Shown piece after piece: positions 1 to 55,838 of a DNA stretch of 55,838 bases. The stretch covers positions 1-55,838 of the forward strand of contig DHOU01000032.1 in assembly GCA_002409745.1 (NCBI GenBank), given 5' to 3'. The translations under genes were made by a program, and so were the position numbers. The stretch's first letter is position 1, and the number at the start of each line of letters is the position of its first letter. The notes beneath the pieces were generated by a model, which was given only the letters and a program-made list of their open reading frames with translations, was not told the origin of the DNA and ran no database searches. This DNA is from Bacteroidales bacterium UBA5382 (GTDB taxonomy: Bacteria; Bacteroidota; Bacteroidia; Bacteroidales; Dysgonomonadaceae).

Positions 1-14
1 CTCAAAAGCGGGTG

Positions 15-45
15 CAAAGATAAGGGCTTTTTTATTACGAACAAA
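15..45 (-). promoter_or_regulatory. Bacteroidota-type promoter directed out of the window
   Basis: On the minus strand TTTG (45-42) is followed after exactly 19 bases by TATCTTTG (22-15), the full Bacteroidota sigma-factor consensus. It points left, so it probably drives a minus-strand gene lying outside the window. Seen directly; the downstream gene is not visible. Confidence 0.7.
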
Positions 46-288
46 ATTATCTAATGCTTTTTTTCAATATATTTTTCACCTCCTCACTCCTAATAAGCTT
101 CAACAATCAGATTAAAAGCATTATGAACACATGAAAAAAAATCAATCTTTTTTTCAAAAAAACTCACCGGCATAAAATAAAACGGTCTTCAAACAAGGAG
201 AATCATAATTTATGACTATCTTGCGCCCGATTTACGAATAGATTATTTTTTGGTTATAAAATCGCAGAACATCGCCAAGACAGATCAA

Positions 289-2127
289 ATGAAAGGTATA
301 ATAAGACTCATAAAACGTTTTTTGCTCTCTTATAAAAAGTATGTAGTTCTTACTTTTGGTTTCAATATCCTCACCGCCTTCCTGAATGTTTTTTCATTGG
401 CGACAATTATCCCAATACTTCAAGTGCTCTTTAAAGTAAATACGGGCACTTATAAATTTATAGAATGGAACGCTCCTGGCAGTTCGTTTGTGGATGTTGT
501 TTTAAACAATCTGAATTGGTATGTGACGCAAATAATGGATATGTATGGCAATACCTATACATTAATGATTTTATCCGTTTTCTTGGTAATGATGACCATC
601 CTCAAAACAGGCACCGCCTATTTCGGATCGTATTTCATTATTCCAATAAGGACTGGCGTCGTGCGCGACATACGTAATCAAATTAATGATAAAATACTGA
701 AACTTCCCATCGGATTTTTTTCGGAAGAAAGAAAAGGAGATATCTTATCACGCATATCGGGCGATGTAAATGAAGTGGAAAACTCGGTGATGAGTTCGCT
801 GGATATGCTGTTTAAGAATCCTATTCTTATGCTTATTTATTTTATCACGATGGTTTTGTTGAGTTGGCAACTCACTTTATTTGTTCTCGTGCTTCTTCCT
901 TTAATGGGATATATTATGGGAACGGTAGGGAAAACCCTTAAGAAAAGTTCTTTCGAAGCCCAGAATAAATGGGGGGAATTAATGTCGCAAGTGGAGGAAA
1001 CACTGAGTGGATTAAGGGTGATTAAAGCGTTCAATGCCGAAGATGATATATCAAAACGGTTTCACAGCGGCAGCAATGAGTTCCGACGGATGTCGAACCG
1101 GATTGCGCGCCGGCAAAACCTAGCCCATCCCATGAGCGAATTGCTGGGAACTCTCACCATTGCGGTTGTGCTTTGGTTTGGCGGTTCTCTTATTTTAAAG
1201 GGTTCCACCATGATCGATGCCGCAACCTTTATTTACTATCTAACTATTTTCTATAGCATCATTAATCCGGCAAAGGAATTTTCGAGATCGGCGTATGCTG
1301 TCCAACGGGGACTGGCATCCATGGAAAGAATCGACAAGATATTGGATGCAGAAAATGAAAAATCTTACACCACCCGCAACACACCGTTACATTTCAAGAA
1401 AGATATTCAATATAAAGACGTGTGGTTTAAATATAATTCGGAGTGGGTAATCAAAGGAATCAATCTGCATATTGAAAAAGGAAAAACCATTGCGCTTGTC
1501 GGTCAATCGGGATCGGGCAAATCGACGCTTGCCGATTTGTTACCTCGATTTTACGATATTCAAGAAGGCGGGATCTATATCGATGATACGGATATAAAAG
1601 ATACCGGGTTGCAGGATTTGCGTTCGCTTTTCGGATACGTAAATCAGGAAGCTATTCTTTTCAATGATACGATATACAATAATATTGCTTTCGGCGCTAA
1701 AAACAAAACCGAAGCACAGGTCGTTGAAGCCGCCCGGATAGCGAATGCCCATGAGTTTATTATCGCCACGCCTAAAGGCTATCAAACGAATATCGGTGAC
1801 CGTGGGGGAAAGCTATCGGGAGGACAACGCCAACGCATCAGCATCGCGCGAGCCATCTTAAAGGATCCTCAAATACTTATTCTGGATGAAGCGACATCAG
1901 CATTAGACTCCGACTCGGAGAGACTTGTACAGGCAGCATTGGAACATTTATTAAAGAACCGCACCACGATTATCATTGCCCACCGCCTATCGACGGTGAA
2001 AAATGCCGACATGATTTATGTATTACAAGACGGACAAATCGTAGAGTCGGGCAAACACGACACCCTTTATGCTTTGGACGGTTACTATACGAAACTCTGC
2101 AAAATACAAGGAATTCTGAAGGCTTAA
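289..2127 (+). CDS. ABC exporter, fused membrane domain and ATPase (MsbA-like)
   Basis: This is a half-transporter of the ABCB/MsbA type, about 612 residues, acting as a dimer in the inner membrane. An N-terminal six-helix exporter domain (roughly residues 15-330) precedes the ATPase, which has Walker A GQSGSGKST near residue 405, signature LSGGQRQR near 510, Walker B ILILDEATSALD and the H-loop IIAHRLSTV. I chose the ATG at 289 because MKGIIRLIKRFLLSYKKY resembles the usual start of Bacteroidales homologues; an in-frame TTG lies at 250. Lipid A or another lipid is a likely substrate by family, but nothing here fixes it. It converges with the dehydratase gene that follows, 25 bases apart. Confidence 0.9.
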   Translation: MKGIIRLIKRFLLSYKKYVVLTFGFNILTAFLNVFSLATIIPILQVLFKVNTGTYKFIEWNAPGSSFVDVVLNNLNWYVTQIMDMYGNTYTLMILSVFLVMMTILKTGTAYFGSYFIIPIRTGVVRDIRNQINDKILKLPIGFFSEERKGDILSRISGDVNEVENSVMSSLDMLFKNPILMLIYFITMVLLSWQLTLFVLVLLPLMGYIMGTVGKTLKKSSFEAQNKWGELMSQVEETLSGLRVIKAFNAEDDISKRFHSGSNEFRRMSNRIARRQNLAHPMSELLGTLTIAVVLWFGGSLILKGSTMIDAATFIYYLTIFYSIINPAKEFSRSAYAVQRGLASMERIDKILDAENEKSYTTRNTPLHFKKDIQYKDVWFKYNSEWVIKGINLHIEKGKTIALVGQSGSGKSTLADLLPRFYDIQEGGIYIDDTDIKDTGLQDLRSLFGYVNQEAILFNDTIYNNIAFGAKNKTEAQVVEAARIANAHEFIIATPKGYQTNIGDRGGKLSGGQRQRISIARAILKDPQILILDEATSALDSDSERLVQAALEHLLKNRTTIIIAHRLSTVKNADMIYVLQDGQIVESGKHDTLYALDGYYTKLCKIQGILKA

Positions 2128-2152
2128 TCCGCCATGCAGTAATGACACGTTA

Positions 2153-4102
2153 TTATCCCTTTGCCGAGGCCGATTCGACCTTTTTATCAGCGGCATTCTC
2201 AAGTTGCCGGTCGACATCTTCGAAAGGTGAATTGATGCTATGGAACTCCGGCACTATTTCCTTCATTTTTTTGACAATCTGCATCTCGTCATATTCATAA
2301 GAAAGCTTGATCAAAGAATTGATTTGGTCACTGACTTCCGGGTATTCGTACTTGCGGACATCTGCAATCAAAATCTTCTCGTGATGGGTAGGCTTCGTTT
2401 TTTCTTCGTTGTTGAGAAGCTCTTCGTACAACTTTTCACCGTGACGCAATCCGGTAAATTCAATTTTCACATTCGGCGACCCCGATAAGCGAATCATCCT
2501 TTTGGCTAGATTCAATATCTTCACCGGCTTGCCCATATCGAATATATAAATTTCTCCGTTTTTTCCAAAGGAGCCGGCTTCCAACACCAATTGACAAGCT
2601 TCGGGAATAGTCATAAAATAGCGGATAATTTCGGGATGGGTTACCGTTACCGGACCTCCCTTCTTTATTTGTTCTTTAAATAAAGGAATAACCGAACCAT
2701 TCGACCCGAGTACATTTCCAAATCGAGTTGTAATAAATTGTGTTTTGTTGCGGCCTGTTTTTTCGAGATATTTCGCCAATGACTGAACATATATCTCACA
2801 AATTCTTTTCGAACAGCCCATTACATTCGAAGGATTTACTGCCTTGTCGGTAGAAATCATCACAAATTTATCGGCGCCATACTTAACGGCGAGGTCAGCG
2901 AGTATCTTCGTCCCGTTTATATTCGTCTGCACCGATTCGGAAACATTATCTTCCATCATAGGAACATGTTTGTAAGCCGCTGCGTGGAAAATATAGTGAG
3001 GCTTAAACTCCCGGAATATATTCTCCATGCGCGAAGCATTCGTAATATCGGCTACGACAATTTTCATCGGTAAATTGCGCCATTTCTCCTGAAGCTCCAA
3101 GCGGATATCATGCAACGGGGTCTCGGCTTGATCAATGAGTGTAACGCTAAAAGGATTGAATTTAGCCACCTGCCGTACGATTTCGCTACCAATCGAACCC
3201 GCAGCGCCCGTCACCAATATGCGCCGGCCCTGAATATCCGAAGCAATCTGCATCATGTTTATTTTAATAGGGTCACGAAGCAGCAAATCCTCGATCTGAA
3301 TATCCTTCAGTTGCGCACGGCTGGTTAAAGAACCATTCCATTCACTGATGGGGGGAGTGGTCATTAACGAAATATTATGATCGACAAAATTACTGAGCAT
3401 ATTCGTATCTTTAATCTCTTCCATCTTTTGCGGAGAGATAATAATGGTCTTCACATCTTTGCTTTCGAGAATACGGAATAAGCGGTCGTTATTGGCATAA
3501 ATATTCACACCGAGCAAATCTTTCCCGATCATATGCTGTTCATCCGAAATAAATCCCAATACCTTAAAATTAAATTCGCTATTGGCTTTTAACGCTTTCG
3601 CCACACTTATACCGGTTTCTTTTGTTCCATACACAAACACATTTACGGCTTTACTTTCCGTCCCTATCAGCGCTTCATATATTTCCTTGACAAAAACACG
3701 CGAGAAAACCATGAGCAAGACATTCAGGACATACGTCGCAAAAAACACTTCTTTGAAGAGGGTAAAACCGATATGGATATCCAGTAAAAGCACCGCCGAT
3801 AAAAAGGCAAGTCCGTACCCTAAACTCAAGGCATATACAATTCTTAACAAGTCGGAGAAAGACGAAAACCTTAAAATACCGCTAAACGTACGGAAGATGA
3901 TAAAAAACACGGTGTTAAATAACACAAGCAAGAAAGTTATCATCATACCATCGGCCCTTATAGTGTCGGTCAGGTCTTGGAAGCCGAAACGCAATACAAA
4001 CATAAATATACACGAAAAGATAATGATGAGGATATCTATTAAAAAGACGCTAAACCTCGATAATACCTTTTTATATAAATAGTTTTTTAAAATTTTACTC
4101 AT
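2153..4102 (-). CDS. Membrane-bound nucleotide-sugar 4,6-dehydratase (CapD/WbpM/PglF family)
   Basis: About 649 residues. Four N-terminal membrane helices (residues 10-130) and a CoA-binding-like Rossmann domain precede an extended SDR domain that opens with GAAGSIGSE near residue 297. The usual YxxxK pair is replaced by MGCSK near residue 427, after STDKAVNPSN. The Met-for-Tyr swap is characteristic of inverting UDP-GlcNAc 4,6-dehydratases such as WbpM and FlaA1, so the protein probably makes a deoxy-keto sugar for capsule, O-antigen or glycoprotein glycans. It lies 69 bases downstream of the cyclo-ligase gene on the same strand and could be read through from that operon. No other glycan genes are nearby. 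Confidence 0.9.
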   Translation of the reverse strand: MSKILKNYLYKKVLSRFSVFLIDILIIIFSCIFMFVLRFGFQDLTDTIRADGMMITFLLVLFNTVFFIIFRTFSGILRFSSFSDLLRIVYALSLGYGLAFLSAVLLLDIHIGFTLFKEVFFATYVLNVLLMVFSRVFVKEIYEALIGTESKAVNVFVYGTKETGISVAKALKANSEFNFKVLGFISDEQHMIGKDLLGVNIYANNDRLFRILESKDVKTIIISPQKMEEIKDTNMLSNFVDHNISLMTTPPISEWNGSLTSRAQLKDIQIEDLLLRDPIKINMMQIASDIQGRRILVTGAAGSIGSEIVRQVAKFNPFSVTLIDQAETPLHDIRLELQEKWRNLPMKIVVADITNASRMENIFREFKPHYIFHAAAYKHVPMMEDNVSESVQTNINGTKILADLAVKYGADKFVMISTDKAVNPSNVMGCSKRICEIYVQSLAKYLEKTGRNKTQFITTRFGNVLGSNGSVIPLFKEQIKKGGPVTVTHPEIIRYFMTIPEACQLVLEAGSFGKNGEIYIFDMGKPVKILNLAKRMIRLSGSPNVKIEFTGLRHGEKLYEELLNNEEKTKPTHHEKILIADVRKYEYPEVSDQINSLIKLSYEYDEMQIVKKMKEIVPEFHSINSPFEDVDRQLENAADKKVESASAKG

Positions 4103-4171
4103 AATTCAAGATTTAAATGACACATAAATATATAAGTGATTTGAAAACAAGAGCCGAAACACTTGCCCCCT

Positions 4172-4741
4172 CTATTTCATAATCATTTCGCTTTGAGTGA
4201 AGAGGATATCCATTTTGTAATCATCCTCACCAAACGGAACTTCATTAAACAGCTGAAAATTAAAACAAATACCGGCTTTTGGTGCGGAAATATCCGGCAA
4301 GAGACGATCATAGAATCCTTTTCCTCTTCCCAGGCGGTGCAACTTTCTGTCGAAGGCAACCCCCGGAACAATCACCAAATCGATATCACGGTAAGCCGTA
4401 AACCGATCTCCTTCCGGTTCCCATATCCCATACGTGGAACAAATCATCTTTTCGTCGCTCGTATAAGCCTTCAGCGTCAAGTCTTCACCGGTGACAACCG
4501 GCAACAGAAACTGCTTCGAATCGTCCTGTGTTTTTAAGAGCCAACGCGTGTCGACCTCATCGGGCATACTGCAATAAGCCAAGATACACCGGGCTTTTCT
4601 GAAAAACTCCGATTGGATTAGCATCGAAATAGTTTCTTGCGAAAAATCCGACAGTTGTTTTTCCGAAAAAGAACGTTTATACAAAGCTACCTGCTTTCTG
4701 AGGAGCTGTTTCGAGACCGATATCACTTCCGATTCAGACAT
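4172..4741 (-). CDS. 5-formyltetrahydrofolate cyclo-ligase
   Basis: 189 residues, the usual family size. It converts 5-formyl-THF to 5,10-methenyl-THF with ATP, returning stored folate to the one-carbon pool. N-terminal KQLLRKQVALYKRSFS matches the phosphate/folate-binding start of the family, and GRGKGFYDRLL (C-terminal third) is the ATP-binding signature. Its start overlaps the end of the S41 protease gene by 8 bases, so the two are translationally linked. Confidence 0.9.
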   Translation of the reverse strand: MSESEVISVSKQLLRKQVALYKRSFSEKQLSDFSQETISMLIQSEFFRKARCILAYCSMPDEVDTRWLLKTQDDSKQFLLPVVTGEDLTLKAYTSDEKMICSTYGIWEPEGDRFTAYRDIDLVIVPGVAFDRKLHRLGRGKGFYDRLLPDISAPKAGICFNFQLFNEVPFGEDDYKMDILFTQSEMIMK

Positions 4742-6362
4742 ACTCTCCCTTCACAACGGCCACCGGAGTAGCTTTGCCGGTTTCAATCAATTGAATTGCT
4801 TTTCGTATAAGAGGATCCTTTTTAAGGAAAGCCAAATAGAAAGCCTCCTCTCCAAAAAAGTTACGAACAATAAGCGCTTCCAATTGAGATTCTATCAACT
4901 CACTCGATTCCTGAATATAATAGGGCCTTCTACGAACGCCGTTGTTATCGGCATAGCTCACCACATTTAACAATAACGGTTGCCTCGTTAAATAATGATG
5001 CAACTCTTCCCAGTTATCAAACTCTTTGAGCTTATTGCGGTTCATATCGGAATAAATAATCGCATATTCCTGCAAAAGTCCTTTATTGACGATGGTGTTG
5101 TAATACGAATTATAACCAACCGTATCGCGGGGAACAAAAATATCGGGCATGATGCCATGTCCGCCGTAAACCATGCGTCCTCCAAGCGTTTTAAAAGGTT
5201 CCATGGTGCCCGTCGTGTCGACATTTGCATAATCCCCTTGCAGGTACCGATTAAGAGCCTCCATCTCATACTCTTGAAACTTGCCCCGTTGATAAGTGCG
5301 CTGAATAGAGCGTCCGGAGGCCGTATAATAGCGCGCCACAGTTAACCGCACAGCCGAGCCATCGGGGAAAGAGCGCTGACTCTGCACCAATCCTTTTCCA
5401 AAAGAACGCCGACCAATAATTAAGCCGCGGTCATGATCCTGAATAGCCCCGGCAAATATTTCGCTGGCCGAAGCGCTCAGTTCATCAATCAGAATCACAA
5501 TATCATCGTCTTTGCAGGTTCCGGTGCCATTTGCATAATTATCGGTGCGGGGAAAGTTCCGTCCCTCGGAATAGACAATCAGTTCGCCTTTGCCGAGAAA
5601 TTCATTCACCATGGCCACGACGATATCGAGCGGACCTCCTTCATTTCCACGCAAATCGACCACGAAGCCGCGCGCTCCCATACTTTTGAGCTTTGAAATA
5701 GCAGAAATAAATTCCCGGAAAGTATTAAAGCCAAAAGAGCCGATTTTTATAAAGCCCACCGCATCGCTCAGCATATAAGCAGCCTGCACGGTGCTAACCG
5801 GAATATCATCGCGTGTAATAACCAGATCAATGAGTTGGGGATTGTCGTCACGTACGACCCCCAGTTTCACTTCCGAACCTTTCTCGCCCCGCAAAGCCTT
5901 AAGGACTTTGTCGTTGTCGAGACCTTTTCCTACAAGAAGAGAATCATCAACCGTCACAATACGATCCCATTGTTGTATGCCGGCTGCTTCGGAGGGGCCC
6001 CCCGGTACGATACCGGTAACGACAATCGTATCCCTTAAAAGATAAAACGAAACGCCGATACCCGAGAAATGCCCTTCCAGATCGTTATTGACACGTTTCA
6101 TTTCGTTGGCAGAAATGTACACCGAGTGCGGATCAAGCTGTTGTACAATATTTGGGAGCGCCTCTTCAACCAAGAGTCGCATATTTACCGTATCGACATA
6201 CGAACGGTCGATATAATTGAGTAACGCATCAATCTTTCCGGCACCATCTATTTTTCCGGTATTGCCGAATTGAGCAAACCGGCTACCGATAAACAGTCCC
6301 AGGGCAATCCCTAACGCTACCCACAAAGGGAGCCATATTTTAACTTTCTTTCCCGAATCCAT
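4734..6362 (-). CDS. C-terminal processing peptidase, S41 family
   Basis: 542 residues with one N-terminal membrane anchor (residues 8-26), so the protease faces the periplasm. A PDZ domain (about 85-165, with GPSEAAGIQQWD) is followed by the S41 domain. The catalytic serine lies in SASASEIFAG near residue 295 and the general-base lysine in SFGKGLVQ about 25 residues later. Family members trim or degrade envelope proteins from the C-terminus. The start is 14 bases after the deaminase stop; the end overlaps the cyclo-ligase start, placing it in the nadC operon. Confidence 0.93.
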   Translation of the reverse strand: MDSGKKVKIWLPLWVALGIALGLFIGSRFAQFGNTGKIDGAGKIDALLNYIDRSYVDTVNMRLLVEEALPNIVQQLDPHSVYISANEMKRVNNDLEGHFSGIGVSFYLLRDTIVVTGIVPGGPSEAAGIQQWDRIVTVDDSLLVGKGLDNDKVLKALRGEKGSEVKLGVVRDDNPQLIDLVITRDDIPVSTVQAAYMLSDAVGFIKIGSFGFNTFREFISAISKLKSMGARGFVVDLRGNEGGPLDIVVAMVNEFLGKGELIVYSEGRNFPRTDNYANGTGTCKDDDIVILIDELSASASEIFAGAIQDHDRGLIIGRRSFGKGLVQSQRSFPDGSAVRLTVARYYTASGRSIQRTYQRGKFQEYEMEALNRYLQGDYANVDTTGTMEPFKTLGGRMVYGGHGIMPDIFVPRDTVGYNSYYNTIVNKGLLQEYAIIYSDMNRNKLKEFDNWEELHHYLTRQPLLLNVVSYADNNGVRRRPYYIQESSELIESQLEALIVRNFFGEEAFYLAFLKKDPLIRKAIQLIETGKATPVAVVKGEYV

Positions 6363-6376
6363 TTTACGTGTTGTAT

Positions 6377-6811
6377 TTATTTTTCTAATTCAACTGCCAG
6401 GATTTCAATACCTGCCCTTTGAAGCAGTTCAATCCCATCGCTCAAGCGGTACGCATCGGCATAGACCACGCGCGCGATCCCCGCCTGTATAATTAATTTG
6501 GCACACTCGATGCAAGGCGAGCTGGTAATATAAAGAGTGGCCCCTTCACTACTATTGTTCGAACGCGCCACTTTTGTAATTGCATTCGCCTCGGCGTGCA
6601 GCACATACGGTTTAGTGACGCCACCTTCATCTTCACAAATATTTTCAAATCCCGATGGCGTTCCATTATATCCATCGGAAATAATCATCTTATTTTTTAC
6701 GAGCAATGCTCCGACCTTACGGCGTTTACAATAAGAGTTTTCCGCCCAAATAAAAGCCATACGCATATAACGCTGATCAAGCAGTTCTTGTTTATCTTTA
6801 TTCGTATTCAT
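6377..6811 (-). CDS. Deoxycytidylate (dCMP) deaminase family protein
   Basis: 144 residues, a compact zinc-dependent cytidine/deoxycytidylate deaminase fold. The zinc site is visible as HAEANAI with the catalytic Glu and PCIECAK supplying two Cys ligands. An additional GYNGTPSGF motif is typical of dCMP deaminases, which feed dUMP to thymidylate synthesis. The N-terminus is short, without the kinase-like extension of ComEB proteins. It starts 6 bases after nadC and ends 14 bases before the protease gene. Confidence 0.9.
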   Translation of the reverse strand: MNTNKDKQELLDQRYMRMAFIWAENSYCKRRKVGALLVKNKMIISDGYNGTPSGFENICEDEGGVTKPYVLHAEANAITKVARSNNSSEGATLYITSSPCIECAKLIIQAGIARVVYADAYRLSDGIELLQRAGIEILAVELEK

Positions 6812-6817
6812 TTCGAT

Positions 6818-7663
6818 TTAAAGTGCTTTAAGACTCATATCTAAACTATCGACCGAATGTGTAAGCGCGCCTACCGAAATATAATCGACGCCGGCAAGGG
6901 CATACTCACGGATCGTATCAAATGTAATTCCGCCGGAAGATTCAAGCTCCACGCGGCAATCGACCAACTCCACTGCACGGCGCGTATTCGCGGGCGTAAA
7001 GTTATCGAGCATGATACGGTCGATACCTCCCGTACGCAAGGCCTCATCGAGTTCATCAAAATTCCGGACTTCGACCTCGATCTTCAGTTTTTTATTATTT
7101 TCTTTCAGATAATGCTGTGCACTGCGGATGGCCTTCCCTATTCCTCCGGCAAAATCGACATGATTATCTTTCAGCAGAATCATATCGAAAAGTCCGATAC
7201 GATGATTGGTACCTCCGCCAATCTTCACCGCCTGTTTCTCGAGCATACGCATACCGGGGGTAGTTTTTCGGGTATCCAATACTTTGGCCGAAGTTCCTTC
7301 GAGTTGTCTCACATATCGATGCGTGACGGTGGCAATGCCGCTCATCCGTTGCATGATGTTCAACACGAGGCGTTCAGCTTGTAAGATAGAGCGCACACTA
7401 CCCGACACGATAAAAGCCACATCCCCGCGATGGATTTCGGCTCCGTCGTTCAGAAAGACCTCGACCTGCAAATCAGGATCGACCCGTTGGAACACCTCCA
7501 GGGCAACATCCACGCCGGCCAATATGCCGTGCTGCTTAATTAAAAGCTTGGATTGTCCGATCGCTTGAATAGGGATACAACTGAGAGTGGTGTGGTCGCC
7601 ATCGCCTATATCTTCAGCCAACGCCAAGTCAATAAGCGCATCTGTTAATTCTGTTACTTTCAT
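6818..7663 (-). CDS. nadC: Nicotinate-nucleotide pyrophosphorylase (carboxylating)
   Basis: 281 residues, standard length. It joins quinolinate and PRPP to give nicotinate mononucleotide, CO2 and PPi in de novo NAD synthesis. The motifs DTRKTTPGMR, KQAVKIGGGTNHR and IEVEVRN line the quinolinate/PRPP pocket, and the C-terminal barrel holds IMLDNF and ESSGGI. It is the first gene of a leftward run nadC, deaminase, S41 protease, cyclo-ligase. nadA and nadB are not in the window. Confidence 0.95.
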   Translation of the reverse strand: MKVTELTDALIDLALAEDIGDGDHTTLSCIPIQAIGQSKLLIKQHGILAGVDVALEVFQRVDPDLQVEVFLNDGAEIHRGDVAFIVSGSVRSILQAERLVLNIMQRMSGIATVTHRYVRQLEGTSAKVLDTRKTTPGMRMLEKQAVKIGGGTNHRIGLFDMILLKDNHVDFAGGIGKAIRSAQHYLKENNKKLKIEVEVRNFDELDEALRTGGIDRIMLDNFTPANTRRAVELVDCRVELESSGGITFDTIREYALAGVDYISVGALTHSVDSLDMSLKAL

Positions 7664-7830
7664 AAAATATTTAAACGAAAAGCAGAAATATTTCCCGCTA
7701 TATTACGAACCGTACATTTTGTGATGCAAAAAATTCGTCATTCTAAAAGAATTCACAAAAGTATAAAATAAACAAGTATATTTGCAGGAATTAAATGCTT
7801 TTTTATTATAAAGACCGATTTAAGAAGAAA

Positions 7831-8304
7831 ATGAAGATTGTTTTTTACTCCATGGGCAAAGCCGATGATGCTCTTTTTGCTGCAGCCATCCATGCATACG
7901 GCAAGAAAATCAATTTTTATCTTTCTTTCGAAGCGGAAGTGTTGCCACCGGGCAGACAATCGTCTAAATTACCCCAAAAAGAGCAAAAAATACAAGAAGG
8001 CAAAAGTATCGTGCAAATGCTTCAGCCGGGAGATCATATCGTACTGCTTGATGACAAGGGTAAAGAATATACGTCGATGGAGTTTGCCCGATTTATTGAG
8101 AAGAAAAGCCTGTCGGTACCCAAACGGTTGGTGTTTATTGCCGGCGGACCGTACGGATTTTCGGAAGAAGTGTATCGTTTAGCGAACGAGAAGCTTTCAC
8201 TGTCTCGAATGACCTTTACTCATCAAATGGTGCGGCTCGTGTTTACCGAACAACTGTATAGGGCTATGACTATCTTACGCAACGAACCGTATCATCATGA
8301 ATGA
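7831..8304 (+). CDS. rlmH: 23S rRNA (pseudouridine1915-N3)-methyltransferase
   Basis: 157 residues, the usual RlmH length. It methylates pseudouridine 1915 of helix 69 of 23S rRNA on the assembled ribosome. The SPOUT knot region is visible as IAGGPYGFS, LSLSRMTFTHQMVR and the C-terminal EQLYRAMTILRNEPYHHE, which closely follows the family ending. An in-frame ATG at 7795 lies only about 4 bases from the start expected from the TATATTTG box at 7777-7784, so the ATG at 7831 is preferred. The gene diverges from nadC. Confidence 0.93.
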   Translation: MKIVFYSMGKADDALFAAAIHAYGKKINFYLSFEAEVLPPGRQSSKLPQKEQKIQEGKSIVQMLQPGDHIVLLDDKGKEYTSMEFARFIEKKSLSVPKRLVFIAGGPYGFSEEVYRLANEKLSLSRMTFTHQMVRLVFTEQLYRAMTILRNEPYHHE

Positions 8305-8334
8305 GGTAATGGAAGATAGAGATTGGAATGGATA

Positions 8335-8362
8335 GAGATTGGAGATTGGGGATTGGAGATTG
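8335..8362. repeat. 7-bp word array (GAGATTG x4)
   Basis: Four adjoining heptamers read GAGATTG, GAGATTG, GGGATTG, GAGATTG, with another GAGATTG nearby at 8319-8325. It lies between rlmH and the DUF2089 operon. It resembles the word arrays at 27840 and 55742. Seen directly; function unknown. Confidence 0.7.
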
Positions 8363-8432
8363 AGAAAAACATATAAACACCAACTATTTACTTAATAATA
8401 TTAAGTAATTTATCAATTTTATTGATTTTATA

Positions 8433-8463
8433 TTTGATTAAAATGAAAAACACCTTATCTTTG
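8433..8463 (+). promoter_or_regulatory. Promoter of the DUF2089/YIP1-like/hydrolase operon
   Basis: TTTG at 8433-8436, 19 bases, then TATCTTTG at 8456-8463, a full match to the Bacteroidota promoter. Transcription should begin near 8470, leaving a leader of about 8 bases before the ATG at 8478. It also rules out the in-frame GTG at 8463 as the start. Confidence 0.8.
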
Positions 8464-8477
8464 TGCAAAAAAAAGAA

Positions 8478-8744
8478 ATGATACTTCCGTGTAATTGTCC
8501 CAGTTGTGGAAAACAACTCAAAGTAAAAAGTCTGGTTTGTGAATCGTGTAGCACCGAAGTGACGGGACTATACGAATTACCATTGCTCGCGCGGCTGTCG
8601 CCCGCCGATCAGGACTTCATCATTAAATTCGTAAAATCGAGCGGGAGCCTCAAAGAGATGGCTAAAGAACTCTCCTTGAGTTACCCTACTGTAAGGAATC
8701 TTTTAAATAACATCATACTTAAAATGACAGAAAATGAAAAATAA
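8478..8744 (+). CDS. DUF2089-like zinc-ribbon/HTH protein
   Basis: About 88 residues. The N-terminus has two CxxC pairs (CPSC and CESC) that should bind one zinc. The C-terminal half (LSPADQDFIIKFVKSSGSLKEMAKEL then SYPTVRNLLNNI) looks like a helix-turn-helix of the kind in DUF2089 proteins, which are thought to act as small DNA-binding regulators. The start is set by the promoter just upstream. Its stop overlaps the start of the next gene by 11 bases, so the two are coupled. Target unknown. Confidence 0.75.
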   Translation: MILPCNCPSCGKQLKVKSLVCESCSTEVTGLYELPLLARLSPADQDFIIKFVKSSGSLKEMAKELSLSYPTVRNLLNNIILKMTENEK

Positions 8745-9672
8745 CTCATCAATCATTCGATTTTTCATCAATCCTTTTGAAAAGATTGCCGGCGGCAACG
8801 CATTATTCATCGGATTGATCATGATGGCCGCCACCTCTTTTACGGGAAGCATCGCCGGAGTCGCTTTCGACGGGGTAGTGGATGTACATCTCTATTTCCA
8901 CTCGTTCTTATACGGCATCACCGTTCAGGTTGTTTCGTGGATTGTCTTGGTGTTGATCTCGTGGATTGCCGCAAAGGCGGTACGCGCGGGACAGTTTCGT
9001 TTGGTGGATTTGGCGGGGACGCTGGCGTTTGCCGAAATGCCGTTTTTCTTTCTCGCATTCACCGGATTTGTGCCGGCGTTCCGGCGCATAGCCGATTTGT
9101 CATCCATCAATCTGAGCGCAATCTTTTTGTTCGCGCTGGTCACACTGGTTTTTATCGGGCTTTCGCTCTATTGGATGTACCGGGCATTTGCCGTATCCAC
9201 CAATCTGACGAAGCCGGTCCACATCATCACCTTTGTCATAACACTGTTTATCGCCGAGGCCGCAGCATTCGGTATCAATCAACTGGTCGTGAAAGAAGCG
9301 TTGGGAAACCCGCAAAAAGAAATACGCACCCAAGACCCTCTTACGGAACAAGAAGAGAAAGCATTAGCCCGAACGAAAGAAATCACCGGTTTTTTTGCTG
9401 AAAACGACATTAATGAAAGCATTACCTCGCTTTTTAACGACGAAATGCTTGCGCAATTGCCCGTAAAGGATTTAGAATCGACGTGGAACGGCTTACAAAA
9501 ACAATTCGGACGCTTTCAAGGCTTCGAAGACGACACGTCGGTTTCGACAAAAGGAGAGCTCGTAGTGACCGAAACAACCGCCAAATTCGAACGAATTTCT
9601 TTTGTTCTACAATTAACTTTCGATAAAAATACAAATATCAGCGGCTTGCACGTAAAACCGAAATTATTTTAA
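8734..9672 (+). CDS. YIP1-like membrane protein with DUF3887-like C-terminal domain
   Basis: 312 residues. Residues 20-195 contain about five hydrophobic helices arranged as in YIP1-type membrane proteins. The remainder (about 215-312) is a soluble alpha/beta domain resembling DUF3887, with a pattern like TSLFNDEMLAQLPVKDLE followed by a Gly/Phe turn and alternating strands. DUF3887 domains are often attached to, or encoded beside, secreted alpha/beta hydrolases, which is the arrangement here because the next gene starts 6 bases on. The molecular role is unknown; the family calls are by eye. Confidence 0.65.
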   Translation: MKNNSSIIRFFINPFEKIAGGNALFIGLIMMAATSFTGSIAGVAFDGVVDVHLYFHSFLYGITVQVVSWIVLVLISWIAAKAVRAGQFRLVDLAGTLAFAEMPFFFLAFTGFVPAFRRIADLSSINLSAIFLFALVTLVFIGLSLYWMYRAFAVSTNLTKPVHIITFVITLFIAEAAAFGINQLVVKEALGNPQKEIRTQDPLTEQEEKALARTKEITGFFAENDINESITSLFNDEMLAQLPVKDLESTWNGLQKQFGRFQGFEDDTSVSTKGELVVTETTAKFERISFVLQLTFDKNTNISGLHVKPKLF

Positions 9673-9678
9673 CCCAAA

Positions 9679-11076
9679 ATGAAAAAGATTTTATTCTTTA
9701 TCGCCGCTTTGCTCGTATGTACCGGAGCATGGGCGCAAGACATCACCGGAAATTGGGTAGGTACTCTTGCCATTCAAGGCATTTCTCTAAAGTTAGTGTT
9801 CCATATAGAAAAAACAGCAGACGGTTATTCGGCCACCATGGACAGCCCCGACCAAGGCGGATTCGGATTACCTACAAGCCGCGTCGCTTTCGACGGAAAC
9901 CGCCTCGAACTGTCGGCCGGTCAATTGGGACTGTCCTACTCCGGCACCCTTGCCAATGATTCTATTAACGGCATCTTCCGGCAAGGCGGGTTACAACTTC
10001 CTCTCGTACTGAAACGGAGCGAACAAGACGCTTCTCCGACCATGAATCGTCCGCAAAATCCCCACCCGCCTTTTCCGTATGATGTAAAGGATGTTACCTT
10101 TCGAAATAACGATGCCGGAGTAACGCTGGCCGGAACGCTTACCTTGCCGAAAGGACAAGGGCCTTTTCCGGCGGTAGTATTGATTGCGGGTAGCGGTCCC
10201 AATGACCGCGACGAAACAATCTTCGGGCATAAACCGTTCCTTGTGCTCGCCGATCATCTTACCCGCCACGGATTTGCGGTGCTTCGTTACGATAAGCGAG
10301 GCATCGGCGCTTCGACAGGAGATTATGCGCATGCCCTCACCTTCGATTTTGCTCAAGATGCGGCCGCAGCAGTTCGTTTTTTACGGGAGCGGAAAGATAT
10401 CGATCGGGGAAAAGTCGCTCTTATCGGCCATAGCGAAGGAGGAGTAATCGCCCCAATGGTAGCGGCACAAGACGACGCTATCAAGGCCATTGTTTTGATG
10501 GCCGGGACGGGTGTGAAAGGAATTGAAGTCATTCTTTACCAGAATGAAGTATCGATGACGCAACAGAACCTGAAAACGGAAGACATTGAAAAATTACAAA
10601 GGAGCAACCGGGAGATTTTCGAAAGCCTTAGCCGCCGGCCGGACGCGCTACCCGATACCCCGGTCTTGCACAGCCAACTCATCCGGCTTTGGGAAGGACT
10701 TCCTCCCCAATCTAAACAGGGAACCGACAAAGATAAATTTATTCGCAGTAACTTAAAGGGATTACTCTCTCCCTGGTATCGTCATTTCCTGGCGCTCAAT
10801 CCCTCCGATTATCTTTTGAAAGTGAAATGTCCCGTGCTGGCGCTTAATGGAGAAAACGACCGGCAAGTATCGGCTGCGCAAAACCTCCAAGGTATTGCCA
10901 CGGCTTTACAAAAGGGAGGAAACAAGCATGTCACCGTCCGGTCGTATCCCAGACTGAACCATTTGTTTCAGGAAAGCCAAACCGGTTATGTGGATGAATA
11001 TGCACGGATAGAACAAACCCTTTCCCCGCAAGTGCTCGAAGATATTACTAACTGGATACGTACGCAAAACAATTAG
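9679..11076 (+). CDS. Secreted alpha/beta hydrolase (serine aminopeptidase-like)
   Basis: 465 residues with a clear signal peptide ending in TGAWAQ. An N-terminal beta-rich domain (about 20-115) precedes an alpha/beta-hydrolase core. The nucleophile is Ser252 in GHSEGG, the likely acid is the Asp in LNGENDRQV, and the His is in RLNHLFQ near the end. It probably cleaves an ester or peptide substrate in the periplasm; the actual substrate cannot be read from sequence. It is the last gene of the DUF2089/YIP1-like operon. No clear terminator follows. Confidence 0.85.
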   Translation: MKKILFFIAALLVCTGAWAQDITGNWVGTLAIQGISLKLVFHIEKTADGYSATMDSPDQGGFGLPTSRVAFDGNRLELSAGQLGLSYSGTLANDSINGIFRQGGLQLPLVLKRSEQDASPTMNRPQNPHPPFPYDVKDVTFRNNDAGVTLAGTLTLPKGQGPFPAVVLIAGSGPNDRDETIFGHKPFLVLADHLTRHGFAVLRYDKRGIGASTGDYAHALTFDFAQDAAAAVRFLRERKDIDRGKVALIGHSEGGVIAPMVAAQDDAIKAIVLMAGTGVKGIEVILYQNEVSMTQQNLKTEDIEKLQRSNREIFESLSRRPDALPDTPVLHSQLIRLWEGLPPQSKQGTDKDKFIRSNLKGLLSPWYRHFLALNPSDYLLKVKCPVLALNGENDRQVSAAQNLQGIATALQKGGNKHVTVRSYPRLNHLFQESQTGYVDEYARIEQTLSPQVLEDITNWIRTQNN

Positions 11077-11195
11077 TTTCCGGCCTGCAACAGAGCTTCC
11101 AACAGCGTGTTCTGTCCGGGGATTTGCAGGCTGATTACTGATCGCCGGCAGAGGACTTCGAATATTTTAAATCTTTTTATTTTTATATACATCTG

Positions 11196-11226
11196 CTTGT
11201 GAATATCTAAAATTTAGCTAACTTCG
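11196..11226 (+). promoter_or_regulatory. Promoter upstream of the cobalamin riboswitch
   Basis: CTTG (11196-11199), 19 bases, then TAACTTCG (11219-11226), a near-match to TTTG-N19-TAnnTTTG. Predicted transcription starts near 11233, just before the first paired element of the riboswitch. Confidence 0.6.
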
Positions 11227-11232
11227 TATTCA

Positions 11233-11412
11233 ATTTCGGTGAGTCACCTTTATTTTTTCAAAGCGTGACGAGAGGGAATCAGGTGAAAATCCTGAACAGA
11301 CCCGCTGCTGTAAGCTCCGCAAAGAGTCTTTGAACATTACCAACAGTCCACTTTTTCCATCGGAAAAGGGAAGGCCGTTCAAAGATGGAGCAAGTCAGAA
11401 AACCTGCCGGAA
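11233..11412 (+). promoter_or_regulatory. Cobalamin (B12) riboswitch
   Basis: The conserved core is plain: GGGAATCAGGTGAAAATCC (11274-11292) followed by ACAGACCCGCTGCTGTAA (11296-11313). A 9-bp stem TCTTTGAAC / GTTCAAAGA brackets the variable arm. The B12-box-like element CAAGTCAGAAAACCTGCC ends near 11408. Such RNAs repress transport or synthesis genes when adenosyl- or other cobalamins are present. Unusually, the first downstream start codon is about 365 bases away, so the ribosome site of that gene cannot be sequestered by the aptamer directly. Confidence 0.93.
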
Positions 11413-11779
11413 GGGTATTAGTTATAAAGCTTTCGCGGAATAAAGCTGAGACACATCACTTACAAACGTCCACTTTGAATTTACCTTTCAAGGCATGCGA
11501 CGCATCTTTAACATGTATTTCTGATTTTATTCTTTCCGAAGGCATTTATTAATTTAAAGTTTCGCAGGTTGTGTCAACCCTCTAAAACGCGTCGCGGATA
11601 ATTGCTTGCGGCGACAGTGCGCGCTTCACGGATAATGGCTCCGCCGATCATGCGCTTCGCGCGATGCTAATGGATAACCGACAACTCACGAAACTTACTT
11701 GCGGAAGTTAAAGAATATTGCTTTTGACGGACTTGTATGAAACAATCATACAAGTTTAACGAGGAACAAGAATAAAAGA
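11413..11779 (+). promoter_or_regulatory. Long structured leader between riboswitch and first receptor gene
   Basis: No gene is seen in these 367 bases. A 16-base segment at 11559-11574 pairs at 13 of 16 positions with 11680-11695. Inside it GGATAA recurs three times among GC-rich inverted words (GTCGC...GCGAC, GCGCTTCGCGC). A perfect 9-bp hairpin, ACTTGTATG / CATACAAGT, sits at 11731-11755, about 24 bases before the start codon. It may be the riboswitch expression platform, but that is inference. Confidence 0.5.
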
Positions 11780-13942
11780 ATGAAAACAAAACTATTACTG
11801 TTGGCATTCGTTTGCGGTTTATCCGTTAATGCTATAGCGCAGCTAAAGTTGAAAGGGATAGTCGTAAATAATAAAAACCAAGCGGTATCCAATGTCAATG
11901 TACGGTTGGAAAAAACGACCATTGGAACGGCAACCGATGAAAAAGGACGATTTGAGCTTAATGCGCCCGAAGGCGAGTATATTTTGCGCGCAAGCCGGTT
12001 GGACTATGAAACCGTTCGCGAAAAGATCGGCGAATCGAGAATTGATCTGGTACTGCGACTGACGGAATCAGTCTTAAACCTAAACGAAGTGGTGGTGACG
12101 GGAACGGGGACACACCGGAAACTGAAAGACTCTCCCGTTGCAATTGAAGCTATTACACAAAAAGAACTGAAAAATGCCGCTTTCCCTTCATTCGAAAATG
12201 CAATGATAGCCCTGGAGCCTTCACTGACTTTCAGTCCGAACGCGATGGGTCCTTATATGCAACTGAACGGATTATCGAACCGCTATATCCTGGGATTGGT
12301 AGATGGGAAAAAATTGGGCGGCGACATCAACGGCAATACCGATCTTGCACGTATTAACATGTCGAATGTGAAGCGGATAGAGATTCTGAAAGGAGCGGCA
12401 TCCTCCCTGTACGGTTCGGAAGCTATCGCCGGCGTAATCAATATCATTACGGAAAAAAGGAAAGAAAAAACCTATATTACTTCGAATACCCGATATGGGG
12501 AATACGGCCAATTCACCCAAGGAGCAAATATCGATTTGAATTTTGGAATATTCGGCTCTTCAACATCTTACCAACGTAATCAATCGGACGGCTGGCAGTT
12601 GAGCAACGTGACATTGGATAAAAACGGCGAATTGGTACATACGGATGCACAAACGTCTCAACGCTTTCAATCAAACATTCTAAGCCAGAGATTCACGCTT
12701 TCGCCCACCGAAAAGCTGAGTTTATATGCAGAGGGCAGCTTATATGATAAAAAATTTAAACGTCCCAAAACCGTGACGGATTATAATATGCTGTATGAAG
12801 ATTATACGGCCGGTTTGGGCGGAAGATACCTGTTGAAGAAGAATGGCTACCTCTCCTTTGATATGAATACGGATAACTTTGATTATTCTCAAATATACAT
12901 AAATGAAAACAAGGCGCATAAGGTAGGGGATGAATCGTTGGTACGCCGGCAACAATACTACCATGCGAACCTGAAAGGGGTTTTCGGCATGGGAAAGTTT
13001 AACAAGCTGTCTGTAGGAGCGGAATACAGGCTTGATTATCTCAAACATGTAGATGTGACGGGAGGGGAAAAAGACGTTTATAACACGGCCCTGTATGCAC
13101 AAGATGAGATAAGGCTTTTGAATAACAGATTGCAGATTGTTCCGGGAGTCCGGTATGTTTACCACGAAACATTTAAAAACCGGTTGACGCCGAAGATTTC
13201 GGCCATGTATTCGCTTGACAACATAAACTTCCGGGCATCCTATGCCGCAGGATTCCGGGCGCCCGACCTGAAACAACTCTATTATTATTCGGAAGGAAAA
13301 ACGACCATAACTTTTGGAAATACCGATTTGAAACCCGAATCCTCCGATTATTATTCTGCCGGAATTGAATATTATTCCCATAATTTTACTGTTTCGGTCA
13401 ATGGATACCTCAACGAAGTAAAAAATATTATAGAAAAAGAAAGCATCCCGCGCGAACCGGGCGATCCGGCCTATATCACCAAAAGGGACAAATATGTCAA
13501 CAGAGATAAGGCGCGTATCCGCGGAGTGGATTTTTCTTTTGAGTATTATATGGGAGCCGGTTTGAGTGCGGGTGGCGGATATGCCTACGTCAAGGCAAAG
13601 AATTTGGAAACAGGCGCTGATTTGCAACGCATCAGCCGGCATACCGGCAATGTCAATGTAAATTGGGCGAAAGATTGGGGAAGGGTTAAGTCCAACTTCA
13701 ATATCAACGGACGCCTACAGAGCAAGCGCTATTTTTCGGATGACTGGGCGCGGGCCTATCAACTATGGAACTTCACCTCGAGGCACACGTTGAAGAGTTT
13801 TCACGGAATTGTGTTTGAACCCGGTTTCGGTATTGAGAATATCTTCAACTTTGTGGATGATAAACCTTACGGAAGCAGTTATGCGACATTATCTCCGGGA
13901 AGGACTGTGTTTGTCAGTTTGTCAGTTAAATTCAGCAACTAA
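11780..13942 (+). CDS. TonB-dependent outer-membrane receptor, BtuB-like (first paralogue)
   Basis: 720 residues. A signal peptide ends at NAIAQ, followed by a carboxypeptidase-like regulatory domain (about 22-95), the plug starting LNLNEVVVTGTGT with the hallmark IEILKGAASSLYGSEAIAGVINIIT, and a 22-strand barrel ending in FVSLSVKFSN. Under the cobalamin riboswitch it most likely imports a corrinoid across the outer membrane with TonB energy. The next gene, 2 bases on, is a clear paralogue. A related tetrapyrrole as substrate remains possible given the chelatase-like lipoprotein at the end of the operon. Confidence 0.9.
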   Translation: MKTKLLLLAFVCGLSVNAIAQLKLKGIVVNNKNQAVSNVNVRLEKTTIGTATDEKGRFELNAPEGEYILRASRLDYETVREKIGESRIDLVLRLTESVLNLNEVVVTGTGTHRKLKDSPVAIEAITQKELKNAAFPSFENAMIALEPSLTFSPNAMGPYMQLNGLSNRYILGLVDGKKLGGDINGNTDLARINMSNVKRIEILKGAASSLYGSEAIAGVINIITEKRKEKTYITSNTRYGEYGQFTQGANIDLNFGIFGSSTSYQRNQSDGWQLSNVTLDKNGELVHTDAQTSQRFQSNILSQRFTLSPTEKLSLYAEGSLYDKKFKRPKTVTDYNMLYEDYTAGLGGRYLLKKNGYLSFDMNTDNFDYSQIYINENKAHKVGDESLVRRQQYYHANLKGVFGMGKFNKLSVGAEYRLDYLKHVDVTGGEKDVYNTALYAQDEIRLLNNRLQIVPGVRYVYHETFKNRLTPKISAMYSLDNINFRASYAAGFRAPDLKQLYYYSEGKTTITFGNTDLKPESSDYYSAGIEYYSHNFTVSVNGYLNEVKNIIEKESIPREPGDPAYITKRDKYVNRDKARIRGVDFSFEYYMGAGLSAGGGYAYVKAKNLETGADLQRISRHTGNVNVNWAKDWGRVKSNFNINGRLQSKRYFSDDWARAYQLWNFTSRHTLKSFHGIVFEPGFGIENIFNFVDDKPYGSSYATLSPGRTVFVSLSVKFSN

Positions 13943-14007
13943 AAATGAGCGTAAAAAATATTGCTTTAGCAGAGCCTAAAGGTTGTTTGCCGGAATCGGG
14001 AACGGGG

Positions 14008-16278
14008 ATGCGGAACTTTTTTATCCTGCTGCTCTTTGCCGGATGTGTTGCGAACGTTTCCGCACAAGGAAAAGTCAGGTTATCGGGCGTTATTTTCGAA
14101 AAGAGCCGTTCGCCTGTCGGGCAAGCGCTCGTATCGATCGAAAAGACAGCGCAAAAAACGTATTCCGACGCTAACGGATATTATTCCCTTGAACTTGCCG
14201 GGGGAAACTATACGGTTGTTGTATCCGCGTTAGGATATGAAACGCAGAAACGGGACATTGACCTAAGCGGCGAGGGCGTGAATGCCGATTTCCGCCTGGA
14301 GCCGGTATCTTTTTCGCTGAATGAAATCGTCGTTACCGGAACCGGCACGCCGCACTATTTCAAGGATGCGCCCGTACAGACAGAGGTGATTTCGGGAGCG
14401 GCGTTGAATGAATATGCCGGACGTGATATAGAAGAGGTGATCGGAGGGCTATCGGCGGGGCTTACGTTCAACCCCAACGATATGGGCAGCAATGTTCAAC
14501 TGAACGGGTTGAAAAATGACTATATCCTGATATTGATAGACGGCAAACGAATCAACGGTGACGTGGGCGGGCAAAATGATTTGAGCCGCATTAACTTTCA
14601 TAATATAGAGCGCATCGAAATCGTAAAGGGGGCCTCGTCTTCGCTCTACGGATCGGATGCCATAGGAGGAGTGATCAATTTTATATCCAAAAGGAATACC
14701 GATAAATGGAGCGCGGCCAATACGACCCGCATCGGGGCATACGGCGACCTGAACCAAAGCAACCGGATAGGATTTATCCGCGGCAAATGGAACTCAACGA
14801 CTTCTTTTTCGGGCAGGCGCACCGACGGCTGGAAAAATACCGATTTGGAATATCACCGCGGAAAACTGGTCGAAAACAGTGTGACCCGCACCGTCAACCG
14901 CAGTACAAACTACACCGTTTCGGAAAACCTGACGTACCAATTGAGCAAATCATTCAAATGGACTGCCGACGCTTCTTTTTATGAGAAGCATACGTACCGG
15001 CCGACAGGTATTCCCCAATGGCGCTTTTACGATTTCTATTACCGCGACCAACATTACGCCACAGGAGGACGGTATGAAATGAAAAACAAAAATTATCTTT
15101 CGCTGGATGTGGATTATGACAAAAACGACTATTTCTACGATTATACCAGCCGCGATTATACGGATCATTTCGATGAGAACGGCAAGCGGATTGTATATTA
15201 TCCCGGCGACCGTGCCCTGCAAACCTCACAGCGCCGCCGGATGGGCAATATGAAAGGGGTTTTTCATTTAGGCGAACAGCATACACTTAGTTCGGGCGTG
15301 GAATATCTTCATGAAAAGTTGGTCGCACCTTACCGGTTGAAAAATAACGAAGCATCGGCTTACACCCTGAGCGTCTATATTCAGGAAGAATGGAACCCGA
15401 CGGAGAAAATCAACATTACCGGAGGAATGCGGCTGGCAGAACATAAAGCATTCGGAAAGAGCCTGACGCCCAAAATATCCGGGCTCTACAAAATCAATGA
15501 CTTTTCGTTGCGCGCCACGTATGCCAATGGATTCAAGACGCCGACCGTTAAGGAATTGTATTATCATTATCATGCAACCATCATGAGCAAGCTTAAGGCG
15601 TATTACGGAAATGAACGGTTAAAGCCCCAACAGTCCGATTATTACGCCATAGGAGCCGAATACAATACGCCCCGTATACAGGCAAGCCTGACGGCCTACC
15701 ACAACCGGATCGGGAACATTATCTCGCTTCAACATACGGAAACTTCTTACGAAGACAGGCAGCTCCTGGTGGAAGAAACCATGCGGTATGTAAATCTGTC
15801 GAAAGGTAGAATTTACGGCCTCGACGTTTCGTTCCATGTGAATTTGCCGCACCAAATTGAAGCAGGCGGCACATACAGTTACCTGAATGCTAAAGAACAG
15901 CGCACGGATGACGAAGAGGCGGAAGATTATATGAAGTATGTCCATATAAACGGCACGGCGCATCACAACGTCACTTTCCAGTCGTCGTGGCGACATGCAT
16001 GGAAAAAATATACTATGGGAATCAGTATTTACGGCCGCTACCAATCGGAACGGTATTATACCTCCGACGGCAATGCCAAGCCCTATCAATTATGGCGTAT
16101 AAACAGCGTCCATAGTTTTTTCGATAAGAAAAGATTTCCAGTCGATGTACATGTCGGCATAGACAATCTATTTAATTATGTAGATCGTACGCCTTTCGGG
16201 CACAACAGAGGGACAACCAGCCCGGGGCGTACACTTTACGCATCGGTGACAATCAAATTTCAACATTCAGATAAATAA
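14008..16278 (+). CDS. TonB-dependent outer-membrane receptor (second paralogue)
   Basis: About 756 residues from the ATG at 14008, which gives a normal signal peptide (MRNFFILLLFAGCVANVSAQ). An in-frame ATG at 13945 would add 21 residues lacking signal character. Domains follow the first receptor: regulatory beta domain, plug with IEIVKGASSSLYGSDAIGGVINFIS, barrel ending YASVTIKFQHSDK. The two share matching blocks such as LTFxPNxMG and QLNGLxNxYIL, showing duplication. Divergence in the loops suggests different ligands or cooperation with different partners. Riboswitch-controlled by position. Confidence 0.88.
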   Translation: MRNFFILLLFAGCVANVSAQGKVRLSGVIFEKSRSPVGQALVSIEKTAQKTYSDANGYYSLELAGGNYTVVVSALGYETQKRDIDLSGEGVNADFRLEPVSFSLNEIVVTGTGTPHYFKDAPVQTEVISGAALNEYAGRDIEEVIGGLSAGLTFNPNDMGSNVQLNGLKNDYILILIDGKRINGDVGGQNDLSRINFHNIERIEIVKGASSSLYGSDAIGGVINFISKRNTDKWSAANTTRIGAYGDLNQSNRIGFIRGKWNSTTSFSGRRTDGWKNTDLEYHRGKLVENSVTRTVNRSTNYTVSENLTYQLSKSFKWTADASFYEKHTYRPTGIPQWRFYDFYYRDQHYATGGRYEMKNKNYLSLDVDYDKNDYFYDYTSRDYTDHFDENGKRIVYYPGDRALQTSQRRRMGNMKGVFHLGEQHTLSSGVEYLHEKLVAPYRLKNNEASAYTLSVYIQEEWNPTEKINITGGMRLAEHKAFGKSLTPKISGLYKINDFSLRATYANGFKTPTVKELYYHYHATIMSKLKAYYGNERLKPQQSDYYAIGAEYNTPRIQASLTAYHNRIGNIISLQHTETSYEDRQLLVEETMRYVNLSKGRIYGLDVSFHVNLPHQIEAGGTYSYLNAKEQRTDDEEAEDYMKYVHINGTAHHNVTFQSSWRHAWKKYTMGISIYGRYQSERYYTSDGNAKPYQLWRINSVHSFFDKKRFPVDVHVGIDNLFNYVDRTPFGHNRGTTSPGRTLYASVTIKFQHSDK

Positions 16279-16309
16279 CATTTTTATTATTCATTTAAAA
16301 CAATGTATT

Positions 16310-17383
16310 ATGAACAAATTTCTTAAATTCTGTTTCTCCCTGACACTCATTCTGTCAGCCGGTTTTATCACGTCATGCGGTGAGGACGATCCCGCCCCGT
16401 ACGGCGACCGTGATGCGGTCAGCATAACCAAAAAGAACCCGACAGCCTTGTTGCTTTGCTCTTTCGGCAGTACCTACGAACAACCTCAGGCTACTTACGA
16501 CAAGATCATCAAAGATTATCAGGAAGCGTATCCCAACACCGACATTTACATGTCGTTCACTTCGCGCACTATTGTATCGCGCGTGTATGCACAAATAGGA
16601 AAAGCTTACGCGCAACCCGACTTGTGGCTCGAGGCCATCGGAAAGGCAGGTTACCAAACCGTGTATGTGCAATCCCTTCATATTATTCCGGGCGAAGAGT
16701 ATCTGAGTTTGATGAATACGGACGTAAAAAAGAACTTTATGATTCCTTACGCAGACGTCAAGGTCGCAAAAAGCCCTTGTCTGCTCGAGACGGAAGAAGA
16801 TGTGGACAAAGTCGCCAAAATCCTGTACGACTTTTATAAAGAGCGGTTGACAAAAGGCGAAGTGGTGGCGCTAATGGGCCACGGCAACCCCGACAGGGAA
16901 TACAATCATGCCAATTTGCGTTACGAACAGTTGGAAGAGGCCTTGCAAAAGCTTAGCGGGGAGAAAAATATTTTCGTCGGCACTGTTGATTGGGGCGACC
17001 AGATGTTTACGCATATCCGCGAAGAACTTGTTGCATATGCCGAAAGGAAAAACAAAACGCCTCAAGAAGTGACGGTCAATCTGTCCCCGTTGATGTCGAT
17101 TGCCGGCGACCATGCCCAGAACGACCTTCTCGGCGGACTGGAAGACGGACAAACCCTGGACAAGGTCAATCCGGAAGAACCCGACCACGATGCCCAATAC
17201 AGTTGGAAATTAAAATTGGAGAAGCTCGGCTTCACCATCAGTCCGGAAGGTGCAACCACCGATCCGGCGAAATTCAACGTAATCGGGTTGGGCGATCATA
17301 AGGCAATCCGCGCCATCTGGCTCGACCACATGAAAAAGGCCGTTAAAGATGCAACATCATGGCACGAACATTTAGGCGACTAA
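16310..17383 (+). CDS. CbiK-like chelatase lipoprotein (cobaltochelatase / hemin-binding family)
   Basis: 357 residues with a lipobox (ITSC, Cys at residue 23), so it is lipid-anchored outside the cytoplasm. The class II chelatase fold is marked by TALLLCSFGSTYEQ, LMGHGNPD with His191, and MSIAGDHAQNDLLG with His268, corresponding to the metal-binding histidines of CbiK. The third position, Glu in VEG of known CbiK, reads GTVDWGD here (Asp227). Extracytoplasmic CbiK relatives include P. gingivalis IhtB, described as a hemin-binding lipoprotein, so insertion of cobalt, removal of metal, or simple tetrapyrrole binding are all possible. It ends the riboswitch operon. Confidence 0.88.
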   Translation: MNKFLKFCFSLTLILSAGFITSCGEDDPAPYGDRDAVSITKKNPTALLLCSFGSTYEQPQATYDKIIKDYQEAYPNTDIYMSFTSRTIVSRVYAQIGKAYAQPDLWLEAIGKAGYQTVYVQSLHIIPGEEYLSLMNTDVKKNFMIPYADVKVAKSPCLLETEEDVDKVAKILYDFYKERLTKGEVVALMGHGNPDREYNHANLRYEQLEEALQKLSGEKNIFVGTVDWGDQMFTHIREELVAYAERKNKTPQEVTVNLSPLMSIAGDHAQNDLLGGLEDGQTLDKVNPEEPDHDAQYSWKLKLEKLGFTISPEGATTDPAKFNVIGLGDHKAIRAIWLDHMKKAVKDATSWHEHLGD

Positions 17384-17407
17384 CATGATTTCGAGATGAT
17401 CGCCGAC

Positions 17408-17450
17408 AAAATCCCGGACAACTCTGGACAAAGATGCCCGGGATTTTTTT
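17408..17450 (+). terminator. Rho-independent terminator of the riboswitch operon
   Basis: AAATCCCGG (17408-17416) pairs with CCGGGATTT (17438-17446), running into seven T residues (17444-17450). It lies 25 bases after the CbiK-like gene. Confidence 0.85.
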
Positions 17451-17481
17451 AGCTTCAACCTTACATCAACCATCACGAGGC

Positions 17482-18159
17482 CTATCCTTCGAACTCAAAG
17501 CGTAAGGCATCGAAGATCTCCCGCCCGGCGGGCCGCAGCGAGTGTTGGAACGATCCTATCTTATGCATGACTTCCGCCGCACGATCGCCGGAAACGCGGC
17601 CATAAAACCGCAACACATTGAGCGCGGCCTGACGCAGCACGATCGATTCGTTCTCTAAATCGCCACAAGCCGCTTCGAGCAACGCTCCTCCGGGAATATT
17701 CTCCGACAAAGGCGAAGCGGCGAGGCATAACCGGGCATACAACCAATAGCCCGTGGCGCGTACCGACTCATCCGCATCGCTTATCCACCGCTCCACCAAC
17801 ACACCGGCCGTATCGAGTTTCTGCAACAGGTTCATGCACCACTGCTCCCGTATCTCCTGATAAGGAATTTCGCGCACCCATAGTTCGGCCGTATCCGTAG
17901 AAAACTCGTGCGGGGGATACAGCATGGTAGCCAATATCTTGAGTTCGCGCACATCCTCGTTCCACAGCCTTTGGGCCAGGTCTTTGTTTGGTGTATACTT
18001 TGCGGCGATGCGTTTCAGGCGGAGAATCTCCACGCCGAAATTCATGCGGTAATGTACGCCCTTATCGCGCATGCCGGCCGCGGCAATACCGTTCATGTAG
18101 CGCCGCAGGTCCGTCCTGATTTTTCGTATTATATCGTTTATTGATTCTTCCATCTTCAT
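17482..18159 (-). CDS. HEAT-repeat protein of the AlkD-like DNA alkylation repair family
   Basis: About 225 residues, almost wholly helical. LAQRLWNEDVRELKILATML matches the repeat in AlkD-type glycosylases (W/E/R pattern), and further repeats contain DADESVRATGYWLYARL and LENESIVLRQAALNVL. AlkD removes alkylated bases without flipping them; many relatives are uncharacterised, so activity is uncertain. An in-frame TTG at 18174 overlaps a TATTTTTG promoter box (18179-18172), so the start is placed at the ATG at 18159; 18153 is also possible. The gene diverges from pepE. Confidence 0.7.
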   Translation of the reverse strand: MKMEESINDIIRKIRTDLRRYMNGIAAAGMRDKGVHYRMNFGVEILRLKRIAAKYTPNKDLAQRLWNEDVRELKILATMLYPPHEFSTDTAELWVREIPYQEIREQWCMNLLQKLDTAGVLVERWISDADESVRATGYWLYARLCLAASPLSENIPGGALLEAACGDLENESIVLRQAALNVLRFYGRVSGDRAAEVMHKIGSFQHSLRPAGREIFDALRFEFEG

Positions 18160-18270
18160 TTTATTCGTGTGCAAAAATAATTTATTCCCGCGTCATATCG
18201 CCCGTTTTAGCCTTTTTCGTTATATTTGCACCTATATATAATAAAAACAAGACCAAAAAACAATGATGAT

Positions 18271-18978
18271 ATGAGACTATTGTTGATCAGCAATTCTACC
18301 AATCCGGGTGAAGGGTATCTGGAACATCCGAAAGAAACTATCAGGGAATTTTTAGGAGAGAAGACGAAAAACGCCGTGTTTATCCCTTACGCGGCCGTCA
18401 CTTTTTCGTTTGACGAATACGAAGCCCGGGTAAATGCGCGCTTTGCCCAAATAGGCCATCGCGTGACGGGCATCCATCGCTTTATCAATCCGGTGGAAGC
18501 TATCGAAAACGCCGAAGCCATTGTCGTTGGAGGCGGCAACACCTGGCAGCTCGTCAAGATGCTGCAAGAGAGAAAACTCATGAAAGCTATCCGTAAAAAG
18601 GTTCGCCAAGGCACGCCTTATATCGGCTGGAGCGCCGGATCGAACATCGCCTGCCCCACCCTGCGCACAACCAACGACATGCCCATCGCGGAGCCGTTGA
18701 AATTTAAAACGTTGAACCTGGTGCCTTTCCAAATCAACCCGCATTATCTCGATGAAAACCCGGCCAACCACGGCGGCGAAACGCGCGAGGTGCGCATCAA
18801 CGAGTTTATCGAAGTCAACCGCGACCTGTATGTGGTGGGATTGCGCGAGGGGACATCGCTGCTGCTCGAAGAGGACGAACTGGTGCTCATCGGCAACCGC
18901 AAGGCGCGCGTTTTCCATTACGGGGAGGATCCTCGCGAGCTGTCGAACGAAGACGACTTCAGTTTCCTGTTGCGATAA
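18271..18978 (+). CDS. pepE: Dipeptidase E (alpha-aspartyl dipeptidase, S51)
   Basis: 235 residues, close to the E. coli enzyme. It cleaves Asp-X dipeptides in the cytoplasm. The nucleophile is in GWSAGSN, with VVGGGNTWQL before it, TTNDMPI after it, and the His in NPHYLDENP. The start ATG at 18271 gives MRLLLISNSTN, the normal N-terminus; an upstream in-frame start at 18226 lies inside a TATATTTG box (18221-18228). The AraC-type gene begins 20 bases downstream. Confidence 0.93.
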   Translation: MRLLLISNSTNPGEGYLEHPKETIREFLGEKTKNAVFIPYAAVTFSFDEYEARVNARFAQIGHRVTGIHRFINPVEAIENAEAIVVGGGNTWQLVKMLQERKLMKAIRKKVRQGTPYIGWSAGSNIACPTLRTTNDMPIAEPLKFKTLNLVPFQINPHYLDENPANHGGETREVRINEFIEVNRDLYVVGLREGTSLLLEEDELVLIGNRKARVFHYGEDPRELSNEDDFSFLLR

Positions 18979-18998
18979 CATTACAGGCCGTTGATTCG

Positions 18999-19820
18999 AT
19001 GAAAGAATACTCCTTCACGGAAGTCCTGCCCGACGCCATGCAGGAAAGATTCTTTTATATCCGGCATTTCACATCGATGGACGATGCGGAACTGGAATGG
19101 CCGCACCGTCATCTGTTTTTTTCTTTCGTATGGTTTACGCACGGAAGCGGAATTTATGTGATTGATTCGGATGAGTTTGAGATAAAACCTCAACGCCTGT
19201 TCTACGTCGCCCCCAAACAAGTGCACAACTGGGGACTTTACAATAATAACCAGGGATATTTCATCGCCATAGACTATCGTGCAGCGACAGATATCAACCT
19301 TCGTTATACCTTTCCGTTTTTAGATATCGATAATGCCGATGCGGATTTCCACGCCCGCCTGTTTACGAATATTTTAACGGAATTCCAAAAAAACGACGCC
19401 CTCTCAAACGATAATGTACAAGCCGGAATCCGTTATTACCTTCTTCTTTTACAACGAATTGCAGAAAAAAAGCAGATAAAGACCAGCCAAGGGAATACGT
19501 TGATCGAAGAATTTAAACAATTGGTACTATCGGATTATTCAAAATCATTTGGGATTCGTTCTTATGCGGATAAATTGAATGTCCGTACCGACCAATTGAG
19601 CCGCACGTGCGAAACAGTACTCGGTATTTCCGCCAAACAATACCTGCTTAATCTGAAAATTACGGAAGCCAAACGCCTTTTGATCTATTCGGGTGACAAC
19701 ATCTCTGAAATCGCCTTTCAAATGGGCTTCGACGATTCATCCTACTTTGCCCGTATCTTCAAAAAGAAAACAGGCCTATCACCGGGGATTTTTTTGAAAA
19801 AGTACCGAAAACTCTTCTGA
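18999..19820 (+). CDS. AraC-family transcriptional regulator
   Basis: 273 residues. The N-terminal half is a cupin-like sensor (HRHLFFSFVWFTHGSG, then YVAPKQVHNW). The C-terminal 100 residues carry the double helix-turn-helix, including IRSYADKLNVRTDQLSRTC and the signature ISEIAFQMGFDDSSYFARIFKKKTGLSP. The ligand is unknown. It is only 20 bases behind pepE and likely shares its transcript; a TACCTTTG box at 19851 then serves the next gene. Confidence 0.9.
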   Translation: MKEYSFTEVLPDAMQERFFYIRHFTSMDDAELEWPHRHLFFSFVWFTHGSGIYVIDSDEFEIKPQRLFYVAPKQVHNWGLYNNNQGYFIAIDYRAATDINLRYTFPFLDIDNADADFHARLFTNILTEFQKNDALSNDNVQAGIRYYLLLLQRIAEKKQIKTSQGNTLIEEFKQLVLSDYSKSFGIRSYADKLNVRTDQLSRTCETVLGISAKQYLLNLKITEAKRLLIYSGDNISEIAFQMGFDDSSYFARIFKKKTGLSPGIFLKKYRKLF

Positions 19821-19888
19821 AAGTCCTACTATTTAACTCTTTTTGCGTCTTACCTTTGTATCGATTTTAATAAATAAAAAGTGTACGT

Positions 19889-20236
19889 ATGAAAGATTTT
19901 ATATTTCTATTCAGATTAAACAAAGAGTCGGAACTTAAACCGTCTGCCGGACAAGTGAAAGAAAGAATGGATTGGCTCGGAAACCTGGCCAAACAAAACA
20001 AACTCGCCGACAAAGGCAACACCCTGTCACCTGCGGGGGCCAAAACCATTCAAGCGGATAAAACCGTAGCGGATGCTCCGCATTCCGAAGGCAAGGAAAT
20101 CGTAACGGGCTATGTCATTGTAAAAGCTGAAAACGTGGAGGAAGCGGTAGAGATTGCCAAAGCCAATCCCATTTTCGAGGTCGGAGGAAGCATCGAAGTA
20201 AGGGAGATTGCACGCTTCATTAAAGGTAACGAGTGA
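19889..20236 (+). CDS. YCII-related domain protein
   Basis: 115 residues, a single ferredoxin-like YCII/DGPF domain: MKDFIFLFR, then ERMDWLGNLAKQNKLADKG, and the C-terminal EEAVEIAKANPIFEVGGSIEVREI. Proteins of this fold are small dimers, some of unknown enzymatic activity. It has its own promoter box (TACCTTTG, 19851-19858) and a strong terminator directly after, so it is probably monocistronic. Confidence 0.8.
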   Translation: MKDFIFLFRLNKESELKPSAGQVKERMDWLGNLAKQNKLADKGNTLSPAGAKTIQADKTVADAPHSEGKEIVTGYVIVKAENVEEAVEIAKANPIFEVGGSIEVREIARFIKGNE

Positions 20237-20258
20237 CCGCGTTTTCAACGCACCTATC

Positions 20259-20297
20259 TATCCGTCCGATAGCTTGTGGCATCGGACGGATATTTTT
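20259..20297 (+). terminator. Rho-independent terminator after the YCII gene
   Basis: A perfect 12-bp stem, TATCCGTCCGAT (20259-20270) with ATCGGACGGATA (20281-20292), is followed by five T residues. Confidence 0.9.
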
Positions 20298-20344
20298 GTT
20301 CCTTGAAATAAGCGGTCTAGCCGACACGATGGCTTGATCATAAA

Positions 20345-20371
20345 AAAATCGTCAATGCAGTGACGATTTTT
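20345..20371. terminator. Second hairpin terminator, symmetric
   Basis: AAAATCGTCA (20345-20354) pairs perfectly with TGACGATTTT (20361-20370) across a 6-base loop. A and T runs on both sides would let it work in either direction. It insulates the small ORF that follows. Confidence 0.75.
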
Positions 20372-20379
20372 ACGTAAAA

Positions 20380-20410
20380 TTTGTCAGTTGGGAATTAGTT
20401 TGCACTTTTG
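20380..20410 (+). promoter_or_regulatory. Promoter of a 47-codon ORF
   Basis: TTTG (20380-20383), 19 bases, then CACTTTTG (20403-20410), one base off TAnnTTTG. It lies just past a terminator hairpin and 21 bases before an ATG. Confidence 0.6.
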
Positions 20411-20430
20411 TGTGAACTAATTCAATCGTT

Positions 20431-20574
20431 ATGGAGCCATTAAAACGAATATTACAGGAAAGACTTGCTGCGATTGACCGCCTTTTCAGCTCGGATCTGA
20501 GAATTTATGTATACGACTTTCAACGGCAAAAGAAACTTTACACCAATCAACGTAGAAAAAGACAATCGTCTTAA
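20431..20574 (+). CDS. Small basic protein of unknown function, 47 residues
   Basis: The ORF reads MEPLKRILQERLAAIDRLF and so on, ending RRKRQSS and a TAA at 20572-20574. It is strongly basic at the C-terminus and has a helix-forming first half. I do not recognise a family. Coding is suggested by the promoter at the expected distance and by isolation between terminators. There is no strong ribosome-binding site, which is normal for this phylum. A regulatory RNA instead of a protein is a real alternative. Confidence 0.45.
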   Translation: MEPLKRILQERLAAIDRLFSSDLRIYVYDFQRQKKLYTNQRRKRQSS

Positions 20575-20656
20575 TACAAGAAACGATAGAATACTTATAA
20601 ATAAATAGTTATCTCTTTCAAAATTCTAAATATTCTAAGTGTAGCACTGATTCCTA

Positions 20657-20687
20657 TTGCGGCGGAGCAACATTCGCCGTATCTTTG
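20657..20687 (+). promoter_or_regulatory. Promoter of the beta-barrel protein gene
   Basis: TTG (20657-20659), 20 bases, then TATCTTTG (20680-20687). The leader to the ATG at 20901 would be about 205 bases and contains a 25-codon ORF. Confidence 0.65.
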
Positions 20688-20823
20688 CCTCCGAATTAAA
20701 AACTTTAGCGTAATAAAAAAACAAGCTATAATAAATCGAAAAAGAAACAGGCAGGCGATTCTGCGGAGGAAAGCTATCTCCCTCCACAGGATACGGTGAA
20801 AGAAAACAATTGCCGGAAAGAAA

Positions 20824-20901
20824 ATGGGTTTGGTGTTGGGGAAAGTTCTTACGATAGCCGTTCAAGCAGGATTAGTAATTTTAATGGTTTTAGGATATTA
20901 A
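20824..20901 (+). CDS. Possible 25-residue hydrophobic peptide coupled to the next gene
   Basis: ATG at 20824 preceded by GGAAAGAAA encodes MGLVLGKVLTIAVQAG then LVILMVLGY, a single membrane-helix-like peptide. Its TAA (20899-20901) shares its last A with the ATG of the following gene. A leader peptide that couples or controls translation of the barrel protein is plausible; a chance ORF is also possible. Confidence 0.35.
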   Translation: MGLVLGKVLTIAVQAGLVILMVLGY

Positions 20902-21482
20902 TGATGATGAAAAAAATGATTTTTCTACTTCTGTTTTCTTCCTGTGCCGTTTTGCTGAAAGCGGCGCTTCCTGAAAAAATAGAAATAATACTGGAAACAA
21001 CGGTGGTGTCGAAGTCGGCATCTACCGATTTCGACTCACGGCTGGCTTCCGTTACGGGAGCGTACCGGATGACAAAAAATTTGTCTCTCGGAATGGGGGT
21101 CGGAGCGATGTTTTTTAAAGACGGAATCATCAAAAACAGCCTGCCCGTCTTTTTATACGGCAAATGGAGTTTTACAAACAACAGCAAATTCACTCCTTTT
21201 ATTTCCGCCAAATGCGGGTATGGCTTTTCCGAAAGATCCGAACGATTGCCGTTAACAAAAACGAGGGATACGCCCTCCACTGAAAGCAATCTCCTGAAAT
21301 ATACAGGGGGATTATTCGCTTCTTTCTCGGGCGGCGTATCATATCACCTGCGCGGGAAGACCCGACTGTTCGTTTCCCTGTCGAACGATATCCATCAAAT
21401 GCATATAAAAAATGAAACGACCGGATACGCGAATACACATCGTAATTCGGCAATCGGTTTGAATATAGGAATCTCTTTTTAA
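20901..21482 (+). CDS. Small outer-membrane beta-barrel protein
   Basis: About 193 residues. The N-terminus MMMKKMIFLLLFSSCAVLLKA is a signal peptide; the mature part alternates strands with aromatic girdles (YRMTKNLSLGMGVGAMF, FLYGKWSF, TPFISAKCGYGF) and ends in NSAIGLNIGISF, a typical barrel C-terminus. It resembles the OmpA-like eight-stranded family but has no recognisable specificity. I place the start at 20901; an upstream in-frame GTG at 20796 would precede the signal peptide with an unlikely 35-residue extension. Confidence 0.7.
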   Translation: MMMKKMIFLLLFSSCAVLLKAALPEKIEIILETTVVSKSASTDFDSRLASVTGAYRMTKNLSLGMGVGAMFFKDGIIKNSLPVFLYGKWSFTNNSKFTPFISAKCGYGFSERSERLPLTKTRDTPSTESNLLKYTGGLFASFSGGVSYHLRGKTRLFVSLSNDIHQMHIKNETTGYANTHRNSAIGLNIGISF

Positions 21483-21528
21483 GAGTCAAATCGACCAAAC
21501 AGAAAGCATTCATGCCAAAATGACATGG

Positions 21529-21759
21529 ATCGATGGGAGGAAATACCCAATCGATGGCAGGATGTCATGAATCAACTGTCGGAAACGATAGACGGACGGT
21601 AGGAAAGGGTAAATCGACGGTAAGAAATAGAGGATGAACGGTAGGAAATAATCAATTGACGGTAGGAAATGTCCGATCAATGGTAGGAAACGGTAAATGA
21701 ATGTACAAATGCGGCGGATAAACGGTAAAACACCCCGGATGGACGCCCGGAATAATAAC
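21529..21759. repeat. Exact 21-bp period array, 11 degenerate units
   Basis: Eleven consecutive units begin at 21529 and each is exactly 21 bases. Positions 1-15 follow ATCRACGGTAGGAAA; positions 16-21 are nearly free. No unit is lengthened or shortened despite heavy substitution. The minus strand is open through the array and would encode FLPSIxx heptads, but that frame begins only at a TTG and has no promoter. There are no spacers, so it is not CRISPR. The rest of 21483-21913 holds no gene I can support, apart from a TAATTTTG box at 21860-21867. Confidence 0.85.
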
Positions 21760-21913
21760 TGCAAGGCTAAACAATATTAAAACCGGACACGTTCGGCTAA
21801 TCATGGTTAAAAAACTCATTTTTAACGGTATTAGCAAACCGTTTTACCGGAAGAATGCATAATTTTGCAAGACGATTTTATAGAATTAATAATAACATTA
21901 ATAGTAAACAAAA

Positions 21914-22081
21914 ATGAAAGACAATAGCGAGTTATCTGAAAAACGGCAAGAAGAAGAAAAACCGAAACGGAAGAATTATGTATCGAACAAAGAAACATTG
22001 TTGAGAGCCGACACAGCTATAGAGAACCTTCAAAACCAAGCGGTAATCAAAGAAAAAAATGGCCGTTCACGGGTATGGTGA
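21914..22081 (+). pseudogene. 5' part of a frameshifted gene (first 55 codons)
   Basis: ATG at 21914 opens a highly charged sequence (MKDNSELSEKRQEEEKPKRK, then a segment ending ENLQNQAVIKEKNG) that ends at TGA 22079-22081. At 22053-22059 it meets seven A residues; with six, the frame would run on directly into the larger ORF as VIKEKMAVHGYGEE. The style and spacing make it the missing N-terminus of the next entry. A TAATTTTG promoter box lies at 21860-21867, the expected place for this start rather than for 22059. Confidence 0.65.
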
Positions 22082-22622
22082 AGAACAAGTGGCCGGGCTG
22101 TCGGCTACCCGCGATAACGCCCGCGCCGAATATCACAAGAACGAACGGGAGGGCCAGGAATCGTTGGCTTCACGGGCCGCTTTCGAAGATTCGGCCGAAA
22201 AACTCTTTGAAATGTATGGCGACGACCGCAAAAAGGCCAAACGCGTATTCCGAGAAGAACCTGAAATACTGGCCATTTTAGAACTTGACGGACGTATACC
22301 GACTTCGTATGCCGGAAGAATCGACATCGTAAAGCTTTTCTACCGCACGTTGAGTGAAAAGCAAGAATATCTCGACCGCCTGACACCTCTCATGATCACG
22401 GCCGAACACGTTACAGCCGCCAATTCGTTGATAGACGCTACGGAAAAAGCACGCGAGGCATATTTCCGCGAAAAAGGCGAGTCGGAGGCCTCTACACCGG
22501 CAAAAAATGCCGCTTTCCGCAAACTTGACAAGGAAATGGGCGACATGTATACCATCGCAACCATCGCACTGAAAGATACTCCTCAATTGCTGGAAGCACT
22601 CGGCAAAAAAATTAAAAGTTAA
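22059..22622 (+). CDS. Conserved helical hypothetical protein (3' part of split gene)
   Basis: 187 residues from the ATG at 22059, rich in charged helices (TRDNARAEYHKNEREGQESL, EEPEILAILELDGRIP, STPAKNAAFRKLDKEMGDMY). I do not recognise a domain. The coiled-coil character and soluble composition suggest a cytoplasmic structural or binding protein. It is out of frame by one base with the upstream 55 codons. Either the intact gene is 21914-22622 with an A7 slip (mutation, phase switch, or assembly error), or two overlapping ORFs are coupled. A hairpin terminator follows at 22646. Confidence 0.65.
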   Translation: MAVHGYGEEQVAGLSATRDNARAEYHKNEREGQESLASRAAFEDSAEKLFEMYGDDRKKAKRVFREEPEILAILELDGRIPTSYAGRIDIVKLFYRTLSEKQEYLDRLTPLMITAEHVTAANSLIDATEKAREAYFREKGESEASTPAKNAAFRKLDKEMGDMYTIATIALKDTPQLLEALGKKIKS

Positions 22623-22645
22623 ACAGAAATAAAAAAAGAACTCCT

Positions 22646-22684
22646 CCGGGAGTGCCGCGCTATACGACGCCCCCGGTATTTTTT
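22646..22684 (+). terminator. Rho-independent terminator
   Basis: CCGGG (22646-22650) pairs with CCCGG (22672-22676), and the stem is extended inward by GTG/CGC-type pairs. TATTTTTT follows. Confidence 0.65.
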
Positions 22685-22713
22685 GTGATCGATTATACCC
22701 ACATCGTAAAGTA

Positions 22714-22730
22714 CCCCCCCCCCAAAAAAA
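22714..22730. repeat. Homopolymer tract C10 followed by A7
   Basis: Ten C residues (22714-22723) directly abut seven A residues (22724-22730) in the intergenic space, about 100 bases upstream of the TATCTTTG box of the lipoprotein gene. Such tracts are prone to slippage. Confidence 0.9.
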
Positions 22731-22867
22731 GCGATATCCGTCATTTTAATGTATCGCGCGATCCGGACGTAACCTTTCAGCTTGTGCAGCTAAATTTGTG
22801 TTTCCAGAACGTTTTTGAACATATATATTTTGTATCTTTGGATCTATAAATAAAATAACAGATAAAA

Positions 22868-23578
22868 ATGAATAAATTACTTCTTATCTGCACGTGTATA
22901 TTTGTCACGTTATCGGTCGCATCGTGTTCCAAGGACGAAAATACCTCCGATCCGGAAGGAACCATTTCCGTGAACATCATGAATGAAGATCACGGAAAAA
23001 CGGAGATCGGAAATTCGGATGTTTATATCGACAAAGCGAATAATTTTCACACACGCTATTGTTTATTGTCACACCTCGGAAAGAAAAACAGCTTGGGAAG
23101 TATCTCCGCACCCGTGATAGAAGGAGTGTCCGACAGGGTAGCCGTGGAACCCGGAAATGCGTACCAGATTTTTAAAAATGAAGCCCTCCGCGAATTTCCT
23201 TCGGGAAAACTGGCCTTTAACATCAGGAGCGACTATTATAATATGTATGTCGTAGCCCCCATTGAAAAAGATGGAGCTGTGATAGGTGCCAATGTGAAGT
23301 TTGTACTGATGGATGCTCCCGATAACAACAGCCTGCCGGAATACAATACAAATATCGGAACGCTTTCTTACACGAACGATCAACTCACCTTCGAACTGCC
23401 GGCCTCCGATTTCGAAGTGGAACCCGCCTTTGCCAGTTCGGATTACTATACAATTGAATACGAAAACAATAACAACAAGCTCACGGTACGGTTGCTCGAA
23501 TATAAGCAGAGCGATATTTTCGGTTTTTATATCCGTGTACGTGATAGTTATACCTACGTATATGGAAAGGTAAAATAA
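22868..23578 (+). CDS. Hypothetical lipoprotein, DUF5036-like
   Basis: 236 residues with a type II signal (VASC, Cys at residue 20) followed by the acidic-serine stretch SKDENTSDPEG. The mature part is beta-rich and resembles Bacteroidales DUF5036 lipoproteins; this family call is tentative. TATCTTTG at 22833-22840 gives a leader of about 20 bases. A cell-surface or periplasmic binding role is only a guess. It is followed 8 bases later by the VOC gene, probably on the same transcript. Confidence 0.7.
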   Translation: MNKLLLICTCIFVTLSVASCSKDENTSDPEGTISVNIMNEDHGKTEIGNSDVYIDKANNFHTRYCLLSHLGKKNSLGSISAPVIEGVSDRVAVEPGNAYQIFKNEALREFPSGKLAFNIRSDYYNMYVVAPIEKDGAVIGANVKFVLMDAPDNNSLPEYNTNIGTLSYTNDQLTFELPASDFEVEPAFASSDYYTIEYENNNNKLTVRLLEYKQSDIFGFYIRVRDSYTYVYGKVK

Positions 23579-23586
23579 ACAAGAAA

Positions 23587-23979
23587 ATGAAATATCAGAT
23601 GGAAAACGCAACGGAGGATAACAGACAGATAAAGAATTACGATAATTTTTTCTTTCCTGCGGAAGATTATGAACAAAGCAAACGCTTTTACAGGGACGTG
23701 CTCGGGTTAAAGATCAAATTCGAATTTGCCGAGCAAGGAATGGTTGCTTTTGCAGTCGGAGACGAAGAGCCGGCAATCATTTTAAAGGATACGAAAAAGT
23801 TCCCCGACGCCAAGCCCTGCGTTTGGATTGAGGTTGCCGACGTACGGGCGTTATATGAAGAGACGAAAAATAAAGGGGCCGTGTTTATCACGCCACCCTT
23901 TAAGATCCGCACCGGATGGGCGGTCGAGCTTAACGACCCGTCGGGGAACCGCATCGGGTTCGCCGATTATATCCGGTAA
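23587..23979 (+). CDS. VOC (glyoxalase/bleomycin resistance) superfamily protein
   Basis: 130 residues with one pair of VOC modules: DNFFFPAEDYEQSKRFYRDV at the start, VWIEVADVRALYEETKNKGA in the middle, and ELNDPSGNRIGFADYI at the end with the terminal metal-ligand Glu region. Substrate cannot be inferred. A second in-frame ATG at 23599 is an equally good start. The stop is immediately followed, in the same frame, by the remains of a DUF4258 gene. Confidence 0.85.
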   Translation: MKYQMENATEDNRQIKNYDNFFFPAEDYEQSKRFYRDVLGLKIKFEFAEQGMVAFAVGDEEPAIILKDTKKFPDAKPCVWIEVADVRALYEETKNKGAVFITPPFKIRTGWAVELNDPSGNRIGFADYIR

Positions 23980-24224
23980 GATACGTTTGCAGAAGAACAA
24001 ATGCAGCGACGAAATATAAATCGCGAGAAGGCGGAAGCTGTCATCAGGCAACCCGAACAAGTGCTGACCGATAGCGATACGCCGGAAATGAAAGTTTATC
24101 AATCTTTGATTAAAAAGGAATTATTTTGGACTATACCGCTAATGGGAGGATAGTAGGCCTTGAGCTCTTAAACGCTTCTAAACATGTAGAGAATCCAACG
24201 AAACTTGAATATGAAGTGGCGTAA
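23980..24224 (+). pseudogene. Collapsed DUF4258 / DUF2283 gene pair
   Basis: In one frame, 23980-24110 encodes FAEEQMQRRNINREKAEAVI then PEQVLTDSDTPEMKVYQSLIK, matching the middle of DUF4258 proteins (toxin-like). In another frame, 24114-24224 encodes KGIILDYTANGRIVGLELLN then ASKHVENPTKLEYEVA, matching the C-terminal half of DUF2283. These families commonly occur as adjacent small genes. Here the end of the first and the start of the second have been deleted, with the join near the A-run at 24112-24116. Neither could be functional. Confidence 0.7.
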
Positions 24225-24238
24225 AGATATAAGGCAGT

Positions 24239-24631
24239 TCATTGGTGAAGCAAGCCTCTACGGTTCTTTTTCCGGCGAAGGCGGCCCTCCGCACGGGTCA
24301 AAAGCCAAAAGGCAATGAAGCCCACGCCCACCAGCAGCACTTTGCCCAGAAAATCGGGCGTCAGCAGGACTTCCTTTCCCTGCTCGAAGTAGGCCAAAGC
24401 CACCATCGCCAACAACACGGCATACATGCTGCCGAAAATCGAGCGGGTGTCGGTAAAGACATTATAGCCCGGCCGTTTCGACGTCCGCCTCCGCGCCGTG
24501 AGCGCTTTTTCGGTTTCGATCTGTTGCATCACCCGCCACGAGAAGTTCTCCGACGCACGCAACTTCGACGTACGCAGCAGCCGGCGCATCTTCTCGTCTT
24601 CCGTAAACTTGTTTTTATCTTCTATATCCAT
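24239..24631 (-). CDS. Membrane protein next to an ECF sigma factor, possible anti-sigma factor
   Basis: 130 residues. The cytoplasmic N-terminus (DEKMRRLLRTSKLRASENFS) is followed by about two membrane helices (SIFGSMYAVLLAMVALAYF and FLGKVLLVGVGFIAFWLL) and a basic tail. It starts 22 bases after the sigma gene on the same strand, the place where anti-sigma factors are usually encoded. It has no zinc-binding HxxxCxxC motif. The anti-sigma role is inferred from context. Confidence 0.65.
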   Translation of the reverse strand: MDIEDKNKFTEDEKMRRLLRTSKLRASENFSWRVMQQIETEKALTARRRTSKRPGYNVFTDTRSIFGSMYAVLLAMVALAYFEQGKEVLLTPDFLGKVLLVGVGFIAFWLLTRAEGRLRRKKNRRGLLHQ

Positions 24632-24653
24632 TGAAATCTATCTATTTAATTCG

Positions 24654-25193
24654 TTAATATACTCCGGCCGGCAAATGCTCTTTAAAGAGTTTACGCGCCC
24701 GGAAGAGTCGCACTTTCACATTCGAAAGATTCAAACCCGTAATCTGCGCAATCTCCTTCACGGAATGATCTTCCATATAATATAAGGTAAGCAGCAACGC
24801 ATCGCCTTTGGGCAACTCTTGCAGCGTACGCTCCACCATTTGCGCCTGCTCGCGCCTTTCCAACTCGGCATCGGGCGAGGGCAAAGGCGTGTCGGCAGCA
24901 GCGGACAATCCGGTTTGCCCCTCGCGAAGCCACATCTTCGAGCAGCTATGGGTCACCGCGGCATTATAAACGATGCGGTAAAACCATGTCGAGAACTTGC
25001 TTTCGCTGCGGAAGCTATGCAGGTTGCGGAACGCTTTCAGGTAACTCTCCTGCACGACATCTTCCGCATCCTGCCTGTTGCCGCATATCCTGAAGGCGAT
25101 GGTCACCGCCATATCCTGATAAGTTTCGACAAAATAAGCGAATGCGGAAGTATTGCCCGAGAGCACTTGCAGCACACGATCGTTATCGTTCAT
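24654..25193 (-). CDS. RNA polymerase sigma-70 factor, ECF type
   Basis: 179 residues. Region 2 is DAEDVVQESYLKAFRNLHSF with WFYRIVYNAA; region 4 is LQELPKGDALLLTLYYMEDH and KEIAQITGLNLSNVKVRLFRARK. It directs RNA polymerase to a small alternative regulon, target unknown. It sits between a small membrane protein gene upstream (11-base gap) and the possible anti-sigma gene downstream. Confidence 0.9.
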   Translation of the reverse strand: MNDNDRVLQVLSGNTSAFAYFVETYQDMAVTIAFRICGNRQDAEDVVQESYLKAFRNLHSFRSESKFSTWFYRIVYNAAVTHSCSKMWLREGQTGLSAAADTPLPSPDAELERREQAQMVERTLQELPKGDALLLTLYYMEDHSVKEIAQITGLNLSNVKVRLFRARKLFKEHLPAGVY

Positions 25194-25203
25194 CAGCGGG
25201 TGT

Positions 25204-25599
25204 TTAGTCCTGATCGGTCACGTCGTCATCAAAGCCACCCATCTTTTTGGTCACCAGGAAATAGGACAGATAGCCCAATCCGAGGAAAAAGAGGATGCTT
25301 GCGGCGATAATCCAAAACTCATACGTTTCCCCGATAGTCAAGTATTCGGTACACACGAAGCCGACGACCACACCGATTCCGAGGGCCACCAACACAATAC
25401 CGTTCCGGAGAGACACAAAGCGGTTGGGGGTTGATTTCGGTTTCGGATTATCGGGAGGGATGATACCCTGATTGATTAATCCGATACGTTCGGCATGATC
25501 GGCACTGAGTTTCCGCAAACCGAGGACGAATATCGCCACTACAGGCAAAGCGATGACAGAAAGAATAGCGATAACGGGAATAAGAACTTCTTCAACCAT
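25204..25599 (-). CDS. Small membrane protein, DUF6249-like
   Basis: About 131 residues from the ATG at 25599 (MVEEVLIPVIAILSVIALPVVAIF). It has an N-terminal helix, a charged middle (RKLSADHAERIGLINQGIIPPD, a motif seen in DUF6249 proteins) and two further helices before an acidic tail. DUF6249 proteins often accompany ECF sigma/anti-sigma pairs in Bacteroidota. It is first in this three-gene operon; TATCTTTG on the minus strand at 25630-25623 is its likely promoter box. Confidence 0.75.
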   Translation of the reverse strand: MVEEVLIPVIAILSVIALPVVAIFVLGLRKLSADHAERIGLINQGIIPPDNPKPKSTPNRFVSLRNGIVLVALGIGVVVGFVCTEYLTIGETYEFWIIAASILFFLGLGYLSYFLVTKKMGGFDDDVTDQD

Positions 25600-25769
25600 A
25601 TTATTTATTTTTTTATTGTTTACAAAGATAGGACACACCCGCCGGGGAATCGGTTACAAAAATAATCGATTATCGACAAGATGATTATTTTTAAGAAATG
25701 AAAAGCCATATTGTTCGATGGATTTACTTTCTTTGTAACCGAAAAAAACCAGAAACAAGAGGGGGAATA

Positions 25770-27035
25770 ATGATCAACGAAAAAACGCTCGATAAACTCA
25801 AAATACTTTCGGATGCAGCTAAATACGATGTTTCGTGCGCATCCAGCGGCACCACGCGCCGTCCGGTAAAGGACGGCATCGGCACCGCCGCCGGATGGGG
25901 CATCTGCCACAGCTTTACGCCCGACGGACGATGTGTTTCGCTCTTCAAAATCCTCATGACGAACCATTGCATTTACGATTGTGCCTACTGCATCAACCGC
26001 CGCAGCAACGACGTCAAGCGGACGGCTTTCACGCCCGAAGAATTGGCCGACCTCACCATCGAGTTTTACCGGCGCAATTATATCGAAGGGCTTTTTCTCA
26101 GCTCGGGCATCATACGCAATCCCGACTATACGATGGAACAAATGCTGCGGGTGGTGAAACTGTTGCGCGACGTGCATCGCTTCAACGGATACATCCACAT
26201 GAAGAGCATTCCCGGAGCGAGTCAGGAGTTGGTGGCGCAGGCGGGACTGTATGCCGACCGTATGAGTGTGAACCTCGAAATTCCTTCGGAGGGCAACCTC
26301 AAGTTGTTGGCTCCCGAAAAAGATTACGGCAGCGTTTTCGCTCCGATGCGCTACATTCAGCAGGGCATGCTCGAAAGCGCCGAAGACCGCAAGAAATTCC
26401 GGTCGGCCCCGCGTTTCGTTCCCGCCGGGCAAAGTACACAGGTCATTATCGGAGCTACGCCCGACAACGACAAGCAGATCCTTACCCTGGCATCGCACCT
26501 GTATAAACGCCCGTCGTTCAAACGAGTGTATTATTCGGGCTACATTCCCATCAACAAAAGCGACTCACGACTACCGGTACTCGCCCATCCTCCCCTTGTA
26601 CGCGAGAACCGCCTTTACCAGGCCGACTGGCTGTTGCGCTTCTATCAATTTTCGGTCAACGAGATCGTGGACGACACGCATCCCGACCTCGACCTCGATA
26701 TCGACCCGAAGATGGGTTGGGCGCTCCGTCATCCCGAAGCATTCCCGATAGACATCAACACCGCACCGTATGAACTGATCCTGCGCATACCCGGCATCGG
26801 CGTGAAGTCGGCGAAACTCATTGTGGCATCGCGGCGTTACGGACGGTTGAACTTTTCGCAACTCAAAAAGATAGGAGTCGTCATGAAGCGGGCGCAATAT
26901 TTCATCGCCTGCCGCGACCTGCCGATGCAAACAGTCAACGAGTTGAAACCGGAATATGTGCGCCGGAAGGTGGCCCGACAACGGGGCAAGAAAGAAAGCG
27001 ACTTACTCCAACTCTCTTTCGACTGGGGGGAATAA
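25770..27035 (+). CDS. Putative DNA modification/repair radical SAM protein
   Basis: About 421 residues from ATG 25770, preceded by AAGAGGGGG. The radical SAM cluster motif is CIYDCAYC, spaced C-x3-C-x2-C as usual. A C-terminal helix-hairpin-helix (LRIPGIGVKSAKLIVASRR) suggests contact with DNA. It matches the family annotated as putative DNA modification/repair radical SAM protein, nearly always paired with the next gene. The substrate is not known; DNA-photoproduct or base repair is a hypothesis. No SplB-type catalytic Cys was confirmed. Confidence 0.9.
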   Translation: MINEKTLDKLKILSDAAKYDVSCASSGTTRRPVKDGIGTAAGWGICHSFTPDGRCVSLFKILMTNHCIYDCAYCINRRSNDVKRTAFTPEELADLTIEFYRRNYIEGLFLSSGIIRNPDYTMEQMLRVVKLLRDVHRFNGYIHMKSIPGASQELVAQAGLYADRMSVNLEIPSEGNLKLLAPEKDYGSVFAPMRYIQQGMLESAEDRKKFRSAPRFVPAGQSTQVIIGATPDNDKQILTLASHLYKRPSFKRVYYSGYIPINKSDSRLPVLAHPPLVRENRLYQADWLLRFYQFSVNEIVDDTHPDLDLDIDPKMGWALRHPEAFPIDINTAPYELILRIPGIGVKSAKLIVASRRYGRLNFSQLKKIGVVMKRAQYFIACRDLPMQTVNELKPEYVRRKVARQRGKKESDLLQLSFDWGE

Positions 27036-27050
27036 AATGAATGTGCTAAT

Positions 27051-27830
27051 GTGCTAATTATTTTGATTATTTTCACTTACGACAAAACGTTCGACGGATT
27101 GCTTTCGTGTGTGTTTTTCGCCTACGAACAGAAGATTTTTCCTGATAGCATCCTTGCGGAAGACGGGCAGAAGCCGCTTTTCGTGGATGCGTCGTATCAC
27201 GTTGTCACCGAAAAGGAAAAAGCCGTCCGCGTATGGAAAAGCCTGGAGAAAAAGCTGTCGCGGTTCGCCCGCAACATGATGCTGAGCGTATGGTTGTCGG
27301 AGCTTCCGGAAACAGAAATGCTATTATTCCGCTACATCCGTAAAAACACCGACCATCCCAAAGGCATCGAAATGAATTTCGGCGACGACGACGTGCTCCG
27401 CATCAAGGATATCGCCCTAAAAGTCGGCACCGACGCGCGCAAACTCATCCAGTTCGTGCGGTTTCAGGAAACGGCCGACGGCATTTACTTCGCACCGGTC
27501 ACGCCCAGTTACAATGTGCTATCGCTCATCGTTCCACACTTCAAAGCGCGTTATGCCGACCAACCATGGATCATTTACGACACACGCCGCAACACAGGCC
27601 TTTACTACGACCGCCGGTCGGTGACGGAGATATCCTTTTCTCCGCAAACGCTTTCCGAATTGCGCCTCGGCATTTTGGATAAAGAGAAAGTTTCGGAAGA
27701 AGAGGCTTTGTTTCAACAATTGTGGAAAGAGTATTTCCGGAGCATCACCATTAAGGAACGCCTTAACCCGAAGGTACAGCGCGCCCACATGCCCCGCAGA
27801 TATTGGAAATACCTTACGGAATTACAATAA
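27051..27830 (+). CDS. DUF4130-type partner of the radical SAM protein
   Basis: Up to 259 residues. IIFTYDKTFDGLLSCVFFAYEQ begins the conserved region, and the family TIGR03915 (putative DNA metabolism protein) is known beside radical SAM proteins of the preceding type. A GTG at 27051 is used here, but TTG at 27063 gives the family-like start MIIFTYDK. The end (WKEYFRSITIKERLNPKVQR) is also characteristic. The gene is bracketed by the short words GCTAATGTG on both sides. Confidence 0.82.
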   Translation: MLIILIIFTYDKTFDGLLSCVFFAYEQKIFPDSILAEDGQKPLFVDASYHVVTEKEKAVRVWKSLEKKLSRFARNMMLSVWLSELPETEMLLFRYIRKNTDHPKGIEMNFGDDDVLRIKDIALKVGTDARKLIQFVRFQETADGIYFAPVTPSYNVLSLIVPHFKARYADQPWIIYDTRRNTGLYYDRRSVTEISFSPQTLSELRLGILDKEKVSEEEALFQQLWKEYFRSITIKERLNPKVQRAHMPRRYWKYLTELQ

Positions 27831-27839
27831 GCTAATGTG

Positions 27840-27903
27840 CAAATTAGCAAATTAGCATATTCGCTTATTCGCTTATTAGCTTATTAGCTTATTAGCAAAT
27901 TAT
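27840..27903. repeat. 8-bp word array, eight copies
   Basis: Eight octamers run without gaps: CAAATTAG x2, CATATTCG, CTTATTCG, CTTATTAG x3, CAAATTAT. The array fills the space between the DUF4130-type gene and mscL and supplies the mscL stop codon (27900-27902 on the minus strand). Confidence 0.85.
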
Positions 27904-28316
27904 TTCTTTTCGAGCAAGTCGCGTATTTCCGTCAACAACTTTTCTTCGGTGGTGGGTGCCGGAGGAGCGGCCGGAACTTCTTCCTTTTTGCGTTTCAGCT
28001 TGTTCATCCCTTTAATGACAAGGAAAATCGCCGTACCGACAATCAGGAAATCCAACACAGCTTGCAAAAACGAGCCGAAATTCCACGTAATGGCGGGAGT
28101 AATGATTTCGTCGCCTTGCAATATGGCTTCGCGAAGCACTAATTTTACATCGGAGAAATATCCGTCTTTTAACAGCAACGAAATCGGAGGCATCAGGATG
28201 TCGTTGACAAACGAGGTGACGATCTTGCCGAAAGCGCCGCCGATAACGATACCGACAGCCATATCGACCACGCTGCCGCGGATTAAAAATTCTTGAAGTT
28301 CTGATCTGAATGACAT
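27900..28316 (-). CDS. mscL: Large-conductance mechanosensitive channel
   Basis: 138 residues. It forms a homopentameric pore in the inner membrane that opens under tension and protects against hypo-osmotic shock. [20 protein letters not shown] and [21 protein letters not shown] form the amphipathic start and the gating helix; the second helix is [18 protein letters not shown]. The C-terminal bundle [11 protein letters not shown] is intact. A minus-strand TTG (28397-28395), 20 bases, TTTCTTTG (28374-28367) is a possible promoter. Confidence 0.95.
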
Positions 28317-28499
28317 AAATTGATTCGTTTAATGAAACATTTCTTCTTACATAATGTATAGGTATGCAAAGAAAGTAAAAAAATACCGATATTTCAAGCC
28401 GTATCGAAAAAAGTTCTATCAATCAACGATTTCAGAACGAGAATGCATCGTTATGCGGGCGCCGCCCATACCCTGAATCCTTTTCTGTATTCACCGGGA

Positions 28500-29135
28500 T
28501 TATCGCGTAACGGTCACATGGCGAAACTGCACCTCCCCGCCTTCACTCTGCAGTCCGATGTAGCCTTCTTTCACATCGCTCGTCGCCCGGTTTTGAAGGA
28601 TTCCGTTGATATACACTTCTACCACGCCGTCTTGAAGGACGATACGGGCTTTATTCCATTCCCCGGCAAGTTTTTCACTCGACTCCTCTTGTTTGGAGAT
28701 AATCGGAAAAGCAGGACGTTCGGTAGCGCCTTCGGGTAACACATATTCCCAGAGGTCGGCTCCTTTCAAAAGAACGAGATCCCCTGCCTGCCCGGCTTTT
28801 AACTGACTTTCTATTCCTTTCGGAAAAGGATTCGCCGGCTCCTCTATCAACACGAAAATACCACTGTTGGCCGGTTCGTCCACCCATCGCCACTCAGCTT
28901 CCAGAGTGCAATCGCCGTATTTCTCCTTCGTAAACATATAACCGAAAGGCTCGCCCTTTATCAGGATGACTCCATCCTCAACCAGAAAGACTTCACTCGC
29001 GGGACGGGCGTCGTTTTCGACGACAAAATTCCAGTTCGTCAAATCTTTTCCATTAAAAAGACGTTCTTTTTTCTCACTGCAGCCGGACATAAAAATAAGG
29101 GCGGCTGCGAAAAATGCAATGGCTGTTGTTTTCAT
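28500..29135 (-). CDS. DUF1080 (3-keto-disaccharide hydrolase-like) lipoprotein
   Basis: 211 residues. A lipobox (FMSGC, Cys at residue 19) anchors it outside the cytoplasm. The mature protein is one concanavalin-like DUF1080 domain: RLFNGKDLTNWNF at the start, EWRWVDEPANSGIFVLIE in the middle, and GYIGLQSEGGEVQFRHVTV at the end. Family members act on 3-keto-glycosides, or are lectin-like; substrate here unknown. The ATG at 29135 gives the signal peptide; upstream in-frame codons lie before a TATCTTTG box at 29218-29211 (minus strand). Confidence 0.87.
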   Translation of the reverse strand: MKTTAIAFFAAALIFMSGCSEKKERLFNGKDLTNWNFVVENDARPASEVFLVEDGVILIKGEPFGYMFTKEKYGDCTLEAEWRWVDEPANSGIFVLIEEPANPFPKGIESQLKAGQAGDLVLLKGADLWEYVLPEGATERPAFPIISKQEESSEKLAGEWNKARIVLQDGVVEVYINGILQNRATSDVKEGYIGLQSEGGEVQFRHVTVTR

Positions 29136-29455
29136 TTGTTTTTTAATTAGTACCGATGATATCGTCCGAAGCTTTATCCTCGATAATGGTTCGTTAAAAC
29201 TTATACCCCGCAAAGATAACCTCAACGAAACGATTTTACCAATCTTTGCGGAACAAATTTCACCCTCGCAACTTTTGTTCATTCGGAAATAGCTCTTCGA
29301 GAATTTAATTAAGCGATAAGGATGAAGGCAACGGGGCAATTGATTTAGAAATACGGAGATACCCGAATACCATTGCGAATCCCCTTCAATGGATTTTTAT
29401 GGTCGTGCGTATAAAATGTCAACTTTTTTATATATTTGCAGCCTAATTCTTCTGT

Positions 29456-30025
29456 ATGGATATCAATCATTTCTCTTTGGATCAGATTAATAAAATGGAT
29501 GCGGCGGCTTTCCGTGCGCTTTATAAGGCCTATTATAAAGCGTTGGTGGGCTATTCCATACAGATGGTCGGCGAAGTGGAAGCCGCAGAAGACATTGTCG
29601 GGACCTTCTTTACGACTCTTTGGGAGAAGAAATTATCTTTTCGATCATTAATATCCCTGCAAACCTATCTTTACAATTCGGTACGGAACGCTTCGTTGAA
29701 TTATCTTAAGCATAAAAATATTGAAAGCGACCACCTACAGAAAGTCGCAGACCATTATAAAGAGCATTATTTCACAGGAGAGGACGCCGACGATTTTTTC
29801 AGTGAGGAAATCTATCGTTTGCTTTTTCAGGCTATCGATGCCCTGCCGAAACGGTGCAGGGAAGTTTTCCTGCTTGCCATGGAAGGGAAGAAAAATGACG
29901 AGATTGCGGCGATACTTCAGGTTTCACTGGAAACGGTAAAGACCCAAAAAAAACGAGGAATGTCCTCCCTCCGGACGAAGTTAATCAATCAATCCATGGT
30001 ATTCCTTGAGTTTTTACTTTTATAA
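29456..30025 (+). CDS. ECF sigma factor of the SusC/FecR locus
   Basis: 189 residues. Region 2 includes EVEAAEDIVGTFFTTLWEKK and the region 4 helix-turn-helix is KNDEIAAILQVSLETVKTQKKRG. It belongs to the FecI/Bacteroidota sigma-70 family typically followed by FecR and SusC genes, which is exactly the order here. TATATTTG at 29431-29438 gives a leader of about 12 bases. It should transcribe the locus when the FecR protein signals ligand binding by the receptor. A gap of 261 bases separates it from fecR and holds no supported gene. Confidence 0.92.
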   Translation: MDINHFSLDQINKMDAAAFRALYKAYYKALVGYSIQMVGEVEAAEDIVGTFFTTLWEKKLSFRSLISLQTYLYNSVRNASLNYLKHKNIESDHLQKVADHYKEHYFTGEDADDFFSEEIYRLLFQAIDALPKRCREVFLLAMEGKKNDEIAAILQVSLETVKTQKKRGMSSLRTKLINQSMVFLEFLLL

Positions 30026-30286
30026 TCATTGTCACCCGGTTTTTTATTTCTTCACCGAATCGCATGGATAAGAATGTATGCTTGCCGGAATTTAACTTTT
30101 TTATCGATTCTCACGTCCCTGATAAGCGCCGATACGGATAGAACAATACGCCAAACAAAACCGCCCGAATAAGATCAAAAAGAAATATTTTAAGGACAAA
30201 TTCATTCTTTATGATTAAAAAAATGAAGAATCTCTGTCCCTTACTTTTCACACTCACTTGTCTCAATTAATAGATAAACTAAAAAA

Positions 30287-31483
30287 ATGGCGATACATAA
30301 AAGAAGTATAAATTCAATTATCCGGGAACAGTTGACGGGAGAGCTGACCGAAGACGACCGGAAAAGACTGAATGCATGGATAGAAAGTTCTCCAGAGAAC
30401 AGGGTCATGTATGAACAGTTCATGTCGGCCACCAACTTCAGAAAACGTTATGAAAGCTATACGGAGATCGATGAACAAAGAGCTTGGATGAACTTCCGGA
30501 AGGAGCATCCGGCCATTCGTTCCATTCAATGGAAAAAAGTGCTTCGCTATGCGGCCATGCTTCTGCTTCCTATTGCAGGCGTGATAATCAGTATGTGGAT
30601 ATCGGGACGGATGGACTTCAACGAGACGCTCCCTTATGAGACGCGTATCGCGATGAAACGCTCCGAACAAATGGGTAAACAAAGGGCAACCCTTATTTTC
30701 GCCGACGGGGAAAAGATAAATTTAAACACTCCCTTGCGGTGGCCTTTGCAAAGAAAAGGAAATAGAGAATCGGCTTTTTCATTGCAGGAAAATAAAGAAA
30801 AGACATTCTCCGAATCCGGAAATAATCAATTAATGACTCTTTCCGACAGTGAGTATTGGGTGGTATTGGAAGATGGAACAATCGTTCACCTGAATTATAA
30901 TACGACCCTAAAGTATCCATCACACTTCAGCTCTCACGACCGCACCGTTTATCTGGACGGGGAAGCCTATTTTCAAGTAGCCAAAGAGCAGGATCGTCCG
31001 TTTCGCGTAGTAACATCATCAGGTGTCGTGACACAATACGGCACCTCCTTCAATGTCAATACGAACACAATGGGATGTACAAAAGTCGTTTTGGTAGACG
31101 GTTCCGTAAGTGTTACGCCTCAAAAGGGAGAAGAACGGATAATAAAACCCGGCGAATTGGCGGTACTATACTCATCGCTTCCTGAAGCGGAGGTGAAAAG
31201 TGTGAATGTAGAATCGTACGTGGCATGGAATACAGGACATTTTGTATTTGAAAATTGTACGTTTGAAGAACTGATGGACGTGATTTCCGTTTGGTATGGA
31301 AAAAAGGTAATCTTTGAGTCGGACGACATTCGACGGATGCTGTTTACCGGCGACATCGACCGGTACAGTTCTATCATTCCGGTACTGAATGCCATCGAGC
31401 GAGTGACGAACCTTGAGATCTCAATAACAGAAGAAAATGTAATTCTGAAGAACCGTAATAATATAGACAAAAAAAAGAAGTGA
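30287..31483 (+). CDS. FecR-type anti-sigma factor
   Basis: 398 residues. A cytoplasmic N-terminal helix bundle (about 1-80, with RLNAWIESSPENRVMYEQF) precedes one membrane helix near 85-105 (VLRYAAMLLLPIAGVIISMWI) and a periplasmic FecR beta domain with EDGTIVHLNYNTTLKYP, VYLDGEAYFQVAK and a C-terminal STN-like tail. It holds or activates the sigma factor and senses the receptor's STN domain. Its stop is one base before the SusC start codon, so translation is tightly linked. Confidence 0.93.
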   Translation: MAIHKRSINSIIREQLTGELTEDDRKRLNAWIESSPENRVMYEQFMSATNFRKRYESYTEIDEQRAWMNFRKEHPAIRSIQWKKVLRYAAMLLLPIAGVIISMWISGRMDFNETLPYETRIAMKRSEQMGKQRATLIFADGEKINLNTPLRWPLQRKGNRESAFSLQENKEKTFSESGNNQLMTLSDSEYWVVLEDGTIVHLNYNTTLKYPSHFSSHDRTVYLDGEAYFQVAKEQDRPFRVVTSSGVVTQYGTSFNVNTNTMGCTKVVLVDGSVSVTPQKGEERIIKPGELAVLYSSLPEAEVKSVNVESYVAWNTGHFVFENCTFEELMDVISVWYGKKVIFESDDIRRMLFTGDIDRYSSIIPVLNAIERVTNLEISITEENVILKNRNNIDKKKK

Positions 31484-31484
31484 A

Positions 31485-34400
31485 ATGAGAAAGAAAAAAA
31501 GGAGTGGGCATATGCTGACATTTCTATGTGTCCTCTTTTTGCTGTCAGTCCCCGGGCGGCAAACAATGGCGGCAGAAACGTTGGATACGATGAAAGTTTC
31601 TCTTGATTTAAAAGAGGCGACGGTCAAAGAATTCTTTGACATCGTAAAAAAGCAGACAGGGTTAAATTTCCTATATAATTCCGAAGAGATACGGAATATG
31701 CCTCCAATAACGATTCAATGCTCCGACCAACCGGTAAGGCCTGTGATGGACAAGGTGATGGAGGGAACGGGATATACCTATCAGATTGACGGACATTTTG
31801 TGACGGTGACACGGCAGCAAAAAGACCTTACGCTGCGATTAGTGACCGGTGTCATAAAAGATGAAAAAGGTGAAGTTTTACCGGGGGTGAATGTGTACAT
31901 TCCGAACTCTACCTACCAAACATTTTCCGATTCGGAAGGCCGATACAAGCTATCTATTCCGAAAGAAGCCTGCAAAGTGATCTACTCTTTTATAGGCAGC
32001 ACAATAGAAGTGGCTTTTCCCGAAGGAGGCACGCCTTTGCGTAAAGATATCATTTTACAAAATGACATTCATATCGATGAAGTGGTCGTAACCGGTTATA
32101 ACATTGTAGACCGGCGGAAACTGACCAGTTCGGTAACGTCGTTAAAAGCGGAGGATATCATGCGCCCGGGTGTGACGAGCATCGATCAAATGTTGGAAGG
32201 CCAAATACCCGATATGGTTTTCATGAATAACTCCGGCGAAGTAGGGGTTGTTCCCCGTCTGCGTATTCGCGGGACATCCACTCTTGTCGGCAACCGTGAA
32301 CCGCTATGGGTCCTTGACGGCGTCGTACTGCAAGATCCGGTCAATGTAAGCCCGGAAGAATTGAACAATCCCGACTATATCAACAGGATCGGGAACGCCA
32401 TAGCCGGTATCAATCCACAGGATATCGAGCGTATCGATGTTTTGAAAGATGCCAGCGCCACAGCCCTTTATGGCGCTAAAGCAGCTAACGGCGTAATTGT
32501 GGTGACGACCAAGAAAGGCCGTGAGGGAAAACCTATTGTAAATTACCATATGACCCTGTCATACAAACGTCGCCCGCGTTATACCGACAAAAGAATCAAT
32601 TTAATGAACTCCGCCGAACGGATTGATTTCTCTCGTTATCTTGTTCAAAACGGGTATGATTTCGGTTCGGCCGAACTCAATGTCGGTTATGAGTCGCTGG
32701 CACAACAATATTATCAGGGAATGATGAATCAGGAAGAGTTCGCCCGGCAAGTGCAAAAATTGGAGGGCTTGAATACCGACTGGTTTGATATTCTTACGCG
32801 GGATGCCCTCTCCTCGCAACATTCGGTGAGCTTATCCGGAGGGTCGAAAGAAACACGCTACTATGGTTCCGTCGGATATACTATTGACAATAATGTCATT
32901 CGAGGGAACAAGAATGAACGCTATTCTTTCTCCATGCATCTGGATTCGGATCTGTCGCGCATGTTCTCGACATCTTTGGTCATGATTGGAAATGTGAGCA
33001 ATCGCCAATATTCGATAGAAGATCTGTCGCCGTTGGATTATGCTTATAATGCCAGCCGCGCAATTCCGGCATACGACGGTAACGGCGATTACGCCTACTA
33101 TAAAACAAGGGGCAATGCAATAAACGAATACTACAACTATAACATCATGAACGAACTTGCCAATAGTTATAACAAGCAAGAGGGTAATTCCGTGAATGTG
33201 AACTTTACGCTCAAGGGTAAATTTACCGACTATTTAAAAGCGAGTTTAATAGCATCTTACCAGACATCGGCAACCGATCAGGAGAAATGGTGGGGTGAGA
33301 AAACCAATCGTGTGGCGATATTACGCCATAGCGAATACGGAACCACTCCGGCAAGCGGGGAAGGATCCTCATCGCAACTGCCGTTTGGCGGTGAACTGAC
33401 CTCAAATCGTTATCGCAACAAAAATTGGATGCTGCGGATGCAAGTCGATTTCAACAAATATGTAAACGGAAACCCCGATCATTACATTAATGCGAGTGTC
33501 GGTACGGAAGCTAATTCGACAAAATACAACGCTATGGGAAGCGTCTATCGCGGATATTATGAAGATCGCGGGCGCCAATTCTCTTATACCGAACTGGACG
33601 ATTACCCGTACTACAAAGACTGGTTACAACAAAATGCCTATCCGACCATTGCGGACGACCTGACAAATTTGTTGTCGGGTTATGCGACGATATCGTACAC
33701 CTATAAAAACTTATTTACGTTGAACACCAATGCCCGTATGGATGGGTCGAATAAGTTCGGAGATCGGAGCAATGAAAAGTTGTTGCCGATATGGAGCATC
33801 TCCGGAAACTATAATATTTCCGAACATGCATTTTTAAAACGCGACTGGATCGATTTTATCATGCTAAAGGCTTCTTACGGCTATCAAGGAAATATGATGA
33901 AAGGACAGTCTCCGCAAATGATCATCCGTCAATTGCCGACCAATCCGCTTTACGGGGAACTGGTGTCGGAACTGCTCGTCTATCCGAATCCGAATTTGCG
34001 TTGGGAAAAAACGACATCCACCAATACAGGCATTACACTCTCCTTTTTCGACCGGAGGTTGCAATTTGAAGGCGAAATGTATTTCAAAAAAACAAAAGAT
34101 GCCTTCCTCACAAAAACCGTATCCTCCGTGAACGGTGTCGGTGAATATCTTGTCAATTCGGGAAATATCAGCAACAACGGTTATTCTCTCGCCCTGACGA
34201 TTTCGCCTATACGGACAAAGGATTTCGATTGGATATTATCCACTTCATTCTCAAAGATATTCAACAAATTGGAAACGCTTCCGGGAGAAGATCAATACGA
34301 ACTGACCGATTTCCTTAACGGCACCGCTTTAAGCAAAGGCAAACCGATAGGAACATTCTATTCTTATAAATTTGCCGGGCTGAATCCGAATAACGGAACT

Positions 34401-35033
34401 CCCGTATTTGATGATGGAGAGGAACGTCAGGAGGAACTCGTGAAGATGACAAAATACGGATTATACACGAACATTCTCGAAGAGTCGGGAAATCGTGAAC
34501 CCACCATATCCGGTACGTTCAACAACACATTGCGTTACAATAACTGGCGTTTAAATGCCGTGTTCAATTATAGTATCGGTTCGAAAGTACGTTTATTCAA
34601 ACTCTTTAAGAGTAATGTGTTTGTTCCTTGGACGAATGTAAGCAAAGACTTAGTAGACCATTGGTCAAAACCGGGAGACGAATCGATAACGAATATTCCC
34701 AATCCTCTTGCATACGCGGCGCATTGGAGTTTACGCAACCAGGAACTGGCAACTATCTCACCCAGTAACTTTGAGGAATACAATTATAGCGATATCCGGG
34801 TGGTGAGCGGCGATTATCTGAAGATATCCACGCTGTCGCTTACGTATGAATTTAAGTCTGAAATTCTCAGCACATTCGGATTGTCCCGACTGGCCCTCAA
34901 TCTTTCAGGAAATAATCTATATACTTTCTGTTCGAGTAAACTAAAAGGCCAGACACCGCAACAAAGCGGATTTTCAGAAGTTCAACTCACGGATTGTCCT
35001 TCATACACATTCGGATTAGATATTTCATTTTAA
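31485..35033 (+). CDS. SusC/RagA-family TonB-linked outer-membrane receptor with STN domain
   Basis: 1182 residues. After a signal peptide, a secretin/TonB N-terminal (STN) domain (about 40-100) contacts the FecR protein. A carboxypeptidase-like domain (about 115-195), the plug (IDEVVVTGYN, then DVLKDASATALYGAKAANGVIVVTTKKG, the RagA/SusC hallmark), and a large barrel ending TFGLDISF follow. It imports oligomeric substrates with its SusD partner 12 bases downstream. The STN domain marks it as a transducer that switches on its own locus. Confidence 0.95.
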   Translation: MRKKKRSGHMLTFLCVLFLLSVPGRQTMAAETLDTMKVSLDLKEATVKEFFDIVKKQTGLNFLYNSEEIRNMPPITIQCSDQPVRPVMDKVMEGTGYTYQIDGHFVTVTRQQKDLTLRLVTGVIKDEKGEVLPGVNVYIPNSTYQTFSDSEGRYKLSIPKEACKVIYSFIGSTIEVAFPEGGTPLRKDIILQNDIHIDEVVVTGYNIVDRRKLTSSVTSLKAEDIMRPGVTSIDQMLEGQIPDMVFMNNSGEVGVVPRLRIRGTSTLVGNREPLWVLDGVVLQDPVNVSPEELNNPDYINRIGNAIAGINPQDIERIDVLKDASATALYGAKAANGVIVVTTKKGREGKPIVNYHMTLSYKRRPRYTDKRINLMNSAERIDFSRYLVQNGYDFGSAELNVGYESLAQQYYQGMMNQEEFARQVQKLEGLNTDWFDILTRDALSSQHSVSLSGGSKETRYYGSVGYTIDNNVIRGNKNERYSFSMHLDSDLSRMFSTSLVMIGNVSNRQYSIEDLSPLDYAYNASRAIPAYDGNGDYAYYKTRGNAINEYYNYNIMNELANSYNKQEGNSVNVNFTLKGKFTDYLKASLIASYQTSATDQEKWWGEKTNRVAILRHSEYGTTPASGEGSSSQLPFGGELTSNRYRNKNWMLRMQVDFNKYVNGNPDHYINASVGTEANSTKYNAMGSVYRGYYEDRGRQFSYTELDDYPYYKDWLQQNAYPTIADDLTNLLSGYATISYTYKNLFTLNTNARMDGSNKFGDRSNEKLLPIWSISGNYNISEHAFLKRDWIDFIMLKASYGYQGNMMKGQSPQMIIRQLPTNPLYGELVSELLVYPNPNLRWEKTTSTNTGITLSFFDRRLQFEGEMYFKKTKDAFLTKTVSSVNGVGEYLVNSGNISNNGYSLALTISPIRTKDFDWILSTSFSKIFNKLETLPGEDQYELTDFLNGTALSKGKPIGTFYSYKFAGLNPNNGTPVFDDGEERQEELVKMTKYGLYTNILEESGNREPTISGTFNNTLRYNNWRLNAVFNYSIGSKVRLFKLFKSNVFVPWTNVSKDLVDHWSKPGDESITNIPNPLAYAAHWSLRNQELATISPSNFEEYNYSDIRVVSGDYLKISTLSLTYEFKSEILSTFGLSRLALNLSGNNLYTFCSSKLKGQTPQQSGFSEVQLTDCPSYTFGLDISF

Positions 35034-35045
35034 AGCATTCAGAAC

Positions 35046-36605
35046 ATGAAAAAAATAAACATATTATTAGTGGTGCTCACATTCGGACTTTCTTCATGTG
35101 GCGATTTTTTGGAAGAATATTCTCAAGACACGTCCTATGTACGTGGTTATGAAGATCTGGATGAGCTGCTGTTGGGAAGCGGATACATGCCTACGGGAAC
35201 TCCGGCCTCATTTGCATTATCGGAGGAGTATATCGAGAAACCCTGGTATTACCCCTATATCCACCTGATGGCCGACGAAGTGAGTGAAAACATAACCAAT
35301 ACGACCAATAAAGGAGCCTTGTGGGATGTCCGTGAGAAATATTTCGGCTACTATACCTGGCAGCAGTCGGTGGGGATAAACTATGCACAAACGTCTATTC
35401 GTAAAGAAGATAATGATTGGAGCATGATATATATGCACATTAATATCGCGAATATGATCATTGCAACTATCGACAATCACGACGGCAAAGACAGCCGGGA
35501 TGAACTGGAGAAGCAACGTATCAAAGGAGAAGCTTTCTTTCTACGCGGAGCTTATTACTTCACGCTTGCCAATCTTTACGGGAAACCTTATAACGCGGCA
35601 ACGGCAGCCACCGATCCTGCCGTTCCGGTCAAGCTTACGGAATTTATTGAGGACAAGCTGTTCAGCCGAAATACGGTACAGGAAGTGTATGAACAAGCGA
35701 TTGCCGATCTTCTGCAAGCCGAAGAGTTGTTGGACGGCACGACCCGAAAGAGTTATTATCGCGCCAACAAGACGGCGGCCGAACTATTGCTGAGCCGCTT
35801 GTACTTATATATGCAGGACAACGATAAGGCGATGGAATATGCCGACAAGGTCATAAACGCCGGAGACAATAGCTTGCAAGACCTGAACGCAATGGACGGT
35901 TCCACGTCCTTCTTGAATCCCCGTTTGCCGGAAGTGATCTTCTCTATGGGTAACGGCGGCGTAAGAAGTTCCATCACAAACTACATCGCCGACTTTGGGG
36001 TGTCTGATTATCTTTGGGGGCTTTATGACGACAACGACCTGCGCAAAACCTATTATGTGAAATGGAACGACGCGGAGAGTTATGCTGAATATGTGAAAGG
36101 CGGCGAAGTTTTAGACCTCGAAAAGACATCCTTATCGGCCAATTTCCTGTTCCGGACATCGGAGGCTTATCTTAATCTGGCGGAAGCCGCGGCTTATAAA
36201 GGAGAGACATCCGTCGCGCAAAATGCGCTGAACTCATTACGCAAAAAGCGTATCAGGAATTCCGAATATCAGGATGTAACGGCATCCGGCAATGACCTGA
36301 TCGAGGCGATACGGGATGAACGTGAACGCGAATTGTGTCTGGAAGGCCATCGGTGGTTTGATCTGCGCCGTTACACGGTGAACAGTGTATATCCGTTTTC
36401 AAAAACGATCCAACACAGTTATACCACTTTTGAATATAGTTGGACGACCGACGGAAATGTTCCCGTTCAAACATCCGTCTACGAACTTCAACCGAATGAT
36501 GAGGCTTACACTCTTCCCATACCCCGCGAAGTGATCAGTTTTAATGTCGGAATGCCGAATAACAGCAGGCCCCCAAGGTCCATTATCAAAACAATTAACT
36601 ATTAA
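35046..36605 (+). CDS. SusD/RagB-family nutrient-binding lipoprotein
   Basis: 519 residues with a lipobox (LSSC, Cys at residue 18). The SusD-like N-terminal half contains helices and TPR-like segments (EAFFLRGAYYFTLANLYGKPY); the C-terminal RagB/SusD domain has FLFRTSEAYLNLAEAAAYKG, IRDERERELCLEGHRWFDLRRY and the ending IPREVISFNVGMPNN. It forms the lid of the receptor and captures the substrate at the cell surface. Specificity cannot be read from sequence. Confidence 0.95.
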   Translation: MKKINILLVVLTFGLSSCGDFLEEYSQDTSYVRGYEDLDELLLGSGYMPTGTPASFALSEEYIEKPWYYPYIHLMADEVSENITNTTNKGALWDVREKYFGYYTWQQSVGINYAQTSIRKEDNDWSMIYMHINIANMIIATIDNHDGKDSRDELEKQRIKGEAFFLRGAYYFTLANLYGKPYNAATAATDPAVPVKLTEFIEDKLFSRNTVQEVYEQAIADLLQAEELLDGTTRKSYYRANKTAAELLLSRLYLYMQDNDKAMEYADKVINAGDNSLQDLNAMDGSTSFLNPRLPEVIFSMGNGGVRSSITNYIADFGVSDYLWGLYDDNDLRKTYYVKWNDAESYAEYVKGGEVLDLEKTSLSANFLFRTSEAYLNLAEAAAYKGETSVAQNALNSLRKKRIRNSEYQDVTASGNDLIEAIRDERERELCLEGHRWFDLRRYTVNSVYPFSKTIQHSYTTFEYSWTTDGNVPVQTSVYELQPNDEAYTLPIPREVISFNVGMPNNSRPPRSIIKTINY

Positions 36606-36621
36606 AAAATATTACAGACAA

Positions 36622-37575
36622 ATGAAAAGTAAGATATTCTTTTTATTGGGATTAAACTTCCTGGCATTGTCATTTTTCGGTTGTCGTTCGGATGAGGTGG
36701 AAATAGGGGCGTTGGAAGAAGATTACTATCTGACCCCTTATGGCGCCAGCGCCAACGACCAACTATTGCAGCATCATTTTTACGACACCCATCACATCTA
36801 TCTGCTTTTTAACGATACCATCCAAAAAGAGCAGACAAGCGTCAATCCCGACAATACGCCATTCTATACGTACCAGGCTGTAAATTTGGGCTATTCGATG
36901 ACGGGTTCCCTAAGCAGTAAGGATAACATTTTCGAATTTGACTATATCCAGACCGACAAAGAGAAACAGGTCGCTACACAGTTCGTTCAGGACAAGATAC
37001 TGCCTTCTCTCGGTCCCGACTTGCGCCCATTCTCTTTTTTATTGATCGACAAGATCAATTATTATGTTTCAAATGCCAGTACATATTACGAAATGCTCCT
37101 TACGAATCCCGTAGTATTCCAAGGCTGGAGATGCACGGCAATAGCGGTAAGCGGATTGACGGATATGACCGATGAGGAGCAGACGGCCTACTGCAATCAG
37201 ATTTTGAAAACCATCGTTGCCGGCAAGATCAGCAAACTCGACCCCAGCATTTTCGATTCTTTTTATTCGTTCTGCAGCCAGTACTATAGCACCTTTAAAA
37301 TAGATTCAGGAAATAGCCATGAGGTGGAAGATTTCATCAAGATTCATCCGACGATGATGGATCTGGGATTTCTCAGCGCCTACACCTATGGCAATCCTAA
37401 TGGATTTTATATGTATAATTTCAAGGCGAAGAGCTACGATTTGGAAGATTATACCAATGCCGTATTCGAATATAGCGAAGAAGAATTTACAAACCTTTAT
37501 GGCCAGTATCCTATCGTCATGCAGAAGTATGCGATACTCAAACAAATTATAGCCGACTTGGGAGTGATTCTTTAA
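36622..37575 (+). CDS. Lipoprotein, possibly a metallopeptidase-like (Mx1-type) relative without HExxH
   Basis: 317 residues; lipobox SFFGC (Cys at residue 20). The overall layout after SusD, and the segment YCNQILKTIVAGKISKLDPS followed by a conserved aromatic helix, recall the putative zinc-binding metallopeptidase lipoproteins (Mx1) that occur after SusD genes. No HExxH motif is present, so if the relation holds the protein is not a zinc protease of that type and may be a binding protein. The call is weak. It starts 16 bases after the SusD stop; an upstream in-frame start at 36544 lies inside susD. Confidence 0.5.
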   Translation: MKSKIFFLLGLNFLALSFFGCRSDEVEIGALEEDYYLTPYGASANDQLLQHHFYDTHHIYLLFNDTIQKEQTSVNPDNTPFYTYQAVNLGYSMTGSLSSKDNIFEFDYIQTDKEKQVATQFVQDKILPSLGPDLRPFSFLLIDKINYYVSNASTYYEMLLTNPVVFQGWRCTAIAVSGLTDMTDEEQTAYCNQILKTIVAGKISKLDPSIFDSFYSFCSQYYSTFKIDSGNSHEVEDFIKIHPTMMDLGFLSAYTYGNPNGFYMYNFKAKSYDLEDYTNAVFEYSEEEFTNLYGQYPIVMQKYAILKQIIADLGVIL

Positions 37576-37592
37576 TCCATTAACAATTTAAA

Positions 37593-38237
37593 ATGACAAT
37601 GAAATTTAGATATAAATCAATCGTATTCCTTTTCGTCTCCATCGTTGGAATGATATCGTGCAGCGATGAGGAAGAGGCATTTGCGACACCGGTACCGGAC
37701 GCTACCGGAATATTCGTAGATGATCGCGACGGCATTACATACCCTTGGGCTCGTTACGGAAATCAAGAATGGATGACGGACAATATGCGTTTTCAGACCA
37801 CAGAAGGAGCGTTCCGTCCGGATCTCACACCCGTAAAACCCATTTATTATGACGATGGAAGGAACCGGAAATATTATGACAATTACGGCGGCCTTTACGA
37901 TTTCACCGCCGCAAATGCCGCGGTCCCCGACGGATGGCGTCTGCCTACCGATGAAGACTGGAACCGGTTGGCGGATAGGGTCGGGCCCTACATTACAGAG
38001 GCTATCGACCTTCAATTCGGGGGATTTTATATTACGGCTGAATCCTATTCCCAGCAGCCGATCGACTTTTATGCAGGTGTTTACGGATTTTATTGGACGG
38101 CAACCACCGATGAAACCAAATCTGAAAACAATTTTGCATTTTGTCGCAAAATAGTCTATAATAAAAGCGGATATGAACAAAAGAGCATTGCGAAAGGTCA
38201 TTTGCTGAATGTGCGTTGTGTCCGTGATGTAAAATAA
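37593..38237 (+). CDS. FISUMP-domain lipoprotein
   Basis: 214 residues; lipobox MISC near residue 23. The Fibrobacter-succinogenes-major-paralogous domain is plain: DDRDGITYPWARYGNQEWMT, NYGGLYDFTAANAAVPDGWR, LPTDEDWNRLA, and the final HLLNVRCVRDVK. Such domains are surface-exposed and of unknown function; they occur often in SusC/D loci. ATG at 37599 is an equally possible start. It lies 17 bases after the preceding lipoprotein gene. Confidence 0.85.
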   Translation: MTMKFRYKSIVFLFVSIVGMISCSDEEEAFATPVPDATGIFVDDRDGITYPWARYGNQEWMTDNMRFQTTEGAFRPDLTPVKPIYYDDGRNRKYYDNYGGLYDFTAANAAVPDGWRLPTDEDWNRLADRVGPYITEAIDLQFGGFYITAESYSQQPIDFYAGVYGFYWTATTDETKSENNFAFCRKIVYNKSGYEQKSIAKGHLLNVRCVRDVK

Positions 38238-38243
38238 ATAAGG

Positions 38244-39311
38244 ATGATAAGAAATAGTATACTCGCTCTATTCATACTCCGGCTATTTGTCCTTCCGTCG
38301 CTATTGACGGCTCAGGATGCAGGCGGAGTAAAATTTGAGAATAAGCCGTTGAAGGAGATATTGGATATTGCCAAAGCCCGGAATAAACTGGTGTTTGTGG
38401 ATTGCTACACCACCTGGTGCGGTCCGTGCCGCAAAATGGCCAATGAGGTGTTTCCGCAAAAGATGCTCGGGGACTATATGAACCATGCTTTCGTATCGGT
38501 AAAGATCGACATGGAGAAAGGGGAAGGAATAGGTCTCGTGAAACAATGGGATATAAATAGTTATCCCACCTATCTGGTACTGGACGCTGATGGAAATGAA
38601 AAGTTTCGCATGCTGGGATATTTCGAGCCTCAGGCTCTGATCGATACGCTGAACGTCAAACTCCGGAACGACACTCCTTCCGTACTGGAACAGCGCTATG
38701 AAGCGGGTGAACGCACTCCGAAACTTATCCGTGAATATATTGCGGAATTGAGCAGGGTTAATAGGCTGAATCGTGTGGAAACGGTGGCGGAGGAGTTTTG
38801 TAATCGTCGTCCCGAAACGTTACTCTCTGATGAAGAGGCTTTCGACATCTTTTGTGCGTACATTACGAATCCTGACAACCCCTCGTTTCTCTATGTGTAC
38901 AAACACCGTTCTGAATTCATCTCCAAATATGGAGCTCAAATCGGCGAGATGCTCGAAGACAGATGGCGCATGTATGCAAAGAGCTTTTATCTTACGGATG
39001 TCGGCACCGATGAATTCAAGGGATATGATAAACTCAAGATGGATGAATATGAAAACTTTATGAAGCAAAACGGCGTTTCGAAAGCGGCCGAATATACGAT
39101 GATGTATAAACTGCCGGCGTCCATCATCATGAACGATAAAGAATTGCTTTTTAAGAATCTCGAACAGTCCGCCACCATGGCCGGCATCAGCCAAAGCCAG
39201 TTCGACTATGCCTGTTCGACATTAGAGAAAAGTCTTACGGAGAAATCCGAAAGAGAACAGTTGGAAAAAATTAAAGAATTACGTAAACAACTAAATAATA
39301 GTGTGAAATGA
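38244..39311 (+). CDS. Secreted thioredoxin-fold protein
   Basis: 355 residues with a signal peptide ending near LTAQ. Residues about 30-140 form a thioredoxin domain with the active motif WCGPCRK and the cis-Pro in SYPTYLV. The remaining 200 residues are helical and unassigned. It could reduce disulfides in imported peptides or keep the neighbouring M16 peptidase active in the periplasm; both are inferences. Its stop overlaps the next start as ATGA. Confidence 0.87.
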   Translation: MIRNSILALFILRLFVLPSLLTAQDAGGVKFENKPLKEILDIAKARNKLVFVDCYTTWCGPCRKMANEVFPQKMLGDYMNHAFVSVKIDMEKGEGIGLVKQWDINSYPTYLVLDADGNEKFRMLGYFEPQALIDTLNVKLRNDTPSVLEQRYEAGERTPKLIREYIAELSRVNRLNRVETVAEEFCNRRPETLLSDEEAFDIFCAYITNPDNPSFLYVYKHRSEFISKYGAQIGEMLEDRWRMYAKSFYLTDVGTDEFKGYDKLKMDEYENFMKQNGVSKAAEYTMMYKLPASIIMNDKELLFKNLEQSATMAGISQSQFDYACSTLEKSLTEKSEREQLEKIKELRKQLNNSVK

Positions 39312-42115
39312 AAAATGTTTTGAGTTTAGTACTCTTATTCTGCAGTATATTCATTATTCAAGCCCAAGACTTTGTACAAGACAAAGCCGTAAGGGTCGGT
39401 AAATTAGACAACGGACTGACCTATTATATCCGCCATAACCAAGAGCCGAAGGAGCGCGCTTTTTTCTATATCGCACAGAAAGTGGGAGCTATTCAAGAAG
39501 ATGCCGACCAGCGCGGTCTGGCCCATTTCCTTGAGCATATGGCCTTCAACGGAACAAAGAACTTTCCCGGAACCGGCCTGCGCAGTTATCTGGAAAAAAT
39601 AGGGGTCAAATTCGGAGCGGACCTGAATGCCTATACGGCCGTCGATGAAACCGTTTACAATATCGACAATGTACCCACCACCGTCAACGGCGCCATCGAC
39701 TCTTGCCTCCTTATCTTGCATGACTGGTCGCACGACTTGACTCTCAGCGACAAAGATATAGAAGAAGAGAGAGGCGTGATCCATGAAGAATGGCGCGCAC
39801 GCAACAACGCTTCGCAACGGATGAATGAGGCGATGATGCCGGTAATAATGGCCGGATCAAAATATGAAGACGCGATGCCTATTGGAAATATGGATATCGT
39901 CATGCACTTCGAGCCGCAAACATTACGCAATTACTATACGAAATGGTATCGTCCCGATTTGCAGGGTATCGTGATTGTCGGCGATATCGATGTGGATGAA
40001 ATAGAAGAAAAGATTAAAACCATCTTTGCCGATATACCGGCTCCCCGCAAAGATGCCGCCGAACGCATTTATTATCCCGTCCCGGATAATAAAGAACCTA
40101 TTGTATTCATAGGAAGTGACAAAGAACTGTTATCTCCTACGGTAACGTTCTATTTCAAATACGATGCTCCTGCCCGCGACAAGAAAAACAGCCGGCAATA
40201 CCTGATAAACAACCTGTATAATAATTTCATTTATGGGATGTATCACGACCATACGCGCGATATCGCCCAGAAGCCTAATGCTCCGTTCGGATTTGCGTTC
40301 GTGCGTTTCGGCGACTTCTTTATTGCCAAAACTAAAAAAGCCCTTGCGCTGACCGTTAGTTGTCTTTCAGCCAACGGAGACATCGAAAAAGGGACGGTAG
40401 GAGCTTTACGCGAATTGTTCCGTGTGCGGCAACATGGTTTCACTCAAACGGAATTCGACCGCTATCGTCACGATATGCTTGTAGGCCTCAATAATCTGTT
40501 GAAAGATAAAGATAAACGGCAAAGTTCAAGATTCGTGGATGAATATGTACGTAACTTCCTCGACAATGAGCCGATCCCCAGTCTCGAAGACGAAGTCGCT
40601 TTTTGGAACGAGACTTTACCGAAACTCAATGTGGATGGATTGAACGACTATCTTAACTCGATCTTCGCAGCGGACGACAGGAATATTGTCATTGCCATGA
40701 CTGCGCCTCAAAACGATACGTTGAAGCTACCGTCACAACAGGATATGATTGACCTCTATCATAAGGTGAAAGCGGAAAAACTGGAGCCCTATATCGACCA
40801 AGTCAGTAATCTGCCTTTCCTGCCGGCAGAACCGAAAGCCGGTAAGATCGTATCGGAAACGACCGATAAGGACGGTTATGTGAATATCGTACTCTCTAAC
40901 GGCGTTAAAGTTATCATCAAGAAAACGGATTTCAAAAATGACGAGATACTTGTTCAGGCAATGGCTTACGGCGGATTATCGTTGTTGCCTGTCGAGATGT
41001 ATAAGTACGGCTCGTTATTGAATATGATGGTCGGCGTTTCGGGATGGGGAAACTATAATTTTTCGGATATGGAAAAAAAATTCATTGGTATCAATGCCGA
41101 TATCAATGCCGGAATATCGGAAAACTATCAGTCTATCGCCGGCAGTTGCTCTCCAAAGGATATCAAGACGTTGTTTGAGAAAATGCACGCCGCATTCCTC
41201 TATCCGCATAAGGACGAGAATGCCTTCACGGCGCTCGTCGACCGTCTGAAACGGAGTCTGAAAGACGGGAAAGACAAGCCCTCGACGGTATATGCCGATT
41301 CTTTGAGCAGGACTCTCTACGGAGACACCCCCTATACCGAAAAAATGGACGCGGAAAACCTGGATAAAGTGGACTACGACCAACTGTTGAAACTCTATAA
41401 GGAGCGCTTTGCCGATGCTTCAAACTTTACGATTTCCATCGTCGGCAATGTCGATATGGACAGTTTGCGTCCTCATCTGGAGAAATATATCGCGTCCCTG
41501 CCCTCTACCAATAAGAAAGAAGTGGCGAAACCGGTATTGAAAATCATTCCGGGTAGCCGTTCATGTATCTTTGAGCAAGAAGAAGAAACGCCAAAATCGA
41601 CCATAACCGTACTGTATCATGCCGACCATACATTCGATTTTCGCAATCAGCTTATGGCGAGTATGCTCGGACAAGCGCTCACGATACTTTATACGAAGAC
41701 GATACGGGAAGAAGCGGGAGCGGCTTATTCTGTCGGGGCAAGCAGCAGCGCCGAATACTATCCGGAAGAAAAAGCAATGGTTAAGGTACGGTTTACAACC
41801 AATCCGAAGTCTCAGGAACTGGCCGTATCGTTAGTCGATAAAGGCCTGCAGGATATCGCCTCTGAAGGACCGGAGAAAGCCGATATCGACAAAGCGAAAG
41901 AATATCTGCTCAAAGTATATCAAAGTAATCTTACGCTGAACAGGTATTGGCAATACGTCATGAGTTATCAGTGGAATCATGGCGTCGATATCTCGAAGGA
42001 TTATGCGGCCATCGTGAACGATATCACCGCAAAAGACATTCAGCAATTTGCCCGGAATATCATGGAAAACGGCGATCGCATTGCCGTTATCATGACAACT
42101 CCCGGCGCGAAGTAG
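39308..42115 (+). CDS. M16-family zinc peptidase (pitrilysin/insulinase-like), secreted
   Basis: 935 residues with a signal peptide ending FIIQAQ. The inverted zinc motif HFLEH is at residues 73-77, with downstream ligand region YTAVDETVYNID. Four homologous halves form the usual clam shell, and the C-terminal half carries REEAGAAYSVGASSSAEY. M16 enzymes degrade unfolded peptides inside a closed chamber. Translationally coupled (ATGA) to the thioredoxin-like gene and last of the ECF/FecR/SusCD locus, it argues for a peptide substrate. A terminator follows 33 bases later. Confidence 0.94.
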   Translation: MKNVLSLVLLFCSIFIIQAQDFVQDKAVRVGKLDNGLTYYIRHNQEPKERAFFYIAQKVGAIQEDADQRGLAHFLEHMAFNGTKNFPGTGLRSYLEKIGVKFGADLNAYTAVDETVYNIDNVPTTVNGAIDSCLLILHDWSHDLTLSDKDIEEERGVIHEEWRARNNASQRMNEAMMPVIMAGSKYEDAMPIGNMDIVMHFEPQTLRNYYTKWYRPDLQGIVIVGDIDVDEIEEKIKTIFADIPAPRKDAAERIYYPVPDNKEPIVFIGSDKELLSPTVTFYFKYDAPARDKKNSRQYLINNLYNNFIYGMYHDHTRDIAQKPNAPFGFAFVRFGDFFIAKTKKALALTVSCLSANGDIEKGTVGALRELFRVRQHGFTQTEFDRYRHDMLVGLNNLLKDKDKRQSSRFVDEYVRNFLDNEPIPSLEDEVAFWNETLPKLNVDGLNDYLNSIFAADDRNIVIAMTAPQNDTLKLPSQQDMIDLYHKVKAEKLEPYIDQVSNLPFLPAEPKAGKIVSETTDKDGYVNIVLSNGVKVIIKKTDFKNDEILVQAMAYGGLSLLPVEMYKYGSLLNMMVGVSGWGNYNFSDMEKKFIGINADINAGISENYQSIAGSCSPKDIKTLFEKMHAAFLYPHKDENAFTALVDRLKRSLKDGKDKPSTVYADSLSRTLYGDTPYTEKMDAENLDKVDYDQLLKLYKERFADASNFTISIVGNVDMDSLRPHLEKYIASLPSTNKKEVAKPVLKIIPGSRSCIFEQEEETPKSTITVLYHADHTFDFRNQLMASMLGQALTILYTKTIREEAGAAYSVGASSSAEYYPEEKAMVKVRFTTNPKSQELAVSLVDKGLQDIASEGPEKADIDKAKEYLLKVYQSNLTLNRYWQYVMSYQWNHGVDISKDYAAIVNDITAKDIQQFARNIMENGDRIAVIMTTPGAK

Positions 42116-42148
42116 AAATATCCCGTCCATTTCCTCACCGGATAAAAG

Positions 42149-42193
42149 TACCGGGCAAAAATGACCGTCATGTCATTTTCGCCCGGTATTTTT
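42149..42193 (+). terminator. Rho-independent terminator of the SusC/D locus
   Basis: TACCGGGC and AAAATGAC (42149-42165) pair with GTCATTTT and GCCCGGTA (42172-42188) with one unpaired base on each side. Five T residues follow. Confidence 0.88.
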
Positions 42194-42247
42194 CGTCTTT
42201 ATCGGACGGATAAAAAAAACAGGTTTCCGCACGACACGAGTAAAAAA

Positions 42248-42278
42248 TTGCCGGATACATAAGAATTCCATATATTTG
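42248..42278 (+). promoter_or_regulatory. Promoter of porX
   Basis: TTG (42248-42250), 20 bases, then TATATTTG (42271-42278). The start codon is 41 bases further on. Confidence 0.65.
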
Positions 42279-42319
42279 TTCCTCCATTCGGCCCATATAC
42301 GAGTCGGCTGATCGATTAG

Positions 42320-43870
42320 ATGAAGAAAGCGCATTTCCTTTGGGTAGACGATGAAATAGATCTGTTGAAACCGTATATTCTTTTTCTCGAAGAAAAAGGG
42401 TATAGCGTCGACTGCGCCAACAACGGCAACGATGCACTGGAAATGTGCCGTTTATCGCCCTACGACCTCATCTTTATGGATGAGCACATGCCGGGGCTCA
42501 CCGGCCTCGAAACGCTTTCCGCTCTTCATACTTTCCGCCCGGACATACCGGTGGTAATGATTACCAAAAGCGAGGACGAGGGGATCATGAATAAAGCCAT
42601 CGGCAAAAAGATCGCCGATTATCTCATCAAGCCGGTCAAACCGAATCAGATACTCATCACCATCAAGAAACTTCTCGACCAAAAGGAAATCATTTCGGAA
42701 ACGGCAACGGTCGATTATCGCGGGGAATTTAACAAATTGAGCGAGGATATCGGACGGGCCGATTCGGCCACGGAGTGGACGGCTATCTATAAAAAAATCG
42801 TGTTTTGGGAGATGGAATTCGCCCGGTCGCAGCATCCGATGCAGGAGTTTGTGATGCGGCAAAAGGAAGAGGCCGGAAAAGCCTTCGGAAAATTCATCAA
42901 ACGGCATTACGAAGCTTGGATAAACGGCAACGATCCCTCCCGTCCCCTCATGAGCCCGCAACTCCTCGAACAACAGGTTTTCCCTTTGATCGACCGGGGC
43001 GAAAAAGTATTTCTCATCCTCATCGATAACTTCCGTCTCGACCAATGGCTGGCCATAAAAGATGTGGCTACCGAACATTTCTTATATACGGAACAGGAAT
43101 ACTTCAGCATCTTGCCGACCGCTACTCAGTATGCACGCAACAGCTTGTTCGCTGGAATGTTGCCTAACCGGATAGCGGCGGATATGCCTCAATATTGGGT
43201 GGAAGAAAGCGAGGAAACCGGCAAGAACCTGCATGAAGCGGATCTGCTTGCGGCATTGCTGAGCCGTCTCGGCCGAAAGGGTTCCTTCTCTTACACTAAA
43301 ATCAACCTCCATCAGGAAGGCGAGCGTTTTGCGACCGGTTTTTCCGGACGTGAGCTATGCGACCTGACGGTGGGAGTATTCAATTTCATCGATATGCTTT
43401 CGCATGCCCGTACCGAGTCGAAAATGCTCCGCGAACTGGCTTCCGACGAAGCGGCGTACCGCTCGCTCACGCGTTCGTGGTTCCTGCATTCGTCCCTGCC
43501 GTCGTTGCTCTCCAAAATAGCCGGAAAAGGAGGCACGGTAGTCCTCACAACCGACCACGGGACAATCAGAGTCAAACATCCGCAGAAAGTGACCGCCGAC
43601 AAACAAACCAATGCCAACCTGCGCTACAAGGCAGGAAAAAATCTGGCGTATGATCCCAAGAAAGTCTTCTCCGTGACCCATCCCGAAAGCATCGGACTGC
43701 CTTCGCCCAATGTCAGTACGCGATATATCTTCGCCGTCGATAACGACTTTTTTGCCTATCCGAACAATTTCAATCACTTTGCATCGTATTACGAAAATAC
43801 ATTTCAACACGGCGGCATCTCGATGGAAGAGATGATTGTTCCGCTCATCACCCTTCACCCAAAACAATAG
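42320..43870 (+). CDS. porX: PorX: response regulator fused to PglZ/alkaline-phosphatase-like domain
   Basis: 516 residues. A receiver domain (VDDE start, phospho-acceptor in DLIFMDEHMPG, Lys in LIKPVKP) is followed by a helical linker and a PglZ domain with the metal site in ILIDNFRLDQW, ATQYARNSLFAG, TTDHGT and the final His region. PorX with PorY controls type IX secretion genes in P. gingivalis, but homologues are also found in Bacteroidales without that system. No other por gene is in the window, so secretion cannot be claimed. The tsaE start is 3 bases downstream. Confidence 0.9.
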   Translation: MKKAHFLWVDDEIDLLKPYILFLEEKGYSVDCANNGNDALEMCRLSPYDLIFMDEHMPGLTGLETLSALHTFRPDIPVVMITKSEDEGIMNKAIGKKIADYLIKPVKPNQILITIKKLLDQKEIISETATVDYRGEFNKLSEDIGRADSATEWTAIYKKIVFWEMEFARSQHPMQEFVMRQKEEAGKAFGKFIKRHYEAWINGNDPSRPLMSPQLLEQQVFPLIDRGEKVFLILIDNFRLDQWLAIKDVATEHFLYTEQEYFSILPTATQYARNSLFAGMLPNRIAADMPQYWVEESEETGKNLHEADLLAALLSRLGRKGSFSYTKINLHQEGERFATGFSGRELCDLTVGVFNFIDMLSHARTESKMLRELASDEAAYRSLTRSWFLHSSLPSLLSKIAGKGGTVVLTTDHGTIRVKHPQKVTADKQTNANLRYKAGKNLAYDPKKVFSVTHPESIGLPSPNVSTRYIFAVDNDFFAYPNNFNHFASYYENTFQHGGISMEEMIVPLITLHPKQ

Positions 43871-43873
43871 AAT

Positions 43874-44287
43874 ATGAAAATAGAAATAAACGACTTATCA
43901 CAGATCCAAACGGCGGCTAAAGTTTTTCTCCGGGAAATGCACGATAAAACGGTCTTTGCGTTTTATGGAGTAATGGGCGCCGGCAAAACCACTTTTATCA
44001 AGGCGCTTTGTAAAGAACTGGGCGTACAGGAACCCGTCACCAGCCCCACCTTCGCCATCATTAACGAATACCGCACGGAGGATGGCGCTTCGGTGTACCA
44101 CTTTGATTTTTACCGCATCAAAAAACTCGAAGAAGCTTTCGACTTCGGCTACGAAGATTACTTCTACAGCGGCAACCGTTGCTTCATCGAGTGGCCGGAA
44201 TTGGTAGAAACGTTATTGCCGGAAAATACGGTGCGCATAACCATTACCGAACAACCCGACGGGAGCCGGCTGATTGAAACCGAATGA
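43874..44287 (+). CDS. tsaE: tRNA threonylcarbamoyladenosine biosynthesis ATPase
   Basis: 137 residues, the normal family length. Walker A is GVMGAGKTTFIKAL; the switch-like SPTFAIINEY and HFDFYRIKKLEE follow, and FIEWPE is the conserved late motif. With TsaB, TsaC and TsaD it makes t6A37 of ANN-decoding tRNAs, and TsaE drives turnover of the complex. It forms a two-gene unit with porX. Confidence 0.94.
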   Translation: MKIEINDLSQIQTAAKVFLREMHDKTVFAFYGVMGAGKTTFIKALCKELGVQEPVTSPTFAIINEYRTEDGASVYHFDFYRIKKLEEAFDFGYEDYFYSGNRCFIEWPELVETLLPENTVRITITEQPDGSRLIETE

Positions 44288-44395
44288 TTTTGCCGGCAGC
44301 TCATTAAACTAAAGAATATTAAAACGCTCTTAAAGATCGCAAACCCCGTAAAAAGTCACGAAAATTTCCTACATTCGCATCACAGAAACTATAAG

Positions 44396-46477
44396 ATGAG
44401 AAAAACGATCCTGTCTATTTTTGTACTGCTGGCATCTTTATCGGCTACGTCGCAAGTGAATACCGATCGCGTCATGATGATCGGTAAAAATGCGTTGTAT
44501 TTCGAGGACTATGTGTTGGCCATCCAGTATTTCAATTCGGTTATCACGGCCAAGCCTTACCTTGCCGACCCCTATTACTACCGGGGAATGGCGAAGTTTA
44601 TGCTCGACGATTTTAAAGGTGCGGAAGAAGATTGTTCGCTCTGCCTGGAACGGAATCCGTATTACACGGCGGCGTATCAGTTACGCGGCGCCGCCCGGCA
44701 AAACCAGGACAAGTTCGAAGGCGCGGCGGCCGATTACCAGCGCAGTCTCGAGTTCATTCCCGAAGACCGGCTCACGCTGGTAAACATGGCCATCGTCAAT
44801 GTCGAATTGAAGCAATACGATACCGCGGAGAAGTTTTTCGAGGTGCTGATGCGCCGTTATCCCGATTACACTCCGGGATATCTTACCCGTTCGCAGATGC
44901 ATCTCGAACGGCAGGATACCCTAAAAGCGATGGATGACCTGAACAAGGCTATCGAAATAGATTCTTATAATGCGCAGTCGTTTGCGGCAAGAGGATTATT
45001 GCATTTCCAACAAAAAGACTATAACAAGGCGCTGGCCGATTTGGATGAAGCCATTCGCCTCGATCCGTACTTCGAAGGCAATTACATCAACCGGGGATTG
45101 GTCAAATATAACCTGAACGATTTACGCGGGGCCATGGCCGATTACGACCGCGTCATCGAAAGCGACGAAAACAACCTGATCGCCCGCTTCAACCGTGGGC
45201 TCTTACGGGCTCAGGTAGCCGACAACAACCGGGCTATAAAGGATTTCGACAAGGTGCTCGAATTGGAACCGTCCAACAGCATTGCTTATCTCAACCGCGC
45301 GATCCTGCAACGCGAAACGGGGGACACGCAAGGGGCTTTGAGCGACTTAAATGTCGTTCTCGAAAACTATCCCGATTTTTTCACCGGATATTATATGCGG
45401 TCGGAGTTGAAACGCCAACTGAACGATTTGCGCGGCGCCGAGCAGGATTATAATCTGGCCCGTGCCGAAGAGGCGAAAGCCAGAAAGGGCAGTTCGCTGA
45501 AAGAGCCGGCCTCTAAAACGGAAAGCGACCAACCGGAGTCGAAAGATACCCGCGAACAAACCGATGAGGATATCCAAAAATTCAACCTGCTGGTGGTCGC
45601 CGACAAGAAATCGGAAGAAAAAACCAAATACCAGCGGCAAAGTCGCGGCAAAGTACAGAACATCAATGCGCCCGTGGAGCCGGAACCCGAGTTCGTGCTC
45701 ACTTATTACGAAGGCACGTTCGAAGTACGCCGGCCGGTCTATTTCTCTCAAACGCTACAGTCGGCCAACCGCAATATGGAACTCGAATGGGCCTTAAAGA
45801 TCACAAACTACGAAGTGCCGCTGAACGAGATACAAATACAGGCTCATTTCCGTTCGATCGATCGTTACACGCAGCGCATCCGGAACGCAACCTCCGACAC
45901 CCGGCTTTATTTCGGCCGGGCCATGGACTATTTGTTGGTGCAGGACTACGAAAATGCCCTGATCGACATCTCGCGCATCATTGAAATCGACCCCGGCTTC
46001 GTTATGGCCTACTTTGCGAGAGCCGTAATACGGTCTAAGCAAATGGAAATTGAAAGGCTCGAAAAGGACGATGCCCCCCGATCGAGTTCTGCGACGGACA
46101 ATTCCCGCAGTATGGTATCGGCCGAAACGGACAAATTCGCGGCCGACAAGCTCGCCAAACTTCCCGACGTGCCAACCCAATCGCTCAAATACGATGCCAT
46201 TATGCGCGACTATGAAACCATTACGCGGCTACAGCCGGACTTTCAATTTGCCTATTACAACCGGGCGACTTTATACGAATTGGAAAAAAATCATCAGGCT
46301 GCGATTACCGATTATACGAAAGCCATCGAACTGGAGCCCCAATTTGCCGAAGCGTATTTCAACCGCGGACTGGTGCGTTTGGCTGTCGGCGAGACGGAAG
46401 CCGGGCTCGACGACCTGCGCAAGTCGGGCGAATTGGGTATTGTACAAGCTTACAGCATTATTAAGCGGATGCAATAA
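44396..46477 (+). CDS. Secreted TPR-repeat protein
   Basis: 693 residues with a signal peptide ending LSATSQ. About a dozen TPR motifs are visible in two blocks (about 25-330 and 495-690), for example DPYYYRGMAKFMLDDFKGAE and AYFNRGLVRLAVGETEAGL. They are separated by a charged linker (EEAKARKGSSLKEPASKTES) and a beta segment. It likely scaffolds protein contacts in the periplasm. A TACATTCG box at 44370-44377 is a candidate promoter. A stretch of 690 bases with a 21-bp array follows. Confidence 0.87.
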   Translation: MRKTILSIFVLLASLSATSQVNTDRVMMIGKNALYFEDYVLAIQYFNSVITAKPYLADPYYYRGMAKFMLDDFKGAEEDCSLCLERNPYYTAAYQLRGAARQNQDKFEGAAADYQRSLEFIPEDRLTLVNMAIVNVELKQYDTAEKFFEVLMRRYPDYTPGYLTRSQMHLERQDTLKAMDDLNKAIEIDSYNAQSFAARGLLHFQQKDYNKALADLDEAIRLDPYFEGNYINRGLVKYNLNDLRGAMADYDRVIESDENNLIARFNRGLLRAQVADNNRAIKDFDKVLELEPSNSIAYLNRAILQRETGDTQGALSDLNVVLENYPDFFTGYYMRSELKRQLNDLRGAEQDYNLARAEEAKARKGSSLKEPASKTESDQPESKDTREQTDEDIQKFNLLVVADKKSEEKTKYQRQSRGKVQNINAPVEPEPEFVLTYYEGTFEVRRPVYFSQTLQSANRNMELEWALKITNYEVPLNEIQIQAHFRSIDRYTQRIRNATSDTRLYFGRAMDYLLVQDYENALIDISRIIEIDPGFVMAYFARAVIRSKQMEIERLEKDDAPRSSSATDNSRSMVSAETDKFAADKLAKLPDVPTQSLKYDAIMRDYETITRLQPDFQFAYYNRATLYELEKNHQAAITDYTKAIELEPQFAEAYFNRGLVRLAVGETEAGLDDLRKSGELGIVQAYSIIKRMQ

Positions 46478-46613
46478 GAGAACACCCAAACGGACAATCA
46501 TCTCCGACGAACCGATTGGAGAGGTTCGACGGGGAAGGAAAAGAGGACTCTTTTGGGGAAGTGGTAGCGTCGAGTGAGGCGCTGTCGGCATCCGGCGGGC
46601 TCCTTCTTTAGCC

Positions 46614-46886
46614 AAGTGTCGTGCTGATTGCGTCAAGTGCGTTCCTGTTCTGACAGAGTGTCGCGCTGATTGTGTCGAGTGCCCTCCTGAACTGACCGAG
46701 TGTCGGGGTGGTCGTGTCAAGTGCCCCCCTGTCCTGACCAAGTGTCGTACTGATTGCGTCAAGTGAACCGCTGAACGGACAAAGTGTCATGCCGGTAGTA
46801 TCTTTTTTAGTTCTGACCTGACCAAGTGTCATACTGGTAGTATCAAGCGGAACGCTGACTGGCTCGAGCGTTCTGCTGGCGATGAA
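46614..46886. repeat. Second 21-bp period array, 13 half-units alternating in two types
   Basis: From 46614 every 21 bases a new unit begins. Odd units follow AAGTGTCRTRCTGRTWGYRTC and even units AAGTGnnCnnCTGnnCTGACC, so the true period is 42 bp. All 13 units hold the 21-bp phase; one (46803-46823) is strongly degraded. Minus-strand frames stay open through most of it and would give 14-residue repeats such as GQFRRALDTISATL, but no gene start is supported. It follows the TPR gene. Confidence 0.85.
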
Positions 46887-46938
46887 AAGCGCCGCCCCGC
46901 CGCCGTACCACGCGGAATAATAAGGAGGAAAATACCCG

Positions 46939-46966
46939 CCGGCGCAAGTCTCCGGACTTGTGCCGG
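46939..46966. repeat. Strong 12-bp hairpin
   Basis: CCGGCGCAAGTC (46939-46950) pairs with GACTTGTGCCGG (46955-46966) across TCCG, with one G-T pair. No T run follows, so it is not a standard terminator. Confidence 0.65.
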
Positions 46967-46979
46967 GAATCATGATGAA

Positions 46980-47007
46980 CCGCACGAGGCAGATCCGCGT
47001 GAGCGAA
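46980..47007 (+). repeat. 28-bp direct repeat, left copy (flanks toxin-antitoxin remnant)
   Basis: Matches 47472-47499 at 24 of 28 positions (core GCAGA, then CCGCGTGAGCG). The right copy forms a hairpin CACGGG-GCAGA-CCCGCGTG. Confidence 0.65.
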
Positions 47008-47106
47008 ATGTGATTTCGTTATTTGTGGGCTTGACTCGCAATGGGTGCATAACCCGAAGGTATCGCTTGGAGCCGCGCCCTCGATAACACCAAAATCAAA
47101 GAAAGC

Positions 47107-47137
47107 TTGCATATTTAAGGGTAAAGTCTTATTTTTG
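47107..47137 (+). promoter_or_regulatory. Promoter of the antitoxin gene
   Basis: TTG (47107-47109), 20 bases, then TATTTTTG (47130-47137). A ribosome-binding sequence AAGGAG lies at 47153-47158, 9 bases before the chosen ATG. Confidence 0.65.
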
Positions 47138-47167
47138 TCACGGAATATTTATAAGGAGAAAATGATC

Positions 47168-47386
47168 ATGGCTACAATCACGTTAAAATATGATGCGCAA
47201 AATGTAGTGATTAAAAGCATTTTGGATGCTGCTGTTGCAGCCGGCGCTACCATTATAGAATCAAATTCGGAATTTAATACGCGGAATTTAAGCCCTATCG
47301 AAAGATCAATAGAGGATATTAGAGAAGGACGTATAACCCATATCCAAAATATCGATAACGCCCTTGAAGAAATCGGACACAAGTAA
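47168..47386 (+). CDS. Antitoxin-like protein of a type II toxin-antitoxin pair
   Basis: 72 residues: MATITLKYDAQNVVIKSILD then a mid-protein stretch and RSIEDIREGRITHIQNIDNA near the end. The N-terminal strand and helix plus a C-terminal tail ending before an overlapping YafQ-like reading frame fit RelB/DinJ-like antitoxins of Bacteroidota; the exact family is not certain. AAGGAG favours the ATG at 47168, though ATG 47162 is possible. The toxin frame that follows is truncated, so the protein may have lost its partner. Confidence 0.65.
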   Translation: MATITLKYDAQNVVIKSILDAAVAAGATIIESNSEFNTRNLSPIERSIEDIREGRITHIQNIDNALEEIGHK

Positions 47387-47471
47387 AATAATCCCGGAAA
47401 GCAAGTATAAATACCAAATAGATTTTACCAACCAATTTAAAAGAGATGTTGTAAAATCCCGGAAATCATAA
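47364..47471 (+). pseudogene. Truncated YafQ/RelE-like toxin
   Basis: A frame overlapping the antitoxin end reads KYKYQIDFTNQFKRDVVKSRKS then stop. YQIDFTNQFKRDVVK matches the first strand and helix of YafQ-type mRNA interferases, normally about 90 residues. The stop at 47469-47471 abuts the right copy of the 28-bp direct repeat, so most of the toxin, including catalytic residues, is gone. Confidence 0.65.
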
Positions 47472-47499
47472 CTGCACGGGGCAGACCCGCGTGAGCGGA
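47472..47499 (+). repeat. 28-bp direct repeat, right copy
   Basis: 24 of 28 positions match 46980-47007. It begins at the base after the truncated toxin's stop codon. Confidence 0.65.
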
Positions 47500-47508
47500 G
47501 CACACTCG

Positions 47509-47640
47509 AAAAAGAAGTTGACAGGTTATTTGACCAATACAAGGCTTTCCAAAGAAGACGTTTTAGAAAGCTACGCAGAGCTTTGGAGGATTGAAAAGAT
47601 ATTCAGGATATCCAAAACGGATAAGACAATGCCTTCATTT
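47509..47640 (+). pseudogene. Transposase C-terminal fragment (IS4/IS1634-like DDE)
   Basis: The frame encodes KKKLTGYLTNTRLSKEDVLE and SYAELWRIEKIFRISKTDKT. The spacing Y-x2-L-x3-E-x6-K matches the YREK signature around the catalytic Glu of IS4-type transposases, with Leu replacing Arg. Only about 40 residues remain. The remainder of this open frame is unrelated, so the fragment is dead. Confidence 0.65.
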
Positions 47641-47808
47641 TTCCATAGGCATTCGATATTCTTCAAAATAGGGAAGATATCGATTGTTCCTGCTATCGGA
47701 TATAATTATATAAATTATTCCGTTTCTTATTCCTCTGCGAACAAAATAACGCCTGCATTTTTACATCACCGACATTCTCTATTTTTCAAGGTTGGAATAG
47801 AACTTTAA
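47641..47808 (+). pseudogene. C-terminal remnant of an outer-membrane barrel protein
   Basis: In frame with the transposase fragment, this part reads IVPAIGYNYINYSVSYSSAN and ends HSLFFKVGIEL, like a barrel's final strands. The segment PSFFHRHSIFFKIG is echoed by PAFLHHRHSLFFKVG 40 residues later, a small internal duplication. A perfect 17-bp terminator stem follows directly, implying the original gene's 3' end survived. Confidence 0.5.
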
Positions 47809-47811
47809 TCG

Positions 47812-47858
47812 TGTATATAAAGCCCGATATGTTTCATCGGGCTTTATATACATCTTTT
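47812..47858 (+). terminator. Rho-independent terminator, 17-bp perfect stem
   Basis: TGTATATAAAGCCCGAT (47812-47828) pairs perfectly with 47836-47852 across a 7-base loop, followed by TCTTTT. Confidence 0.9.
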
Positions 47859-47898
47859 ACAATAAAACCTGTAATTTTGTGAATAAAAAAATAGAGGT

Positions 47899-48515
47899 AT
47901 GTATAAGCAATCCATTCCTTACGTTATCTTTTTTCTCTTCTTGTTTTTATGGACGGGCGTTCAGGCAACGTTGGCGTAGGGAAATATAATTACTGGCTGA
48001 ACCCTTTTGTCGGGCTGACGATAGGAGGAGCGGCTACTTATTCCGGCATCGACAAGTATTTGGAATCGCCGAACGACCCGCAGATTGTCTATTATATTGA
48101 AGATAAACATATATTGAACTTAAATTGCCTTACCGGCATCAAACTGTCTTCGCCCACTTATAAACATTTCGGCCTTGCAGCCGATGCGGGTTTTTCGTTC
48201 GAACCCATTCCTTTCAACAGCGGGTCGGTAGAATCGCGCAATGTGGTTACGAATGAAGAAAAGGTAAAAAGCAAAACCGTTTTTACCCGCTTCAATCCCG
48301 CTTATTATTTGCAGTTAAGCCTGTTTTACAGGAAGAAGACGGACACTCATCAATCGTGTCAGTTAGCAATAGGGATGGGAGTAACCAACTATAACCCTTA
48401 CAATACGTACTACCGGACAACAATCGACGGCATCCGGTTAAAAGATCATTTCGAACTGTCGACATCCAAACCCGCCTACACGTTATTCCTGCGGCTATCG
48501 GGACTGAATTTTTAA
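47899..48515 (+). pseudogene. Frameshifted outer-membrane beta-barrel protein
   Basis: ATG at 47899 encodes a good signal peptide (MYKQSIPYVIFFLFLFLW, then TGVQA) that stops at TAG 47977-47979. From 47949 a different frame carries the mature part (188 residues: YNYWLNPFVGLTIGGAATYS, strands with aromatic ends, final TLFLRLSGLNF). A net one- or two-base change near the signal cleavage site separates them. The 3' part lacks any signal of its own, so it is unlikely to reach the outer membrane. Confidence 0.65.
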
Positions 48516-48571
48516 TCGGCCGCCAAGTGCTATCGGCTTTACTCCGTATCGCCCGGCAAATAACGCGAAGC

Positions 48572-48604
48572 AAATAGCGGCAAACAGCCGAATGTAACCG
48601 CTTG
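48572..48604 (+). repeat. 33-bp direct repeat, left copy (flanks ATPase gene)
   Basis: 29 of 33 positions match 50188-50220 (shared core CAAACAG, CGAATGTAACC and CTTG). It ends at the base before the ATPase stop codon (48605-48607, minus strand). Confidence 0.75.
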
Positions 48605-50002
48605 TTAGGTGCGGGTGGCGTCATTATTCTTAAATGCAAAATCCGAAATAGATAATTTTTCTTTCTGCTTTATCAAGTCGGCGAATAAAAATGAATAATA
48701 AAGTGGAATATTTAAAAGTCCCTCGTTATACTCTAAACTTTTGAGCGAAAAACGAATGCTTAATTCGGGACTATATTTTTTACGAAATACTCTCAAACTT
48801 TGTCCTTTTACTTGTTCGCCCGATTTTACTTCAATTGGGAAAATTACATTTTCGTCCGAAATAATAAAATCGAGTTCACTTTTCCCTTTGGGTTGATTTG
48901 GATTGTCGGCATTGCTTGCCCAGTAGTATGCTTCGTCAAAACCAAGTGAACGCAATTGCTGTAATACAAAGTTTTCGGCAAAAGCACCACCAAAATTTGA
49001 CCAAATATTATCATCGCCAACTACAATTGAGGCAGGCAAACTTGCCAACTGTCTCATCAATCCAACGTCAAGGGCATAAATTTTAAAATCGGAGTTATCC
49101 GAATAAAAAGACAGCGGCAATTTGTCGCCGTGAGCAGTGAGATTGATTTTATAAATCAACCCTGCATCAAGCAACCAATCAAGAGCAAAAGCATAATCAC
49201 GTCCGCGTGCAGACGGCTCGATAGTTTTGTAAATAAATTTATGATTTTCTTTGGCAAATTGCTGTGGTACGCTTTGCCACAAATTCCCTATTCTTCGCGA
49301 TTCCGTGTTACTTGTATGCTTGCTGAAATCATCTTTGTAGTCGGCAAGAATGTTTTTCAGAATCATTTCTACAATAGTAAGATTTTTGTTTTCAACCCAT
49401 TCCGATACGACAGCGGGCATGCCTCCTATTGCGAGATATTGCTGAAAAACATCTTTAAATCCGCTTGTAATCAGTGGTTTTTTTAATAATTGAATTGCAT
49501 CATGCGCCTCTGTTGTTTGATTTTGCATATTGTTTGCCCAACAAAATTCCTCAAAATCCATTGGGTACAAGCGTAATCTATTAACTTTTCCAACAGGAAA
49601 CGAGGTCCCGCTATGTAAAGCAATGCCAAGCAAACTTCCCGTAGCCACAATATAATATTCCGGTGCATCTTCTGCAAAATATTTTAATGAAGTCAATGCA
49701 CGAGGCACTTCCTGAATCTCATCAAAAATTATCAAGGTATCGCTTTGATTTACAGAAGTGTTAAATTTCAAAGACAAATAATTAATAATCCGCTGGGGTT
49801 CAATGTTCCCTTCAAATAAAGCGACTAATTCTAAATCTGTCCTTTCAAAATTAACATAGACTACTTTTTGAAAGTATTTTTCCCCGAAAAGTGTTTTTAG
49901 AAGGTAGGTTTTACCAACTTGTCGTGCGCCTTCCAACAGTAGTGGTAAACGTTTTCTACTGCTTTTCCATGCTAATAATTGTTCTAATAATTTCCTTTGC
50001 AT
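48605..50002 (-). CDS. AAA ATPase with DUF4143 domain
   Basis: 465 residues. Walker A is GARQVGKTYLL and Walker B LIIFDEIQ, with sensor region IVATGSLLG; the C-terminal DUF4143 region holds a nuclease-like core (SELDFIISDENVIFPIEVKS, resembling the D-ExK motif of PD-(D/E)XK enzymes). These proteins are widespread, often mobile, and of unclear function. It is visibly more AT-rich than its neighbours and sits alone between 33-bp direct repeats, consistent with recent acquisition. No promoter of the local type is evident just upstream. Confidence 0.88.
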   Translation of the reverse strand: MQRKLLEQLLAWKSSRKRLPLLLEGARQVGKTYLLKTLFGEKYFQKVVYVNFERTDLELVALFEGNIEPQRIINYLSLKFNTSVNQSDTLIIFDEIQEVPRALTSLKYFAEDAPEYYIVATGSLLGIALHSGTSFPVGKVNRLRLYPMDFEEFCWANNMQNQTTEAHDAIQLLKKPLITSGFKDVFQQYLAIGGMPAVVSEWVENKNLTIVEMILKNILADYKDDFSKHTSNTESRRIGNLWQSVPQQFAKENHKFIYKTIEPSARGRDYAFALDWLLDAGLIYKINLTAHGDKLPLSFYSDNSDFKIYALDVGLMRQLASLPASIVVGDDNIWSNFGGAFAENFVLQQLRSLGFDEAYYWASNADNPNQPKGKSELDFIISDENVIFPIEVKSGEQVKGQSLRVFRKKYSPELSIRFSLKSLEYNEGLLNIPLYYSFLFADLIKQKEKLSISDFAFKNNDATRT

Positions 50003-50187
50003 AACTTTACAATTTTATCCCGACTGTAAAGATACAGAAAAATCACATTATTGGTGCTAAAAATGTGATTTTTGATTTACAGCCATTCTGTTGTTTGAGA
50101 CGACACTCTATTAACCTTATGCTTTAGCTTACGGGCAACAAGCTGAGAGCAATAAAGTCCCGCAGGGACGACACTTTGTAATCATAC
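50003..50187. other. Intergenic segment with palindrome
   Basis: No gene seen. It holds a GTCCC-GCA-GGGAC palindrome (50157-50169) of a kind common in Bacteroidota intergenic repeats, and AT-rich sequence continuing the composition of the ATPase gene. Confidence 0.5.
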
Positions 50188-50220
50188 GAATAGCGACAAA
50201 CAGTCGAATGTAACCACTTG
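50188..50220 (+). repeat. 33-bp direct repeat, right copy
   Basis: Matches 48572-48604 at 29 of 33 positions; it lies just before the thrS promoter. Confidence 0.75.
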
Positions 50221-50245
50221 CAAAACTGAAATATTACTTATTAAG

Positions 50246-50277
50246 TTGCGTATATTCGCTCAAAAACCGTACATTTG
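50246..50277 (+). promoter_or_regulatory. Promoter of thrS
   Basis: TTG (50246-50248), 21 bases, then TACATTTG (50270-50277). It gives a leader of about 35 bases, too short for a T-box. Confidence 0.6.
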
Positions 50278-50318
50278 CATTCTAAAAATAAAAAGAGAAA
50301 GATAAACGACACATCACA

Positions 50319-52268
50319 ATGATAAAAATTACTTTTCCCGATGCATCCGTAAGGGAATATGAAAAAGGTATTACCGGATTGCAGATTGCCGAAAGTATCA
50401 GTCATCGCCTGGCGCAGGAAGCCCTTGCCGTAAGTGTGAACGGCGAGACGCGCGATTTGACCCGCCCCATCGAAGACGATGCCGAGGTGCAGATACTCAA
50501 ATGGGAAGACGAAGAGGGCAAACATGCCTACTGGCACTCGTCGGCGCATTTAATGGCCGAAGCGTTGCAGGAACTCTATCCGGGAATCAAATTCGGTATC
50601 GGCCCCGCCATTGAAAACGGGTTCTATTATGATGTCGATCCCGGAGAAGGGGTGATCATCAAAGAATCGGACTTCCCCGCCATCGAAAAGAAAATGATGG
50701 AATTCATCGCCGCAAAAGAAGATATCCGCAGAGAATCCGTTTCGAAGAGCGACGCACTGAAAATGTTCTCCGAGAGAAACGAAAACTATAAAGTCGAACT
50801 CATCGACGAACTGGCCGACGGGACGATCACGACCTATACGCAAGGCCGGTTTACCGACTTGTGCCGCGGGCCGCACTTGCCCAATACGTCGTATATCAAA
50901 GCCGTAAAGGTGCTATCGGCAGCCGGCGCTTATTGGCGCGGCGATGAGAAACGTCCGCAGCTCACCCGTTTGTATGGCATCACCTTTCCTAAAAAGAAAA
51001 TGTTGGACGAATACCTGCTGCTGCTCGAGGAAGCGAAAAAACGCGACCATCGCAAAATCGGCAAGGAACTGCAACTGTTTACTTTTTCACCTACCGTAGG
51101 CGCCGGATTGCCTCTTTGGTTGCCCAAGGGAACGCAGTTGCGCCTGCAATTGGAGGATTTTCTGAAAAAAATTCAGAGACAATTCGATTACCAACAGGTC
51201 ATCACTCCGCATATAGGGGCCAAACAGTTATATGTCACCTCGGGACATTATGCAAAATACGGAAAGGATTCTTTCCAACCCATCCACACGCCTGAAGAAG
51301 GAGAGGAGTTTTTGCTCAAACCGATGAATTGTCCGCATCACTGCGAGATATTCAAGGCTTTCCCCCGTTCATACAAAGAATTGCCCTTGCGCCTGGCGGA
51401 GTTCGGAACCGTGTATCGATACGAAAAAAGCGGCGAATTGCACGGACTGACACGTGTTCGCGGATTTACCCAAGACGACGCGCACATTTTCTGCACGCCC
51501 GATCAGGTGAAAGAGGAATTTCTGAAAGTGATGGATATCATCTTCATCATCTTCAATGCGCTCGACTTTAAGGACTTCGAAGCGCAGATATCGCTCCGCG
51601 ACCCCGATAACAAAGAAAAGTATATCGGTAGCGACGAAAACTGGGAAAAGGCGGAGAATGCGATTGTGGAAGCGTGTCGCGAAAAAGGACTCAAGGCCAA
51701 AGTCGAACTCGGTGAGGCCGCTTTCTATGGCCCGAAGCTCGACTTCATGGTAAAAGATGCCTTGGGACGTCGTTGGCAATTGGGAACGATACAGGTAGAT
51801 TACAACCTTCCCGAACGCTTTGAACTGGAATATACCGGCGCCGACAATCAGAAACACCGTCCGGTAATGATTCATCGGGCGCCTTTCGGCTCCATGGAGC
51901 GTTTTGTTGCGGTACTCATTGAGCATACGGCCGGAAAATTCCCGCTTTGGCTCGCGCCGGTACAGGCTACGGTACTGCCTATTAGTGAGAAATTCAATGA
52001 ATATGCCTATCAGGTCGTGAAAACATTGAAAAAATACGACATTCGCGCCGAAGTCGATGACCGGAATGAAAAGATCGGACGAAAAATCCGCGACAACGAA
52101 CTCAAACGCATTCCGTATCTGCTAATCGTTGGAGAAAAAGAAGCAGCCAATGAAGAAGTTTCCGTAAGAAAACAGGGCGGAAACGATCAAGGCTCCGTAA
52201 AACTATCTATCTTTGCAGAAAATATTTTGCGTGAAGTAGAAGATATGGTATCTTCTCAGGTAAAGTAA
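50319..52268 (+). CDS. thrS: Threonyl-tRNA synthetase
   Basis: 649 residues, full length. An N-terminal TGS domain (1-60) precedes the editing domain with the HxxxH pair in [11 protein letters not shown], the class II catalytic core with [10 protein letters not shown] (zinc Cys), [14 protein letters not shown], and motif 3 [13 protein letters not shown], then the anticodon-binding domain ([15 protein letters not shown]). It charges tRNA-Thr. The order thrS-infC-rpmI-rplT is the classic bacterial arrangement. Confidence 0.97.
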
Positions 52269-52357
52269 GAAACAGTTTCTAAACAGAATTATTGGAAATA
52301 AATAGAAATCAATAAAAATCAGATTATAAAACACAGAGAAAATTTAACATCAGCTGA

Positions 52358-52900
52358 ATGAAGAATAATCCCAGAGATTCAAAAGAACTACATCGTATTA
52401 ACGAGCGAATTCGTGTGCCGGAAGTCCGTTTAGTCGGAGATAATATAGAGCAGGGTATTTATCCTACCCGTGAAGCACTACGAATGGCGCAGGAGAAAGA
52501 GTTAGACCTGGTGGAAATTTCACCCACAGCGGCTCCCCCCGTATGCAAAATACTGGATTATCAGAAATTTCTTTATCAACAGAAAAAAAGGCTGAAAGAA
52601 CAAAAGGCGAAATCGGTGAAAGTCATTGTGAAAGAGATTCGTTTCGGACCTCAGACCGACGATCACGATTATAATTTCAAACTCAAGCATGCCATCAACT
52701 TTCTGGAAGACGGTGCGAAAGTGAAAGCCTATGTATTCTTTAAAGGCCGTTCCATTTTGTTCAAAGAACAAGGAGAGGTATTGTTGTTACGCTTTGCCAA
52801 CGATTTGGAAGATTATGCAAAGGTCGAACAATTACCTATTATGGAAGGAAAACGGATGTCTATTATGCTCGCCCCCAAGAAAGCGGCTGCTTCTAAATAA
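52358..52900 (+). CDS. infC: Translation initiation factor IF-3
   Basis: 180 residues. The N-domain has [20 protein letters not shown] and [18 protein letters not shown], the C-domain [20 protein letters not shown] and [11 protein letters not shown]. It keeps 30S subunits free and proofreads the start codon. The ATG at 52358 gives a normal start, not the AUU used in enterobacteria. Its TAA stop (52898-52900) coincides with the 3-bp target duplication of a probable MITE. Confidence 0.96.
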
Positions 52901-53081
52901 GAAACTGTTTAAATTTCTTACGAAGACTGTAATTAAACTATTCTTCGCCTTCAAAAAGTTTCTTTTTTGTATTCTTCTTCCTCTTATTTGGCTCAAATAG
53001 CCCGCTATTATCGCCAAAACGAGAAAGAACACTGCTAAAAAATAATTCTTTTTGAATCGCGAAAGAAATTTAAACAGATTC
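52901..53081. mobile_element. Probable 181-bp MITE with 19-bp terminal inverted repeats
   Basis: GAAACTGTTTAAATTTCTT (52901-52919) is inverted at 53063-53081 with 18 of 19 matches. TAA flanks both ends (52898-52900, which is the infC stop, and 53082-53084), fitting a 3-bp target duplication as made by some IS5-group elements. It has no coding capacity. Confidence 0.65.
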
Positions 53082-53155
53082 TAAGTTTTCAGCCCTTAAG
53101 AGAGCGGGATATCCAAAAAAGAAGGAAAAAGTGAGGCACTTTGAAATAAAAGCAT

Positions 53156-53163
53156 TACATTTG
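53156..53163 (+). promoter_or_regulatory. Candidate promoter box upstream of rpmI
   Basis: TACATTTG matches the -7 element; a TTTG at 53140 is too close (12 bases) to be its usual partner. It would restart transcription after the MITE, 104 bases before the rpmI start. Confidence 0.4.
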
Positions 53164-53266
53164 CACACTTTTTCGATATTTTCATTGAATTTCATTCGGC
53201 TATTCCCGGGCGACTATGGAATAGTTCGAAAAAGTAATAATTTTTTCATTAATAAAGTATAGCAAA

Positions 53267-53464
53267 ATGCCAAAAATTAAGACTAATTCCGGTGCTAAAA
53301 AAAGGTTTACCTTTACCGGAACAGGAAAAATCAAAAGAAAGCATGCGTTCAAAAGTCACATTTTGACGAAGAAGACCAAAAAACGGAAGAGAAATCTGAC
53401 GCAGACAGGTCTGATTGACAAAGTGGACGTGAAAAACGTGAAAGCCCTGTTAGGGGTTCGTTAA
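53267..53464 (+). CDS. rpmI: 50S ribosomal protein L35
   Basis: 65 residues, very basic. [20 protein letters not shown] and [14 protein letters not shown] are the family signatures. Separated from infC by 366 bases that include the MITE and a candidate promoter, so it may be less tightly tied to infC than in other bacteria. Confidence 0.97.
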
Positions 53465-53564
53465 GTAACGTATCGCAAACGTTCTAAACAGGTTTATTAA
53501 CAGGATGTATGCTCCAAAGATCTCTGCCCGGCAGAGACGCTGACATTCAAAACAAACAAACATT

Positions 53565-53909
53565 ATGCCCAGATCAGTAAATCATGTTGCATCGCGCAAC
53601 CGAAGAAAAAAAGTATTAAAACTTACAAGAGGCTATATCGGCGCACGGAAAAACGTGTTGACCGTAGCCAAGAACACGTGGGAAAAAGGATTGACCTATG
53701 CCTATCGTGACAGAAAGAATAAAAAACGTAATTTCCGAGCGCTATGGATTCAGCGTATCAACGCTGCCGCGCGTGAAAACGGCATCTCCTATTCACAATT
53801 GATGGGCGCTTTGCACAAAAACGAAGTGAATATCAACCGGAAGGTATTGGCGGATTTGGCGATGAACCATCCGGAAGCTTTTAAAGCGATTGTCGATAAG
53901 GTGAAGTAA
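53565..53909 (+). CDS. rplT: 50S ribosomal protein L20
   Basis: 114 residues. [20 protein letters not shown] and [20 protein letters not shown] are diagnostic. L20 is essential in early large-subunit assembly and represses its own operon in some bacteria. A small hairpin TCTCTG-CCCGG-CAGAGA lies at 53521-53537 in the gap after rpmI; whether L20 binds it is unknown. A terminator follows. Confidence 0.97.
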
Positions 53910-53935
53910 CGATCGTTCTTCATTTAAAATAACAG

Positions 53936-53973
53936 AAAAGGAAGAATCCGATAATCCGGATTTTTCCTTTTTT
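53936..53973 (+). terminator. Rho-independent terminator after rplT
   Basis: AAAAGGAAGAATCCG (53936-53950) pairs at 14 of 15 positions (one G-T) with 53957-53971. The T-rich descending arm provides the tail. It could also terminate leftward transcription of the alanine dehydrogenase gene. Confidence 0.8.
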
Positions 53974-53986
53974 ATTTATCACCTCT

Positions 53987-55195
53987 TCAGCATCCCGGCA
54001 AAAACAAGCCGATATTATGCACCGGGTAATTAAAATGGTTGCCGACATAGGAATTGACCATCTTACCGCAATACATGTAAAATCCGGATGCAAAACCTCT
54101 GTTAAAACGGGCGAGATATTCCAGTCCGCCGCTATCGGTCATGGAAGAGAACAACGATATAAAGATATTGCTCAAGGCGATAGACGCCGTACGCGCGACC
54201 CTCGAGCTAAGGCTGAGTTCACAAAAATGCAACACGCCGAATTTTTCAAAAATCGGAGGATAACCGGGAAGGCAAGCCTCCATTGTCGTTTCAAAACAGC
54301 CCCCTTGCGCCATTCGCAAGTCGATAATGAGCGATCCGTTCTTCATTTCGCGCACCAGATCGGATGAAATACGGTAGAAATGGGTCTTGTTGACATATTG
54401 CATGGAGCCAATCACCACATCGGCAGAGCGGAATACATTTCTCAACACATTCGGTTGTAACGTAGAGGTATAAACCATATAGCCCAATTCGTGGCGAATG
54501 GTACGCAACTTGGAAATATCGTTATCGAATACTTTAACAAGCGCTCCTAATGCCAAAGCGGCTTTCGCAGCCATCGTACCGGCGACGCCGGCTCCCACAA
54601 TCACCACTTCCGTGGGCGATACTCCCGGGATACCACCTAACAAGATCCCCTTTCCCCCGTGGGCATTGCTCAACAACTCCGCCGCCAACGTAATGGACGA
54701 TGCCCCTTCTATCTCCGATATGGCCGTCACGAAAGGCGACATGCCGGTATGATCATTAAGCAGCTCATACGCCAACGCATTGATACGCTTTTCAGACATC
54801 AACGCCAAAATGGCTGAAGAGAGTTTGTGTATTTGAAGGAATGAAAACACCGTTGTTCGCGGGCGCATCATCTCCACTTCCTCCAAGGTAGGGGAAGCAA
54901 TTTTGAGTATGAGATCGGCCTGGAAAACTTCTTGATGCGTTTCTACAATCTCGGCGCCCGATTCGGCATAATAGGCATCCGAATATTGTATCCCCGCTCC
55001 GGCGCAGGTTTCCAACAATACCCGATACCCGGCCTCAACCAGCAAAGCCACCGTTTCCGGAGTCAAGCCTAAACGCTTTTCCGTAGCCTCGTCTTCGCAA
55101 GGAATCCCGATAACTAATGAAACTTGCTGCTGTTCTACTTTCAGCGCCATTTCCCGTACGAAAAAAGACGTGCTTTTTAATCCGTCACTTAACAT
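53987..55195 (-). CDS. Alanine dehydrogenase / PNT-family oxidoreductase
   Basis: 402 residues, slightly longer than the usual 370. The N-terminal catalytic domain has RLGLTPETVALLVEAGYRVL, the Lys in LILKIASPTLEEVE and the His in FSFLQIHKLSS; the NAD-binding motif is VIVGAGVAGTMAAKAALALG. It likely interconverts L-alanine and pyruvate with NAD, although nicotinamide nucleotide transhydrogenase relatives share the fold. The start overlaps aroK by 11 bases, so the two are coupled; ATG further in (at MALKVEQQQ) is an alternative. Confidence 0.82.
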   Translation of the reverse strand: MLSDGLKSTSFFVREMALKVEQQQVSLVIGIPCEDEATEKRLGLTPETVALLVEAGYRVLLETCAGAGIQYSDAYYAESGAEIVETHQEVFQADLILKIASPTLEEVEMMRPRTTVFSFLQIHKLSSAILALMSEKRINALAYELLNDHTGMSPFVTAISEIEGASSITLAAELLSNAHGGKGILLGGIPGVSPTEVVIVGAGVAGTMAAKAALALGALVKVFDNDISKLRTIRHELGYMVYTSTLQPNVLRNVFRSADVVIGSMQYVNKTHFYRISSDLVREMKNGSLIIDLRMAQGGCFETTMEACLPGYPPIFEKFGVLHFCELSLSSRVARTASIALSNIFISLFSSMTDSGGLEYLARFNRGFASGFYMYCGKMVNSYVGNHFNYPVHNIGLFLPGC

Positions 55196-55727
55196 ATCTG
55201 TAATTTTTAATCTGCTGTGCGATGCCGTCGATCGTTATATGCACCTGCTGTTTAGTCACCAATCGATCGGTGTAGTAAATAATTTTTGCTTCATTGTAAA
55301 AACGTTCCCGGGCCGATAAATGCGCCGAAATAAAGGGGATGAGTTCCTCGCGTGTCTTCCCGGCAATAAGCGGACGAACGGTTTTCGAAGCCTGCAAGCG
55401 GTCGGCAAGTTCCTCAACATCCGCTTTCATGTAAACGGTAGTCCCGGCATTATTCATGACAGTCATATTATCATAGAAACAAGGCGCTCCTCCGCCGGTT
55501 GAGACAATGACATCTTCAAACTCCGACACCTCGATAAGAGCCTTTCGTTCGATGGTACGGAATCCTTCTTCTCCGTTGTCTTTGAAAAGATCAGGAATAC
55601 TTTTATGATATTTACTCTGAATAAATTGATCCAGATCGATAAAAGAAAGCCCCATTAATGCCGCCAGACCTCTGCCTACCGTACTCTTTCCCACTCCCAT
55701 ATATCCGACAATAAAAATACGCTCCAT
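55185..55727 (-). CDS. aroK: Shikimate kinase
   Basis: 180 residues. Walker A is GYMGVGKSTVGR; DLDQFIQ binds shikimate, GEEGFRTIERKAL and VSTGGGAPC are the remaining substrate and phosphate motifs, and VRPLIAG forms the lid. It phosphorylates shikimate at the 3-OH in aromatic amino-acid synthesis. The ATG at 55727 gives MERIFIVGYMG; an in-frame start at 55760 lies in the word array. First gene of a two-gene leftward unit with the dehydrogenase. Confidence 0.95.
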   Translation of the reverse strand: MERIFIVGYMGVGKSTVGRGLAALMGLSFIDLDQFIQSKYHKSIPDLFKDNGEEGFRTIERKALIEVSEFEDVIVSTGGGAPCFYDNMTVMNNAGTTVYMKADVEELADRLQASKTVRPLIAGKTREELIPFISAHLSARERFYNEAKIIYYTDRLVTKQQVHITIDGIAQQIKNYRYVK

Positions 55728-55741
55728 TTCTTTCCTTTTTT

Positions 55742-55838
55742 GTCTCCGGTCACCGGTCACTAGTCTCCGGTCTCCAGTCTCCGGTCTTCATTTGTAATTT
55801 GTAATTTGTAATTCGTAATTTGTAATTCGTAATTCGTA
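55742..55838. repeat. 7-bp word array in two blocks, running off the window
   Basis: Seven GTCTCCG-type heptamers (55742-55790) are followed without a break or phase change by seven TTTGTAA/TTCGTAA heptamers (55791-55838, the last cut by the window end). It sits directly upstream of aroK. Seen directly; function unknown. Confidence 0.88.

Follow-up and report, generated by a model that had tools for sequence, protein, structure and literature searches.

In the genome of Bacteroidales bacterium UBA5382, we found an operon in which a full-length cobalamin riboswitch precedes two related genes for TonB-dependent receptors and a gene for a predicted CbiK-family lipoprotein, and this arrangement recurs in other Bacteroidota. 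The operon lies in the window, the whole stretch of 55,838 nucleotides analyzed here (contig DHOU01000032.1). The reading we favor, which we regard as about evenly balanced between right and wrong, is that the operon serves to salvage a precursor at the level of sirohydrochlorin, into which cobalt would be inserted at the cell surface. The novelty lies in the combination and the location; each of the parts has known relatives.

The operon and its products

The operon comprises the following features.

11220..11425, + strand: cobalamin riboswitch aptamer (RF00174; 88.3 bits, E 1.6e-20, model positions 1-189 of 189)
11430..11560, + strand: leader stretch with a stable hairpin between the aptamer and the first gene (fold -27.6 kcal/mol, z -3.15)
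11780..13942, + strand: TonB-dependent receptor TBDT1, 720 aa (Pfam barrel 157.5 bits, Plug 70.4 bits, CarbopepD_reg_2)
14008..16278, + strand: TonB-dependent receptor TBDT2 (Pfam barrel 119.5 bits, Plug 79.5 bits)
16310..17383, + strand: CbiK-family class II chelatase, predicted lipoprotein, 357 aa (Pfam CbiK match and lipobox)
16376..16378, + strand: codon of the lipobox Cys23 (ITSC), a Cys invariant in 51 of 51 aligned rows
16880..16882, + strand: codon of His191 (MGHG), aligned to His145 of Salmonella CbiK (1qgo)
17111..17113, + strand: codon of His268 (AGDHA), aligned to His207 of Salmonella CbiK (1qgo)
about 17408..17447, + strand: terminator hairpin with a T-run (stem seen in the sequence; fold z -3.45 on each strand)

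The full B12 aptamer described in the initial annotation, and with it a cobalamin control element, was borne out, as the full-length RF00174 match lies far above the gathering score of 31.5 bits. About 350 bases separate the riboswitch from TBDT1, and the hairpin in this leader is a possible expression platform; the operon is presumably repressed by B12. The terminator proposed for the other end was likewise confirmed as a hairpin running into a T-run, with a fold 3.45 standard deviations better than those of shuffled sequences, though a simple promoter and terminator scan of the window returned nothing useful and omitted this hairpin from its list. The hairpin is common to the operon and the convergent gene at 17482-18174.

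Each receptor carries CarboxypepD_reg-like, Plug and beta-barrel domains (Pfam), and the two are 34.6% identical over 755 aa. Their earlier description as paralogous thus holds for their relatedness but can be refined, as they represent two distinct subfamilies that are elsewhere paired with two different types of chelatase. The TBDT1 type is often paired with an exported CbiK of the soluble kind, in some cases together with a BtuF-like lipoprotein, and the TBDT2 type pairs with the CbiK lipoprotein; the operon in the window contains both receptor types, yet the lipoprotein is its only chelatase. The ORF of TBDT2 opens at 13945, but the signal peptide fits a start at 14008, which is the likely start and leaves a gap of 65 bases to TBDT1; TBDT2 and the CbiK gene are 31 bases apart. 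Both TBDT1 and TBDT2 fell well short of the curated cut-off for the BtuB equivalog TIGR01779 (141.1 and 119.8 bits, respectively, against 599.7 bits), and their nearest solved relatives were the colicin I receptor, followed by enterobactin, BtuB and heme receptors.

The third product matched Pfam CbiK (PF06180) with 152.8 bits over a cut-off of 26.2 bits. The initial annotation had called it an exported, lipid-anchored class II chelatase homologue, and this stands as a prediction from the export signal with the ITSC lipobox and from both metal-binding histidines. His191 and His268 are invariant in alignments of 51 and 15 sequences, and we take their counterparts in Salmonella CbiK, H145 and H207, to be catalytic. 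The predicted model retains the complete chelatase fold. With the histidines and the fold kept, a degenerate CbiK was set aside; a class I dechelatase (HmuS/BtuS, CobN-like) was also rejected, as the only Pfam and NCBIfam match was to CbiK. The protein reached 92.7 of the 400 bits required by NF047852, the NCBIfam equivalog for the biosynthetic sirohydrochlorin cobaltochelatase CbiK, and in this it differs from the CbiK of anaerobic cobalamin synthesis in Salmonella. The Salmonella enzyme is cytoplasmic and fed by a complete sirohydrochlorin pathway, whereas the window protein has an N-terminal signal with a lipobox, recognized by pattern and eye (signal peptides were called by eye and a hydrophobicity rule, not by SignalP).

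Cys23 is followed by G-E-D-D, which resembles an export signal, and the family consensus at this site reads C-S-D-D-D-D. The acidic motif of surface lipoproteins is thus present in the window protein as C-G-E-D-D, and at least two acidic residues at positions +2 to +6 were found in 42 of the 47 and 30 of the 33 scored relatives (four of the 51 aligned rows were left unscored by the pattern). The surface lipoprotein signal reported for Bacteroides is CS(D/E)2 (PMC6222051), and the resemblance of the family consensus to it counts in favor of a chelatase at the surface. From this motif, the lipoprotein is predicted to be exposed on the cell surface.

Recurrence of the cassette and the CbiK tree

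Below, codes with G denote genomes of the relatives and of the order panel, and codes with L denote public loci. CbiK matches were found in eight of 61 genomes (the window's genome and 60 relatives) and in 31 of 392 genomes of the order, and 17 of the 35 genomes with a match in the two lists combined possess a lipoprotein-type CbiK. The ORF directly upstream of the lipoprotein gene was nearest to TBDT2 in 16 of the 17, including the window's genome. The exception is G324, in which the upstream receptor was nearest to TBDT1 and two CbiKs were nearest to the soluble type by comparison, yet grouped with the lipoproteins in the tree. An Rfam riboswitch heads the operon in 14 of the 16 genomes with TBDT2 and the lipoprotein. 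The riboswitch of G330 stands at the head of a longer cbi run (2.5 kb lie between the two stretches examined), and no Rfam riboswitch was found on the stretch with the lipoprotein in G203, where one precedes a soluble CbiK on another contig.

Among the best 80 public loci, 33 Bacteroidota loci carry the lipoprotein, and all of them have an upstream receptor nearest to TBDT2 and an upstream riboswitch (30 by pattern and three by Rfam). Rfam also agreed with the pattern on L093, L095, L098, L109, L127 and L128, and the looser riboswitch pattern gave five matches in 385 kb of shuffled DNA. These 33 loci belong to Parabacteroides, Bacteroides, Mediterranea, Odoribacter, Porphyromonas, Prevotellaceae, Alistipes, Carboxylicivirga and other Bacteroidales; P. 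gingivalis was not among the best 80. The lipobox pattern fired in 38 of the best 80 loci, from which we counted the 33 of Bacteroidota (L093-L098 and L102-L128). We dropped L099, which is without a hydrophobic N-terminus, and L145, L161 and L172, which are of other phyla, and set aside L129 (Puteibacter), which has the lipobox and riboswitch patterns and a CbiK nearest to the soluble type, with no receptor found directly upstream. L094 and L097 are apparently the same contigs as G135 and G275. The search for the order of riboswitch, receptor and CbiK lipoprotein in other Bacteroidales, proposed in the initial annotation as a check, therefore had a positive outcome (16/17 genomes and 33/33 loci of the best 80), and a chance neighborhood was set aside.

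Two gene orders count in favor of salvage. One run behind a single riboswitch in G371 reads TBDT2, CbiK lipoprotein, TBDT1, soluble CbiK, BtuF, BtuC and BtuD, and the run in G018 reads riboswitch, TBDT2, CbiK lipoprotein, cbiL, BtuF, BtuC, BtuD and cbiJD.

The tree of CbiK sequences (82 rows, quick method, midpoint root) contained one group with an SH-aLRT of 98, which united 29 rows labelled as lipoproteins with five signal-less rows of the Porphyromonas type. The latter, two of which are the same protein, nest inside the lipoprotein group. One row labelled as a lipoprotein, G092b, had no lipobox according to the pattern. In three Porphyromonas-type genomes, the signal-less CbiK lies beside genes reading as hemA and cobA-hemD, and the locus of G419 adds hemC, hemB, hemL and an upstream riboswitch (several of the hem and cob names near signal-less CbiKs were assigned by eye). 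G419 carries both the lipoprotein and the signal-less form, and G330 and G203, which share the genus code and are without HemB and SUMT, have the lipoprotein form. The nesting of signal-less CbiKs beside hem/cobA genes within this clade suggests that the clade can furnish an active chelatase where the cell produces the substrate itself. This is the best hint that the lipoproteins of the clade may be working cobaltochelatases, the location of which would follow the source of the substrate.

Corrin genes and the location of the chelatase

Five cobalamin riboswitches exceed the threshold in the window's genome, an assembly of 3.43 Mb in 46 contigs with a completeness of 99.75%. An identity of 73% to a Dysgonomonas protein suggests that the host probably belongs to the Dysgonomonadaceae or to a closely related group of Bacteroidales. 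The genome has corrin genes from CbiL onward, namely CbiL-, CbiH-, CbiF- and CbiE-type methyltransferases and CbiD. A fifth TP-methylase place, on contig C39, reads as RsmI by eye. Profile searches of this genome gave no match for HemB or the PF13241 dehydrogenase and none over the cut-off for SUMT, which makes precorrin-2; the only match for CbiX was the second CbiK. As neither a source enzyme nor a separate CbiX was found, the corrin pathway appears to be without a visible internal source of sirohydrochlorin, and the combination of corrin genes with the absence of HemB and SUMT fits precursor salvage. Of the enzymes before precorrin-2, the search covered HemB and SUMT, and the argument rests on SUMT.

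The PF06180 search recovered two CbiK genes in this genome, both with export signals, and no cytoplasmic CbiK or CbiX was found. The second CbiK, on C14, has a signal peptide without a lipobox and is followed by CbiH-CbiC, CbiE-CbiT and CbiG-CbiF fusions. A riboswitch operon on C21 contains a short receptor ORF, a CobN-like protein, cbiL, BtuF-, BtuC- and BtuD-like genes and a cbiJ-like ORF, the last frame of the operon, in which CbiD was found. The names BtuF and cbiJ were given by place and eye on C21; the BtuF-like protein, which matched no solved chain and no NCBIfam family, is so named because it lies between cbiL and btuC. The initial annotation had noted no BtuFCD transporter in the window, which holds by eye for the ORF list of the window, but the C21 operon provides such a set elsewhere in the genome behind a cobalamin riboswitch.

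We examined whether the location of the chelatase is related to precursor synthesis in 50 genomes, 35 with a CbiK match and 15 controls without CbiK, the latter taken from the top of the survey list of the order rather than at random. The CbiKs of the panel were found by one protein query and PF01903 (the PF06180 profile was applied to the window's genome alone), and absences were called with one profile per gene in genomes that are mostly drafts. CbiD exceeded the cut-off in 33 of the 35 CbiK genomes and in none of the 15 controls. SUMT was absent from 17 of these 33, all of which also lacked HemB, and 14 of the 16 SUMT-positive genomes had HemB (a fragment in one case). A cytoplasmic CbiK or CbiX was found in 0 of the 17 SUMT-negative genomes and in nine of the 16 SUMT-positive ones, in the form of a signal-less CbiK (G118, G377, G419, G166 and G404) or a short CbiX (G114, G202, G274 and G371). 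The difference was significant by genome (Fisher p = 0.0003) but not by genus (p = 0.09), the latter test being the only correction for relatedness. G183, with a SUMT match of 160 bits below the 185-bit cut-off, was treated as negative, and the counts become 0/16 against 9/17 if it is placed with the positives. Weak PF01903 matches in G005, G032, G183 and G371 were read by eye as ferrochelatase and not counted as CbiX.

The absence of SUMT is tracked only by the absence of a cytoplasmic CbiK or CbiX, not by the presence of the lipoprotein, which occurs in 8 of the 17 SUMT-negative and 9 of the 16 SUMT-positive corrin-pathway genomes. In seven SUMT-positive genomes, every CbiK is exported and a separate CbiX is absent, and both G025 and G419 keep the lipoprotein in the presence of HemB and SUMT. 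Genomes with the capacity for precursor synthesis can carry the lipoprotein as well, so that the coupling does not hold strictly.

Candidate functions and known systems

We propose that the operon allows an early corrin precursor to be salvaged under repression by B12. The CbiK lipoprotein, situated on the outer face of the outer membrane beside TBDT2, would bind an external sirohydrochlorin-level tetrapyrrole and insert cobalt. The metallated ring would then enter the periplasm through the TonB receptors and the cytoplasm via a BtuF-BtuC-BtuD-like transporter encoded elsewhere, and CbiL, CbiH-C, CbiF-G, CbiE-T and CbiJ-D would complete the corrin. The riboswitch, receptors, lipobox, histidines, recurrence and missing steps before CbiK are read directly from the sequences, and the chelatase fold from a model; surface exposure, the substrate, the direction of metal transfer, the handover between receptor and chelatase and the repression by B12 are inferred. 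Genome-wide gene content lends support to the earlier idea of capturing a precursor without metal and metallating it ahead of import, and the earlier interpretation of the operon as a whole is partly supported. Besides the occurrence of the lipoprotein in SUMT-positive genomes and the lack of significance by genus, several points count against salvage: the CobN-like class I chelatase on C21 could perform the metal step, ferrochelatase-like proteins (another class II type) are present in the SUMT-negative G005, G032 and G183, relatives of CobN as well as FetB are tied to heme in print, and nothing that we saw pointed to a pool of free sirohydrochlorin in the environment.

Alternatively, the surface enzyme could first remove the metal from siroheme or a different metallo-isobacteriochlorin outside the cell, and either the metal-free ring or its cobalt form would then be imported for corrin synthesis. 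The genome logic is the same as for salvage with cobalt insertion, and the equivalent position in the C21 operon belongs to a CobN-like protein. Reversed chelatases do occur in Bacteroidota, as the CobN-type HmuS of B. thetaiotaomicron is reported to be a heme dechelatase (PMC12583661). On the other hand, the activity described for class II CbiK enzymes is cobalt insertion (PMC7242693), and use of siroheme is without direct evidence, so that we regard prior dechelation as unlikely.

It is similarly improbable that the chelatase fold merely captures finished cobamides or cobinamide for the receptor in the manner of BtuG. The pairing of a B12 riboswitch with a TonB receptor does parallel BtuG-BtuB, the receptors weakly resemble BtuB, and BtuG, BtuJ and BtuK of Bacteroides are likewise lipoproteins encoded beside TonB receptors in cobalamin-riboswitch operons (PMC6143338, PMC12751083). 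However, BtuG is a beta-propeller and BtuJ a jelly roll, both binding cobamides, whereas the window lipoprotein is of the CbiK family; according to the same two papers, B. thetaiotaomicron does not encode B12 synthesis, and the word 'chelatase' is absent from their main texts. The invariance of both metal-binding histidines in the 51 and 15 aligned sequences also speaks against a mere binder, and the signal-less Porphyromonas members beside hem/cobA-like genes argue for kept catalysis. A separate receptor-lipoprotein set on C17, preceded by a riboswitch of its own, looks BtuG-like by eye, and we therefore set aside a finished-cobamide locus of the BtuG kind. The earlier suggestion that the system captures corrinoids found no specific support.

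A third alternative is heme acquisition, in which an IhtB/FetB-like hemin binder or iron dechelatase would hand heme iron to the receptor as proposed for P. gingivalis Iht. The initial annotation named IhtB as the nearest parallel, and the likeness is real: the best solved match of the lipoprotein is the P. gingivalis 'heme-binding protein FetB', and the window shares with that type a CbiK-type lipoprotein gene beside a TonB receptor gene. IhtA-E, described as receptor, CbiK-like lipoprotein, binding protein, permease and ATPase, are thought to move heme iron (PMC10913741). Iht, filed under heme/iron, thus has the same make-up as the cassette; the window operon differs in having a second receptor and no ABC transporter. 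We nevertheless consider heme acquisition quite unlikely, because a cobalamin riboswitch lies upstream of all 33 lipoprotein loci in the best 80 and corrin genes are often the neighbors. Furthermore, changes of ihtB under iron/heme limitation were reported as not significant and ihtB as not Fur-regulated (PMC10913741), and disruption of cbiK in B. fragilis had no effect on heme-iron use according to unpublished data of Rocha et al. mentioned in PMC6460266. Iht is probably not a heme system of its own but belongs to the same family as the window operon. Surface capture of cobalt or metal buffering for B12 enzymes without a tetrapyrrole substrate would fit the conserved metal-binding histidines and the B12 control element but is very improbable, given that the model retains the chelatase fold in full and that the partner is a TonB receptor, a class taking large ligands.

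Among known chelatases, CbiK-P of Desulfovibrio vulgaris is a periplasmic cobaltochelatase, whereas the window protein is a lipoprotein with a TonB receptor; we know of no lipoprotein form or TonB receptor partner of CbiK-P. In Desulfovibrio, the B12-element was reported to regulate cbiK-cbiL and btuCDF (Rodionov et al. 2004; PMC545781). Shelton et al. (2019; PMC6461909) defined tetrapyrrole precursor salvagers, which likewise have corrin ring genes without early tetrapyrrole genes, and noted that P. gingivalis lacks the steps to precorrin-2. The validated cases in that paper used ALA, and no mechanism of uptake or surface metal insertion was found in its accessible text. Our literature search, mostly of papers available without subscription, found no surface or TonB-linked uptake system for sirohydrochlorin. 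A riboswitch before an unnamed Porphyromonas gene is mentioned in the literature. In Xylanibacter ruminicola KHP1, a six-gene cobalamin-riboswitch operon of four cobalamin-synthesis genes and two TonB receptors supplied six of the seven transcripts most changed with cobalamin, in a direction not stated in the portion available (PMC11575231). The Prevotella-type loci L116 and L120 (TBDT2-CbiK-TBDT1-CbiH-CbiET-CbiGF) fit the gene count of KHP1, which presumably carries the same operon.

More broadly, and only tentatively, B12 synthesis in many Bacteroidales may start outside the cell, where a surface cobaltochelatase would metallate scavenged sirohydrochlorin and hand it to a dedicated TonB receptor, with Iht as the same system and with the location of the Porphyromonas enzyme following the source of its substrate. 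Several Bacteroidota possess a corrin pathway without its first steps, a gap noted for P. gingivalis, in which a paper of 2000 reportedly called the corrin an 'enigma'. The pair of surface chelatase and receptor would offer a concrete entry point for the missing steps. If the proposal is true, a trade in half-made B12 would add to the known trade in finished cobamides, a biosynthetic metal insertion would take place at the cell surface instead, and the current assignment of the Iht system to heme would have to be reconsidered. In genome-based vitamin predictions, CbiK alone does not mark a B12 producer, and an exported CbiK may instead mark a precursor scavenger.

A CobN-like protein in the C21 operon

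The genome containing the window (G000) possesses another cobalamin-riboswitch operon, on contig C21.

L012, 8894-19191 (G000 C21): cobalamin-riboswitch operon with a CobN-like gene

The riboswitch is followed by a short receptor ORF of 512 aa, a CobN-like protein bearing apparent membrane segments at both ends, and cbiL-BtuF-BtuC-BtuD-cbiJ. In contrast to the operon of the relative G018, a class I chelatase (CobN-like) takes the place of the CbiK lipoprotein, and a non-homologous swap between the two is possible.

Additional genes around CbiK in relatives

L027, 1928-5778; L031, 4173-9500; L032, 10117-15417: extra receptor and PepSY-type membrane proteins
L068, 8498-10662 (relative G092): tandem CbiK gene pair, lipoprotein clade

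In several relatives (L027, L031 and L032), an additional receptor and membrane proteins, recognized as PepSY-type by eye, separate the soluble exported CbiK from cbiH; the latter proteins are perhaps a reductase for cobalt or the ring. The two CbiKs of G092 share 47% and 33% identity with that of the window, and the lipobox pattern test gave no clear match for the second.

Riboswitches beside non-classic genes

L011, 5932-6122 (G000 C17): cobalamin riboswitch
L030, 9457-9660 (relative G025): second cobalamin riboswitch of the locus

The L011 riboswitch, after which no classic B12 gene follows, has a MetE-like ORF on one side and, on the other, a YidE/AspT-type transporter ORF (6388-8058; both names by eye). 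That of L030 lies immediately 3' of the CbiK lipoprotein gene and 5' of an exporter ORF, ThrE-like by eye.

Exported CbiK outside Bacteroidota

Among the best 80 loci of the named-genome scan, L134, L141, L142, L145, L149, L160 and L164, of Deltaproteobacteria and Pelotomaculum, combined an exported CbiK with an upstream cobalamin riboswitch called by pattern only. Judging from these sequences, the range of B12-controlled extracytoplasmic CbiK may extend beyond Bacteroidota.
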